A stretch of DNA of 64,000 bases from the NCBI RefSeq assembly GCF_900343025.1, contig NZ_OUND01000002.1, positions 372,001-436,000 of the forward strand, given 5' to 3'. The DNA comes from Arsenophonus endosymbiont of Aleurodicus floccissimus (GTDB lineage Bacteria > Pseudomonadota > Gammaproteobacteria > Enterobacterales > Enterobacteriaceae). The notes beneath the pieces are model-generated. The model did no database searches. It was not told where the DNA came from and saw only the letters and a list, made by a program, of their open reading frames with translations. The translations under genes were made by a program, and so were the position numbers. Shown here in pieces: positions 1-64,000 of the stretch (its first letter is position 1; each line of letters begins with the position of its first letter).

Positions 1-268
1 TTGAAGCTTTGTAATGCAAATACTCATTGATCCACTTGCCGTATTCTTTTAGGTGGGTCTTTAATTTTATGGCGTTCTGAATGATAATTTATTTGACGAC
101 TTATTTATTAGTCCTATGAAAGTTGTTGCGCCTATTTTAGTATCAACATCGGTTATGTTTTCGACTGTTAATCACAAAAAGGTCAAAAAAAACAATATTT
201 GTTCTATCTTACTATTCTGTATTTTGCTACTTTTTGGCGGCTATATCCACGCTTATTGGTATTGTTCT

Positions 269-2295
269 TTATATTGTATAAGCAAGACGCATTCCTTGAT
301 CAATAGCACGCCGAGCATCAAGCTCTGCAGCAATATCAGCACCACCGATAATATGTGGTGTCTTACCTAATTCATATAATGCATTGGCTAAAGTACGAAG
401 TGATTGTTGGCCAGCACAGATGATGATGTTATCAACAGGCAAACACTTTTTTTGCTTGTTATGATAAATATGTAACCCTTGATCATCAATTTTCTGGTAG
501 CTAACATCATTCATCATAGTAACGCCATGGCGTAGTAAGTTTAAGCTATGGATCCAGCCGGTTGTTTTTCCTAGCTGTTCACCAACACGAGTTGATTTTC
601 GTTGCAGCAGACAAATTTTACGAGCAGAATCAAGGTGCTGCTAACCTTTAGGATGAATACCACCTGGTTGAGATATAGTGGTATCAATGTTCCATTGGTG
701 CGTAAAAGCATCAATGCTTTGGCTACTATTATCTGTTTCTTGACAAAGATATTGCGCTATATCAAAATCGAGCCCTCCAGCCAAGATAATTGCAACCTGG
801 TGACCTGTGGTAATATGGTGTTTTAATACATCATAATAATTCACGACACTGGCGTGATCGATACCTTCAATGTGAATTTTTTTCGGTAGTACGCCTGTAG
901 CGATAATGATATTATCAAAGTTTAATAATTGTTCAGCAGCGGCTTTTTTAGTTAAATGAACAGTAACATTTTTTAGTGTCAGTTGACGTTGAAACTAACG
1001 AATAGTTTCTTGGGACTTTATTTTTCCAGGTATTTGTTTAGCAAGATTCAGTTGGCCACCGATCTGGCATTCTTGTTCAAATAAAGTAATATGGTGCCCA
1101 CGTTCTGCCGCTGTTATTGCAAATGATAATCCGGCAGGACCTGCGCCGATAACAACAATATTTTTTGGTTTTAATACTGGCTGGAAAGGAAAGTCTAATT
1201 CATGGCAAGCTCTAGGGTTAACTAAATATGATGCCTGTTTGCCAACAAATATCTGATCTAAACAGGCTTAATTATAAGCAATACAGGTATTAATTTCATT
1301 CGTACGATTTTTGGCCGCTTTTGTCATAAACTCTGCATCAGCAAGAAATGGCCGATGCCATAGAAACTAAATCAGCGCTACCGTCAGATAAAATCTTTTC
1401 AGTTACTTCAGGTGAATTGATACGGTTAGTGCAAATTAAAGGGATTGATATTTTTCCCATCAATTTTTTAGTGACTCAAATAAAACCTGCTCTTGGTACC
1501 ATCATTGCAATCGTCGGGATCTTCGATTCATGTCAGCCAATACCTGTACTAATCACCGATGCGCCTGTATTTTCGATCGCCTTTGCTAAAAGCTTAATCT
1601 CATCCTAATTGGAGCCTTTTTCAATTAAGTCAAGCATAGATAGTCGGTAGATAATAATAAAATTATTCCCAACCTGTTGCCGAATAGCTTTAATGACTTC
1701 AATTGGAAAGCGGATCCGATTTTGATAACTACCGCCCCATAAATCATCACGATGATTAGTGTATCGGGTAATAAACTGGTTAATTAGATAAACTTCTGAA
1801 CCCATAATTTTTATACCATCATAACCCGCTTGCAAAGCAAGTTCGGCGCAATTGGCATAGTTTTTAATTGTTTGTAAAATTGCAGTATCACTGAGTGATT
1901 TAGGCAAAAAAGGATTAATACTAGCTTGTAATACACTAGGTGCAACTAGATCAGGATGGTAGCTATAACGGCCAGCGTGGAGGATCTGTAAGGCGATTTT
2001 CCCCCCTGCTTGATGAACCGCATGAGTAATTTTTTTATGGTGAAAAAATTTGTTTCTTACTATTTAGGGTTGCCCCATGTTTGGTCAGGCTGCCAGGGTG
2101 ATTAGGGGTGATGCTGCCGGTAATAATTAATTCAATATTATTTTTTGCCCTGTCTGCATAGAACTTTGTTAACCTAACACTAGCTTGAGGATGCTCTTCT
2201 AGCCCAGTATGCATCGAGCCCATAATTACTCTGTTTTTTAATTGCATGTAACCTAAGTCTGATGGCTTCTTGGTATTGGATTATTGTTTTACTTA
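269..2295 (-). pseudogene. fadH: 2,4-dienoyl-CoA reductase FadH, degraded
   Basis: Intact FadH is an NADPH-dependent FMN/FAD/4Fe-4S enzyme of about 670 residues that removes double bases of unsaturated acyl-CoAs in beta-oxidation. Fragments in order from the right: LKNRVIMGSMHTGLEEHP (N-terminus), MGSEVYLINQFITRYTN followed by DDLWGGSYQNRIRFP and IIYRLSMLDL (flavin barrel), IVVIGAGPAGLSFAI (dinucleotide fold), and the C-terminal ELDARRAIDQGMRLAYTI. The span equals the family length, so the gene is present end to end but split by several frameshifts and stops. In the cluster motif CIAxNxACL, a Tyr replaces the second Cys, an in-frame TAA follows, and a later Cys is also Tyr (1225-1275). Identity is firm; the exact start is uncertain. 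Confidence 0.9.
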
Positions 2296-2299
2296 ATAG

Positions 2300-3770
2300 C
2301 CAATTGCAACGCAAATTATAGAAACATTATCTTAATTTAACCTATATTAATAGTTGAAAGACTATATTATTATTAATAAATTGTGATTTTTATCATATTT
2401 ACCGATGTATTGTTTTATGATTATTAAATTGTCGTAACATCCTACACTAAATAGTTAGGATATAAATAACGTTGTAAAAGCCTAAAAATGTAATTTTTAT
2501 TTTTTTGGTAGTTAAATGTTATTAATTTTAGTGTAGGGTCACATTTGAATGATAGGAGATTTGATAAAATTAGGCTTTTTCATAGCTCTATTTTCACATA
2601 ATGATATCAATTGAATTTTTACAGGACAGTTATAAACTACATATTTAGTAAGCATGGTTGTATAATTTTAACATATTGATTTAGAAAAGTTATTTATAGT
2701 AATCGACAATTTTTTGTATTCACTTTACTTACTGTCGTTGGGAGCAGACTATAAAATAGTTATATTATTGCGTTTATTTATATGTATATGATTTTTGAAA
2801 CTTAGCTAAAATTTAAGTAGACAAAGATTAGTGTAGTAAAAAATTAACCAAAATAGTTTTATAAGGTATTTGGTAGTTCTTTCTTATTTTAGTGATAATA
2901 TTTTTAATGATTAAGTTTAATCTGATTATGTTGAGGTATTGTTGGGTTTCGGATGAGTAAGATAAAACTAAAAAACTGGTAAAATTTGTAAGTATATAGG
3001 TAGTTATAAGAATGGAAATGGCTTTAATCGAAAAATAAAGAATAAAAAAATTAATGCTAAAATATGATGGGCCTCTGTATAAATATAATCCGGATGAGTA
3101 GTAGTTCATTTTTCATATAAAATTAATAATATTCTATATTAACAATAGAATTTTTATTTTTAATTAAATCTATAATATAAGGATGAATATAATACTTAGT
3201 ATTTGGTATTTAATCCATAAATCAAAGAAGGTAATGTTATAACAATAAATTTATTTCACAACCTTTTGTTATAAACTTTATTAAATGTAAAAGTCTTGTA
3301 ATGTACAATAGTAAAATAAAATTTATATTATAATTTGCTAATTTTAATGTATATATTATAGTTATTTATTTTTTATTTAAATGCACTAAGAATTGTTAAT
3401 TTTACAATATCATAGTTTCTATTTTTTAAAAATGTAAAATATATGTATTTTTATACAGATTATTGTAAGTGATTAAATATGATAAATTTTAAAAATTTCA
3501 TTATTATTCTTAGAAATGATTACAAATTGATGATAAGTAAATAATACATGAAAAAAAGGTATGTGACATTTTATTATTTATAAGTTATAAGAAGTAATAA
3601 CAATTAATAGAGAGAAGTTATATGTAGCTATATTATGATAAAATAAAAGTTTACATTATATATTATTACATTGAGAATTCTAAAAATATAAAAATTATTG
3701 AGCTGATTATTTATATATTTTAAGGTGTTTTTTTAATAAAATTTTGTTTCTATTTAAATTTTAATAGAGA
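2300..3770. other. AT-rich stretch with no recognisable gene
   Basis: About 1.5 kb of very AT-rich sequence. The open frame at 2828-3109 on the minus strand is low-complexity, made of Ile, Leu, Tyr and Asn codons, and resembles no family I know. I see no tRNA, clear terminator or repeat. It is probably the residue of deleted genes. Confidence 0.6.
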
Positions 3771-3777
3771 AGATAAT

Positions 3778-4586
3778 ATGTTTTTCTCAAAAAAGTTGAG
3801 CAATTTATAATTTTTGCCCAAAAAGGAACATTTCAAGAAGCGGCAGATGAGTTATGTATATCTCCTTCTGCCCTTAGTAATGGAATGAATGAAATAGAAG
3901 GGCAATTAGGTGTTCAACTTTTTCAATACTCAGGAAGAGGAGTAAAATTAACTTCTAATGGGGAAAAATTATATCAAGAATTATTCCCCACATTATTAGA
4001 TGTAAGTGCTACAACAAAAAAATTAATGTTAGGTTTTTATAGTAAAAAGTCTATTATTAATATAGCGACAGATGATGCTTATTTTCCTGATCTAGCTTCA
4101 ATAATATCAAAAATAGATTCAATTGAATCGGGAATCCTTGTTGATATTAAAAAGTATTCTAATCATTTAATATCAGATATTATATGTTGTACTCAGGCAG
4201 ATATTTTTATTGGTTAAAGAGAAGAGGAGAATTCACCTGCTAATACTGAAAGCCTATCACTATGTTCTAAGTTATAATTAGGTGCAGCTGAAAATATTAT
4301 AAATCACTATAAAGATAAAATGGAGTTACTAATTAATAATAATATTATACAAACGGAAATCATGTTGTTACCGAAAGGTTTTGATAGAATAAAAAATATA
4401 TTAATGGATAAGCATAATAAGAATATAATTTCAGTTCCAAGTATTGATGATATTTTTCATATATTAGGTGATGGAAAAGGTATTTCTTTTATTCCTAAAT
4501 CCAATAAAAATATATCGTTAGGTAAGCAACATAAAGTTAATTTCGCTATCCATCATGCCCCTTTCAATATCGGAGTTCGAGTATAG
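3778..4586 (+). pseudogene. LysR-family transcriptional regulator, degraded
   Basis: LysR-type regulators are DNA-binding proteins of about 300 residues with an N-terminal winged helix-turn-helix and a C-terminal co-inducer domain. The N-terminus reads VEQFIIFAQKGTFQEAADEL and then ISPSALSNGMNEIEGQLGVQ with LFQYSGRGVKLTSNGEKLYQ, which is the standard LysR recognition-helix region. The ATG at 3778 is out of frame with it (a frameshift near 3795). The effector domain continues in the frame of 3885 but is interrupted by TAA at 4215-4217 and another near 4275, then runs on to 4586. It stands alone in AT-rich DNA, so its target genes cannot be inferred. Confidence 0.85.
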
Positions 4587-4589
4587 ATT

Positions 4590-5330
4590 TAATATGTGAT
4601 TAATATAATGTAATAAATACCAGAAAATCTAATATTAAACCAAAAATATATAATATAGCAGTTTTTCTGTACCAACTTTTATTTTAAAGTTATCTTTTTG
4701 TTTTATTTATTACATGATATTTATTACTTCATTGAGCGATAACTATTAGATTTTAAATATTATCACTTTAATATATAATTTCAATTGTTTTTGTTATTCT
4801 AATGATTTATAAATGTATTATATTTAAATATAATAATAAATTAACTTTTTATTTTAATGGCTATTTATTATGGATGTTGTTTCGTGTAAATTATTAATAT
4901 AATAATTTTAAAATATTGTAAAATGAATTTTCATTAATAATGAAATGTGGTAATTATTTTAAAATAATTTAGTGTTTATATGATTATCCTTAAGTACGTT
5001 AATTTAAATAATTATTTTTTCTACACGACTCATATTATTGCTATTTGAAAAAATAAAAAATTTGCTAGTAAAAATATATATTTTAAATTGCTTATAAAAA
5101 TATTAATTTTTCATCAGATAAGTAAACTACTGTTTAAATGATTTTTATACTTTAAAGGTGTTAATAAATTTATTATTGAGTAATTTTAAAGCTACTATTC
5201 TTCATCAACTATAGCGATATCGCATAGCAGTGATAAGCAGAATGGCTTGATTATGGAGCTTGATCACTGCAGTCGAACTTCTGGTTTATTAATTTAACCT
5301 AAATTTTCGTTACTGACAAATAATCAGTAT
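4590..5330. other. AT-rich stretch with no recognisable gene
   Basis: About 740 bases, strongly AT-rich, with no open frame worth reporting. A short GC-richer patch at 5205-5290 contains the palindrome GCGATATCGC, but I cannot assign it a function. Confidence 0.5.
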
Positions 5331-5334
5331 AAAT

Positions 5335-6104
5335 TTAAGGTGAGCCGGAGAAGGATGCAAATTGCTTCCACTCTTTATACATAAGTTTAGTATCCTGATG
5401 CGCACGCGCAAAATGATCAGCTTCATCAGTGGGTATATCTGGTTTTGGATAAAATAGATTAAGTACTGTAAGACTTTCAATCTCCATCATTACGATATAT
5501 TGATCCAGACGATTTCCGTGTTCACCTTTTAATAGGCGAAATTTCCAGCCGGGATAATCCTTTATTCGATGATGTGGTTTTCAGCAATAAAAGTTTCAAA
5601 TGTTTCTGCCTTAATCCCAGGCCGTAGTGCTAGGTTGCGGATCCAAATTATTCTGGCGATAGGCTCTTGGTTAGGTAATTCCTGATAGCATGGGCCATAA
5701 CAGACGGTACTTTTTTTATTTTCAGCTAGTAGTTAATAATTAGTGTAAATAGTTGGAATTTCAATAAAAGTACCATAACTTTGCCATTCGGCAAGAATAT
5801 CATGTACTTTTTGTGGTTGTTGCTGCCAGAATTGATTGGCTAATTCTGTTTTATTATCGTTACTAGATTAATAGCGATTACGATGTTCTGTGCTTTCTAT
5901 TTCAAACAGCATCAGGTATTGTCCAACCCGCTCGCCACGGAGACCACGCAATAGCGTCCAACGCCAGCCAGGATAGCATGGAATATAGACACCTTTTTGG
6001 CGAACGAAGGTTTCGAATTGCGCGGGTGTGATACTAGCCTCGGTATCGATTGCAATGTAATAAAGACTAAAAACGGGTAAGGGTGAGTTATATTTTCTTT
6101 CCAT
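5335..6104 (-). pseudogene. Two-repeat dimeric alpha/beta-barrel-like protein, degraded
   Basis: The N-terminal 78 codons from the ATG at 6104 read FSLYYIAIDTEASITPAQFE, then YPGWRWTLLRGLRGERVGQY and LMLFEIEST, ending at an in-frame stop at 5868. Reading on through frameshifts, a second copy of the same pattern appears: PIARIIWIRNLALRPGIKAE, then PGWKFRLLKGEHGNRLDQY and IVMMEIES, ending FARAHQDTKLMYKEWKQFAS near 5335. Each unit is about 110 residues, so the ancestral protein was a tandem duplication of about 256 residues. The pattern (strand, TPAxFE helix, PGW, GxR, YLMLxEIES) resembles small NIPSNAP/EthD-type ferredoxin-fold domains, but I cannot name the family. It lies downstream of the radical SAM cluster on the same strand. 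Confidence 0.6.
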
Positions 6105-6109
6105 TAATA

Positions 6110-6340
6110 ATTTCCTTACATTTTTGCCGCAGCCAGCCAGCTATGGCGCTTGCCAGATATTATGTCATTGGCCATCTAGTGTAATGCTGATTACAAATAA
6201 TAGGGTGGCCATCACGGAGTATCGGTTGCCACTTATTAATAACCGGTTTTATACATCTGTCGCGATAATGACGTTATCATGTCTGTAAGCCATGCCGAAA
6301 AATGTGGTATTAAATAAATAGTGTTTATTTTTTTAATTGA
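6110..6340 (-). pseudogene. Unassigned coding remnant
   Basis: This stretch is richer in GC than its surroundings. Read leftward, in pieces, it gives protein-like text such as AYRHDNVIIATD, VINKWQPILRDGHPIICNQH and YLASAIAGWLRQKCKE, running almost into the ATG of the two-repeat gene at 6104. No frame stays open throughout. It could be the C-terminus of an upstream gene of the same operon; I do not recognise the family. Confidence 0.35.
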
Positions 6341-6346
6341 ACAATG

Positions 6347-7772
6347 TTAACAAAATTGGGTGTTAATAATGGATTCAACTAATATCTCCGCTTCTTTAGT
6401 TAAAAAAACTCTGTTATTATCAATAGAAATAAGTTTTCTAAGCTGTAATTTTGTTAGTGCATTATTAATAGTTTGGTTTGTAAAAACACTTTCCCCATCA
6501 AATTTTGCTTTATAAACATTATCATCTATTGGGATCAAGCTAGATAATGCCATTTTAAAAGCATTTATTCTTTTTTGATTGTTTAAAAAACCTCTAATAG
6601 AGTGACAAGGTAGTTGGCTTTTATTAATAGATTCTTTGTATTGTTTATAGTTTGTTATATTTATCATTTCAGAGGAGATAGATTTTGAGCTGCTACCTAA
6701 GCCAATCGCTATCTTTGGATACTATTTATTAAGATCAATAATAAGGCTTTTCCATTTTTCAGGGTCAGTATTTTTTTTATAAAAATACATGGTCGGGTGT
6801 GCGTTATATTCCATGGCGAGATATTTATCTATTAAATCAAGCAGTTGATACTGTTTTCCTAAACTGGGTATCGATCTATCTGCGACAGTAATTATTTTTT
6901 TCTGCCGCAAACTATTTATTTCTCCCGATACGCTGGTTCTAGTTTCCATAAACTCTTTCATATGTAATTTAGTGCAAACAACATGCGAAATATCGAGTTT
7001 TTTTATTATTTCCATATCGTTTTTTACATCATCAACAGTTTGACCGAATAAACCATAGATTATGGTCAACGCTAATCAATTTAAAACCTAATGCATTAGC
7101 ATTTGCAATAGTTTTAAAACATTCTTTGCAGTATGTTTTCTGCCATATGCTTTAATTAAATGATCCTGAAATGATTGTGTACCAAAGGATAATTTAGAAA
7201 AACCTAGTTCTTTCAGTGACGATAAGTATTCTTTATTAAGACTACCAGGTTCTCCTTCAAATCGCATGGTAGCGGATGAAAAGTTAAAATTATTTTTATA
7301 AAAATTTATTAATTTTTTTAATTCGCTATCGGACAGAAGAGAGGGAGTACCACCAAACATATTAAATTCACTGATGTTCACATTAGTAAGATTTGGTACT
7401 TGTTTTAGCCAAAGAGTGGCTTCTTTTATATTAAGATCAACGATTTCTTTAAATAAACTGTCAGATTTTGTTGATTTAGGATTCACTATAATGGTGGGAA
7501 ATTTACAAAAATGGCATCGATAACGACAAGTTAGGATATAAACCCAGAGATGAATATTTTCTGCATTTTTTATTTCCTTATTCATATCATCATAAAATGA
7601 GGTTAAGGGATAATTGTCGATATCGCCTGGAAAAATATGACAACTAAAAGGATCTTTAATTACATATTCAAGTAAATATGTATTTTCCTTTTTTACTTAA
7701 AATATTGCATATATTTGGTCTAGGATATTTTTCATCAATATCATTAAGAGAAGCAATATAGGTATCTTGCAT
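6347..7772 (-). pseudogene. HemN/HemW-like radical SAM enzyme, degraded
   Basis: Radical SAM proteins of the HemN/HemW group bind a 4Fe-4S cluster through CX3CX2C. Here the motif is CRYRCHFC (about 7515), followed by FNMFGGTPSLLSDSELKKLI, the GEPGSL strand, the SFGTQSFQ motif and the IIYGLFGQT motif. A C-terminal winged-helix-like part (6347-6667) follows IAIGLGSSS. The ATG at 7770-7772 overlaps the stop of the preceding GT2 gene (TAATG). A frameshift near 7690, paired shifts around 7085, and an in-frame TAG just past 6722 interrupt it. Full length would be about 470 residues, close to the family. The N-terminal 70 residues before the cluster motif are longer than in HemW, so this is more likely an accessory biosynthetic enzyme than true HemW. 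Confidence 0.8.
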
Positions 7773-9055
7773 TAGAATACTCCACCATTAGCAAAATAAT
7801 TTTGTGCTTCTCCTGATTCTCTATCTTCACAAAAAATAATAAATAAATCTATTAAAATCTTTATTATTAATAGCGTTAAAGCAGGCAGGAAGTGGTGGTG
7901 GATAGCCTATGTCTTCATCTACATGATGGCGAAGTGAGTTGAATCTCTTATCTTTGAATTCAAAATAAAGTCTGAATGCGGGTGTTTTATAAGAATGTAT
8001 CGGTTTGAAATCAATAATACTAGTTTCATTTTTGATTTCATTAATTCTATTATAGAGATCCTTAGCAACATTAGGCGTAAAAAAATTAATAACTTGTTGG
8101 TTGTGAATTAAAATATTAGGATTTAATAGTGCCGGTAATATAATGTTTTTCAGAATATAATCTTTTATTGAATAAAACCAGGCTTGCTGTGCATCACTCG
8201 GGGTTAAATCTTGATAATGAGTTAATTGATGGTCTAGTGGCCTTACATCTTTCATTATAATAACGCCATTTTCACCATATGCGATACCATTAATAACATC
8301 GTATAATAAGGTATCGACTCTTCTACTATTAATTTTTACATATGATTTTGGTGAATATACCGGTTTTTCACCATAAGCAATAATTTTTATACCAAAATCC
8401 CAATAGTCAGATGAATGTTAGACAAATTTACCATTTTTTAATTGGTAAAATATTTCAATACCGCCAACAATATCATACATATTTTTTTCAACAGCAAATC
8501 CTTTTCATCAGGAAAGCCACCAAATAAGGAAAATGAAAAATCATAGCAGCGTAAGGTTTTCTTTATTTCTTTATATAAGTTAGGTCGCTCGATAAAGTTA
8601 TTTTTCTCATAAAAATAATTACAAGTACCTAAATCACCATCTTGTGTTATCATTGTGTAGATAAGTTTATCAAGCCAATATTGGTATACAATACAATCAG
8701 CGTCAGCTGATAAAATATAATGTTTTTGTTGATTACTAAATTGAACACGCCGTTCTTCAGCTCGTTGGGAGGCATAATTCATCCTTTTTTTTTTGCTGAA
8801 GAAACACCTTGAATTCTTTCATTAATAATATGAATATCAAGGTTGTGATATTTATTTTGGCAAGTAATAATTTTGTTAACAGAATTATCGGTTGAATTAT
8901 TGTCTACAAAAATTAATTCAGTATTACTAAGATCAAATAGCTTATACTTAAATTTTTATTATAAATTCATTCTATGACACTTTATAATCATTCACTTTCA
9001 TTATAAAAATGGAATACAATAGATATAAATTTTTCTCTACGTATAAATTATCCAT
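7772..9055 (-). pseudogene. GT2-family glycosyltransferase, degraded
   Basis: A nucleotide-sugar transferase with the GT-A fold. The N-terminus reads FISIVFHFYNESE, then LIFVDNNSTDNSV, then GVSSA and MNYASQRAEERRVQF, leading to the metal-binding SADADC motif at about 8700. The C-terminal half (7827-8255) is an extension of unknown role. There is a frameshift at the ten-T run near 8785-8795, stops near 8950, and shifts near 8420 and 7830. The real C-terminus, ending ANGGVF, lies in another frame and stops at 7772, overlapping the radical SAM start. Tight spacing with the GT4 and radical SAM genes suggests one leftward operon. Confidence 0.8.
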
Positions 9056-9085
9056 ATTAAAGATTATAAAATTTAATTTTTAATA

Positions 9086-10498
9086 CTAGATATTAAATAT
9101 TTTATTTATTATCTGATTAGATAATAAATTTTTTCTTATATTAAAATTATGTCTCACTAACGCGGCTGTCTGATTTCGATCATTAATTAAATTAAAAATT
9201 CGATGGATAAAATCGTCGTCCGGTAGTCCATTTTTTTTGTTAAATATTCATTAATGCAGTTTTAAAATCATGTTGTCCATAAACTTCATGATAATATTCG
9301 TAACTTTTGGATATATAACGGTGCTTATGACTAATTGCTTCTCCTATTGGGTTACCATAACTGTCATAATCATATGATGTTAAGAATTAAACCATATCGC
9401 TGGAGTAATAGAGATCTTGAATAGTTGACTTATTATTTTCATTTTCGATAAAGTCATGCTGCAGCGGGCAGAAAATTTTATAAAATTCTCTATTTCTAGT
9501 TTTTTTATGTATTGTCTTAGATAATTTGAATAATTACTGTTTTCTTTTTCATCACCAGAAATAATTAAATATATGTAGCATGATTTATTGTTTTTTATAT
9601 ATAAATCGTTAAGTTTTCTTACTAGATAAATATCTCTTTATAATTTTTTTTTCAGGAATGATTTTAGTCGTTATAGCGATTAAAAAATCATCTTTTGATA
9701 TATTAAATCTATCTCTTATATTCATTATATTATTATTAAGTAAATACATGTTACGTATAACATCAATATTGATATCTTGATTACTCCAATCTTTTAGCTT
9801 TTTGGCTAATTAATCATTTAAAGTAACATATTTTATATATTTTTATTTAATAGGTTTTATTGCATAATACCAAGGCTATTGACCATATTTTTTTGATAAT
9901 GTTTCGCTGTTCCACATTAAATCATGATCTTTCCATAATATAAAACATGCTAGATTTTTTTGTAAACTATATTTTTCTATACTTTTATAAAGCGATTTAG
10001 TATAGATAATATTCTCAGGCAATGTTCTATTTTAAATAACAAGATGAGTGATCTCTAATTTATTCCATGTATTAAATATTAATTCAGATAATGCATTTAC
10101 AAAAATATTTACCTGTTCCAGAAGACTATTTTTTCTATTAAATTCGCTTTTGTATCTCCATTAATTAAAATATTATTTACTTTATTGATAAATTCAACAT
10201 TGTAATTTTTTAATAAATATATATCATTAATTCGCACTAATTTAAAATGCTTATAAAAAATTGATTTTTCATAACATGAATAGAGTTTGGCAAAATTTTA
10301 TTTATCAATCTTTATGTCATAACCTAAATCAACAAAGGATTCAAAACTTCGATTATTTAAATAACATGCTAATTTTGTTGCTTCAACTGTAATTCCTGAA
10401 ACTGTTATGGTATCAAATGAAATAAACATAACTTTTTTATAAGGCATGTTAATTTTCCACCTTTTATTTTTTTGTTTTGAATAAAAAATATTTATCAT
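9086..10498 (-). pseudogene. GT4-family glycosyltransferase, heavily degraded
   Basis: The first 66 codons are open and read YKKVMFISFDTITVSGITVE with ATKLACYLNNRSF, a Rossmann start typical of GT4 enzymes; the real start may be the internal Met near 10447. Further fragments in shifting frames are NLACFILWKDHDLMWNSETL, LKDWSNQDINIDVIRNMYLL, FNISKDDFLIAITTKIIPEK (start of the second Rossmann domain) and IYLIISGDEKENSNYSNYL. The C-terminus is GLPDDDFIHRIFNLINDRNQ, ending at TAG 9086-9088. Expected length is about 450 residues. More than ten lesions make this one of the most decayed genes here. It is probably the first gene of the GT4-GT2-radical SAM operon. Confidence 0.7.
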
Positions 10499-10499
10499 A

Positions 10500-11195
10500 T
10501 ATAATGTTTTTTTATTTTATAATAATTATTAATATATTTTATGATAAGCATCGAATAAAAATATTTGCTACAAAAATAGAAGTAATTTTTTCTACAATTG
10601 ATATACAAATAAAAATTTTTCAAATAACACTTGCCATTTAAATGTAAATTTATTTTAACTTTTAATACATTAAGATTTTATATTAATTAGACATGTATAA
10701 AAGTTTATTAAAAACATTAAATAAGCACAAAAAATGATCAACGTTAAACGTTATTAAAACAACTGAAATCAAGTAATAACATTTATAGATACAATTTGGT
10801 AAAATTTCAATCTATATATTTAAATATAGTGATTAAGATGAATTTTATTTTAATTTAAAAATATTTTATTAAAAATATCTATTGAAAATTTAATAAAATA
10901 AAACCATTAAGTGTTTTTTTATTCTAAAAATTAGAATAAAAAATTTATTATTGAAGTAAATTTACATAATAAGTTATATTTATTTTAAACAAAAATAATA
11001 CTAGCCAATACTTATTAAAATCGTGAAATTACCATTATATTTTTAACATAAATAATAAATTTTCAAAAAATTGAATTCAATTGATTTTATGTCTATTTTT
11101 GTGATTGATCTCTATGTAATATGATTATTGATGAGATATTTTTTATGTAAAAATACAAAATCATTAAAATTATATTAAAAAAATAACAATAAATC
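10500..11195. other. AT-rich stretch with no recognisable gene
   Basis: Roughly 700 bases separating the leftward glycosyltransferase cluster from the rightward trehalose genes. It is almost entirely A and T with no ORF. Promoters for both directions would be expected here, but many TATAAT-like strings occur by composition, so I name none. Confidence 0.5.
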
Positions 11196-11199
11196 ATAT

Positions 11200-12573
11200 T
11201 CATATTAACAAGATTATTTCTACGATTGGCGGCAAAAATAATGTAAGTAGTTTTACCCACTGTTTGACTTGATTACGTTTTATTTTACATGAACCAGAAA
11301 AGGTAAATATAGAGGATTTAAAAAAACTACCAGAAGTTAAAAGTTGTTTTAATCAAGCAGGGCAACTACAAATTGTTATTGGTACCAATGTAGATAAATA
11401 TTATAAAGCAATTCTCAATAACAATTTGATATCTCAACAGGGGACGACGATAAAAAAGCGCCCAAAATAGCGATTAAAAAAAGACAAAGTTTTGGACGCG
11501 GTTAATTCCTAATCTAGCTGAAATTTTTTCCCTTTGCTGCCTGCGCTGATTTGTGGCGGTTTGTTGTTAGGCTTGAGGAATGTTTTAGGTGAAGCCAATA
11601 GTAAACAATAAGCCACTAATGGCTTATTATCCTACACTAAAACCGATTTATGATTTTCTCTGGTTGCCTTGTGAAGCTGTTTTTCATTTTTTACCGGTAG
11701 CAATTTGCTGGTCAACAGTAAAAAATAGGCGGAACACCAATACTAGGTATTATTCTGGAAATTACATTAGCCTCGCCACAATTAATGAATGCCTATAATT
11801 TAGATAGTCAGTTACCTGCTGTTTGGGATTTTGGTCTATTTATTATCCAAAAAGTAGGCTATCAGGCTCAAGTTATTCCCGCTATTTTTGTTGGCTTATT
11901 TTTAGGTTGGTTTGAAATATTTATACTTCGTTATGTTCCTGGTTATTTGAAATTTGTGATTGTACCGATTATTACTTTGAGTATCTCTGTTTTTGTTGCG
12001 CACGCAATACTTGGTCCAATAGGGCGAATGATAGGTAACGAAATTTTAGAAGTAGTCAGATTTGTTATGTTCGGTGGTTTTGCCTCAATTGGCTCTGCTA
12101 TTTTTGGCTTTACCTATCCTCCATTAGTAATCAGTGGCGTTCATCATACTACGTTGGATATAGATCTGTAAATAATGCAAGCGCAGGGTGGAACGCCAAT
12201 TTGGCCGATAATTGCGCTTTCCAATATTGCACAAGCTTCTGCTGTGGTAGGCATTATTATTAGCCGTAAAGAAAATGAACGAGAAGTGACTATTCCGGCT
12301 GCAATTTCCGCTTATCTAGGCGTTACTGAGCCTGCGCTTTATAGTGTTAATCTTTATTATCGTTTTCCCTTGCCTTGCGCCATGGTAGGTTCTGCTTTTG
12401 CCGTACTTTCAAACGGTATCGGTGTGAGGGGATTGCCTGGTATTCTTTCTATCCAACCGATTTATTGGTTAGTTTATTCATTTGCGACAATCATTGCCAT
12501 TGTTGTTCCAATTATATTGACAATAGCAATTTACCGTTACCAACAGCGAAAAGGTACGCTTATTTCTGATTAA
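11200..12573 (+). pseudogene. treB: Trehalose-specific PTS enzyme IIBC, degraded
   Basis: TreB imports and phosphorylates trehalose, delivering trehalose 6-phosphate. The IIB domain reads KIISTIGGKNNVSSFTHCLT; the phosphorylated Cys of the HCxTR motif is kept, but the following Arg codon is TGA. KSCFNQAGQLQIVIGTNVDK follows. The IIC domain begins near 11500 and is open mainly at 11785-12171 (VWDFGLFIIQKVGYQAQVIP, HAILGPIGRMIG) and 12175-12573 (GGTPIWPIIALSNIAQASAV, GLPGILSIQPIYW). A TAA at 12169-12171 separates these last two in one frame. About ten residues are missing near 12400 relative to the E. coli protein as I remember it. No IIA domain is present, so Crr would serve. It precedes a GH65 phosphorylase and a beta-phosphoglucomutase. 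Confidence 0.9.
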
Positions 12574-12581
12574 GGGATTAT

Positions 12582-15286
12582 TTGACTAATATATTTTTAA
12601 TAGCGAATTTGAATTATTTGCATGTTGTTTTTAAACCACAAGAATTAGTGGTTTACCAAGCCAAAATGAATAATAAAACCTATCCGATAACCTATCAGAA
12701 AATTAATATATTAGAGTTATTAGAATTAATTAAACAAATTAAATTAGATTTTGCCAATATTCAAGGGGGAATATTAAAAGGAGATGCGTTAGCATTTTAT
12801 TCGCCATTTCGTATCAAAATTGCTAATGATGATGTTGTTGATATGGAGAAATGTTTCTCTGAAATATTCAATTTCGCCTTTATTCGAGTAGAAATTTTAA
12901 TTGATGATTGTGAAGAAGACATTAAAAAATGCTTTAGCAGAGAAACAATAAACAATAATTTGGAGCATTGATTATTGCGGTTATAATCCAGGCAAAGCGG
13001 AATATACCACTGAATCCTTATTGACCGTAGAAAATGGATATTTAGGGTTACGCGGGACATTACCTGAAATGGTAATCAGTCATGATACTTATCCGGCAAC
13101 TTATCTTGCAGGGCTTTATAATCAAGCTAATTTTGTAATAAATGGCCATCAAGTTCATAATGAAGATTTTGTTGATGCGCCCAATGCACAATATATCTCG
13201 TTACGTATTGGCCAAGGTAAATTTGTTAATCTTACGGATTTTAAACTTATTTCTCTTTATCGTCGATTAGATTTAATGATAGGAATTTTATCTAGTGAAT
13301 TACAAATTGAAGATCAAGAAGGGCGTGACTTAAAAATAGATTGTCGAAAATTTGCTAATACGGCAAGAATGACGCACTATAGTATTGAATATCAATTTTG
13401 TCCTTTAAATTTTTCTGATCAAATCACCATTTGTACCAAAACAGATGGTGGAACGTTTAATTATGGTGTTGAACGCTATCGTTCACTCAATTCCTCTCAT
13501 TATCAAATAAAAGATTTAAGTGTTGATAAACATAAAACTTATTTATTAGCGAAAACCTTTCAAAGTCAAATTGGGATTGGCGTTTCGACAGAAATTAGCG
13601 GTGATTTTTTTGCGCCAAATAATGTCGAAAATAGGATAAATGAAAATAGTATTGTTCAACAGAAGGCTTTTTCTGCTCAACAAGATAACTGTTATCGGTT
13701 AGAGAAAAATGTAGCGATCGCTATTTCTACTGTTTTTAATCAAGATTGGCAGCAAGTAAATTCATGGCAGTTGCCTGATTTTGCTACCCAGTTAGCAAAG
13801 AGTCAGCTTGCCTGGCAAACGCTTTGGCAGGCAAGTGATATTGTCATTGCTGGTGATATGATGACGCAAAAACTATTGCGTTTACATACCTACCATCTAT
13901 TAGCTTCTTGCTCCCCATTAACGAATGGTAAACATAAATTAGATGTTTCTGTTACTGCCAGAGGTTTGCATGGAGAAGCTTATCGAGGGCATATTTTTGG
14001 GGATGAGATATTTATTCTGCCATTTTATATTATGCATTTTCCGACAAAACCGCCCGCCAATTATTAATGTACCGTTATCGGCGGTTGCCGGCTGCAAAAC
14101 ATGCCGCTTAGCAAGCTGGTTTTCAAGGTGCTATGTTTCCCTGGCAATCAAGTCATGATGGTAGTGAGCGGACGCAAACCTTACATATAAATCCGCTGAC
14201 AGGACAATGGGATCCTGATCATAGTCACTTACAGTGTCATATTTCTTTAAGAATTGCTTATAATGTTTGGCTATATTGGCTAAATACTGGCGATAAGCCA
14301 TTTATGATCGATTTTGGGTTGGAATTATTAATTGAGATTACCAAGTTTTGGCTGAGTAAAACAGTCTGGGATGCGACTACCAATCGATATCATATTGGTG
14401 GCGTTATGGGGCCAGATGAATTTCATGAATATAGTTTAGGTAATAAAGAAGCCGGTTTGCAGGATAATGCTTACACTAATTTAATGGGGGCATGGTTATT
14501 TAATCAAATTGATCTGATAGTTTTATCTTTGTCAAAACAGGATTTAAAATATCATTTAAATCCTGTTAATGTCGATAATGATTTCTGGCAGCAACTAAAA
14601 ACCATTAAAGAAAACTTAGCGTTATCAATTAATGAGCAAAATATTATCGGGCAATTTGATGGTTATTTTGCCCTTGAAGAAATTGATTGGCAAAAATATC
14701 GCAATAAATACGGTAATATTTATCGGTTAGATAGGATACTGCGCGCTGAAGGGAAATTAGCCGATAATTATAAGATTGCCAACCAACCAGATTTATTAAT
14801 GATATTTAATAACTTTAACTAAGATGTTGTTAGTTTATTATTAGAGAATATGAATTATCCTACGTATGATAATTATGTAGAAAAAAATTTTAATTACTAT
14901 TTTTCTCGCACTTCCCACGGCTCGACACTATCTCATGTTGTTCATGCGTCTTTGGCTGAGAATATTAAATCGGCAGCATTTATTTTGGCAATTATATCAA
15001 GACGCTTTATTTTCCGATTATCAGGATATTCAGGGTGGAACGACCTCACAGAAGGTATTCATACTGGCGTAATAGCGCGGCCACCCTCAATATGACAATT
15101 ATGACATACGGTGGGGTAGATATTTGCCAATCGTTATTGAAAATCAATCCTTCATTACCTACTCATTGGCAGCATCTCCAATTTAAGCTGTGCCATTTAG
15201 GCATTAATTACCAATTTTTTATCACTCAAGAACAATTATCAATTGGATGTGATCAGGATAGTGAGATACAAGTGGGTGAGCAGTAG
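12582..15286 (+). pseudogene. GH65 disaccharide (probably trehalose 6-phosphate) phosphorylase, degraded
   Basis: GH65 phosphorylases split alpha-glucosides with phosphate, giving beta-glucose 1-phosphate. Open segments are 12582-12971, 13021-14067, 14133-14822, 14850-15095 and 15035-15286. The GH65 start motif LLTVENGYLGLRG is at about 13017. TARGLHGEAYRGHIFGDEIF is at 13950-14010, VMGPDEFHEYSLGNKEAGLQ holds the catalytic acid Glu (about 14405), and the phosphate-site SHGSTLS is at 14915. The following GGTTSEGIHTG motif is split by a shift at 15050. The GH65 frame has no start codon between TAA 12949 and its first conserved residues, so the 129 codons at 12582-12971 are probably an N-terminal domain of the same about 900-residue protein. 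Its place after treB points to trehalose 6-phosphate as substrate; maltose or kojibiose phosphorylase are alternatives. Confidence 0.8.
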
Positions 15287-15342
15287 TATCGGATTTCTGC
15301 CGGTAAAATTGCTAATATTGTTTATAAAAATGAGTTAGTTGC

Positions 15343-16012
15343 ATGAAGAGGGTCATGATCTTTGATCTTCATGGTGTTATTGTCTATACCGCTTTTTATC
15401 ATTTTAAAGCTTGGCAATATTTGGCTAAACAAATCGATATTGATTTTGATGTGACCTTTAATGAAACCTTGAAGGGAATAAGCAGAATTGAATCATTGGA
15501 GAAAATTTTGCTTTATGGTAATAAAGCCGATGTTTTTAGTGTGGCAGAAAAAATGCGCTGATGGACAGTAAAAATGATTACTATGTAAAATCACTCAGTA
15601 AACGGACAGAAAAAAATATCTTGCCTGGGGTATTGCTTTTTATTAAACAAGCCAAAAAAAGAAAATACCTTGTGCGATAGCCTCCGCTTCTAAAAATGCC
15701 AAGATGATCCTCGAGCAACTGAATATTAAAGATTATTTTAATGTAATTGTTGATCCTCACTCTTTGTCTAAAGGTAAGCCGGATCCGGAGATTTTTTTAA
15801 CAGCGGCCAATTTAATCGATATATTACCTAATGAAGCGATTGGTTTTGAAGATTCACAAGCAGGAATTACAGCATTAAATAGCGCAAATATTTTTTCTGT
15901 TGGCATATCGTCAAAAGACAATTTAGTGCGTGCAGATTTACGAGTAGACTCTTTTGAAAAATTAATTTTGAGCAACTGCTATGTCTATAACTTAATGTTT
16001 ATAATTATTTAA
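15343..16012 (+). pseudogene. pgmB: Beta-phosphoglucomutase (HAD superfamily), degraded
   Basis: This enzyme converts beta-glucose 1-phosphate to glucose 6-phosphate, the step that follows GH65 phosphorolysis. HAD motif I reads MIFDLHGVIV; in beta-PGM the expected motif is FDLDGVxxDTA, so the second Asp (acid/base) has become His and the next is Tyr. Further on are FNETLKGISRIESLEKIL (cap domain), LSKGKPDPEIFLTAA and IGFEDSQAGITAL (motifs III and IV). Frameshifts lie near 15560 and 15670. It starts about 55 bases after the GH65 gene and completes the putative operon. A changed nucleophile region plus frameshifts make it dead. Confidence 0.85.
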
Positions 16013-16106
16013 TATAAATAGTAAACATTTGGTAAAATAACCTATTTTCCATCTTTAGGTCAGGCAATAAACTAGTCACTGAGGTTGGTGTTATATAGTT
16101 TTACTT

Positions 16107-16150
16107 ACAAATACTGACAGTGCTTTTTTACTGTCAGCATTTATAACAAC
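16107..16150. terminator. Probable bidirectional terminator
   Basis: CTGACAGT and ACTGTCAG at about 16114-16138 form an 8-bp stem around a T-rich loop, between the end of pgmB (rightward) and the end of the siderophore operon (leftward). T runs are short, so strength is uncertain. Confidence 0.5.
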
Positions 16151-16166
16151 CATTACCTTAATGTAT

Positions 16167-16584
16167 TTAAGAATATGTAATGGGCATGTTTTGCAACGGC
16201 TGAATACTAAAATCAACAACAGGAAGTGCTGGAGAAAATAGATGTCTGGTAGTTTTATATGAAAATATTTTCCCTTTACTTACAATATGCTCCCTAATTT
16301 TTTCAGGGCAAAAAGGTTCACCATTACACCAGTGATAAATACTTACACACTCATAGGGTATAATCAAGCATGACACAAGGAAGACATGCTAAACCTAATC
16401 GATATGCAGCACAGTATCGACGATTACCATCCATAATAATCCTTGTCTGTTTCTCTATTAGCACAGCCGTTATCCATCTCTGACAGTGAATAATCTCCTC
16501 TAATAACATTTCTACATGTTCACTGTTAACCTCTTCAGATGGACGGATCAATGCAAGTGGTCGCAATACTATGTTATATTTCAT
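16167..16584 (-). pseudogene. SbnI-like ParB/sulfiredoxin-fold protein, frameshifted
   Basis: SbnI, in the staphyloferrin B locus, has a ParB/Srx fold; it makes O-phosphoserine for SbnA and senses heme. The N-terminal part from the ATG at 16584 (preceded by GAGGT) reads YNIVLRPLALIRPSEEVNSE and IIMDGNRRYCAAYRLGL, including the DGNRR nucleotide-binding motif of this fold. A frameshift near 16360 moves the C-terminal text (SIYHWCNGEPFCPEKIREHI and onward) to another frame. The joined product is about 139 residues, only the N-terminal domain of SbnI (about 250). It is the last gene of the leftward siderophore operon. The functional link to SbnA is inferred from context. Confidence 0.7.
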
Positions 16585-16591
16585 GTTTACC

Positions 16592-17783
16592 TCATCTGAT
16601 ATCAGCAAGTACGTTAAGTAGGGTATCAACCTCCATCTTCGCTGCTATATGCATGGACAGATGCACGTACGACAACGTCAAGCCCACGATTTTTCATATC
16701 AATAAATGTTGAATTAAATCGTGAACAGGAAACATTCATACGACGTGGATGAGTAGATAGATACTTTTGTACATTTTCTGGAATAATATTCTTGACAGTA
16801 AATGTAACAATCCCAGATAAATATTTTCCGCGGTCATGTCACTGAATGTGAGGTAAGTCCTTCAGACCGGTTCTAAGTTGTTTCCCAAGATGAAGAATTC
16901 ATTGAGTTATATTTTCCTGGTCTAATGATGTAGTATATGCGGCGGCGGCTACCAGGCCAAGACGATCGGCAATATTAGCTTCCTAGCATTCAAAACGACG
17001 GGCACTATCATTAATATGATAATGATTAGCACTTTCCAGCTTCGCGGTATGATGATTAAGCAATATTAGCTCTATTGTTGAACTTAATATGTTATCTATC
17101 CATAGAAAACCAGTACCACGTGGAGCACGTAAGTATTTGCGACCAGAAGCGGGTTAGTACATGATAGCCAATTTTTTTGATATCGAATGGTAAATGCCCA
17201 ATTCCCTGGCAGGCATCCAGAAAAAACCATACGCCTGCTTCGCGCGCTAGTGCGCCAATTTCTTCGACGGGTTGTATTGGCCCGCCATGTATACCAAGCA
17301 ATGGTAGGCTTATTAGTCGGATATTGGGATTATCCAATGCTTTCTTTAGGTGTTCCAAACAAACAGCACCGGTTTCATCTTCATTCAGTACTTTAACCTT
17401 TATACCATCTCGTTTTTGTCTTTGCAGATAAGGTATGTAATTTCCTGCATACTTAGTTGTTGAGGTAAGAAGAATATCACCAAATTTCAATGGTAAAGAA
17501 TAAAATTCCATATCCTAGGCACGAGTCGCATTCTCCATCAGTGCGATATAAGCAGGTTTTGCATTGATTAGCGTTGCTAGTTCCTGATAGACATTTTCAA
17601 TTGACTGTCGCTGGGTCACAGCAGCTTCATAGCCACCGATGGTGATTTCTTTAGAGTAATGTAATGTTGCCTTATCACACGTATAACTGGTTCAGGCATT
17701 AAACTTGCCCCGGCATTATTAAAATGGATGACGTGCTCCGTTCCTGGAGTATCAGCGCGAAGCTGTGTCAGACAAAGTATCAC
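16592..17783 (-). pseudogene. Class V aminotransferase-like PLP enzyme, degraded
   Basis: Fold-type I PLP enzyme of the cysteine desulfurase/isopenicillin epimerase group, about 390 residues. The N-terminus reads HFNNAGASLMPEPVIRVI. The open piece 17092-17511 contains FGDILLTSTTKYAGNYIPYL, RLISLPLLGIHGGPIQPVEE and WFFLDACQGIGHLPFDIKKI (the Asp and Gln that contact PLP). The Schiff-base Lys region and RGTGFLW lie across a frameshift near 17150. The C-terminus gives VVVRASVHAYSSE and EVDTLLNVLADI, stopping at 16592-16594. Likely start is GTG at 17783, overlapping the binding-protein stop. Within a siderophore locus it could supply or modify an amino-acid building block; its exact reaction cannot be read. 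Confidence 0.8.
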
Positions 17784-18890
17784 TATGATGCCCTAACCAT
17801 ATATTCTGCTAAGTATAGAATGGGAAGAAATTCACAATGAAGGCGACGGAATGTATCATCGTGATCAAGTTCACTGAATAGTTCAGAATGGATCCATTTT
17901 GCTAATTGCTGGATGGCAATGACATCGTAAGGACTGTTGTAGAACTGATGCCAAATAGCGAAAAATGCATTATTATGCTGAGCTGAACTGTTTTTATAGG
18001 CAGGGCGGGTAGTAAACCATGCTAGTTTAGTTTGGGCTTCTTCGATATTCGCACCAGGGCCGAGAGGTATCCATCGTCCACCAGGTACTAATGCCTGAAA
18101 ATTACCACTGGTCAAAATTACAATATCGGGATTGGCTGATACTATCTGCTCTGGATTGATGGTAAAAAAAGAGCCTGGAGATAGCGATGCAGCTATATTT
18201 TCTCCGCCAGTAAGTTTGATAAATCGCCCAAAACTTCCTTTACTAAATGTCATACAGCACTCATCAGAATATCCTCCTAGACGCTCAAGAAATACTTTAG
18301 GTCGAGAGGACGTTAACTTATTTACTTAGGAGGTTACACGTTTTAGTTCCATATCACGGAATCGAAGGTAGGCGGTGACAAGCTCTATTTTGCCGAACAG
18401 TTTTACCGTCGGGGAAATATTTGCTATTGGTTCATAACGAAAATCAACATAAACGATAGGGATCCCGGCGTTGGACAGCGCCGCACCTCATATCTCAAAT
18501 CTACGATCGCTTTTCTTGCATCGATATTCATGATGATAACGTCAGGTTTGAGGCTAATGGCCAGCTCTACATCGAAAGTTCCCTGTTCGCTACCACCAAA
18601 AAAGTAGGGATTTTTTCCAAAAGATGGAAACGTTTTCGATACTGTTGCCATGTCGCTGGATCTGACTGAATTAAATCCTTTCTCCAAGCAACTACTCGCT
18701 TAGCTGGATTTTCCTTATCCAACATTACAACAAGGTAAAGTTGTCGGCCTTCGCCTAGGATCACGCGCTGAACAGGAAGTTTGACTGACACAGTTTTACT
18801 GAGGAGATCAGTCACCGGAGTAACTATTTGTTCCGCTGGGGCACTGGAAGAAATTAGCAGCATGGTAAAAAATAAAAACCTTACTATCAT
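17783..18890 (-). pseudogene. Siderophore/cobalamin-type ABC substrate-binding protein, degraded
   Basis: Periplasmic class III binding protein (FecB/BtuF fold). The N-terminal signal peptide is hydrophobic and ends SSSAPAEQIV. Following text includes VSVKLPVQRVILGEGRQLYL, then SLKPDVIIMNIDARKA and, after shifts near 18590 and 18480, a 156-residue piece with VSANPDIVILTSGNFQALVP and RWIPLGPGA. The ATG at 18890 overlaps the MFS stop as ATGA, suggesting translational coupling. Lesions are frameshifts at about 18580 and 18490 and stops near 18300. No permease or ATPase of this operon is present; those occur only in the separate uptake operon at 30.7-33.5 kb. Confidence 0.8.
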
Positions 18891-20119
18891 AGCTCATACC
18901 CTATAGATTTATTTGATTCTTTGGAGGAAAGGCTAACTTTCAACGTGATAAAAAATGTGATGAGATACATCACCGCCACACAAATAAACAAAGCAGGCAA
19001 TCCTCGCCAAATAAGAGTTACTCCGCCAAGAGCAATACCTGCAATAGCCAATAGCAATACCCGCAATAGAAGCAAACTGGCTTATACTTTGTGTTAGGCC
19101 AAGTACATAACTTTGTTCTCCCTTAGCCGCGGTACGAGATATTAATGCGGTTAGTGCGGGTGTTGTAGCATCGAGCAATACTCTCCACAAAAAATAGAGG
19201 CCAATAAACAACCCAGTTTGACGCACAGCTGCAAGCAGCAAGGTTATCAGGAAACAACCGATTATTATACTCAACATACGCTTCAGGGTAGTGTGCATAT
19301 TATGGGGTTCGAACCACCGTGCCTAAAATGTAGTAGAAACGATTACACCGGTAGCCTGTAGACCATATGCCAATCCCACCAACCATTTCGGAGCACTGAA
19401 AAGGCTTGTAACATAAAATGAAAACGGGGTTTGCGTTATCATCCTGCTAATTAATAGCAGATTAAGAATAAGCAATAATCCAGCCATTGCTCTATTATTG
19501 ACGGTATGTAAAGTGTTTTTTTCTTCTGGGAGAGGGGGGGCGGACAATGCGCTTTTAGTCTGGCCATCATCAGGTAATACTAGGAGCACCAAAAGAGAGT
19601 ACATAGAGCACAAATAATGGATGCACTCGGACTGATCCAGAAAAAGCTCAATAGATCGAGAATAGCTCCACCGGTTAGAGCACCCAAAAGTGCTCCTGTA
19701 TTAGTAGAAACCTGCAACCATGCGAATAAACGAGTATGTTGTGATGCCGGAACTATGGCAATACCATAAGCTTGTGCTGGAGCAATATAGCCGGCACAAT
19801 CGCCCTGAATAAAACGCAGAATAAGTACAATCCATACATCATTTGCGAAGACGAGTCCTAACTGTGTTAGAGCAAGACCAGCCAGCGCGCGGATCATCAT
19901 TGTTTTATTGCCGATCCTGTCACCAACGCGCCCCCAGAACGCGCTTGTCAGTATAATGCCTAGCATAGGAGCAATATAAACACCGGTGCCGGCAAAACTC
20001 AGCAGTTCCTGCGATGTCATATTTGCTAAATACAACAGCCAAAAAGGTCCGCTCATCTCCATTGCGCCCATTGAGAGCAATTATACAACAATAAACACGA
20101 CGCTACCTGTCATGCGCAT
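18887..20119 (-). pseudogene. MFS transporter, probable siderophore exporter, degraded
   Basis: A 12-helix major facilitator of about 400 residues, comparable by position to SbnD. ATG at 20119 overlaps the previous stop (ATGA). The N-terminal half reads FAGTGVYIAPMLGIILTSAF with WGRVGDRIGNKTMMIRALAG, carrying the MFS loop 2-3 motif GRxGDRxGxK. The second half is split between 19323-19613, 18933-19298 and 18887-19075. Lesions are an in-frame TAA near 20083, a shift near 19595, a stop near 19325 and a shift near 19060. The role as exporter is inferred from the neighbouring biosynthetic genes. Confidence 0.8.
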
Positions 20120-21278
20120 TCTGTTACCACCCTAATTTCCGGCCAACTGACGGGGATAGGGACGGTGGCATTGTTTTCCCCTATATACTCACAACACCAA
20201 AGATAGATTTCATTGATATAAGGTATTGGCACCTTAAGACGTTCTCCAATAGTAACTAAAAGGCTAAGATCACAGGCAATATCTTCCTGAGAGACTCTAT
20301 GGTGTTGATCAAAAACATATCCTTCTTCATTTTTAGCTTTAATAAGAGAGATCGGAATTCCTTGGTATGCCTGATTCGTTCTCAGAATACTTAACAATGT
20401 ACGAGGATCAGCAATAAGATCACCATAAGCTTCAACGATTTTCTGCTGTAAAGGTTGTACTGAGCGTAGATCGATGTGGAGTGCAGCTTCAGCTGCCTTA
20501 CACAGCAACTGATTTTCCTCATCGCAACGGGAAAGGAAGTAGGCGCTTAACTCTGGGCAATCATTCCACCAACAAGGAATATGGTTGAAGGAATGTTTGT
20601 GCCATTGCCACTATGGACAATTAAACCGTAAATTACGGAGCCATGCATAATTGGATTACCTGTGGAGTTAGGGTAATTTCGAGGTAATCAGCAAGTAGTA
20701 TCACAGGCGATTCATAAAGTTGGTTCAGATAACCGATTAATGTCTCAGCCATTTCTGGCTTTTTCCTACGTTGTAATGCAATATAAAGATGTGATTTAGC
20801 GCCACCAAGTTTGACACTTTTCCCCGGATAAGCTCAAAAACAATATGGGAAACATCTTTCATCCCCCGTAATACGATGTTAGGAAGAGTTCCTAAACGAT
20901 GCTCTGCCAGCCAGTCAAAACCACCAAAACCAGGAATTGCACAGCCAAACACCGGTTTATTACGTGGCAATGCTGGCTGAATACGTTTTAGTACACTATC
21001 TCTTACATGAATTGGTGTAGTAATTATAATGACATCGGCATCACGGTAAGCTTCATAAGGACACGCTGTTACCAAGAGGGACTGGTTTTTAATAAGGTTC
21101 CGTAATTCAATAACGCATGAATTTGTCCGCCATTTTTTCTATAGGTCGCCTAAAATTTGGGTTGGCTGCTGAAAAATGTAACGTCGACTTTAGGATTTTG
21201 ACTGAATAAAACTACAGCAAGGTGGTCGGTATGACCCACACCACAGATAGTTACTTTCAATTTATACTCAGCGATCAT
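20110..21278 (-). pseudogene. NAD/NADP octopine/nopaline (opine) dehydrogenase-like protein, degraded
   Basis: Opine dehydrogenases reversibly couple an amino acid and a 2-oxo acid. The Rossmann start reads KVTICGVGHTDHLAVVLFSQ. Then come YRDADVIIITTPIHVRDSVL, KPVFGCAIPGFGGFDWLAEH, and after a frameshift KSVKLGGAKSHLYIALQRRK, the GNPIMHGSVIYG region (family motif NPxxHP) and the helical C-terminal domain (20110-20508). Length would be about 389 residues, normal for the family. The ATG at 21278 overlaps the SbnA-like stop as ATGA. In staphyloferrin B loci this place is held by SbnB, which oxidatively hydrolyses N-(1-amino-1-carboxyethyl)-glutamate to diaminopropionate and 2-oxoglutarate. That is chemically an opine dehydrogenase reaction run backwards, so this protein may be a non-homologous replacement. 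That last step is inference. Confidence 0.75.
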
Positions 21279-22291
21279 GATTTACACTCCAGAATTGTGG
21301 AGGAAGCAAACCAGTTATCGAGTTGATCCCAGATTTCTGGAGCAGTCAAATCTCGTTCTTTAAGCCATTCTTCATTGAAAATAGTGTGCAGATATTTTTC
21401 ACCTCCATCAACGAGGACCAGCGTCACATTGTCCTTGATTATCCTTTTACCGATTAGTTCTAGCGTCTTATAAATTGCTCCCCCAGTAGAACCGCCAACC
21501 AATAAACCAAACCGTTGAGCAAGATAACGGGCTGTTTCAAAAGCGTAAGCATCAGAAACCTGTTCACCGTAATCAATGCAGCTATAATCTAGTACTAGAC
21601 CAATCGTATCTCCCTCTGGTGTTCCTGTCCCTGACTGGTAATATGGCTTGCCTGGTTTACTAAATACAATGGAACCTTCCGGTTCAATAGCAATAATGAC
21701 AGTATCAGGATTGTGAACCTTGAGCCCGTGTGCAATACCCGTTATCGAATCACCAGTGCCGACGCAGTCCACCCATGCGTCAACCCGACCAATTTGATGG
21801 ACAATTTCACGAACCAGATCAGCATACCCACCTGCGTTGGCGGCATTATCAGACTGATTCATAAAGATAGCACCGGATATTTCACTGGCGATCTCGGCGG
21901 CCATACGTTGGCGTTCAATAACAGCGACTTCATTTTCACCATAGTCCACCTTTAACATAACGGATCTCAGCCCCCAACGCGCGCATGATGGATATTTTGT
22001 CCTGAGCTGCATGTTGTCGACAACGGCGATAAACTTAAGACCAAATTCAATAGAGGCTAACGCTAGTCCAATAACGGTATTTCCAGAAGATGACTCAACA
22101 ATCATTTCACCCGGTTGGATACGCCCATATTTAAGTGCCGCAACAATCATATTTCTGGCCATACGGTCTTTCATACTACTACCGGGGTTATTTTTCTCGA
22201 CTTTGATGTATAACCGGGAGTCTGCTTGTGTCAATGGCAACTGTATGACAGGAGTATTGCCAAGTAAATCAGTTATTTTGCTGAAAATCAT
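21275..22291 (-). pseudogene. SbnA-like PLP synthase; open frame with two hidden compensating frameshifts
   Basis: Fold-type II PLP enzyme of the cysteine synthase family, 338 codons without a stop. It most resembles SbnA, which joins O-phosphoserine and glutamate on the way to 2,3-diaminopropionate. Seen: LLGNTPVIQL, the Schiff-base Lys in NNPGSSMKDRMARN, and the substrate loop ESSSGNTVIG. However, between about 22013 and 21950 the translated text (QLRTKYPSCARWGL and onward) is not family-like. The -1 frame there gives the expected HAAQDKISIMRALGAEIRYV. A one-base deletion near 22013 and a one-base insertion near 21950 therefore cancel, leaving about 21 wrong residues. The PLP phosphate loop, expected GTGGSxTG, reads GTGDSITG. 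The open frame is probably a non-functional or altered enzyme. Confidence 0.75.
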
Positions 22292-22304
22292 TTAAAAATT
22301 TCTT

Positions 22305-23702
22305 AATTATCAACGGTGAACATCAATTTATTACTGGGATTCATCAATGCGGTAAGTCGTGTTGGGAGTGGGTGACGATGGAATTGATTTTCCAGTAAAT
22401 CCATCTGATAACCGGCAGTGTTAACAAAGAGCAAAAGATTCCCAGGTTGAGGTAAGTGAAGAAACGAAATCAATCGATTAGTAATGACATCTTCATCCAG
22501 GCAACTATACCCAGCAATCCATGCTTTCCCTCGTGATTGATTTTGAGCGTGATTACTGGATCGAAGATGGATTGGATCGATTAGAAATTCAGAATTAAAC
22601 CAGGTCTCGCAAGCACTTAAACTACTACCTTCAACAAATATAACAGAACTGTCATCGGTGTGAGGGCGGACTCGATATACTCAAAATACGCTTATGGCGC
22701 TCTGATTTACCAGGCTTCCTACCTGGCTCAATACAAAGTGTTAAACCTTCTTTACACAAAATATCAGATATACGCTCACCTACAGAGTCTTGACTCTCTA
22801 GAAATACTGTTAACCATTGTTCAGCATTGAGTTCACCATCATATGGGTAAAAGCATGCAGGAACCTTACCCGTACGATAATCTGCAAATTTTTGTGAGGA
22901 TAACCAAGTTTTGTAACGTTGACTTTCCACATACTGTACCGGTAACCCTCATCCGATATCGATAATTGGAGGATCTAATCCAAGGTTACGGGCGTATGTA
23001 ATTAACGGTAAGGCGTCAAGAAAAGCATTAGCCCTTGTTTCAGGGGCATAATCGCTGAGATAAAAATGAAAACCAGCAAGTTCTAGGTGCTTATTGGCTA
23101 CCAGCGAATGAAGAGCGATGATAATTTCATCGCTTAACACCAAAACGGCTGGAGCAGTTTGCATCTGGACGCAGTCGTAGCAATAGACTAATCTTTTCGA
23201 AATTTCCTCTCCAGATCTGAGCAAGTTCAATAATATCCCGTAGTTCCTGATAAGAATCTACCGCAATCCGCGCCCCCTTAAGAATCAGTTCCTGCAAGAA
23301 ATCACGCGTTTTGGCCGGCCCAGTTGCGCACTCAACTCCATGGCATCCAGCACATATGGCATCATATAACTCCTGGAGGCTGGAAACATCTGCACCAGCT
23401 CCAACAGATACTGCAGCTTGTAGGAGTGCCTATGATTTGTTAACTTTTACCCCCTAATAAAATTTACTTTTAATACCGAAACTCGCTGTAACCGCAGCCA
23501 TAGCTTTAAGATTATGAGCCACAGTATGCGGCCAGACGATATTGAGTGGCGAGCTATACATATCCGTTAAACTGGTAAGAATTTCTGGCGACTGTTGTAA
23601 CCAGTCACTAATTACTGAATCGAGGTAGGGAGGCAAATCTCTGGCAAAGTTTACCTGCCAGGAAGTTTTTTTGGGATTGGCAATGTTGAGTAGTGAAGAC
23701 AT
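22305..23702 (-). pseudogene. Fold-type III PLP decarboxylase (SbnH / Y4yA-like), degraded
   Basis: Alanine racemase-barrel decarboxylases of this type act on amino-acid or citryl-amino-acid intermediates; SbnH does so in staphyloferrin B synthesis. The N-terminus reads SLLNIANPKKTSWQVNFARD. The PLP Lys motif is FYxGVKVNKS at about 23455, with TAG on both sides of it. Next are GAGADVSSLQELYDAICAGC, LELAGFHFYLSDYAPETRAN (the open piece 22949-23230), CIEPGRKPGKSE, and the C-terminal AGYSCLDEDV and NTAGYQMDLLENQFHRHPLP near 22400. Full length is about 465 residues. Stops at about 23453 and 23435 and shifts near 23180, 22945 and 22675 break it. It precedes the SbnA-like gene by about 15 bases. 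Confidence 0.8.
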
Positions 23703-23712
23703 TTTTATTACC

Positions 23713-25848
23713 TCAAAAATTCACGGTTACTGAAGCAAGTAAGGTACGAGTACGAGGATCGCCTTGTGCAATCGTGCTGTAGGAAGCAACGCCTGCCCAG
23801 TAATGACGGTCAAACACATTCTGCACATCAAAACGGAAGGTAGCCGGAATACTATAAACTTGAGTTTTATAGGTAATCCCCATATCTACTATTATCCATG
23901 AACCAATGGACTGAGTGTTTGCATGATTGACATACTTTTTCCCGCTGTAATTGATTTGACTGTTCAGCGAAAGTCCATTTAATACTGGTAAGGCATATTT
24001 TACGCCTAGGTTGGCCTGTACTGGAGATACGCCAACAGGTTTATTACCTCGAACACTAGAGGTTGGTGATGTAGTCAGTTCAGCATCAATCAGTGAGAAA
24101 CTTCCTGTCATGCGTAGACCCTCCAGTGGTTCCCCTGAAAGATTCAGTTCGATCCCTCGGTTGCGTTGTTCATTGTTAGTGCTGAAGGTATTATTACCAT
24201 CAATTGCTCCACTTGGTTTTGTTATTTGGAAGAGTGCAAGGTTAATCAGAAGTTCACCTAGATTATATTTGAATCCGACTTCGTATTGGTTTGAGCGATA
24301 AGGTCGCATAACCTGGCCTGCATTCTTCGCAGTTCCAGGAGCTATATCGCCTTTACTAAGTCCTTCAATATAGTTTGCGTATAGTGACAAAGATTGCCAT
24401 GGTCGATAGACCAGTCCAAGCATTGTGGTAAAGGCCGATTCGTCATACGTCTAGGAGCGTTCTCCATTAGCGGAAAAATTATCGGAACGAACTCTTTGGA
24501 AGCGAATACCAGGGATAATATCAACACTGCCATCGAGAAGTGTAAGCGTATCGGCTAATGCCAGACCACTCAGTTGGTTTGAAGATATTTTGGGTACATG
24601 AGTTGGAGTAGGTGGTATAGTGACATCTTCTGCTGTTGGAGAGTAAATATTGGAATTAACCTTTTTTCCCCATGTACTAGCAACAGCTAGGCGATCATGA
24701 TAGTAGCTGGGCTGAAACGTCATCTCATGTTCTACTGGTCCGGTTGTAAAATAGCTCTTAGCGCCTGTTTCTAAAGTGTAACGATTTACATTAAACCGAA
24801 AATTAGTAATAGTTGATACTACATCTCCTCGTTCATTGATAATGTTTGGTGTTTGTTCCGATATGCTTGAGACGAAAGAACGACCACCCCCTGCGTTAGC
24901 AAAAAAAGTTACATTATCATTAATGTCTTATTCAGTATGAAGTAATACACCTTGGTCACGGATCTTCCACTACATTCCCTTTTGAGCAATCTTTGTCTTT
25001 CCATCCGGGGCTGCTGGAACATCAATATTGGGGGCAACAGTAAAAGATCGGTTAGGTGATTTTGCGTGCTGATATTGATCCAGTAAGTCAAGACATACCC
25101 GGAATCCACCTTTAGCTATAATCAAGTGCAAGTACGCCAAGAGCTGCATTTTTACTGGCATTATTTAGTGATAAATTACCACTATTGCCTCCGTCATTAA
25201 AACGGATTCCCCACATTTCACCATCTGGGTGTAACCATAATCGGTCAACATCGATGTAGGTGCCAAATTGGCTATCTGATTCCCAAGTTGTTGTGTAATC
25301 TGAGTAACATCTCTGTTGGTTGCGCGTTTAGTTACTGCATTGATTACGCCCCCAACACCGCCATTAGGTGACATACCGTAAAGCCCAGCACCTGGTCCCT
25401 TAAGCACTTCAACGCATTCAAAATATTGTGTTAAGAGTTGATAGTTAGGCGCTACACCATAAACACCATTGAGTGCGACTTCACCAATGTTACCTTCACC
25501 AAGCAGAAATCCCCTTATCATAAAGGAATCCAGAATACCGCCTGAAAGAGCGGTAACACGGACTGACGAATCGTGTTGAATGACATCGCCAAGCGTTTTG
25601 GCTTGACGATCCTTAATATATTTAGATGTGTAACCTTTGATACTAAAAGGGGTATTTTGTACGTTTTTATTTCCTAACAGGCCAATATTGGCTCGTTATA
25701 TAATATCGCCATCGTCAGTTGCATTTGATATTTTTCCGATAACAATAATTGGTTCCTCCTCTCTGGCAGCGCTCAACGTAATATGGGAAGTAAAGACAAA
25801 AGTAGTAAGATGGTATAGCAAAATAGTTTAAATACGATTTACTATCAT
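23713..25848 (-). pseudogene. TonB-dependent siderophore receptor, degraded
   Basis: Outer-membrane barrel for ferric siderophore import, about 700 residues. From the ATG at 25848 a signal peptide (with TAA at codon 7) leads to EEEPIIVIGK. The plug domain follows: NTPFSIKGYTSKYIKDRQAK, LGDVIQHDSSVRVTALSGG and LKGPGAGLYGMSPNGGVGG. Barrel pieces include ANYIEGLSKGDIAPGTAKNA and GIELNLSGEPLEGLRMTGSF. The C-terminus has FDVQNVFDRHYWAG and ends LLASVTVNF, with the terminal Phe expected for barrel assembly. The last 236 codons are open; upstream there are stops or shifts near 25680, 25200, 24910 and 24450. It sits between the NIS synthetase and the PLP decarboxylase. Confidence 0.88.
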
Positions 25849-25874
25849 CGCTTTATTCTCAGAAATCACTCTTA

Positions 25875-27725
25875 TCAGGCGAGCAGAGGGTTATTAAGGC
25901 CATGCTGTATACGGTAATCTGTATATTGCTGTAAATGCATTCTCATTAATGAACGCGTTAACAATGGATGATGCATGAAATGCTGTCGTTCCTGATCCCA
26001 TAATTGTTCATCAAGACGTGGGCGTAGTTCGTTGAAAACACGCTCTAGTTCTTCACCGAGAATGCTCCACATTCGGTTATCTGGAATGCGATAAAAGCCA
26101 GTCAAAAAACAAGCAAGTTTGTGTAAGTGACTAACAAAGCAAGCATCCACGACGAACGTTCTCACGGGTTCAATGTCATCTTCAAATACAGTGGATAGAA
26201 TACCAGGCCATGAATAAGGTTTAAGTTTATAACCTTGTTTACGAAGAGCAGGAGCCCAAGTGCGGCCATCACCAAAGTCACGAATAAGCATTGCCTGCGC
26301 CATACTTTTTCATCAACAAAATCTGAGTATTTTGTTGATGAGCCTCGAGAGTTATACCATAAATCAGATACATTGCCAGGACAGGTTTAAGCACAATATA
26401 CGCATAATTACGGAACCAGTTACTCGGATCCTGACCCGATAATTCAATAAATTCACTGACTATTGGTAGTGGTCGGTGAGGTAATTCGGTAAATAACGCC
26501 GCGACCGTTACTGCCAGTGTATTAGACTCTCTTTGCCAAGGTGATGTGTTGCGGAATACGACTGAAAGGAATTCACCTTCTGCATCATTTTTCCGTTCCG
26601 GATGAAGGAAATGCCATGCAGCCTCTTCACGAAAGCAATCAAGCATACCATCAAAGCCATTTTCCGCTTTTAAGATCGCATCAATGATTGTACTGATGCG
26701 TGGACCCATATGAATCGATTTAGCTTGCAAACTGCGCATTTCACTTGTCATCCAGATTGCGACTGGTAATTTGATAAAAGGCAATTTAGATGAGGCTGGT
26801 AGCATAGTCCTGAATGATATGGAAGGTGCTGTTTCAAGCATAGGGCCATCGGTCAGGAGTATTCCATCTTTAATTTCTTTTGCAAAATGTTTATGGATCC
26901 AGTATTTGAGATGCCATGGATGGAGAGGAAGGGGAAGCCACATTTCAGGTTCTAATTCTTCATTTTTCAACCACTCACACCATATCGGCCAAGTATCACG
27001 AAAAACCTCCGAAAGCCATTGATGAATATCTTTAACATGAGGCATTTTTTCGCAATAGCTCATGTCTGCTCATAAAGCCTCTATACGAAGGGTAACTCGA
27101 GCACCAAATTCGGCAGATAAATCTTCAATATCCTGCTCATTCAATCCTGGACGAAATTTCCAGGTTGGATAGTAGGATGTCCTTCTAGTGCTTCCCATTG
27201 ATCGAGGAGAGTCGCTCCATTACGTATATCATGGTGTGCCCTTACCCATTTGGTAAAAAATCTTTCATAATCTTTTTCCATCTTTTTGGCAATAGTTGCT
27301 CGCCAATTCTTCCTGTGTTTTCTAGCCATTCTGTCATTGTGGATGCTATTTGTGACATCATCATTGAATTGGTTTATCCCTTCCATGGTTGGCCTGAAAT
27401 CAAGATCATTTAGGATAATGTCAATCAAATATTCATGTGTTTGAATTTGTACCTTATGGCCATTGGAACTTTCAAGGAATATATTCCCTTTATTAATAAC
27501 TGTATTGGCTGGATAAATTGTTGTTTTTTCAAAATGAAGTTTGCTAATACCATCAGAAAGAGGGTATGAAATCTGATTATTAGAAATAATAACTCGTGTT
27601 ACATCCAATAACTTTTCTGCAAAAAAGCATCGGACTATTCTGGTCAGTGCGTTGCGCATTGAATAATCAAATAAATTGGGATGATTATTCTTATTCGTGC
27701 TTAATTTCCCTGGCTGTTCCATCAT
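25875..27725 (-). pseudogene. IucA/IucC-family NRPS-independent siderophore synthetase, degraded
   Basis: NIS synthetases adenylate a carboxylate such as citrate and join it to an amine or alcohol. The N-terminal piece (27141-27725) begins MMEQPGKLSTNKNN. The conserved GHP motif of the ATP site is split by a shift at about 27185: EGHPT in one frame, then YPTWKFRPGLNEQDIEDL in the next. The middle piece (26278-27063) has WLPLPLHPWHLKYWIHKHF, SISFRTMLPASSKLPFIKLP and SPWQRESNTLAVTVAALFTE. The C-terminal piece (25875-26303) has MLIRDFGDGRTWAP and NRMWSILGEELERVF. The length of about 615 residues is normal. This is the only NIS synthetase seen and is the first gene after the Fur-box-like site. 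Confidence 0.9.
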
Positions 27726-27857
27726 TTTCTCTTTCTAGGTTAGAGTGTTGAAACTATAAAGATCATACTTTTTGAAAAAAATAATACTAATCACGTTACG
27801 AGTCTTGAAAAATTCAAGTCACTAAGTTAGCATCAAAATTAATCCATACAAAAAATA

Positions 27858-27882
27858 CTAAATATCATTATCATTCGTACGA
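27858..27882. promoter_or_regulatory. Fur-box-like operator between divergent siderophore genes
   Basis: AATATCATTATCATTCGTA (27861-27879) contains ATCATTATCATT, which is the core of the reverse of the classic Fur consensus GATAATGATAATCATTATC. It lies in the 165-base gap between the leftward synthetase operon and the rightward CitE-like gene, where one iron-responsive operator could control both. No experimental support is possible from sequence alone. Confidence 0.65.
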
Positions 27883-27889
27883 TCTATTA

Positions 27890-28788
27890 TTGTGGCCAGT
27901 TTGCAAAATGGATAAAATTAATTTATTATCAAAAAATCAGGTGGTTTTTATAAAGGAAGATGTCACATATCTTTTTGTCCTTGCAAATAAAAAGGAGTTA
28001 TTCACTAAAGCTCTTGAATGTGGTGTAGACGTAATAATTATTGACCTAGAAGACTCTGTTCACCCTTCAGAAAAAACTCATGGGCGTGAGAATATTGTGA
28101 GTTGGTTTGCTGCTGTGAATAGGGAGTTGATTACAACGAAAATTTATATCAAGATTAACCATCCCGAATGTGTTGACTTTATTCACGATGTAGAAATGCT
28201 AAATTCACTAGTGGTGAGCTTCGATAACAGGTATTATGGTGCCCAAAATGGAATCTGGCAATACGATAGATAAAATAAAAAATCATTTAACAGATAAACT
28301 GACAGAACTCCCATTTATTGGCATCATCGAAACAGTCTGAGGAGTATACTACTCTTACGCTATTGCTACAAGTGGTATTACAAGAATAGCATTTGGCTCT
28401 CTGGATTATTCTCTGGATATAAATTGTCAGCAAACGTCGGATGCATTTCTTTACGCACGGAGCCAGATTGTTGTAGCCTCACGTGTTGCTAATCTTTCCG
28501 CTCCAATTGATTGTGTTACCCCTATTTTTTTTCATCCGAGACTTTGTCTGTTGATGCACAGCATGCTAAACCGTTGGGTTTTAGTGCGAAATTATGTATT
28601 CATCCAAAACAAGTTTCTATTATAGCTAAAGTGTTCTCGCCGAGTGAGGAGCAAAAACAATGGGCCAATAGGGTTATTGAGCAATCGAAAGATAATTATG
28701 CTTTTCAGGTAGAAGGGGTTATGGTCGATTTACCATTGATAAAGCAGGCTTCACGTCTATTGGGAAAAGGTGACAGAAAATTTAAATA
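27890..28788 (+). pseudogene. CitE-like / HpcH-HpaI-type lyase, degraded
   Basis: CitE-like lyases have a TIM barrel that binds Mg and acts on acyl-CoA or carboxylate substrates. SbnG, a distantly related aldolase-fold protein, makes citrate for staphyloferrin B. The N-terminus has TYLFVLANKKELFTKALECG and VIIIDLEDSVHPSEKTHGRE. The middle (frame-shifted at about 28250, stop near 28338) reads FIGIIET and then RIAFGSLDYSLDINC. The C-terminus has KPLGFSAKLCIHPKQVSIIA, a hallmark of CitE, then QWANRVIEQ. A third shift is near 28530. It reads away from the siderophore operon across the Fur-box-like site. Supplying citrate or another carboxylate to the NIS synthetase is an inference. Confidence 0.78.
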
Positions 28789-28899
28789 AAAATAATTACT
28801 GAAAAGAGATAATAAGCAAGGATCATTCACATATGGTCAATATTGTACGTCAAGTATGCAAGCGGTTTGACATTATTGTTTTTTACTAAGCCATCAATA

Positions 28900-29576
28900 A
28901 ATAGCACAGCGTAACAATACGCTAACTTTAAATTCCAGTCTGACTGTTTCAACCATTAACTAGTCAGCTAGGAAAATTTTGAGCTAGGAATTAAAGGTAT
29001 TGCGATGGATAATGGTGTCGATTATTCATTAGCACTATTTGAGATCCGGCAGAATAACTTTAACTAATTAGATTGTAATGCTCCGCGACGTCCGAATGGT
29101 GCCAGGGTTTATTATGATATTGATGGTATTAAAACCCGAGGTTTTGAAGTTGAAGTCAGCGGTCAGATCACCGATGATTGGAAAATTTATGCCGGTTATA
29201 CCCAGTTCCGAGGTATATATTAGGATGGTAAACGTATCAAATAGAGAAAGGTCAAATAGATTATTTAAACTGTTTTCAACTTATACTTTGCCAGGTGTGA
29301 TGAGCAATCTAACGATTGGCGGTGGTGTTAACTGGTAAGATCAGACTGGGCAACTACTCGATGAGCCTGGTAAGAAATCAGTTAAAGCTGAACAAGCAAG
29401 CTTTGCTGTTGTTAACTTGATGGGGCGTTATCAATTTACACCGGCGCTTTCGCTAATGGTTAATTTGAATAATCTGTTTGATAAAATTTATTACAGGCAA
29501 TTGCTTGATTACAAACAATATTACTATGGTGGTGCTCCTCGTAATATTGAAGCAACACTCAATTATCAGTTTTAAT
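28900..29576 (+). pseudogene. TonB-dependent siderophore receptor, C-terminal remnant
   Basis: Only the last third of a barrel protein remains. ELGIKGIAMDNGVDYSLALF and EIRQNNFN are followed by ARVYYDIDGIKTRGFEVEVS and DDWKIYAGYTQFR, then LTIGGGVNW, VNLMGRYQFTPALSLMVNLN, NLFDKIYYRQL and the end IEATLNYQF with a terminal Phe. Stops occur at about 29068, 29221 and 29336, with shifts between. The spacing of the motifs matches FhuE/FpvA-type receptors. The plug domain and most strands are missing, and the upstream 28790-28900 shows none of them. It precedes the ABC importer genes, so it was probably the outer-membrane partner of that system. Confidence 0.8.
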
Positions 29577-29604
29577 TAAATAATAGATTTAAAGGTTATT
29601 AATA

Positions 29605-30651
29605 ATGGTACTGCTGCGACAACGATTAATATTTTATAAAATGGGGTTTACAGTACCATTGATGTTAATGATAATTTTATTAACAGCTTGTGATAGACTG
29701 CCAGTAGTAAGCAATTTAGCATCAGAGACTATAGGTTATCCTAAAACTATCATTACCGCACTTGGCAAAGCGGAAATTGACCAATCACCGCGACGGATTG
29801 CGGCATTGGGAAGCGGTAGTGAGGATATCTTATTAGCCCTTGGGATCGTGCCTATTGCGATTGAGTCACATTATTGGGGTAATGATAGACAAGGATATTT
29901 ACCCTGGTTTAAGGAAGAAATTAAACGGCGTGGCGCCAGGTTACCTATTATCATTGAAATGTATACAGAATTGGATATAGAAAAATTATTAAATTAAAAC
30001 TTGATTTAATTCTGGCAACCCAATCAGGTATCACCCAAGCGGATTTTAATGCGTTATTTTATTTTGCTCTGGTGGTGGCATATCTAGATAAACCCTGGCA
30101 GACAACACCGCAACAGCAAATTAAGTTAATTGCTAATGCATTAAATAAAAACAACCGCAGGGAAAAAAATTGAGCGCTGAACTTGATGCGATGTTAGTCG
30201 CAGCCTGTCATCGTATCCCTAATATACAAAACTATCAATTTGCTTATATTAAGGCTCGGACGACAGCGAATACTTTATCCATTTATGTAAAAAATGATCC
30301 ATGGGTGGATACATTGGTTCATATTGGTTTGTTATTATTGGCACTGGCAAAAATCGTCACGGCTCTTTTTGTTAGTTTTGCTGTCAATATTGGTTTGGAA
30401 AATGCTGATTTACTGAATGATGCTGATATTTTGTTGACCTGGTATAACAGCGAAAAAGAGCGATAACAAACTGAATCTCAGCCGCTATTTCAATCGATAC
30501 GGGCAGTTCGTCAGGGAGTTTATATTCCATTAACGGGGATCAAGCGCTTGTCATGTCTATGTCGTATGGCTCGCCACTCAGTTTACGTTGGGGATTACTA
30601 AAATTTATGTCATTACTGCAGCAGGAGTTAGCCAAGCATCATAAATTCTAA
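29605..30651 (+). pseudogene. Iron-siderophore ABC transporter substrate-binding lipoprotein, degraded
   Basis: The N-terminal signal has lipobox LLTACD, so the mature protein would be anchored to the inner membrane by Cys. The first 130 codons include IAALGSGSEDILLALGIVPI and LPWFKEEIKRRGARLP. After a shift near 29995, LKLDLILATQSGITQADFNA continues in another frame, then a stop near 30172, the piece 30170-30466, and a C-terminal helix SLLQQELAKHHKF. The text matches class III iron-siderophore binding proteins of about 340 residues. It is followed at once by two FecCD permeases and an ATPase. Confidence 0.85.
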
Positions 30652-30654
30652 GCA

Positions 30655-31640
30655 GCGTATTTCCCGGGTATTGGGATTAATATTAATGTTGCTATTAACC
30701 TGCCTTTGTATTCTGGCCAGTTTAAGTTTTGGTTCAAAACCCGTACCGTTATCAGTAGTTTGGCAACATTATTGGTTTAACAGTCAAGTTAATTATTATG
30801 ATTTAATCATTGAGGCACTAGAGTCCCGTACTTTTATTGGATTAATGGCGGGGGCAGCGTTAGCAGGTGCAGTGACGCAAGGATGACTGTGTAATCCGCT
30901 TGGCGATCCTGGTTTATTAGGCATCAATGCCGGTGCAGCAGCGGCAGTGGTTTTTTGCTCTTTAGTGCCATTACTAACTAATGTCTCTCATTTTTGGGCA
31001 GCTTTTGTTGGCGCTAATTTATCCACTTTATTGTTTTATTTTCTGAGTGGTAGTCGCCTTAATACTAACCCGGTAAGGCTAATTTTAACCGGCGTCGCTA
31101 TCAATGTTTATTGGCGATAGTGCAAGGCATTGTTCTAATCAACCCACAAGCGATGGATAGTTATCGTTTTTGGGATCGTGGGCGCTTTAAATGCAGTATC
31201 GTTAATAGAGGTTGGTTGGTTAATCCCTTATTTATTATTGGCTATTATCTTAACATTTTCACTGAGTGCAGCATTAAATATTATGGTCTTTGGTGACGGT
31301 ATTGTGCATTCTCTGCGTGGTAATGTCGCGCGTACCCGCCTATTTGTCGCTATTAAGTGTTAGTATGCTGGCGGCTGTTGCAATCGTAATGGCTGGGCCG
31401 ATCACTTTTGTTGGTTTAGTCGTGCCACATTTAATGCGAGCCTGGATAGGTAGTGATTTTCGTTGGTTATTGCCTTATAGCATGTTAGCAGGCTCATGTT
31501 TGTTATTAATATCTGATGTGATAGCACGACTAGTCATTGCGCCAGAAGAAGTAATGGTTGGTATTATTACCGCGGTAGTTGGTGCCCCTTCACTTTATTG
31601 GGTAGTCAAAAAACCAACTGATAGCAGGATGGTAGAATAA
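30655..31640 (+). pseudogene. FecCD-family ABC permease 1, degraded
   Basis: Inner-membrane subunit of an iron-siderophore importer. Seen: VLGLILMLLLTCLCILASLS (first helix) and FIGLMAGAALAGAVTQG, then a TGA in place of a codon just before the family motif NPLGDPGLLGINAGAAAAVV. LNTNPVRLILTGVAI follows, then a stop near 31120, shifts around 31180 and 31350, and an open C-terminal part with AGPITFVGLVVPHLMRAWIG. It ends at TAA 31638-31640, three bases before the second permease. Confidence 0.88.
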
Positions 31641-31643
31641 AGT

Positions 31644-32690
31644 ATGATGCAGATCGATTTGTCAGCTAATCAAACGGGCACTAAAACATTTGGCATAGGA
31701 AATATACGATTTATTGCTCCTTTATGGCAGACGTCCAGTAGAATTTTATTCTTATTTATTTTGTTAGTTTTATTTTTATATCTGGTTTTAGCCTTTGGCC
31801 GGGAAGGGATAGATAATCCTTGGTTAGAGATGAACACCCGTTATCAGCAATTTATTCTATTACAGATCCGTTTACCTAGAGCATTAGTTGCTATCAGTGC
31901 GAGTATGACGCTGGCGCTTTCAGGCGCGCTTTTTCAGATCACTACGCGTAATGCATTAGGCAGTCCAGATATTATTAGTATTAATGCCGGAGCAGAGGTT
32001 GGCATTATGGCGGCGTTACTATTCTAGCCTGGTGTTTTACCTATTCCTGTTGGCGCGTTAATAGGGGCTGTTGTTGCGGTATTATTGGTTTATGTTGCTA
32101 ATAGCGTCGTAAATGGCGAAATACAGACGGCTAAAATTGTGCTTTCAGGTATTGCTGTAGTTGCTTTATGTATGGCGTTAGTTGATTTCGCCATTTCAAA
32201 TACCCGTACTGAGCAGGCGCAACAAATCCGGTCACTGTTAAGTGGCAGTTTGGCTAATCGGGGTTGGCAGGATGTTGTGCTGATCAGTAGTATGTTGGTT
32301 TTTATGCCAATTCTGTTTTGGTTGGCTAAGCAGTTGAACTATATTAGTTTAGGTAATGATGTCGCTATTACATTTGGTGTTCCTGTTCGATTGGTGCAAA
32401 TTATCAGCATACTATTAGCGATTATTTTTGCCATCCTATCAGTATTGGTTGTTGGGCCGGTTGCTTTTGTTGCGCTAGCAGCATCGCAAATTGCCCGGCG
32501 ACTTATTTTGTATAAAGGTGTAGCACTATTTTGTTCTATGCTAGTTGGCGCTTTATTAATGTTGAGCGCTGATTTTATTACTCTAATATTGCCAACGCCT
32601 GGGCGTTTAACGGTAGGTTTGGTCACGGCAGTTATTGGTGGGATTTATTTAATGTACTTATTGTATATAGAATTTAGGAGAATAGGCTAA
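31644..32690 (+). pseudogene. FecCD-family ABC permease 2, single in-frame stop
   Basis: The second permease subunit, almost intact: 348 codons in one frame broken only by TAG at 32025-32027. Motifs are LRLPRALVAI-like LQIRLPRALVAISASMTLAL, RNALGSPDIISINAGAEVGI, IVLSGIAVVALCMALVDFAI and VGPVAFVALAASQIARRLIL. Several helices are evident. TAATG at its end joins it to the ATPase gene. If read without the stop, it would be a full-length FecCD protein. Confidence 0.88.
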
Positions 32691-33507
32691 TGGTATCATC
32701 TACTCATTCTCCCTTTGTTGCTTCACGGCTTACAGCCCATGATGTCTCTGTTGGATATGGCAAAAAAAGCATTATTAAAGATGTAAATATAGCTATTTAT
32801 GATAACGAATTTAGTGTCATTATCGGACCTAACGGCTGTGGTAAATCAACTTTATTAAAAACCTTTAGTCGTATTATGTAGCCGCAGTCTGGTGAAATAC
32901 GATTAGATGGTAATGATGTTTTCCATGCTAAAGCTCATTATTAGCACAAGGCGCTGTTATCACTGAACCATTGACTATCTATGAACTCGTTTCATGCGGA
33001 CGTTATCATTATCAATCTTTTTTATTACAGTGGTCAGCTGAAGATGAACGGGCGGTACATGATGCACTAAAGGCGGTAGATCTTTGGCCTATGGCGCAAA
33101 AATTAGTCAGTGAATTATCAGGCGGTCAGCGTCAGCGAGTCTGGTTTGCGATGACACTTACTTAACAGACCCCCATCATTTTATTAGATGAACCAACAAC
33201 CTATTTAGATATAGGCCATCAAATTGAAATGCTTGATCTTTGTCAACGTTTGCATCAGCAAGGAAAAACGTTATTGTTGGTACTGCATGACATTAACCTG
33301 GCTTTACGTTATGCCTCGCGTCTAATTATGATGAAAGAGGGGCAAATCTATGCTGAAGGAAAACCTGAAAAAATTATTACTGAACAGAATATTAAAAATG
33401 TATTTGGTTTACCATGCCGAATTATTTCAGATCCTGAATCGGGTAAACCATTAATTATTCCAAAATATAAAATAAATAATCGCCAGAATATTTTTTTATA
33501 TTTTTAG
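32690..33507 (+). pseudogene. Iron-siderophore ABC transporter ATPase, degraded
   Basis: ABC ATPase of the FecE/FepC group. Walker A GPNGCGKSTLLKTFSRIM is followed at once by TAG (32879-32881). After a shift near 32940 come TIYELVSCGRYHYQSFLLQW and the ABC signature LSGGQRQRVWFAM. A TAA (33163-33165) precedes Walker B IILLDEPTTYLDIGHQIEML and the switch His in LLLVLHDINLAL. The C-terminus continues to 33507. All catalytic motifs survive as text, but two stops and one shift separate them. Confidence 0.88.
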
Positions 33508-33545
33508 GATTGAAAATAAAAAATTGGGAAATATGGCATGGGAAA

Positions 33546-33586
33546 TCAAAAAACCTTACTTATTATTAAAGTGAGGTTTTTTTGTT
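33546..33586 (+). terminator. Rho-independent terminator after the iron importer operon
   Basis: AAAACCTTACTT and AAGTGAGGTTTT pair around a short TATTATTA loop, followed by a run of T (33574-33582). It sits 40 bases past the ATPase stop. The flanking A run means it may also work leftward. Confidence 0.75.
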
Positions 33587-33692
33587 AAAATATATGCTGC
33601 TTAGAGAAGAGTGTTAGAATCAGTATATTGTATCCCAAATATTTAACATCGGATGGCTAACGGTTTATTGGCGGATCAATGTAGGAATAAAA

Positions 33693-35575
33693 ATGAATAA
33701 AATGGCTTTATCATTGTGTATGTTAAGTTTTTTTGTTCTACGAAAGTGATTACCCATCAACAATTAGCTGATCTATGGCAATCAACAAAGGAAGAAGCTA
33801 AACAACTAGTTAGTCACATGAGTTTTGAAGAAAAGCTGGGGCAAATGTTAATGTTGGGGTTTCGTCATTGGGGGGATTGACGCAAAAAAAAATGCTATGG
33901 CGATGACCAACTCTAACCCAGCAATCGCCAATATTATTCACCATTATCATTTAGGTTCAGTGATCTTATTTAGAGACAATTTAATTGATTCGCCACAAAC
34001 CGTAAACTTGATTAATGCGCTGCAACAGACTCGCAGCAACTTACCATTATTTATTAGCGTTGACCAGGAAGGTGGCTATATCACGCGATTACGAGATGGT
34101 ACTGAGATGCCGGGTAATATGGAATTAGGCGCAACGCGTTCTAAACAGCTGAGTGAATTGGTTGGTATGATCCATGGTTATGAACTGACTCATTTAGGCT
34201 TTAATTTTAATTTTGCGCCAGTGGTTGATATCAATAATAACCAAGCTAATCCTATGATTGGTGTACGTTCTTATTCAGACAGGCTACAGCTAGTGGCTGA
34301 AATGGCCAACAGTTATATTCAAGTAATTCATCGATATAGTGTTTTAAAGGCAATTAAACATTTTCCCGGTCATGGAAACGTGACTGCTGATAGCCATTTA
34401 TCCTTGTTAACAATTAACATTAATCAGCATAACATTAATCAGCAAAAATGGCATAAATTTGAGTTACTCCCATTTATGCATACCATGAGAAATGCAGATG
34501 CAATCATCACAGCTCATATCGTGATGCCTGCATTAGATAATATAAACTGACTACCATAGATAATCGACTAACTGGTGTGGTGCCGGTAACACCTTCTAAG
34601 CCAATTTTGACTGGGTTATTACGTAATAGCCTTAATTTTTGAGGTTTAGTGATCATCGATGCGATGGATATGAGGGTTATTGCCAATAACTTTGAAAATC
34701 GCTGGGCAATTAAACAAGCAATATTGGCCGGCAATGACATTATTTTAATGCCATTAAAAATTAGGGATATTGAGGATGTTACTAAACTAGAACAACTCTA
34801 TCACTATCTAAAAACTGAAGCGGAAAACGATGCTGAATTAAAGCGTCGGATTGATGAATCAGCTTATCTGGTCGTACTTAGCAAATTAAAAAATAGAATT
34901 TCAGCAGAAGATAAGTCTGCCCAGCAAGCGCAACAAGTTGTTGCAGTAAAAATAGATAAAGATATTGAGAATATGGTGGCTGACAATGCGATCACATTAA
35001 TAAAAAACAGTAACCTACTGCCATTTCCATTAAAAAATGATAATAAAATTGTTATTTTTTTAGATGAAAAAGCCCGTAATCAATTAATTAAAAAACATCT
35101 ACAGGCAATAGCGAATGAGTTAAATATTGTTATTACTACTCAAGATGATGTCGTTACAATGATGGCGGATGATAGATCGGAAAATCAATTAGCCGCAGAA
35201 ATTCAACATACAGATCTTATTATTTTAGCCACCTATAATCTAAAGAAAGCGCCCGTTAATACTCAGCGGATACTCAATGTTGCCAATCGTAATGCTATCC
35301 CAGTGGCGGTCATATCGACCAATAATCCTTACGATATTGCTTATCTGCAAGGCGTGAAAGCCAATATTGCCATTTATGGTATTACCCGTTTTGATGCGAC
35401 TGATAATAATAGAAATAATTTAGAAGCTAACATTGGTAGCGGACTAAGAACCCTATTTCTCACCCCCGATAAGCGCTTAATGAATTTACCGACAGGTAAA
35501 TTTCCGGTTGATATCAAAACACCCGATTTAGAACGCATTCTCTATCCTTATGGATATGGTTTGGGTTATAAATGA
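33693..35575 (+). pseudogene. Glycoside hydrolase family 3 (beta-N-acetylhexosaminidase-like), degraded
   Basis: GH3 enzymes of this type hydrolyse beta-linked GlcNAc from peptidoglycan or chitin fragments. Pieces: the signal-like start KMALSLCMLSFFVL, then SFEEKLGQMLMLGFRHWGG, GSVILFRDNLIDSPQTVNLI, FISVDQEGGYITRLRDGTEM and KAIKHFPGHGNVTADSHLSL, the last being the GH3 KHFPGHG motif with its His/Asp pair. After a shift near 34555, VIIDAMDMRVIANNF carries the nucleophile Asp, and an open C-terminal domain of about 300 residues ends at 35575. Total length is about 620 residues, longer than cytosolic NagZ (about 340), so it is a two-domain secreted or periplasmic form. Shifts lie near 33740, 33880 and 34555, with a stop near 34642. 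Confidence 0.88.
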
Positions 35576-35770
35576 AATTATTAGTTAATATATTTTATAG
35601 AATTGTTCAATATTGAGCTAACTTATTGTTTTTTATATTTTTTATAAAACATGACTATTATCTCAAAAATAAAAATTTTTTGAGTAAAGTATATCTGTAT
35701 AATAGTGAAGTATTTTTTTATTTTTATCAAAATTATATGTTTTTTTGTAACAACATTTATCGTACAAATG

Positions 35771-35799
35771 TTCTTGTTTGAATGTAAAAGATTTATAAT
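35771..35799 (+). promoter_or_regulatory. Sigma-70 promoter of the O-antigen operon
   Basis: TTCTTG (35771-35776) and a perfect TATAAT (35794-35799) are separated by 17 bases and lie about 25 bases before the JUMPstart element. Good elements and position make it the likely main promoter of the polysaccharide cluster. Confidence 0.65.
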
Positions 35800-35824
35800 C
35801 CGCGCAAATTTTATCATTCTTAGT

Positions 35825-35863
35825 TAGTGTAGAGGTAGCTATTAAGCCTGGGGCGGTAGCGTG
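35825..35863 (+). promoter_or_regulatory. JUMPstart with ops element (RfaH recruitment site)
   Basis: GGTAGCTATTAAGCC (35834-35848) followed by GGGGCGGTAGCGTG (35850-35863) matches the JUMPstart sequence, and GGCGGTAGCGTG is the ops element at which RNA polymerase pauses and RfaH loads. RfaH suppresses premature termination in long polysaccharide operons. The element lies about 600 bases before wbpA, in the untranslated leader, as in other enterobacterial O-antigen clusters. Confidence 0.9.
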
Positions 35864-36463
35864 TCTTTTTGATATCGTTATTAATACCCTATTTTAATAG
35901 TCACGTTAGTTGTAGTTGTTTTGTATTTATAATGTTATTTATTTTAGATAATTTTTCATAAATAATCACTTGTATTATTTATGAAAAGTAAATTTTTTAA
36001 TAAGTAATTATTTTTATACAGAATCTTAGTAATTTTGAATTATTATTTATTCGATAAGAGTTTGCTGATTATAGTTCAGTTATTGACTATTTTGAAGTGC
36101 CAATAAAAAAATGATAACCGATATGAAAGCCAACTATATTATTCAATAAAAAATACTTAATTTCTAATTATGCAAAATAATTTCTCTATTGAATGAGTGT
36201 AAATATGTTTGCGTTCTTGTGGCTATGGATATTGCTTTTTTATGTGTTTTAATTTTGCTAATGGGCATATTTATTGATGCTTAGTGATATTCAATTGGAA
36301 TCATCTGCTGATGTTTAAGCGCATTAGTATGATTAATTACATTGATGTATCGTCGCTAAAAAACATTTATTAAATAACTGTTAAAACTATGAACAAATGT
36401 TTGTAGTTTATATATAAATATTGTTTAAGATTTTACTTATAAATAAAAGTTTTAGGATTAGAC
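35864..36463. other. Leader region without recognisable gene
   Basis: About 600 AT-rich bases between the ops element and wbpA. No ORF is convincing; it may be a long 5-prime leader or residue of a deleted first gene of the cluster. No clear terminator was seen. Confidence 0.5.
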
Positions 36464-37774
36464 ATGTCAACAGTTAGTAATTTAGAAAAAAAAATTGATA
36501 ATTTATCCGCCATTATTGCCATTGTAGGCCTTGGCTATGTTGGTTTACCTTTAATTCTTAGATACAATGAAATTGGTTATAAAGTAATCGGGTTCGATAT
36601 TGATAATACTAAAGTAACTCAACTAAATAACGGTGAAAGTTATATCGAACATATTTCTTCAGAAAGAATTCATTCTGCTAAACAACATAACTTTAAAGCT
36701 ACAACGGATTTTTCTTATATTACTGAATGTGACGTTATTATTCTTTGTGTCCCTACCCCTTTAAATAAATATCGAGAACCTGACATTAGCTTTATTGTTA
36801 ATACAATGGAGAAAATTCAACCTTTTTTACGTAAAGGACAATTATTATCTTTGGAAAGTACAACTTATCCTGGTACAACTGAAGAAGAATTATTACCCAG
36901 AATTGAAGAAAAAGGTTTTAAAGTTGGAAAAGATATATTTCTTGTCTATTCTCCTGAACGTGAAGATCCGGGTAATCCTAATTTTGAAACCAGAACTATC
37001 CCTAAAGTAATTGGTGGATGTACTGAAGCATGTCTGAAAATTGGTCAATCAATTTACAGTCAAGCAATAGATAAGGTAGTACCAGTGAGCTCAATGAAAG
37101 CTGCTGAAATGACTAAGTTATTGGAAAATATTCATCGTGCCGTTAATATTGGTTTGGTTAATGAAATGAAAATCGTCGCAGATAAAATGGATATTGATAT
37201 TTTTGAAGTTATCCAAGCCGCAGCAACAAAACCATTTGGATTTACACCCTATTATCCAGGGCCTGGATTAGGTGGACATTGTATTCCTATCGACCCATTC
37301 TATTTAACCTGGAAAGCACGAGAATATGGTGTTAATACTCGATTCATAGAATTATCGGGTGAAATTAACCGAGCTATGCCTGAATATGTTTTGAATAAAT
37401 TGATTGATGGCCTAAATAAACAAGGTAAGGCATTAAAAGGTAGTAGAATATTATTATTAGGTATTGCTTATAAGAAAAATGTTGATGACATGAGAGAGTC
37501 CCCAGCAGTGGAATTAATGGAACTTATTCAACAAAAAAGTGCTATCGTTTTTTATAGTGATCCTCATGTGCCAAAATTTCCTCATATGCGCGAGCATCAT
37601 TTCGATTTATCCAGTGAAGACCTTACAGCAGAAAGTATCAATTCATTTGATGCTCTTGTCTTAACAACTGATCATGATAAATTTGACTATCCACTTATTA
37701 AAATTCATGCAAAGTTACTCATTGATACTCGTGGAATTTATCGCGAACCCGCAAAAAATATAGTTAAAGCGTAA
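36464..37774 (+). CDS. wbpA: UDP-N-acetylglucosamine 6-dehydrogenase (WbpA type)
   Basis: Oxidises UDP-GlcNAc to UDP-GlcNAcA using two NAD, the first step to diacetamido uronic acids of O-antigens. 436 residues, uninterrupted. The N-terminal Rossmann motif is [20 protein letters not shown] (residues about 21-40). Next are [33 protein letters not shown], and the catalytic Cys in [20 protein letters not shown] (about residue 270). The C-terminal UDP-sugar domain has [20 protein letters not shown]. Length and motifs match WbpA/TviB-type enzymes; order with wbpB, wbpD and wbpE supports WbpA. It is the first gene after the JUMPstart leader and one of only three intact genes of the cluster. Confidence 0.9.
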
Positions 37775-37794
37775 TATCACTATGTTAATTTTAA

Positions 37795-38755
<961 letters not shown>

Positions 38756-38773
38756 ATCATTATGGTAAATATC

Positions 38774-39355
38774 ATGAGCTATTATCAGCCATCCCGGCGC
38801 TATTATTGATGAAGGAGCGCAAATAGGCAATGGAACTTGAGTATGGTATTTTGTGCATGTTTGTGGTGGGGCGGTTATAGGAGAAAATGTTTCATTAGGG
38901 CAAAATGTTTTTGTTGGTAATAAAGTTATCATTGGGAAATTATTGTAAAATTCAAAATAATGTATCTGTTTATGATAATGTCATCCTTGAAGAAGGCGTA
39001 TTTTGTGGGCCTAGCATGGTGTTTACTAATGTCTATAATCCTCGCTCGCTGATTGAGCGTAAAGATCAATATCAGAATACACTCATTAAAAAAGGCGCCT
39101 ACCTTAGGGGCTAATTGCACTATTGTTTGTGGGATAACCATTGGAAAATTTGCATTTATTGGTGCAGGAGCAGTAGTGAATAAAGATGTGTCTGACTATG
39201 CGTTAATGGTTGGTGTACCAGCTAAGTAGATTGGTTGGATGAGTGAATTTGGCGAGCAATTGGAACTGCCATTGAGTGGAGATGCGGAAACAATTTGTCC
39301 CCATACTGGCAATAAATATCGCTTAAGAGACAATAAAGTTGAGCGTGTGACATAA
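38774..39355 (+). pseudogene. wbpD: UDP-3-amino-GlcNAcA N-acetyltransferase (WbpD, hexapeptide repeat), degraded
   Basis: WbpD acetylates the 3-amino group made by WbpE. The left-handed beta-helix pattern is plain: GAIIDEGAQIGNGT, then [38 protein letters not shown] and [20 protein letters not shown], with [17 protein letters not shown] near the end. It closes with ETICPHTGNKYRL. Shifts lie near 38795, 38935 and 39110, and TAG replaces a codon near 39226 in the GVPAK-IGWM stretch. Length would be about 193 residues. Confidence 0.9.
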
Positions 39356-39390
39356 ACCAGATAGTAAAGATTAAAAGCGATAATAGAAAA

Positions 39391-40482
39391 ATGATGCAAT
39401 TTATTGACTTGAACACCCAACAAGCGCGTATTAAAAATAAAATCAATCTGGCTATTCAAAGCATATTATATCATGGTAAATATATTCTTGGGCCAGAAGT
39501 TACTGAATTAGAGGAAAAACTTGCAGACTATGTTGGCTCCAAATATTGCATCTGTGTGGCCAATGGTACTGATGCGTTACAGATTGCTCAAATGACTTTT
39601 GGTATTGGCCCTGGTGATGAAGTAATTACTCCAGGATTTACATATATAGCAACCGCTGAAACAGTGGCACTGTTAGGCGCTAGACCAGTATATGTTGATG
39701 TATGCCCAAAAACTTATAATTTAGATCCGCAAAAACTTGAAGCCGCTATCACGGCAAGAACAAAAGCGATTATTCCGGTATCGCTTTATGGTCAATGTGC
39801 AGATTTTGATGCGATTAACACGATTGTCAGCAAATATAATATTCTTGTTATCGAAGATGCCGCGCAAAGTTTTGGCGCGACCTATAAAGGCAACTATTCA
39901 TGTAATTTAACGACAATTGCTTGTACCAGCTTTTTCCCAAGTAAACCGCTTGGTTGCTATGGTGATGGTGGCGTAATTTTTACTAATGATGAACAATTAG
40001 CATTAGTAATAAGACAGATTGCGCGACATGGTCAGGATCGCCGTTATCATCATATCCGAGTTGGTGTTAATAGTTGTTTGGATACTTTGCAAGCGGCGAT
40101 ATTATTAGCAAAGTTAGAAATTTTTGCCGAAGAAATACAACTGCGCCAGCAAGTCGCTAAACGTTATGATTTTATGTTAAATCAAGCAGGTATAACAACA
40201 ACTCCGTATATTGAAACATATAATACCAGCGCTTATGCACAATATACTATTCAAGCGGAAAATCGCGAGTTAGTACAAACTCAATTAAAAACAGCAGGCA
40301 TACCTACAGCAGTTGATTATCCCATCCCTTTAAATAAACAACCTGCTGTTGCAGATAATTCAGTAGAATTATCTGTTGGTGATGGGATAGCAGAAAAAGT
40401 AATCAGCTTACCAATGCATCCATATTTGACAGAAAGTACACAGGATAAAATAATTCAGGTGTTAAAATGGCTCTTTTTGTGA
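39391..40482 (+). CDS. wbpE: UDP-sugar 3-aminotransferase (WbpE, DegT/DnrJ/EryC1 family)
   Basis: PLP enzyme that aminates C3 of the 3-keto UDP-GlcNAcA using glutamate. 363 residues, uninterrupted, normal length. Motifs: IDLNTQQARIKNKINLAIQS (N-terminus), VANGTDALQIAQMTFGIGPG, VIEDAAQSFGATYKG with the PLP-contact Asp and Gln, and the Schiff-base Lys in TSFFPSKPLGCYGDGGVIF (about residue 184). RHGQDRRYHHIRVGVNSCLD follows. The downstream flippase ATG (40467) lies inside the last codons, so the genes overlap by 16 bases. Its survival while wbpB and wbpD are broken is odd. Confidence 0.9.
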   Translation: MMQFIDLNTQQARIKNKINLAIQSILYHGKYILGPEVTELEEKLADYVGSKYCICVANGTDALQIAQMTFGIGPGDEVITPGFTYIATAETVALLGARPVYVDVCPKTYNLDPQKLEAAITARTKAIIPVSLYGQCADFDAINTIVSKYNILVIEDAAQSFGATYKGNYSCNLTTIACTSFFPSKPLGCYGDGGVIFTNDEQLALVIRQIARHGQDRRYHHIRVGVNSCLDTLQAAILLAKLEIFAEEIQLRQQVAKRYDFMLNQAGITTTPYIETYNTSAYAQYTIQAENRELVQTQLKTAGIPTAVDYPIPLNKQPAVADNSVELSVGDGIAEKVISLPMHPYLTESTQDKIIQVLKWLFL

Positions 40483-41656
40483 TCAAAAAAATAGTGCCAT
40501 AAACTGAATTTGCTCGTAATGTAGTAACTTTAATGACAGGTACAACTATTGCACAGGTAATAGCAATAGCAATAAGCCCTTTGCTAACAAGAATTTATAC
40601 CCCAAAAAGACTTTGGTGTATTGGCACTTTTTATTTCAATAATAGCTATTTTAGGGGGTATTGCTAATGCCAGATATGAACTGGCAATCATGTTACCTGA
40701 AAAAGATGAAGATGCGATAAATATATTTGCCTTAGGTTTTATTATCAACTGTATGCTATCGTTATTTTTTATGTTGCTTGCAATTGGGTTTAATGATTAT
40801 TTCACTAAATTGATAGATAATTAAGTGATAGGTTTCTGGTTATATTTTTTGCCGTTATCTGTATTTTTCATAGGACTATTTAATTTATTAAATTATTTTA
40901 ATAATTGAAGAAAAAACTATAAAGACTTAAAAAATGCGGTTGTTATTAAATCTATATTCTTAGCTGTAATACAATTGAGTATTGGATTAGTAAAAACAGA
41001 CGCTAGTGGATTAATTTCGGGTCAGATAATTTCAATTTTTTTTGCCAAAGCGTTATAGAACATTTCTAAAATATTCAGTTTTAGCGATTCTATTTAATAA
41101 CTTATCTCAGCATTTAATTAGTATTTTAATTTCGTCTTTATTTAATATAATTACTTTAGGTTTTTATTCTCTTATGCAACGTTTACTTGGAATGCCTTCA
41201 ACATTAATTGGTAGTTCGATAGGGCAGGTTTTTTTAACAAGCGAGTCAAGAAAAAAACAGCTTTAGCAATAAAATTATTTAATAGTGCAGTTAATAAATT
41301 GCTAATTATAGGAATTCCACTATTTTTTTTATTTATCTGACAGTAGAGACATTATTTATTTTTGTATTTGGTGGAGAGTGGCTGGATATTATGCAAAATT
41401 GATTTGTCCTTTATTTTTTATAAGATTTGTTGTATCGACGGTGAGTAAAATTGATACTGAAATGGAAAAAAAGAATATATATTTGTTATTTAATATTGTA
41501 TTGTTAATAACAAGTTTGGCTATTATTTATATTTTATATGGTTTTTTACTAAGATATATGGCTAAGGGAAAAGTTGAAAGCTTTACGTTAATTATTTTTT
41601 TAGCTTATCCTCTTTATTTTTTATATTCTGTGCTTTTTTATTCCAGTAAGTCTTGA
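40467..41656 (+). pseudogene. wzx: O-antigen flippase (Wzx, polysaccharide biosynthesis protein family), degraded
   Basis: Wzx moves lipid-linked repeat units across the inner membrane with 12-14 helices. From the ATG at 40467 it reads ALFVIKKIVP, a stop, then TEFARNVVTLMTGTTIAQVI and AISPLLTRIYTPK, the usual family start. GVLALFISIIAILGGIANAR follows in another frame after a shift near 40613. Later helical pieces include LFNIITLGFYSLMQRLLGMP (the family motif GxYsLxxR) and a final hydrophobic stretch ending at 41656. Stops or shifts occur at about 40503, 40613, 40824, 40908, 41060, 41265 and 41340. Confidence 0.85.
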
Positions 41657-41685
41657 ATGTAGATAATTTCTTATTCTAGGTTTTA

Positions 41686-42513
41686 ATGTTAACAAAAAGC
41701 GTTATTGTTGAACAATTGTATAATTTAGGAATTGGTAAAAATGATGTTATGCTAATTAGAGCTGATTTGGGAAATATTGGGTGCATTGAAGGTGGAGCGT
41801 CTGGTTTTATTGATGCACTATTAGATACAGTTGGTGAAGATAGAACTATCATTTCTTTAGCTTTCACTAAAGGCAGTTCATTTATCAAAAAACCGAAAAT
41901 TGAAAATGCATCTGAAATATCAAAAAAAAGCTATGCTGGAGCCTTACCTAATGCAATGTTATGACACCCTAATGCATTAAGAATTAAGCATCCAATCTGT
42001 TCTTATGTTGCTATAGGCAAATACGTCAGTTATTTAACAGCCGATCATAATGAGAATTCTTCAGTATATGAACCCATTAGAAAATTAATCGATTTAGAAA
42101 GAAAATGTGTACTTATAGGATGCGTTAAAAGTAGTCCAGGTTTTACTATGACACATTTAGCAGAAGCAGACTTAGGGTTACTTAAACTAAATATTTTTCC
42201 TAGCTTAAATATGGTTTATTATAAATCTGCTATTGAAGAATATAAAATTTTTAGAAGGAAAGATCTTGGGCTTTGTTCCAATTCTTACTATAAATTCTAT
42301 TCTCACTACGTCAATGAAGGAATCCTTCAGACGGGCAGGATAGGTAAAGCCTATTCATTAGCATTGGATCATAAATTTAATATTTGTGATTCCCCTGATT
42401 GTTTTGTTTGTAATGTCAGGAGATGGGATCGGTTGCATAAAATCCCCCTTTTTGTAGTAAGAAAAATTATTAAAAAACTGTTCCTAAAGTTTAAATTTGC
42501 TTCAAAAAGTTAA
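41686..42513 (+). pseudogene. AAC(3)-like N-acetyltransferase, copy 1, single in-frame stop
   Basis: The family acetylates amino sugars with acetyl-CoA; in polysaccharide clusters it is thought to modify an amino-sugar residue, not antibiotics. The sequence reads KNDVMLIRADLGNIGCIEGG, DRTIISLAFTKGSSFIKKPK, HPNALRIKHPICSYVAIGKY and LIGCVKSSPGFTMTHLAEAD, and ends with CDSPDCFVCNVRRWDRLHKI. The only lesion is TGA at 41962-41964, where copy 2 has AGA (Arg). Length is 275 codons, normal. It is followed by a deacetylase-like gene, as is copy 2 (45212). Confidence 0.8.
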
Positions 42514-42640
42514 TATTTATATCATAAAAAATTTTGCGAAAAATGAGAGAAAGATGTGTAATGGTTTAATCGAACTATTATAGGTATCCTTGCTTATTAA
42601 ATAACAATTCTATGTGATTCAAATTTGGGAAGGATAAAAT

Positions 42641-43995
42641 ATGACAAACTTTACTTTAAATGCACTCGATTGGCTTTGTCTTATTTTACAGGAGCGATTT
42701 GGGCATAAATTTATATTGTCTTATCAAAATCAAGCATTAAAACTCAGTTTAGCCGGACAAACACAGAATTATATTTTATTCTCGAAATTAATAGCGTCTT
42801 TTTTTCAATCCCGTTCTGATATTCCTTGTTGTTTATGGGATGCTAAGAGAGAAGGCTGGACCAATGTACTAGGCCTGCGGATTTCCGCACTTGGTGTCAG
42901 TGGTTTACAGAATCCATTAATTAGAGATCATTCAGGTAATATTGAAATCCATTATGATATCCTAGGATTGACTTACTGGATGCTTAATCGTATTGAAGAA
43001 ATTGGCCGAATAGATTTAGACAGACATGGTCGCTTTCCAGCGATAAACTGCCATGCCTATAAAAATAATTATCTTGAAAGACCTATTGTGGATCAATGGC
43101 TATATATTTTAAGTTAGGTAATTAAACGAATCTGGCCACAATTAGAATTAAAAAAACATCAATTTAGTATTAAAATTTCTCATGATGTTGATCGTCCTAG
43201 TCTTTATGCTTTTAAATCTTGAAAAACAATTGGGCGCATAATGGCAGGGCATCTCATTAAGCGACATAATGTTAAAGCATTTTTGGTAATATTCTATATC
43301 AAACTATTTACTTCGATAAATAGAAAGTTACATTTTGCTGATGGTTATAATACATTTGACTGGCTTATGGATGTATCTGAGAAGAATAATCTAAAAATTT
43401 CCTTTTATTTTATTTTTGGCCGTACTGATACAGTATATGATGCAGACTATCAACCTCAACATATGGCTATCCGAAAATTTATGCGGTAAATACATGCAAG
43501 AGGCCATGAAATTGGATTACACCCTAGTTATAATACATACCTCCAACCACAACTGATTGCCCAAGAGTTTAATCGACTTAGAAATATATGTAACAAAGAA
43601 AGTATTCAGCAAATTGAATGGGGCGGACGACTATTTACGTTGGTAACAGCCAACAACATTACAAACCTGGAATAATGCCAAATTAAACTATGATTCCATT
43701 TTGAGCTATGCTGATAGGGCAGGTTTCGGTTGTAGTACATGTTATGAATATCCAGTATTTAATCTAATAACACAACGTATTTTAGATATTCGAATAAGAC
43801 CGTTGATAGTGATGGAATGTAGTGTTATTTCAGCAGAAAATATTGGGCTAAAAGTTGGTAGTTGGTACGGAGGAAACCGATAAAATATTACAGCTAAAAG
43901 AAAATTATAGATCCGTGGGTGGTTGCTTCATTTTACTTTGGTATAATTCTGAGTTTGAATCTGAGTTTAAAAAAGTATGTATCAAACAATTCTAA
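42641..43995 (+). pseudogene. Polysaccharide deacetylase-like protein, copy 1, degraded
   Basis: NodB-fold protein with an added N-terminal domain. The first 158 codons are open (LDWLCLILQERFGHKFILSY, IHYDILGLTYWMLNRIEEIG, RHGRFPAINCHAYKNNYLER). After TAG at 43115-43117 come SIKISHDVDRPS with the metal-binding His-Asp-x-Asp, then YNTFDWLMDVSEKNNLKISF and YFIFGRTD, the HPSYNTY motif and GFGCSTCYEYPVFN. Further lesions are a stop at 43220, a TAA near 43488, a shift near 43630 and another near 43850. Copy 2 (46125) is much better kept. Likely role: removing or handling acetyl groups on O-antigen sugars. Confidence 0.78.
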
Positions 43996-44209
43996 AAGAT
44001 TAATTGGAATAGTGTTAATTTTTTTTAAAAAGACATTCAAGTTTCCTTGATATTAAATAGTATATATTTAAAAATTATACCATTAATATTTTTTTATTAT
44101 CTTTAAAATTAACTTAGACATAAGTTATATGTTATTTTAAATATTTTTATTTTAATTTAAATATATCAATCTTAAAATATTTACTATCCAGATTATTTTT
44201 ACTAATAGT

Positions 44210-45130
44210 ATTAACTTTTACTCTTAATTGTACATATAAGTCGAGTGATTATTTTCTTATGCTAATTACTTAATCATTGGTAACACCATTAAGAAGTATT
44301 TATGGTTTGTCAAGTAAAAACATTAACCCTTTACTATAATAACTTTTTATTTATATATATTTTTTTAAAAAACTAAATTAGTGAATAGGATAAAACCCTG
44401 CATATTAAAAATGGTAACAAAATTGCTGTCATAATGTTTTATTTTATTAGTCACTTGGTGGTATTTTTTATGCTTATAAATATTTTAACTTGGACTTTAT
44501 TAAAGTTTACCAATTTCGAAAATTAAGTAATAAATTAGCAAGCGTTGGTATTATGAGCTATATAAATGGCTGAGTTTATAAAGTATTTATCTTATGTTTA
44601 ATGGCTTATGCATTGCTAAAAAAGAATTTTGCTTTTCTTATTTTCTTCTTTTTGATGACATGTTAACGCCCTCTATGTTTATCCGAAGGGTATTTTTTGT
44701 TCCTGCAAAACTTAGCTATGATTATTTTTATTTTTTTTGCAGAGAATCATTTTATACATTGGAGTAACTCTTTTTTAATCACATTTTATTGAATATTCAT
44801 ATAGCCTGTCACTAGTTGAGCTTATAGGGAATTATGAAGGAAACTGGTTCTCATGTAAATAATGGGTTTATTGCTAGTGGATATGCGCATTTTGGATTAG
44901 TTGGTATTATGATTTATGCTGTTATTTTAGGATTTATTTTAAAAATATTAGATTATGTTACCACCAGAGGGGTTTCAGTTTGGTTTGTACTATGTGTTGT
45001 CGTTGTTCCGCTTAGGGATGCTTTAATTTCATCCGATTTGTTGACAACATTACTAACTCATGGATTATTTGTTGCGCTAATCTTACTTTTTCTATCTATT
45101 GATAGTAATAAAATTTATTATAAAAAATAA
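44210..45130 (+). pseudogene. wzy: O-antigen polymerase (Wzy), degraded
   Basis: Wzy joins repeat units in the periplasm and has about 11 helices and low conservation. The open C-terminal piece (44834-45130) reads NNGFIASGYAHFGLVGIMIY and then three further helices with SSDLLTTLLTHG. The (N)GFIASGYAxFGLxG pattern is typical of oligosaccharide repeat-unit polymerases. Upstream, in shifting frames, are FIKVYQFRKLSNKLASVGIM, VFILCLMAYALLKKNFAFLI and IIFIFFAENHFIHWSNSFLI. The N-terminal third cannot be followed with confidence. Confidence 0.65.
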
Positions 45131-45211
45131 CGTTAGTCGCTTACTTCTATATAATTACAAGAATACATTTAGTTATATTAAAATAAATAAATTTTTTTAT
45201 TTGAGGCCTTA

Positions 45212-46068
45212 GTGCTAACAAAAAATGTTATTATTCGATAATTATATAGTTTAGGAATTTGTAAAAACGATGTTGTACTCATCAGAGCAGATTTAGGCAA
45301 AATTGGTCGTATTGAGTGAGGAGTTTTTGGTTTTGTTGATGCACTATTAGATGTGGTTGGTGAAGGTGGAACTATCATTTCGTTGTGGCGTTCACTAGCT
45401 GGGGTTCATTTATAAAAAAACCAAAAATTGAAGATGCATTTGATATATCAAAAAAAAGCTACGTTAGGGCTTTACTGAATGTAATGTTAAGACACCCAAA
45501 TGCATTAAGAATTAAGCATCCAATGTGTTCCTATATCGCTATAGGTAAATATGCAAGTTATTTTACTGCAGATCATAATGAAAATTCTCCTGCATATGAA
45601 CCCATTAGAAAATTAATCGATTTATATGGGAAATGCGTACTTATAGGCTGTGTGAAAAATAGTCTTGGGTTTACTACAGCTCACCTAGCAGAAGCAGATT
45701 TGGGTTTACTTAAATTAAATATTTTTCCTATTAAATAGGGTTTATTATAAGTTTATTGATGGATAGTATAAAATTTTTAAGAGAAAAGATTTTGGGCTTT
45801 GTTCCGACTCTTACTATAAGTTTTATTCTCATTATGTTAATGAAGGAATTCTTCAGGCAGGTAGAATTGGAAAAGCTTATTCAATAATAGTACCCGCGAA
45901 GGAGTCTTATAGGATTGCAAAAAAATATTAGAATTGGATAGTAAATTTAGTATTTGTGATTCCAAAGATTGTATTAATTGTAATATTAGGCGATGGGATC
46001 AGTTACATAAAATCCCCCTTTTTATAATAAGAAAAATTATCAAAAAATTATTTATTAAATTTTTTTAA
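45212..46068 (+). pseudogene. AAC(3)-like N-acetyltransferase, copy 2, degraded
   Basis: Closely similar to copy 1 at 41686: long identical runs of bases occur, for example around 45595-45620. Begins at GTG 45212 in the place of copy 1 ATG, with TAA at codon 10 and TGA at about 45318. A shift near 45385 precedes FIKKPKIEDAFDISKKSY, HPNALRIKHPMCSYIAIGKY and LIGCVKNSLGFTTAHLAEAD. Stops follow at 45736, and an extra segment near 45885-45930 interrupts the C-terminus, which resumes as CDSKDCINCNIRRWDQLHKI. It is far more decayed than copy 1. Confidence 0.8.
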
Positions 46069-46124
46069 TAAAATAATATTTATAATATACTATTATACTT
46101 AATAGTATTAGGAAAGTTAGATAT

Positions 46125-47512
46125 ATGTATAAGTTAGCTACAACTACACTGATTTGGTTACAAACCCTATTAAATGAACGGTATGGTCATTTATTTCATT
46201 TTTATTACCTTAATTTTTCAACATTAGTGTTATGTTTATCCAATTCAGAACAATCAATAATATTTAATAACTTGCAAAGTATTTTCTATTGTTCACAATC
46301 TGACTTTGCATGCCAGCAATGGAGACTTTCAGCGGAAAATTTTACCGCGCCAATTGATGATCTTATTCCTGCTCCATCCGCTACTAAGTTAATGAGTCCG
46401 CTAATTGAATTTAACGAAAAAGGGGCGACTATACATTCTGATATTCTCGGTCTGATCTATTGGATGTTAAATAGACTCGAAGAAATAGAAAGTCATGATT
46501 TAGATAATTATCAGCGCTTTCCTGCTAGCTCATCACATGCATTTAGTCATGGTTATCTTGAACGGCCATTTATAGACGAATGGTTGATCATTCTTGGGCA
46601 GGTGATTCAGCGGGTCTGGCCACAGTTAGTATTAAAGCAACATACATTTAGTATCAAGGTTTCCCATGATATGGATAGGTCTAGTTATGCTTTTACGCCA
46701 TGGTTATCAATTGGACGTATAATGGTGAATGAGCTAATTAAAGACTACAAAATTAGAATATTGGTCACTACCCCTTATTTAAAGTTAACTACTCGTACGC
46801 AATTACATTCTACTGATCCTTATAATACATTTGATTGGCTTATGGATGTGTTAGAAGCAAATAATCTACAAAGTGCTTTTTATTTTATTTGTGGCCGTAC
46901 TGATGCAAGAAGAGATGCTAATTATGAGCCAGAATACGCAGTTATTCGTCAATTGATGCGTCGTATCCATAATCGGGGTCATGAAATATGCTTACATCCT
47001 AGTTATGGTACCTATCAACATCCAGTTTTGATCAAATCTGAGGCGGAGCGACTGAAAAAAATTTGCACAGAAGAAAACATAATACAGTCCTTCTGGGGAG
47101 GGGGAGGGCGAATGCATTATTTACGCTGGGAGCATCCAACAACGCTTCAGGCATGGAATGATGCGGGCATGGATTATGATTCTACGCTTGGTTATGCTGA
47201 TAGCCCTGGCTTTCGCTGTGGTACATATTTTGAATATCCAGCATTTAACCCGATAACTCAACAGCAATTAGCTATTCGTATTCACCTATTAATCGTGATG
47301 GAGGCTACTATTATTGAATCAACTTATTTAGGGTTGGGTGTGGGAGATATAAAGCATTAAATAGAATTTTGAAATTAAAAGACATCTGTTATAAAGTTAA
47401 TGGCTGTTTTTCGCTGCTATGGCATAATTCTTCACTTCTTTCTAATGAATTAAAAGAGGTGTATCAATGCTGTTTGAGTAGTAAATGTAGAATAACGCTG
47501 AGGAAAGAGTAA
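46125..47512 (+). pseudogene. Polysaccharide deacetylase-like protein, copy 2, late frameshift
   Basis: 411 codons are open to 47360. N-terminal domain: IHSDILGLIYWMLNRLEEIE, NYQRFPASSSHAFSHGYLER. NodB-like part: TFSIKVSHDMDRSS with the metal ligands, DPYNTFDWLMDVLEANNLQS, FYFICGRTD, EICLHPSYGTYQHP and GGGRMHYLRWEHPTTLQAWN. YDSTLGYADSPGFRCGTYFE follows. A frameshift near 47343 separates the natural C-terminus, GRYKALNRILKLKDICYKVN and GCFSLLWHNSSLLS, which ends at 47512. Loss of about 50 residues may or may not abolish function, so this could still be a working, truncated protein. It is the better-preserved partner of copy 1 at 42641. Confidence 0.78.
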
Positions 47513-47514
47513 TG

Positions 47515-48240
47515 TTTTAGATTTTGGTTTTTATTTACACCAATTATTGCATTTTATCTGCTTAGGATAGTTGATAAAAAAAGTAAATTAGGTGAGTATA
47601 ATAAATATTACTGTTTTTATATTTTTTGTTATAGGGAATCTTACAGATTTTTTGTTTTGGGGATGATTATAGATTTTTACTTGGTGTAAATAGCCAAGCT
47701 TTAGTTTTAAAAGTTTTATTTTACTCGTGTTTATAACGTTGATAGCTTTTGTAATTTTGTTTAGTAAGAAAACAATAAAATAATATGTTAACAAAGAAGG
47801 TATTATAATTATTTTATATGTTATTTATTGAAAATTAACTTTTAATTAAAGAGATTATTTTTTTAACTTTGGTGAAATAGCTAAATTAATAACTGATTAG
47901 TTTGTTATAGGATATTCTTGTATTCATAGAAAGATATAAATTAAAGCTAATAAGAGAAGGTGAATTTTTATAACTTTTTAAGATTATACATTTTTTATTT
48001 TTATTATAGTTAATTAAATTTTATATAATATTATCATCACATCATTAAAAAGAAGTAAAATTTTTTTAGATTTTTAGTGAATATTGATTACTTGATTATT
48101 AAAAATAAAAGTAATTTCATAGAATATAAAATCATTTACTAGATTAAATATATTTAAAGGATTTGAAAAATTATCTTACTAAAAGAATTAATGTTTTAGG
48201 TTATTATTAAAATATAATAGATAAAATAGTAGGAGGAGAT
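47515..48240. other. Stretch without assignable gene
   Basis: About 700 AT-rich bases. Hydrophobic text appears in shifting frames (for example VFIFFVIGNLTDFLFWG and ALVLKVLFYSCL near 47600-47780), which may be remains of a membrane protein, but no frame or family can be supported. 47800-48230 is featureless. Confidence 0.45.
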
Positions 48241-48244
48241 TTGA

Positions 48245-49326
48245 ATGGTTTTGTTAAAGACAATAGAGTATTAAAATCTAGTCGTTCACTCACTTAAATC
48301 CTTTGGTTTTGATGTCATTGTCGTCGCTTTGCATAGCGATAATTTAAAGGAATATGAGGGAATTTCAGGTATAAATGTCCATAGGATAGTATTACAATCA
48401 AAGGGTTGGCCAAAAAACGTCCAGTTTAATTAATAAAATATTTTGAGTTTTTAGTAAAATTCATATCAAAATGCTGATATTCCACATTGTAATGACTTAA
48501 ATGCATTGTCTATGGGAGCTTTCTGCCGATTATTTAATAAAAAACTGACGATAAGTTTATGACTCGCATGAGTATGCAATAAATGATATACCTTATGAAT
48601 CTCAATTACCTATTAAGTTAAAATATTTAATTGAAAAATTTTTTATTCGATTTGCTGACAAAATTATTGTAGTTAGCGATTCAATAGCCAGAGATTATGC
48701 CAAGCTTTTTATGAAATTACTAAACCTTATTTAATTCTTAATTGTCCTAATTATAAAGAACAATCTAAAGAAAACATTTTTCGGGAAACTTTTTGTATTA
48801 GGGATGATCAAAAAATATTTTTTTATCAAGGTATCTTGGGAAAAGGACGTGGAATTGAAATATTATTAGAATATTTTGAAATGCATAAAATGAATGGAAA
48901 TGTATTAGTCTGTATGCGGTGTGGTTCACTCGAAAATTTAGTTAAAAGTAAGGCAAAGATAAGTAATAAAGTTTTTTTCATCAGTATGTTAGCCCAGATA
49001 CTTTGCTAAATTATACAAGTTCTGCCGATTATGGAATTGTTTTTATGTAGGGTTTTTGTTTGAACGACACGTATTGTTTACCAAATAAAATATTTGAGTA
49101 TTTAATGGCAGAAATACGAGTTATTACATCAAATCTCTTTGAAATGAAAAGATTAGTTGAACAAGAAAAAATAGGAGTTGTAGCTTCGGAAAACACGATT
49201 GAAGGATTTAAAAATACCCTTAATGCAGTTCTTCAACTTAATTATGCTCAAATTCAAAAAAATATTTTTCAAGTCCGGAAAAATATTGTTGGCAACAACA
49301 AGAAAAAATATTAAATGAAATCTACC

Positions 49327-49337
<11 letters not shown>
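48245..49337 (+). pseudogene. GT4-family glycosyltransferase 1, degraded
   Basis: Preceded by a strong AGGAGG at about 48232. The protein text starts DNRVLKSSRSLKSFGFDVIV-like, split by shifts, then IPHCNDLNALSMGAFCRLFN, YDSHEYAINDIPYES and FFIRFADKIIVVSDSIARDY. The second domain has FYQGILGKGRGIEILLEYFE and, after a stop near 49050, LNDTYCLPNKIFEYLMA with the GT4 nucleotide-binding EX7E-like region weakened. It ends at 49337, overlapping the next gene start by about 11 bases. At least six lesions. Transfers a sugar to the growing O-unit; donor unknown. Confidence 0.78.
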
Positions 49338-50455
<1,118 letters not shown>

Positions 50456-50530
50456 AATAATTTTCTTCCGCCTTATTATGTATCTTGAAATAATAGATAA
50501 TTAGTTATTCAAAGTTAGGACATAAAATCT

Positions 50531-52351
50531 ATGTGTGGTATTTTCGGTGTCATTTCGCCAACTTTAGTAGATATAGAAAAACTTAAATTCCTTGCAGAAC
50601 ATGCACGTCAAAGAGGCAGGGATTCTAGTGGTTTAATTATAGAATCATCAGTTGGTTATAATATATATAGAGCTGATTTTGACATCAGGAAATTGTTATC
50701 AAAAGTGAAGTTTCAGCATACTAAAGTTGGTCTTGGTCATAGCCGCCTTATTACTAATGGTTTGTCTGATAATCAACCGGTGGTGAGAAATGGTATATGC
50801 GTCATACATAACGGTATCATTGTTAATGACGATAAAGTTTGGTCAATGATTAGCAAAGAACGATTTCATGAAATTGATACTGAAGTTATTGCCGCGATCA
50901 CCGAAAAACATCTTGAAGAAACAGGGCAGTTAGAGGGAGTTTCTCACGCGGTCCTTTCTCTCTGTCAAGGGGTAGTTGCGTGTGCAATTACTGTACCTAA
51001 GATGGGCAAAATGGTTATTTTTTCCAATAATGGTAGTTTATATTCAGCGAATGTAGATAAAACTATTTACTTTTCTTCGGAAGAATTTCCCTTAAAGGAA
51101 ATTGGCGGCGAAAATATCAAACAAATAAAAACTAATGAACTAATTATCGATATTCCACAGCATGATAAATTAAATATTTCCGATTATCATATTCGTAATC
51201 AGGATCTCATTCCTAAATTTAAACATATAGAAGCGGAAAGAAAATTATTAGAGTATCCGTTACTGAAATTAAAACGTTGTAGTAAGTGTATTCTACCTGA
51301 AACTATGCCCTTTATCTCTTTTGATGATAAAGGGGTATGTAATTACTGTAATAATTACAAATTACGTAATAATCCTAAACCTAAAGAGGAGTTATTCAAG
51401 TTAGTTGAGCCATATCGTAAGCAAGATCACCTGGATTGTATAGTTCCTTTTTCTGGCGGCCGTGATAGCTGTTATGGGTTACATTTAATCGTTAAAGAGC
51501 TTGGTATGAAGCCAGTCACTTATACCTATGATTGGGGAATGGTAACTGATCTGGGGCGGCGAAATATCAGTAGGATGTGTGCAAAGCTAGGTATTGAAAA
51601 TATTATTATTGCAGCCGATATTGCTAAAAAACGTCATAACATCGCAATGAATCTTAAAGCTTGGTTAAAATCTCCTCACTTAGGAATGATAAGTATTTTA
51701 ACCGCAGGAGATAAGCATTTTTTTAGGTATGTGGAAACTGTCAAAAAACAGACTGGTATTAATTTAAATTTGTGGGGAGTTAATCCGCTTGAAGTTACCT
51801 ATTTTAAAGCCGGTTTTTTAGGTATTCCGCCTGATTTTGAAGAAAAGCGAGTATACACGCATGGTTGGCAAAAACAATTAGCCTATCAAAAACTAAGATT
51901 CAAAGCCATGCTTGATAGCCCGGGGTATTTTAATCGTTCGCTTTGGGATACGCTTAGCGGTGAATACTATCGCAGTTTTATTGAAAAGAAAGATTATTTT
52001 CATATTTTTGATTATTGGTGTTGGGATGAACAAATTATTGATAACACATTAATCAATGATTATGACTGGGAAATAGCGATTGATACTAATACAACTTGGC
52101 GCATCGGAGATGGAACAGCTGCTTTCTATAATTATATATACTATTTAGTCACCGGTTTTACCGAACATGATACCTTTAGAAGTAATCAAATCAGAGAAGG
52201 GCAAATGACACGTGAAAAAGCGTTAACATTGGTAGCAGATGAAAATCAACCAAGATATGAAAATATTCGTTGGTATCTTGATGTCTTAGGTATGGATTTT
52301 ACTGATGTTATAAAAATAATAAATGCGATCTCAAGAAAGTATAATTTTTAA
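50531..52351 (+). CDS. Class II glutaminase fused to WbpG-type N-acetyl sugar amidotransferase
   Basis: 606 residues, uninterrupted. The N-terminal about 220 residues form an Ntn glutamine amidotransferase: the catalytic Cys is residue 2 in MCGIFGVISP, with GHSRLITNG and IHNGIIVNDD as expected. The C-terminal part has a zinc-type motif KRCSKCILPETMPFISFDDK and CNYCNNYK (about residues 247-275), and a PP-loop ATP-pyrophosphatase motif PFSGGRDSCYG (about 305). These are hallmarks of WbpG/PseA-type enzymes that turn an acetamido group into an acetamidino group. In Pseudomonas WbpG the ammonia comes from a separate class I glutaminase; here a class II glutaminase is on the same chain. It probably acts on the diacetamido uronic acid made by the wbp genes. 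Confidence 0.87.
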   Translation: MCGIFGVISPTLVDIEKLKFLAEHARQRGRDSSGLIIESSVGYNIYRADFDIRKLLSKVKFQHTKVGLGHSRLITNGLSDNQPVVRNGICVIHNGIIVNDDKVWSMISKERFHEIDTEVIAAITEKHLEETGQLEGVSHAVLSLCQGVVACAITVPKMGKMVIFSNNGSLYSANVDKTIYFSSEEFPLKEIGGENIKQIKTNELIIDIPQHDKLNISDYHIRNQDLIPKFKHIEAERKLLEYPLLKLKRCSKCILPETMPFISFDDKGVCNYCNNYKLRNNPKPKEELFKLVEPYRKQDHLDCIVPFSGGRDSCYGLHLIVKELGMKPVTYTYDWGMVTDLGRRNISRMCAKLGIENIIIAADIAKKRHNIAMNLKAWLKSPHLGMISILTAGDKHFFRYVETVKKQTGINLNLWGVNPLEVTYFKAGFLGIPPDFEEKRVYTHGWQKQLAYQKLRFKAMLDSPGYFNRSLWDTLSGEYYRSFIEKKDYFHIFDYWCWDEQIIDNTLINDYDWEIAIDTNTTWRIGDGTAAFYNYIYYLVTGFTEHDTFRSNQIREGQMTREKALTLVADENQPRYENIRWYLDVLGMDFTDVIKIINAISRKYNF

Positions 52352-52363
52352 TTAGGATGTTAC

Positions 52364-53482
52364 ATGGGCGAGTGCTATTTGGTATATAACTAAGTATTTT
52401 TCACCAAAAACTGAAAATTCTTTAGGTGGTAGAGATTGGTTTTTAGTAAATGAAATGGCAAAAAAAGGTCATAATGTTACGGTAATAACTTCTGACTCAA
52501 ATATTTTTTCCGATATTCCTTATAAGTTAAAAGAACGTTTGAAGATAGAGACTTATGATCAACTTTTTATTTATTGGTTGAAAACTATTAAATATAAAGT
52601 ATCTAAATCATTCTTAAGAATTATTAGTTGGTTTCATTTTGAATTAAATTTATTATTTCTTAATAAAAAAGTTAAAAAAACCGGATGTGATTATTGTTTC
52701 TAGTTTATCTTTGTTAACTATAATCAATGGATTATTCTTGAAAAAGAAATACAAATGTAAACTGATTTTTGAAATTAGAGATATATGGCCATTAACGATT
52801 GTTGAAGAAGAAAAATTTAGTAAATATAATCCTTTTGTCCAATTCTTGTCCCTAATTGAATACATAGGATATCGATATTTAGATGCAATTGTCGGTATGA
52901 TGCCAAATCTTATTGAAAATGTTGATAACATTGTGAGGTACAATGTCTTTGGTTAAATGTATACCGATTGGCTTTGATGAATCCATATTAAATAATACCT
53001 GTAAAATTAGTGATGATTATATTAATCACTATTTTGACGAAAGTTATTTTAATGTTGTTTATGCAGGAACAATAGGTATTACTAATGCTTTAGATGTTTT
53101 CTTTAAAGCGGTCGCCGAGATGGTTAATCAGGACAAATCGATTAGATTTATACTTGTCAGTGATGGTGCTTTAAAGCAAATGTATATGGAAAGATATAGT
53201 CATCTTGATAATATCGTTTTTGCGCCGAAATTACCAAGGAAAATGGTTCGCTCAGTACTTGAAAAAGCGAATGTTGTTTATTTTTCTACTTTTGATTCTA
53301 AAGTATGGAAATATAGGCAATCACTTAATAAAGTTGTGGATTATATGTTATCAGGGAAGCTTATTGTCGCATCATATGGCGATTATCCTTCTATGATTAA
53401 TGAGGTTGAATGTGGTTATTTTATTCCGCCTGACAATGTTGAGGCATTAAATAACATTGAAACTTTATATATCAGTATGTAG
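52364..53482 (+). pseudogene. GT4-family glycosyltransferase 3 (WbpH/WbuB-like), degraded
   Basis: Right after the ATG at 52364 the real frame is shifted: SAIWYITKYFSPKTENSLGG then RDWFLVNEMAKKGHNVTVIT, the typical start of WbpH/WbuB-type enzymes. After a shift near 52685, KPDVIIVSSLSLLTIINGLF and LIFEIRDIWPLTIVEEEKFS follow, then another shift near 52945 and VKCIPIGFDESILNN, FNVVYAGTIGITNALDVFFK, and SLNKVVDYMLSGKLIVASYG. The frame stops at 53482 about 30-40 residues short of the usual end. It is the last recognisable gene of the O-antigen cluster. Confidence 0.83.
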
Positions 53483-53724
53483 ATTTTTATTTGCGTTTTC
53501 GATATGATTATTAGAATAGAAAATCTGTTTTGAATAATATTGAGTAAGGAATTAAAATTGTCATTTATATTAATTTAAAAATTTTTGTTATAATTTAATA
53601 TTAATTTTTTATTTAGTATTATTTCCTTTCATTTTAATGACAATTTTATTTACAGCTAAGATAATGTTCTTATAGCTGCGCAATCATATTTATATATTTA
53701 GTTTTAAATAATGAATGTAAGCAC

Positions 53725-54000
53725 CGGACTAAATGCTAACCATTCTCATACTCAACAGGCGATAATTGATTATTTGTCGTTTGATCTTATTCAGTTGTAG
53801 TAACTAAGGTAATCCAATAGGTCTTGTTTCATTTCCTCTCGATTAGCAAAATCAATCATGCTTTAGTTGCCAAAAATCGTTCTACCATCAGGGCATTATC
53901 TGGCCAGCGCCTTAAGCCTTCGCGGCTTGCTTTCGGATCATTGCTTTTCCGTAAAGATTGATATTGCCTAATGGATATAGGCTTCCTCATTTAACCACCA
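53725..54000 (-). mobile_element. IS3-family transposase C-terminal remnant
   Basis: Read leftward in shifting frames: RRWPDNALMVERFLATKA (compare the DNAxxERF motif around the last catalytic region of IS3 transposases), then FANREEMKQDLLDYLSYYN and LSPVEYENG. The pattern DNA-ERFF, TREE, YYNxxRxN, LSPVxYE is the standard C-terminus of IS3-type OrfB. No inverted repeats or OrfA were found, so it is a short relic. Confidence 0.55.
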
Positions 54001-54114
54001 AACCTAACTGCCTGTGGTCTATTTAAGCTTAATTTTTATTTTATATTAATATGTTGCATATAAGCTCAATGTATTGCTTTAGCAAAATGTCCGAATTTAT
54101 TACAACACAATAGT

Positions 54115-54392
54115 TTCGTGTTTAAAGGTGCTAACGACGCGGCTGGAGAAAAAATATTTAACGATAGTTTGGCGCATTGGGTAGTGAAGATAGCAATAAA
54201 GATGGCATGATTGATAATAGCGATCTTATCTGAAATTAGTTACTCAGTTACGGGCTTGCGATGCAAAAGTTGATGCACAATAGCTTAAGACACTGACAGA
54301 ACTAGGGATCACTCAAATTAGCGTCCGGCCTTTGCATAAAGCTGAAATCCGTGACGGCAATCATCGGGTGGTTGTTAGGGTGGATCGTTAAG
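54115..54392 (+). pseudogene. RTX/hemolysin-type calcium-binding protein fragment
   Basis: Text in two frames: VFKGANDAAGEKIFNDSLAH, then DSNKDGMIDNSDLI (an EF-hand-like DxNxDGxID loop), TQLRACDAKVDAQ, and LKTLTELGITQISV. The order DxNxDGxID, then (L)K, DA, ELxTLxELGI is characteristic of the non-repeat segments of large RTX exoproteins and FrpC-like proteins. Only about 90 residues remain, with stops at about 54231 and 54284. A host-interaction protein is lost here. Confidence 0.55.
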
Positions 54393-54401
54393 GATATATT
54401 A

Positions 54402-54473
54402 TGAATATAAAGTTTGGATATTGGTAGCAGTGGCAGGTAGTTTTTTAGCTAGTTGTGATGATAAAAAGCAGAA
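54402..54473 (+). pseudogene. Small lipoprotein signal fragment
   Basis: MNIK and then, after a one-base shift, KVWILVAVAGSFLASCDDKK: a hydrophobic core and lipobox LASC. The text runs into the 3-prime end of the tRNA gene on the other strand, so any rest of the gene is gone. Confidence 0.4.
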
Positions 54474-54474
54474 G

Positions 54475-54551
54475 TGGTGCCCGGAGGCGGAATCGAACCA
54501 CCGACACGAGGATTTTCAATCCTCTGCTCTACCGACTTGAGCTATCCGGGC
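54475..54551 (-). tRNA. tRNA-Phe (GAA)
   Basis: Read leftward it begins GCCCGGATAGCTCAAGTCGG, carries the anticodon loop TGAAAAT (anticodon GAA), T-loop GTTCGATT, and ends with the acceptor strand TCCGGGC and encoded ACCA. All stems pair: acceptor GCCCGGA/TCCGGGC, D stem GCTC/GAGC, anticodon stem GAGGA/TCCTC, T stem GGTGG/CCGCC. The D-loop has one more A than the E. coli gene. Position next to yjdC and dsbD matches E. coli pheU. Confidence 0.95.
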
Positions 54552-54687
54552 AACGCCGCGCATTAAACCCTATTCCACACAACTCGTCAATGTATTTCCG
54601 GTAAAAAACGCGAAATCATGCTTATTTGCTGTTTTTTTTGAACCACGAGATAATGACTATCTTTTTTGTAAATTATTTTTTAATTTA

Positions 54688-55223
54688 AAGCATCATTCTT
54701 TCTACATTTAGCAATAGTTAAGATATCTTCTGCTAGTAGTTTGGCGATCAAAACATCTTCAATATTTCGCTTAACCACTAATTTGCTTAGCAACTTGCTC
54801 GCTGTCGTCTATATCTAGTTGCTTAAGCATCTAGAGACTAAAATTAAATGACAATTTTTTTTTGCTGTTCACTCAGTTGATTAATTGGATGCTCTGGATC
54901 TGGAAAAATACTGCATGCAGCAATAAATAGGCAGCCGGGAAAGCGATTATCGCTGACTTTTTGAGCTAACTGGTTATAAACGGGCTAATAGTTTTTCTTC
55001 CGGCGAAAGTTCGTCATTGAGTTGTATCTATCGGTGCCAGGTCTCAATTTGTTGACTATGGTGACGTAAACAATCATAAAGCAACGCTTCATTATTTGGC
55101 TAAAATTGACGCGATTTATTAAACTCTACTTTAAGTTTATTAAGTAATATTTCAATATTACAACCAAAGCCATGTTGTTCTAATAATTGTAGTACAGAGT
55201 TCAGTACTTGTTCACGTTGCATG
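54688..55223 (-). pseudogene. yjdC: TetR-family regulator YjdC, degraded
   Basis: In E. coli yjdC lies between pheU and dsbD, as here. Fragments: MQREQVLNSVLQLLEQHGFG, FNKSRQF then a stop, PNNEALLYDCLRHHSQQIET and [15 protein letters not shown], then [12 protein letters not shown] and LSEQQKK. These follow the E. coli protein as I remember it from end to end. Multiple stops and shifts (for example near 55098, 55030 and 54980) make it dead. Confidence 0.85.
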
Positions 55224-55233
55224 TTTATTTCCC

Positions 55234-56994
55234 TTACTGTTGCGTAATTTGTTCTAAATGCTGATAGAACATTTTGCTATTCATAAAACCATAAACACGT
55301 GAATTAGGTAACTCGATGCCTTTATCATCATAGAAAATAATAGTGGGTAATCCATAGACATCGAGATATTGTAAAAGAGATTTTTGTTCAGCATTATTTT
55401 CTGTCACATTGGCTTGCAGTAATAATATATTATCCAGTTTACTTTTGACCTTGGGATCACTAAAGGTATATTTTTCAAACTCCTTACAGGCGACACACCA
55501 ATCAGCATAAAAATCAAGCATAACTATTTTGCTAGTATTATTGCTTATTGCTTGTTTGATTTCTTGCCAATTTTTTACCTGTTTAAATTTTAAATCCATA
55601 TGGCCTTGTGGTTTTGATATGGCAGGTATTTGCCAAATTACATTTTGTAGTGGCTGGGCCGCTATGATAGCTAATAGTAAAAATAAGATCTGACCAATCC
55701 GCGCCCAGCCGTTATATTTCTTAAGTAATAGAATGAACACCCATATACAAAATGCAGTTATTAATAAACTGCTTAACCTAAGACTCCAGATCTCGCCAAA
55801 AATCCGCTCGAGTAAGAAAATGGGTAACGCTAAAATCACAAAGCCAAACGCTTCTTTAACATATTGCATCCAAGGGCCGCTACGAGGAAGTAGTCGATGG
55901 CTAAATAATATTATGCCAATCAGTGGCAGCCCCATACCTAATGCATATAGGTAAAGTGTTAGACCTCCGATTAACAGATCTCCGCTTTGGGCAATATAAA
56001 GCAAAATAGCACTGAGTGGCGCTGTGGTACATGGAGAACAGATAAGTCCGGCCAGTGTGCCCATAATAAATACACCAAAATAAGATCCTGCTTTTTGGTG
56101 GTCGTTCCAATTAATCAGTTTTGTTTGCAGTGAAGATGGTAGCTGTAGGTTATAAAAACCAAACATCGAAAATGCTAGCAGAATAAACAGTACGGAAATT
56201 ATGATCAAAACATAGGGGTGCTCAAGTGCGGCTTGAAATGATAAACCGGCCGCTGTAACAATTAGCCCCAACAGGGTATAAGTGAGAGCCATTCCTTGAA
56301 TATAACTAAAAGCTAACCAAAAAATTTTTATTAAACTTTTGGGTCTTTGCTTACCTAATATAATACCTGAAATTAAAGGGTACATCGGTAAGACGCAAGG
56401 AGTAAATGCAACTCCAATACCGAATAGTAGTGCCCATAAAGCTGAAAAAGGTTGCTCTGTTTTTCCACTAGTCGCACTAGTCGCGTTTTTCGCTGATGAG
56501 TTAGCGTTTGGTTGAACAAATTTACTGGTGGCTAGCAATTTTTTGGTGGCAATGACGGAACTAAGAGGAATAATTTTTGTTTCTAGTGGATAACAGTAGC
56601 CGGCAGCTGCACACCCTTGATATTTCACTTCAATATTGGCTTGGTCTGTGGCACGGATAATAGGAATATTAATAACTAAATTATTAAAATAAACAACTGT
56701 TTTACCAAAAAATTCATCTTCATGATATTTTCCTTTTGGTAAATGATATTTACCGAGCTTGGCATGATTGGGAAGAAATTTTATCTGTTTTTGATAGAGA
56801 TAATAGCCAGGTTGGATTTGCCAGTTTACTATCAATTTGTTTTCTTTTTGTTCAAAATCAAACACGAAGGCTTGATCAGCAGAGAGCAATTGATTCATTC
56901 CTCCTTTTTCAAAAATAGCATATGCTGCGGTTGATAAAAGGAATGTCCCACACAATATTAGTAATAAGCTTAAAACATAAACACGTCTCTGCAT
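55234..56994 (-). CDS. dsbD: Thiol:disulfide interchange protein DsbD
   Basis: DsbD carries electrons from cytosolic thioredoxin to the periplasmic DsbC and DsbG. 586 residues, uninterrupted, slightly longer than E. coli (565). Signal peptide at residues 1-26 (VLSLLLILCGTFLLSTAAYA). The periplasmic alpha domain has the Cys pair in GCAAAGYCYP (residues 128 and 134). The eight-helix beta domain has its Cys in FTPCVLPMYPLISG and ICSPCTTAPL. The C-terminal thioredoxin domain has DFYADWCVACKEFEKYTF. All six redox Cys are present. It is followed leftward by the dead yjdC, and in E. coli cutA would lie upstream but is absent here. Confidence 0.95.
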   Translation of the reverse strand: MQRRVYVLSLLLILCGTFLLSTAAYAIFEKGGMNQLLSADQAFVFDFEQKENKLIVNWQIQPGYYLYQKQIKFLPNHAKLGKYHLPKGKYHEDEFFGKTVVYFNNLVINIPIIRATDQANIEVKYQGCAAAGYCYPLETKIIPLSSVIATKKLLATSKFVQPNANSSAKNATSATSGKTEQPFSALWALLFGIGVAFTPCVLPMYPLISGIILGKQRPKSLIKIFWLAFSYIQGMALTYTLLGLIVTAAGLSFQAALEHPYVLIIISVLFILLAFSMFGFYNLQLPSSLQTKLINWNDHQKAGSYFGVFIMGTLAGLICSPCTTAPLSAILLYIAQSGDLLIGGLTLYLYALGMGLPLIGIILFSHRLLPRSGPWMQYVKEAFGFVILALPIFLLERIFGEIWSLRLSSLLITAFCIWVFILLLKKYNGWARIGQILFLLLAIIAAQPLQNVIWQIPAISKPQGHMDLKFKQVKNWQEIKQAISNNTSKIVMLDFYADWCVACKEFEKYTFSDPKVKSKLDNILLLQANVTENNAEQKSLLQYLDVYGLPTIIFYDDKGIELPNSRVYGFMNSKMFYQHLEQITQQ

Positions 56995-57117
56995 AATAGA
57001 TTTAAAAATAGCTGTTAAGTTTAAAATAAGATAATTATTGAACTATAACCTACTGTTTATGGATTGGAAAAGTTTTAGTGGCTAATTTGTTTAAAGAATA
57101 TTGATTATTACAATAAA

Positions 57118-57150
57118 AATTCAAGGACTTTAGGTCCTTGAATCAGATTT
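57118..57150 (-). terminator. Rho-independent terminator after dcuA
   Basis: ATTCAAGGAC and GTCCTTGAAT (57118-57142) form a 10-bp stem with a TTTAG-type loop. Read leftward, T-rich sequence follows; read rightward, a run of seven T follows, so it may act both ways. It lies 10-40 bases past the dcuA stop. Confidence 0.7.
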
Positions 57151-57158
57151 TTTTAACA

Positions 57159-58471
57159 TTAAAGGATGATGCTACCAAACAAAAAGCCGAAAAGAACAGA
57201 TAGGCAAACACCAATAGTGCCAAGAATAAAAAATGGATGATTAAACACAAAGCGACTAATGCGAGTATCGTACGGGTGTCATCCATTTGAACGGCAGCAA
57301 TTAATGTTGGATAGGTTGGCAAACCGAAGAGACCCGAAACCGCAGAAAAAAGAGGCAATTGCGGTTAATGGACTGACGTTTAAAGCAAGCGCCATTGGCA
57401 TTAACGCCTTAGCCGTTGCAGCCTGAGAGTAGATGAGTGCAAAACAGATGAAAAATATCACCGCTAGCATCCATGAATGATTATGAATAAGCTGACCGGC
57501 AGTGGCTTTTATCCACTCAATATTAGCCTGGACAAAAGTATCGCCTAACCATGCTACGCCTAAAATACAGATACAGGCACTCATACCTATTTTAAAGGTA
57601 CTAGAATTTAAGATAGCATCTGTTTTAACATTGCAACTTAGTGTAATTAAGGTCGCTCCACTTAGCATGATAATCAAAATTGCATTGGTCGTATTCATTA
57701 GTGGTGTTTCAATTAGACCAAGAATGGGGCTATTAATCATGGCATAAATAACCACACATATGACACCTAGCAGAAAAAATAACACTGACTTTTTTGCGCC
57801 AGCTTTAATTTTTTTAGACTGACAACCTCTTAATTCTATTAATCCGGCGGGTAAACGTTATTGATAAATGCGATCATCAGCCAGTTTAGAATCAAAGCAC
57901 CAAGAAATAATGGATGACATAAGTAAAATAGCTAAAAAAGTTGCCGGTAATAGAATAGCTAATATAGCTAATAGGTTTACTAACCATAGCAGGATTTTCC
58001 ATAACCGAAGCAATATAGATCACAGCAGCTGAAATCGGTGATGCAGTGATGCCGATTTGTACCGCGACAACAGCTGTTGATAAGGGCCGGCAGGGTTTAA
58101 TACCATTTTTTTTTAGCAACTTCAGCAATAACAGGTAATGTTGCCAATGAAATATTACCTGTACCTGAAAATAAAGTCATAAAATAGGTAACGATCGGCG
58201 TTAAGATGTTAATTTATTTAAGATTTTTACGAAGTAATTTTTCTGTTTGATCAATCAAATAATCTAATCCGCCTGCAATTTGCATGGCAGAGATAGCGGC
58301 GATAACAGCCATAATAATGGAAATAACATCATAGGGTATTGTTCCTGGTTTAACGCCTAAAATGGCCAGCATCAAGACACTAAGACCGCCAGCAAAGCCT
58401 ATACCGATACTTCCTAGTCGTGCTCCCAGAAAGATGGCCAGCAGAACAATAATAAATTCTACGGCTAACAT
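57159..58471 (-). pseudogene. dcuA: Anaerobic C4-dicarboxylate transporter DcuA, degraded
   Basis: DcuA exchanges aspartate, fumarate and succinate and is linked to aspA. N-terminus: LAVEFIIVLLAIFLGARLGS with ISIIMAVIAAISAMQIAGGL. Then KPCRPLSTAVVAVQIGITAS and PISAAVIYIASVMENPAM; the middle piece has NTTNAILIIMLSGATLITLS and SACICILGVAWLGDTFVQAN. The C-terminus GLPTYPTLIAAVQMDD and RFVFNHPFFILGTIGV lie in different frames; the true stop is TAA at 57159. Shifts occur near 58210, 58110, 57950, 57830, 57330 and 57250. Full length would be about 433 residues. Confidence 0.93.
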
Positions 58472-58527
58472 AATGTTTACTCCTTAAAGTAATTGATAAT
58501 ATTTTGTTTGTTTTTTGTATATGCATA

Positions 58528-58568
58528 AAGTAAAAGGCACGCTTCTTTGTAGGGAGCGTGCCTTAAAA
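58528..58568 (-). terminator. Rho-independent terminator after aspA
   Basis: AAGGCACGCTTC and GGAGCGTGCCTT (58532-58563) form a strong GC-rich stem with a TTTGTAG loop. Read leftward it is followed by TTT. It sits between aspA and the dcuA start, so aspA and dcuA would be separate transcripts or only partly coupled. Confidence 0.8.
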
Positions 58569-58606
58569 AATTAAGACGAATTAATTTTTATTGTTAACAT
58601 GCTAAT

Positions 58607-60031
58607 TTAGTCATCAAAGCGTTTCGCTTTATACTGAGGATTTTTTAGATTTTCAACAGAGAAAATATCGTCTAATTGTTCTTCTGTTAGTAAACCTCGC
58701 TCTAATACCACTTCTCTAACATTTTTACCTGTTTCAGCGCATATTTTACCAACGATATCGCCATTATGATGGCCGATAAATGGATTAAGGTAAGTAACAA
58801 TGCCAATCGAATTAAAAACATATTTTTCGCAAATTTCTTTATTGACGGTAATACCGTTAATACATTTTTCCAGTAAATTACGACAAGAATTATTCATTAA
58901 TGAAATAGATTCAAAAATTGCCTGGCCAATTGCCGGCTCCATCACATTCAATTGCAATTGTCCTGCTTCCGCTGCGATAGTAACACAAGTATCGTTGCCA
59001 ATAACTTTGAAGCATGCCTGATTAACCACTTCAGGGATAACAGGATTGACTTTAGCAGGCATAATAGATGAACCCGCTTGTAGTTCGGGTAGATTGATTT
59101 CTTTTAAACCAGCACGAGGGCCAGAAGAGAGTAGGCGAAGATCATTACAGATTTTTGATAGTTTAACGGCTAAGCGTTTTAATCCTGCATGTACTGTAAT
59201 ATAAGCACCGCAGTCGGAAGTTGCTTCAATTAAATCTTCTGCCGGAATGCAGGACAATCCTGTTACTTCCGCTAATTTTTTTACCACCAATTCTTGATAA
59301 CCGGCAGCGGTATTGACTTGGGTTCCGATTGCGGTTGCACCAATATTGACTTCAAGTAATAATTCACTAGCGCGGTGTAAATTTTTTATTTCTTCTTTCA
59401 ATAATGTGGCAAATGCATGAAATTCTTGCCCTATTGTCATAGGAACCGCATCTTGTAATTGGGTGCGACCCATTTTAAGAATATCTTTAAATTGGTTGGC
59501 TTTTTGTTCAAAACCTTCTTGAAGTAGGGTAATTGATTTTATTAGATTAGTAATAGAGTTATAAACCGCAATTCGAAAGCCGGTTGGATAGGCATCATTA
59601 GTTGATTGACTCTTATTTAAATGGTCATTGGGATCTAAATATTGGTATTCACCTTTTTTATGTCCCATTAATTCAAGACCAATGTTAGCCAGGACTTCGT
59701 TAGTATTCATATTTAATGATGTACCAGCTCCTCCTTGAAAGACATCTACTGGAAACTGATCCATGCACTTGCCTTTATTTAAAATTTGGTCACAGGCGTT
59801 AATAATCGCATCTGCTTGTTTTTGTGGAATGGTTTTTAGTTCTTTATTTGCCATTGCCGCTGCTTTTTTTACTATTACCATTCCACGAATAAATTCGGGT
59901 ACATGATTAATAGTTCGGTCGCTAATATAGAAATTCTCGATCGCACGCAATGTATGAATACCATAATAGGCTTCAGCAGGTACATCTCGTTTACCTAATA
60001 GGTCTTCTTCAGAACGGATACTTTTAGACAT
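58607..60031 (-). CDS. aspA: Aspartate ammonia-lyase
   Basis: Interconverts aspartate with fumarate and ammonia. 474 residues, uninterrupted (E. coli 478). N-terminus: [20 protein letters not shown]. Seen in order: [53 protein letters not shown], and the fumarase/aspartase signature [15 protein letters not shown] (about residue 317, with the catalytic Ser loop). [20 protein letters not shown] is near the end. It is one of the few intact metabolic genes of the window, although its partner transporter DcuA is dead; other uptake routes would be needed. Confidence 0.96.
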
Positions 60032-60226
60032 ACAAACCTTCTTAAAATTAAATAGCGATTTACTAACTGAATATGTAATGTAATAGTAAAAATGGATTAT
60101 ATTAACGTCAGATTTGAAATTAATAACTAAGATTTTAATTATAATCGTGATATATATTCCGAAATAGTGGTATTGTCATAAATATGGAATACTATTTATG
60201 CATCTTAGTGAATTAAATATGATATG

Positions 60227-60242
60227 TGTGATCACATTCACA
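60227..60242. promoter_or_regulatory. CRP-binding site in the aspA-fxsA divergent region
   Basis: TGTGATCACATTCACA is a perfect match to both half-sites of TGTGA-N6-TCACA. It lies about 195 bases upstream of aspA and about 173 upstream of fxsA. E. coli aspA is known to be CRP-controlled, so aspA is the likelier target. Confidence 0.75.
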
Positions 60243-60414
60243 TAACCCATTAAAAAAATTAAAATTTTTTATCATTGAAAAATGCATGATAGATCTGCAT
60301 CATATAGGTATTATCGGCTTATAAAGCAAATATAGTGATATTCATTTTTTTGAGACAATTTATCTTGCTAAGTCAAGAGGCTAGCTTTTCATTAGCAAAT
60401 ATTAGGAGAATTGT

Positions 60415-60976
60415 ATGCGTTGGTTTCCATTCATACTTTTATGCCTGTTAATTTATATCGAAGAAGTTATCTTTGTTAGGGTTGCTGAGAGCATAGGTGT
60501 ATTAACCACTTTAATATTGGTCGTTTTAACTTCATGCCTTGGAACTTCTTTAGTAAAAAGTCAGGGAATTAAGAACTTATTGTGGTTAATACGTCAAAAA
60601 TTAGCTGACGGCAAAAATCTGGCCGATGAGATGATTAAGAATGTGGCCTTAGTAATTGCAGGTATTCTGTTAATCATACCTGGTCTTTTTATGGATTTTT
60701 TAGGTTTGTTATTACTATTTTCTCCGATCCAAAAACTGATAGTCGTGAAGCTTATATGCCGTATATTCATTTTTATTCTGTCGGAACAGCTAACGATAAT
60801 TTTAACCATTTTTCAAAAGGGCATACCTATGAAGGTGAATTTGATAGAAAATTTGATTCTCCATCAAACAGCATTAAACATGAAGACAAATTTTCTAAAA
60901 AAGAAGATCATGATAATAAATAATACTAACGATTTTATTTTTTTAGTAGAAAGAAAAAATGAAAAATTTTTTGTAT

Positions 60977-60990
<14 letters not shown>
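60415..60990 (+). pseudogene. fxsA: FxsA membrane protein with frameshifted C-terminal tail
   Basis: FxsA is a small inner-membrane protein; overexpression relieves F-plasmid exclusion of phage T7. The first about 112 residues follow the family: MRWFPFILLCLLIYIEEVIF, TSCLGTSLVKSQGIKNLLWL, ALVIAGILLIIPGLFMDFLG. After CTTATATGCC (60751-60760) the open frame continues with unrelated residues to 60990, while the natural tail (MPYIHFYSVG, HTYEGEFDRK, EDKFSKKEDHDNK) lies in another frame and stops at 60923. A two-base AT slip explains this. The four-helix membrane part is complete, and the E. coli tail is a hydrophilic extension, so function may survive with a novel tail. The new tail also overlaps the groS promoter. 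Confidence 0.85.
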
Positions 60991-61387
<397 letters not shown>

Positions 61388-61434
61388 TTTCTCGCTTAGA
61401 TCTTCAGAATGAATGAATTTAAAGGAAAAAAACA

Positions 61435-63071
61435 ATGGCAGCTAAAGACGTAAAATTTGGGATTGACGCCCGTGCAAAAATGCTTCGTGGAGTGAGTATT
61501 CTTGCTGATGAGTTAAAGTTACTTTAGGTCCGAAAGGTCGTAATGTAATTCTGGATAAATCTTTCGGAGCACCTTCGATTACTAAAGATGGGGTATCTGT
61601 TGCGCGTGAAATCGAGTTAGAAGATAAATTTGAAAATATGGGTGCTCAGATGGTAAAAGAAGTTGCATCTAAGGCGAATGATGCAGCAGGTGATGGCACA
61701 ACCACAGCAACAGTACTCGCTCAATCGATTGTTAGCGAAGGTTTAAAAGCGGTTGCTGCCGGCATGAACCCAATGGATTTAAAACGCGGTATTGATAAAG
61801 CGGTTTCTGCGGCAGTTGAAGAATTGAAAAAATTATCTAGACCGTGTGCTGAGAATAAAGAGATTGAACAAGTCGGTACGATTTCGGCTAACTCTGATAA
61901 AACCGTCGGTGAATTAATTGCTAAAGCAATGAAAGCAGTTGGTAAAGAAGGCGTGATTACCGTTGAAGAAGGTTCCGGTTTAGAAGACGAACTAGCTACT
62001 GTTGAAGGTATGCAATTTGATCGCGGTTATTTGTCTCCTTATTTTATTAATAAGCCAGATATGGGTTCTGCTGAATTAGAAAATCCCTATATCCTATTAG
62101 TAGATAAGAAAGTTTCTAATATCCGTGAATTGTTACCTATATTAGAAGCTGTTGCTAAAGCAGGTAAACCTCTGTTGATTATTGCTGAAGATGTTGAAGG
62201 TGAAGCCCTGGCAACATTGGTGGTAAACAACCTACGTGGTATTGTAAAAGCTGCTTCGGTAAAAGCCCCTGGTTTTGGTGATCGCCGTAAAGCCATGTTG
62301 CAGGATATTGCTATTCTAACCAAAGGTGCTGTTATCTCTGAAGAGATCGGTATGGAGTTGGAGAAAGCGACGCTAGAAGATTTAGGTCAAGCGAAGCGCA
62401 TCGTTATTAACAAAGATACCACTACTATTATTGATGGTATCGGTGAGAAAAGCACGATTAAAAGCCGTATCGAACAAATTAAGCAACAACGTGATGAAGC
62501 AACCTCCGATTATGATCGTGAAAAATTGCAAGAGCGTATTGCCAAGTTATCAGGCGGTGTTGCGGTGATTAAAGTAGGTGCTGCAACTGAAGTTGAAATG
62601 AAAGAGAAACGTGCTCGTGTCGATGATGCGTTGCATGCAACTCGTGCAGCCGTAGAGGAAGGTATTGTTGCTGGAGGCGGCGTTGCTTTGGTTCGGGTTG
62701 CAGCTACATTAGATCAGTTGAAAGGTGACAACGAAGATCAAAAAGTTGGTATTGATATCGCCCTACGCGCGATGGAATCACCTATGCGCCAAATTGTTGA
62801 GAATGCGGGTGAAGAGTCAGCTGTAGTTGTGAACAATGTTAAGCAAGGTAAAGGCAACTACGGTTATAACGCTTTAACTGAAGAGTATGGTGATATGCTT
62901 GACATGGGTATCCTGGATCCAACTAAGGTTACTCGTTCCGCTTTACAATTTGCTGCCTCAATCGCCGGTCTTATGATCACAACTGAAGCTATGGTAACTG
63001 ATTTACCAAAAGAAGATAAAGCTGATCTAGGTGCTGCTGCTGGTATGGGGGGTATGGGTGGTATGATGTAA
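61435..63071 (+). pseudogene. groL: Chaperonin GroEL with a one-base deletion near codon 26
   Basis: The first 25 codons ([20 protein letters not shown] then SILAD) are in frame, then GATGAGTTAAAG at 61507-61518 lacks one base and the frame hits TAG at 61525-61527. From GTT at 61512 the correct frame, [20 protein letters not shown], runs unbroken to 63071 with [25 protein letters not shown] and the GGMGGMM tail. Restoring one base gives 545 residues, normal length. The break lies just before the ATP-binding TLGPKG loop, so translation from the internal ATG at 61638 could not give a working chaperonin. As groEL is normally essential, this is either a sequencing error or a sign of a second copy. 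Confidence 0.9.
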
Positions 63072-63107
63072 GGTATTAAAATCCTAACATCCGTTATCCT
63101 TATCACG

Positions 63108-63150
63108 ATAAGAACCCTGAGTTTAACTTTTGACTCGGGGTTTTTTTATT
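63108..63150 (+). terminator. Rho-independent terminator after groL
   Basis: AACCCTGAGT and ACTCGGGGTT (63113-63142) form a stem around TTAACTTTTG, followed by TTTTTTT. Position just past groL fits the end of the groE operon. Confidence 0.85.
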
Positions 63151-63440
63151 ATCAAATTTTTATCTGTTTGTTATTTGATTTCATTAAGGTTTGCTAGCCA
63201 CTGGTTATTGGCTTTAAGTCTATTTTTTCACATAATATGATTTAATTTTGCGATAATATGATTTAACCGAGTATATTTACTACAATAGGGTAAAATGTTG
63301 TTAACACGCTGGTATAAAACATTGATGGCCAAACCATTTGGTTGGATATTATGTTGTTATTGATAATAAGCTTAATTTGGCAAAAAAATTCGGTAATGTA
63401 AGCGTTGATATTAATATATAGCTAAAAGTAAATGAGGGAC
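63151..63440. other. Intergenic DNA with a short direct repeat
   Basis: No gene is visible. TAATATGATTTAA occurs twice (63235-63247 and 63255-63267), about 20 bases apart, of unknown meaning. The promoter of yjeI must lie here. Confidence 0.5.
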
Positions 63441-63443
63441 AAC

Positions 63444-63788
63444 ATGCGAATTAAAGTATTGCTTGGTGCCACTTCCAGGCTGGGCATTAACAAAACGAAC
63501 TTTTTCGCCCGCGGTAGTAATTTTATTGGTTGTTGAACAGCCAACCAAGACGAATAGAGTGAATGCCAGCATCTAGGGCCGATTACCGGCACTTAAAGTA
63601 ATTGTCTTAGTGGCTGGCTAAATAATGAGTCTAGTTTACTGCGTGGTGCAGCAAATGATTTACGTATAAAGCTGCTCAGATGGGAGGCAATGTTATTTAT
63701 GGCGCCAATAGCCCAACGGAAACGTTACTCTCGAGTTTTATTCCTATTGACAGTAAAATTGATAGGACAAGTTTATAAGTGTCCATAA
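63444..63788 (+). pseudogene. yjeI: YjeI-like lipoprotein with an internal micro-inversion
   Basis: YjeI (DUF4156) is a small lipoprotein downstream of groL in E. coli. The start MRIKVLLG (63444) and the second half (SNCLSGWLNNESSLLRGAAN from about 63598, then GGNVIYG, and finally GQVYKCP ending at TAA 63786-63788) read rightward. The lipobox part (MLAFTLFVLVGCSTTNKITT then AGEKVRFVNAQPGS) reads leftward at 63471-63587. GTGCC (63466-63470) and GGCAC (63588-63592) bound it. Turning the segment back joins all parts in a single frame, interrupted only by TAG and TAA codons. Shifts near 63675 and 63763 further damage the rightward part. Confidence 0.85.
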
Positions 63789-63795
63789 CGCATGC

Positions 63796-63838
63796 TAAGC
63801 ATGATCCTGAATAATATAGGATCATGCGTTTTATCATG
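63796..63838. terminator. Probable bidirectional terminator between yjeI and epmB
   Basis: GCATGATCCT and AGGATCATGC (63802-63830) form a 10-bp stem with a GAATAATAT loop, followed by GTTTTATC. It lies between two convergent genes. Confidence 0.75.
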
Positions 63839-63849
63839 TAGCTAAATCG

Positions 63850-64000
63850 TTATTGTAATTGTAAGTCAATCGGTGTTTTACTCAATTTTCCACCTATTTC
63901 TCGGGTTAATCTCGGTACCAGATAGCCTGAGATACGGGTAAGCAGTTCTTTCATTATGATGCGAGCCTCTTCATCCGTTACCATAAAATGGGCGGCACCT
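63850..64000 (-). CDS. epmB: EF-P (R)-beta-lysylation protein EpmB, C-terminal part
   Basis: EpmB is a lysine 2,3-aminomutase-type radical SAM enzyme that makes (R)-beta-lysine for modification of elongation factor P. Only the last 49 codons lie in the window: GAAHFMVTDEEARIIMKELL, ISGYLVPRLTREIGGKLSKT and PIDLQLQ before TAA (63850-63852). This is the conserved C-terminus of the family, and the position after groL-yjeI matches E. coli. No lesion in the visible part; the start and radical SAM core lie beyond the window. Confidence 0.92.
   Translation of the reverse strand, partial: GAAHFMVTDEEARIIMKELLTRISGYLVPRLTREIGGKLSKTPIDLQLQ

Follow-up and report, generated by a model that had tools for sequence, protein, structure and literature searches.

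Introduction

Microinversion is a known kind of mutation that has seldom been described in bacteria. In apes, inversions at inverted repeats of at least 3 nt have been catalogued, and the human–chimpanzee set consists of reverse-complemented segments of 17–33 nt whose length is kept and whose edge repeats go down to 3 nt (PMC8755829). Among the literature matches listed, one comparable bacterial micro-inversion was present, namely a non-variable 24-bp inversion inside a gene of an evolved E. coli KLY strain, which has 8-bp flanking repeats, alters the gene product and arose in the laboratory (PMC4272514); no report of micro-inversions in Arsenophonus was found among these matches. Quasipalindrome-associated template-switch mutations of E. 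coli, for which a switch at the replication fork has been proposed, make the arms of an imperfect hairpin perfect and do not require RecA (PMC6357072); the same class is the topic of PMC7202029. In yeast, the spacer of an inverted repeat within a gene can be turned by template switching, with arms of >9 bp that enclose only a few bp (PMC8604942), and in invertons a DNA segment in or beside a gene is inverted reversibly by an enzyme at repeats of 10–40 nt (PMC11892184).

In the Arsenophonus endosymbiont of Aleurodicus floccissimus, 90 nt of the yjeI gene have been replaced by their own reverse complement with the length unchanged, and a second flip of 185–193 nt is present in the same genome. 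The two share with the primate events the reverse-complemented segment, the kept length and the very short edge repeats, but they are longer and lie in a bacterium. The yjeI flip is placed inside a bacterial gene and alters its product as in the KLY strain, but its edges are 3 nt, it is 90 bp long and the gene has other lesions as well. It differs also from the quasipalindrome mutations in that no imperfect hairpin is seen, from the yeast inversions in the length of arms and spacer, and from invertons in having edges of only 3 nt.

Genomes and comparisons

The window analyzed here is a stretch of 64,000 nt, corresponding to positions 372,001 to 436,000 of the forward strand of contig NZ_OUND01000002.1 in the genome of the above endosymbiont (G000; 3.0 Mb in 11 contigs), and positions without a prefix refer to this window. 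We compared it with eight other Arsenophonus genomes (G001–G008), which include Arsenophonus nasoniae DSM 15247 (G001), the Arsenophonus endosymbiont of Aphis craccivora (G005) and Candidatus Arsenophonus triatominarum (G007); G006, an assembly of 330 contigs, fits the Arsenophonus endosymbiont of Bemisia tabaci. When these eight genomes were searched, the whole groEL–yjeI locus was present in five (G001, G004, G005, G006 and G007), G003 matched upstream of yjeI only, and G002 and G008 gave no match to the locus. Concerning the kinship of G000, G005 and G007, the three pairings have 1, 2 and 1 shared sites in 1186 columns upstream, counts that do not show whether G005 or G007 is nearer to G000. 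A search of Rfam gave no match at 62900–64000, and a listing of repeats and a scan for promoters and terminators contributed nothing to the interpretation. Within G000, the yjeI locus has a single match at E 0.001 or better, and gene conversion from another copy was rejected on this ground. The 80 named loci (the best 80 of 191) had been selected for coding a relative, and therefore constitute no test of orientation.

Inversion of 90 nt within yjeI

The preliminary description, which was made from the sequence of the window, had placed yjeI at 63444–63788 and had proposed that its lipobox-coding stretch lies on the strand opposite to both ends of the gene; the sequence, the open reading frames and the relatives all confirm this span and this arrangement (Table 1). 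In all five genomes carrying the whole locus, an opposite-strand match was found at the orthologous place, extending from query position 221 to 307–313 (63470 to 63556–63562 in the window), with E values from 2.7e-26 to 1.7e-33 that are far beyond chance. When the block of the window is turned, it is identical to the native block at 83/90 positions in G005, 84/90 in G007, 81/90 in G001 and 83/90 in G004, whereas the unturned block is identical at 19, 17, 18 and 19 of the 90 positions, respectively. For G006, whose block of 91 was aligned with gaps, 78 positions agree after turning against 24 without it. The spacing from GGTGCC to GAATG is 90 nt in the window and in four relatives and 91 nt in G006, and the left flank reads GGTGTC, not GGTGCC, in G001 and G004. 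The flanks are collinear and the length is preserved, as in a microinversion, and the 27 columns of 63444–63470 are all free of G000-only and G005-only changes. Since all five same-genus genomes with the whole locus have the native orientation and only G000 the inverted one, the state found in the window is the derived one.

Table 1. Positions of the yjeI inversion, its parts and neighbor, and the second micro-inversion.
Feature	Position	Strand	Remark
groEL, upstream neighbor	61435–63071	+	one match in G000
Native 5' part of yjeI, start codon and nine codons (MRIKVLLGA)	63444–63470	+	same place in 5 relatives
Left edge microhomology CAC	63470–63472		junction read from the sequence and relatives
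Inverted block, 90 nt: signal-peptide core, lipobox and start of the mature lipoprotein	63471–63560	−	opposite-strand match in 5/5 genomes with the whole locus
Premature TGA put in frame by the inversion	63534–63536	+	frame from 63444 closes after 30 codons; ORF 63432–63536
Right edge microhomology GTG	63559–63561		junction read from the sequence and relatives
Native 3' part of yjeI (DUF4156 region)	63561–63788	+	stop at 63594–63596, 3-nt insertion, two frameshifting indels
53-codon antisense ORF made by the flip, old lipobox behind a new ATG	63411–63572	−	ORF list
Second micro-inversion	G000:C3:280350-280542		193 nt as matched, 185 between the shared edge letters; 155,000 nt from the yjeI flip

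The existence of a micro-inversion is thus borne out by the five relatives, while the extent and the repeats assigned to it had to be revised. A flip of 117 nt (63471–63587) between GTGCC (63466) and GGCAC (63588) had been proposed; both 5-mers are present and the minus-strand ORF extends past 63560, but positions 63561–63587 match the five relatives at 21–23 of 27 positions directly against 8–12 of 27 when turned. Because this portion is native in all five, the flip is 63471–63560, GGCAC lies 27 nt outside it, and the longer version is refuted for practical purposes. The block edges share three complementary letters, CAC and GTG, and the inverted-repeat run is likewise 3 nt in G005 and G007. 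When 90-nt flips were placed at random in G005, up to 200,000 in number and without those touching N, 6.1% had a run of at least 3 at their edges, so that the short inverted repeat characteristic of microinversions is present here at a length expected by chance in about 6% of cases per event.

State of yjeI and of its neighbor

In G007 the orthologue is intact and codes for a DUF4156 protein (PF13698, 112.3 bits against a cut-off of 28.9), and in public records some relatives of this protein are named yjeI. Of the two pieces of yjeI in the window, one of 34 aa has no match to PF13698 and the other of 32 aa scores 14.4 bits, under the same cut-off. Among the best 120 of 371 relatives of the G007 protein, the top one is 95% identical, and none of the four inspected by eye resembles the pieces in the window. 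For the antisense ORF made by the flip, one match was found among predicted proteins, on a contig as long as the one that carries the window.

The flip takes the signal peptide and lipobox out of frame, and the window holds no intact reading frame containing both, the lipobox being inverted and a stop and frameshifts being present. Besides the flip, we found an in-frame TAA (63594–63596) and three indels: 3 nt are inserted near 63615, 1 nt is missing near 63665, and 1 nt is inserted near 63755–63760. The last of these has a counterpart at the same place in G005. The preliminary description expected that reversal would join the gene in one frame, but re-inversion alone leaves the in-frame stop and the two frameshifting indels, and no open gene results. 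The copies in G001, G004 and G007 are intact, that of G006 is damaged in other ways, and that of G005 is frameshifted near its 3' end. Because the block of G005 is native and its gene nevertheless carries the extra base at the same place, the tail lesion may be older than the flip if it is common to G000 and G005 by descent; two separate events are also possible, because the shared sites do not rank the kinship of G000, G005 and G007. Substitutions specific to G000 occur at 2/90 positions in the flipped block, 9/224 in the 3' part and 7/381 upstream, and the low count in the block means that the flipped sequence itself has hardly decayed. Because yjeI is damaged in G005 and G006 too, it appears that several symbiont lineages can dispense with the gene.

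In groEL, a lone 1-nt deletion relative to G005 was found near 61526. The gene is otherwise constrained, with 45 synonymous against 13 nonsynonymous codon changes, and for this reason we read the deletion either as an error of sequencing or as a loss that happened very recently.

Gene decay is widespread in G000. We took 1392 ORFs of G005 mechanically from its whole chromosome, and 162 of at least 200 aa were fully aligned; in G000, 66 of these carry neither a frameshift nor a stop substitution, a single frameshift is the only lesion in 14, a single stop in 8, and the other 74 carry at least two lesions. The ratio of nonsynonymous to synonymous changes among changed codons is 1.29 for the ORFs with two or more lesions against 0.68 for the 66 intact ones. 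With decay on this scale, it is unsurprising that a gene under relaxed selection should carry a flip.

Scan for further micro-inversions

We scanned 450 kb of the genome of about 3.0 Mb (G000:C3:1-450000) against nearly all of the chromosome of one relative, G005, for flips of about 20–200 nt. About 316 kb of G000 was covered at 94.5% identity, and the blocks used sum to 338 kb with overlaps. Of 193 places with low identity or small gaps that were scored, two stood far above the rest as inverted: the inversion excess was 161.5 at G000:C3:280350-280542 and 63 at yjeI, and the next place scored 4. Beyond these two, no micro-inversion of 20–200 nt was found in the 450-kb scan, about 316 kb of which is alignable to G005. 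As a control, artificial flips were spiked in, and 140 of 150 with lengths of 20–193 nt were recovered (24/30 for 20 nt, 28/30 for 30, 30/30 for 50, 29/30 for 90 and 29/30 for 193), without any false call at an excess of at least 8 in three runs; with flips of 300 nt the recovery was 2/30. A separate list of opposite-strand pieces contained four rows, and the sole piece nested at its own place was that of 193 nt.

The second flip sits where two convergent genes meet, and both open frames of G005 end within it. These genes, which have convergent 3' ends there, are transporter-like as judged by eye. The other orientation is found in G001, G004 and G005, and in a 94-nt part kept in G007, and the segment has no match in G002, G003, G006 and G008. 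Its edges share TAA/TTA (3 nt), for which the chance is 6.2%. From the distribution of orientations among the relatives, both flips most likely arose on the branch leading to G000.

Possible origin of the flips

Concerning the event by which the 90-bp stretch was replaced by its own reverse complement, we hold a template switch of the replication fork at the 3-nt microhomology to be the most likely route, with a confidence somewhat better than even. The fork would change its template to the opposite strand at the microhomology, copying in reverse would yield the turned stretch, and the fork would then switch back; the switch would be independent of RecA, and its product would be retained in the decaying genome. 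We infer that copying, not cutting, made the flip, and that it was kept since a decaying, symbiont-like genome had no further need of the gene. Template switching is favored because it explains the conservation of length, the microhomology at the edges and the unequal junctions. In the four-point model of PMC7954356, copying goes to point 1, runs in reverse from point 2 to point 3 and resumes at point 4. When the junctions were read by hand, a clean reciprocal flip missed one base beside the right junction in both events, and at yjeI the base 63558, just within the right edge repeat, is compatible with an unequal switch or with one later substitution. Unequal switch points, as in the four-point model, fit both junctions without extra mutation, whereas for a clean flip to fit as well, one substitution has to be added next to each junction. 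The misfits could equally be later substitutions, in view of the G000-only changes in the block and the 3' part given above; since such changes occur at 2–4% of sites around yjeI, we estimate that one substitution would fall within 3 bases of a junction by chance in perhaps 6–12% of cases per event, which is suggestive only. Both independent events share the 3-nt microhomology at their edges, each with a chance of about 6%, but two events are few.

Template switching at a hairpin was the explanation offered in the preliminary description; the switching part is retained as the favored mechanism, and the hairpin is abandoned as the trigger, because the native strand of G007 folds no better than its shuffles (z 0.12). 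An ancestral imperfect hairpin of the quasipalindrome type is likewise not seen in that strand, the edges of which pair over 3 nt only.

The main rival to a fork switch is microhomology-mediated break repair, in which the sister chromosome is copied in the wrong orientation to mend a break in the block, as in microhomology-mediated break-induced replication, and the same product results. Such repair has been proposed for microinversions with very short repeats, the authors of PMC8755829 doubting template switching at repeats of 3–4 nt and preferring break-induced replication, and the edges here are of this size; but that model was drawn for eukaryotes, and the product bears no readable signature of a break by which sequence alone could separate it from a fork switch. 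We regard break repair as possible, though rather unlikely. The exact preservation of length would also be compatible with cutting and rejoining, in which the block is turned without copying, either by two breaks and the joining of their ends or by strand exchange between the 3-nt repeats. This route requires two nearby breaks twice over, together with an extra substitution beside a junction in each event according to the reading by hand, and appears improbable to us.

The orientation in G000 is known from the assembly alone, the lone deletion in groEL may be a sequencing error, and an independent assembly of the same species, searched for among predicted proteins, was not found; a block turned only in the assembly has therefore to be weighed. 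However, there are no long repeats at the breakpoints to mislead an assembler, the locus is single-copy in G000, the block has lineage-specific changes of its own (2/90), a second, unrelated flip is present, and G000 has no surplus of 1-nt gaps (230, compared with 275 in G005, in 329 kb of aligned columns), all of which make an artefact very unlikely. A programmed intragenic inverton serving phase variation of a surface lipoprotein is a further candidate, as a lipoprotein gene is a plausible target and Chanin et al. are said to have reported in 2024 that invertons can lie inside genes. Its probability is slighter still: the two flips have no repeat sequence in common, the stop and frameshifts in the rest of yjeI mean that flipping back restores no open gene, all five relatives have one orientation, and the repeats of 3 nt fall short of the 10–40 nt given for invertons (PMC11892184).

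recA and repair genes

In G000, recA (G000:C7:233050-234250) is a pseudogene: compared with G005, substitutions have produced two premature stops, 1 nt and 12 nt have been deleted at one place each, and 2 nt have been inserted; a match to recA was not found in the 330 contigs of G006. The large subunit of ExoVII limits template switching, and in G000 its frame is open, as are those of ExoI, RecC and MutS; the loss of nucleases or of mismatch repair, considered as a cause of raised switching, is not indicated by these frames. The large subunit of ExoVII has no match in G005 and a split match in G006. In E. coli, template switching is limited by RecC, a part of the RecBCD nuclease, and by ExoI according to a title cited in the same paper (PMC6357072); that these limiting proteins are present counts against a template switch. 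The paper also states that template-switch mutation goes on without RecA, that recA mutants show no raised constitutive rate of template-switch mutation and that a block of SOS raises it 9-fold (PMC6357072); the loss of recA would therefore permit the event and need not promote it.

As a separate observation, SbcC_Walker_B has only one matching stretch per genome in six genomes. The frame containing it is 1484 aa in four genomes, a length presumably corresponding to MukB, 317 aa in G006 and 260 aa in G000, where the sole match (G000:C2:224965-225231) includes two stops.

Implications for symbiont genomes

Pseudogenes in degenerating symbionts are usually put down to point mutations, indels and insertion sequences. 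A clean flip is a further route of gene decay besides these, and small flips may have been overlooked in this respect. Aligners can show a flip as unrelated sequence or as a cluster of substitutions, the latter having been noted for the 24-bp case (PMC4272514). In comparison with that case, the two flips here are longer, have shorter edges and lie in a naturally decaying genome.

For the human–chimpanzee set, 59 events of 17–33 nt are given for about 3 billion bases and a divergence of about 1% (PMC8755829), and G000 and G005, which diverge by about 5.5%, yielded two events over about 316 kb. Per base and unit of divergence, this would be roughly 50–60 times above the former set, a figure to be taken as a lead and not as a rate, given the different size classes and the small number of events. 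We put forward tentatively, and consider doubtful in its full form, the view that genes in young symbiont genomes regularly decay through micro-inversions of about 50–200 bp at 3-nt microhomologies, a route that has been overlooked, and, in addition, that their rate is markedly raised in the Arsenophonus lineage lacking recA, since without RecA and SOS stalled forks would be rescued by strand switching; the raised rate is read from the two flips, each placed on the G000 branch, that an alignment of about 316 kb contained. The natural loss of recA in a genome makes the question of RecA directly testable over many sites.
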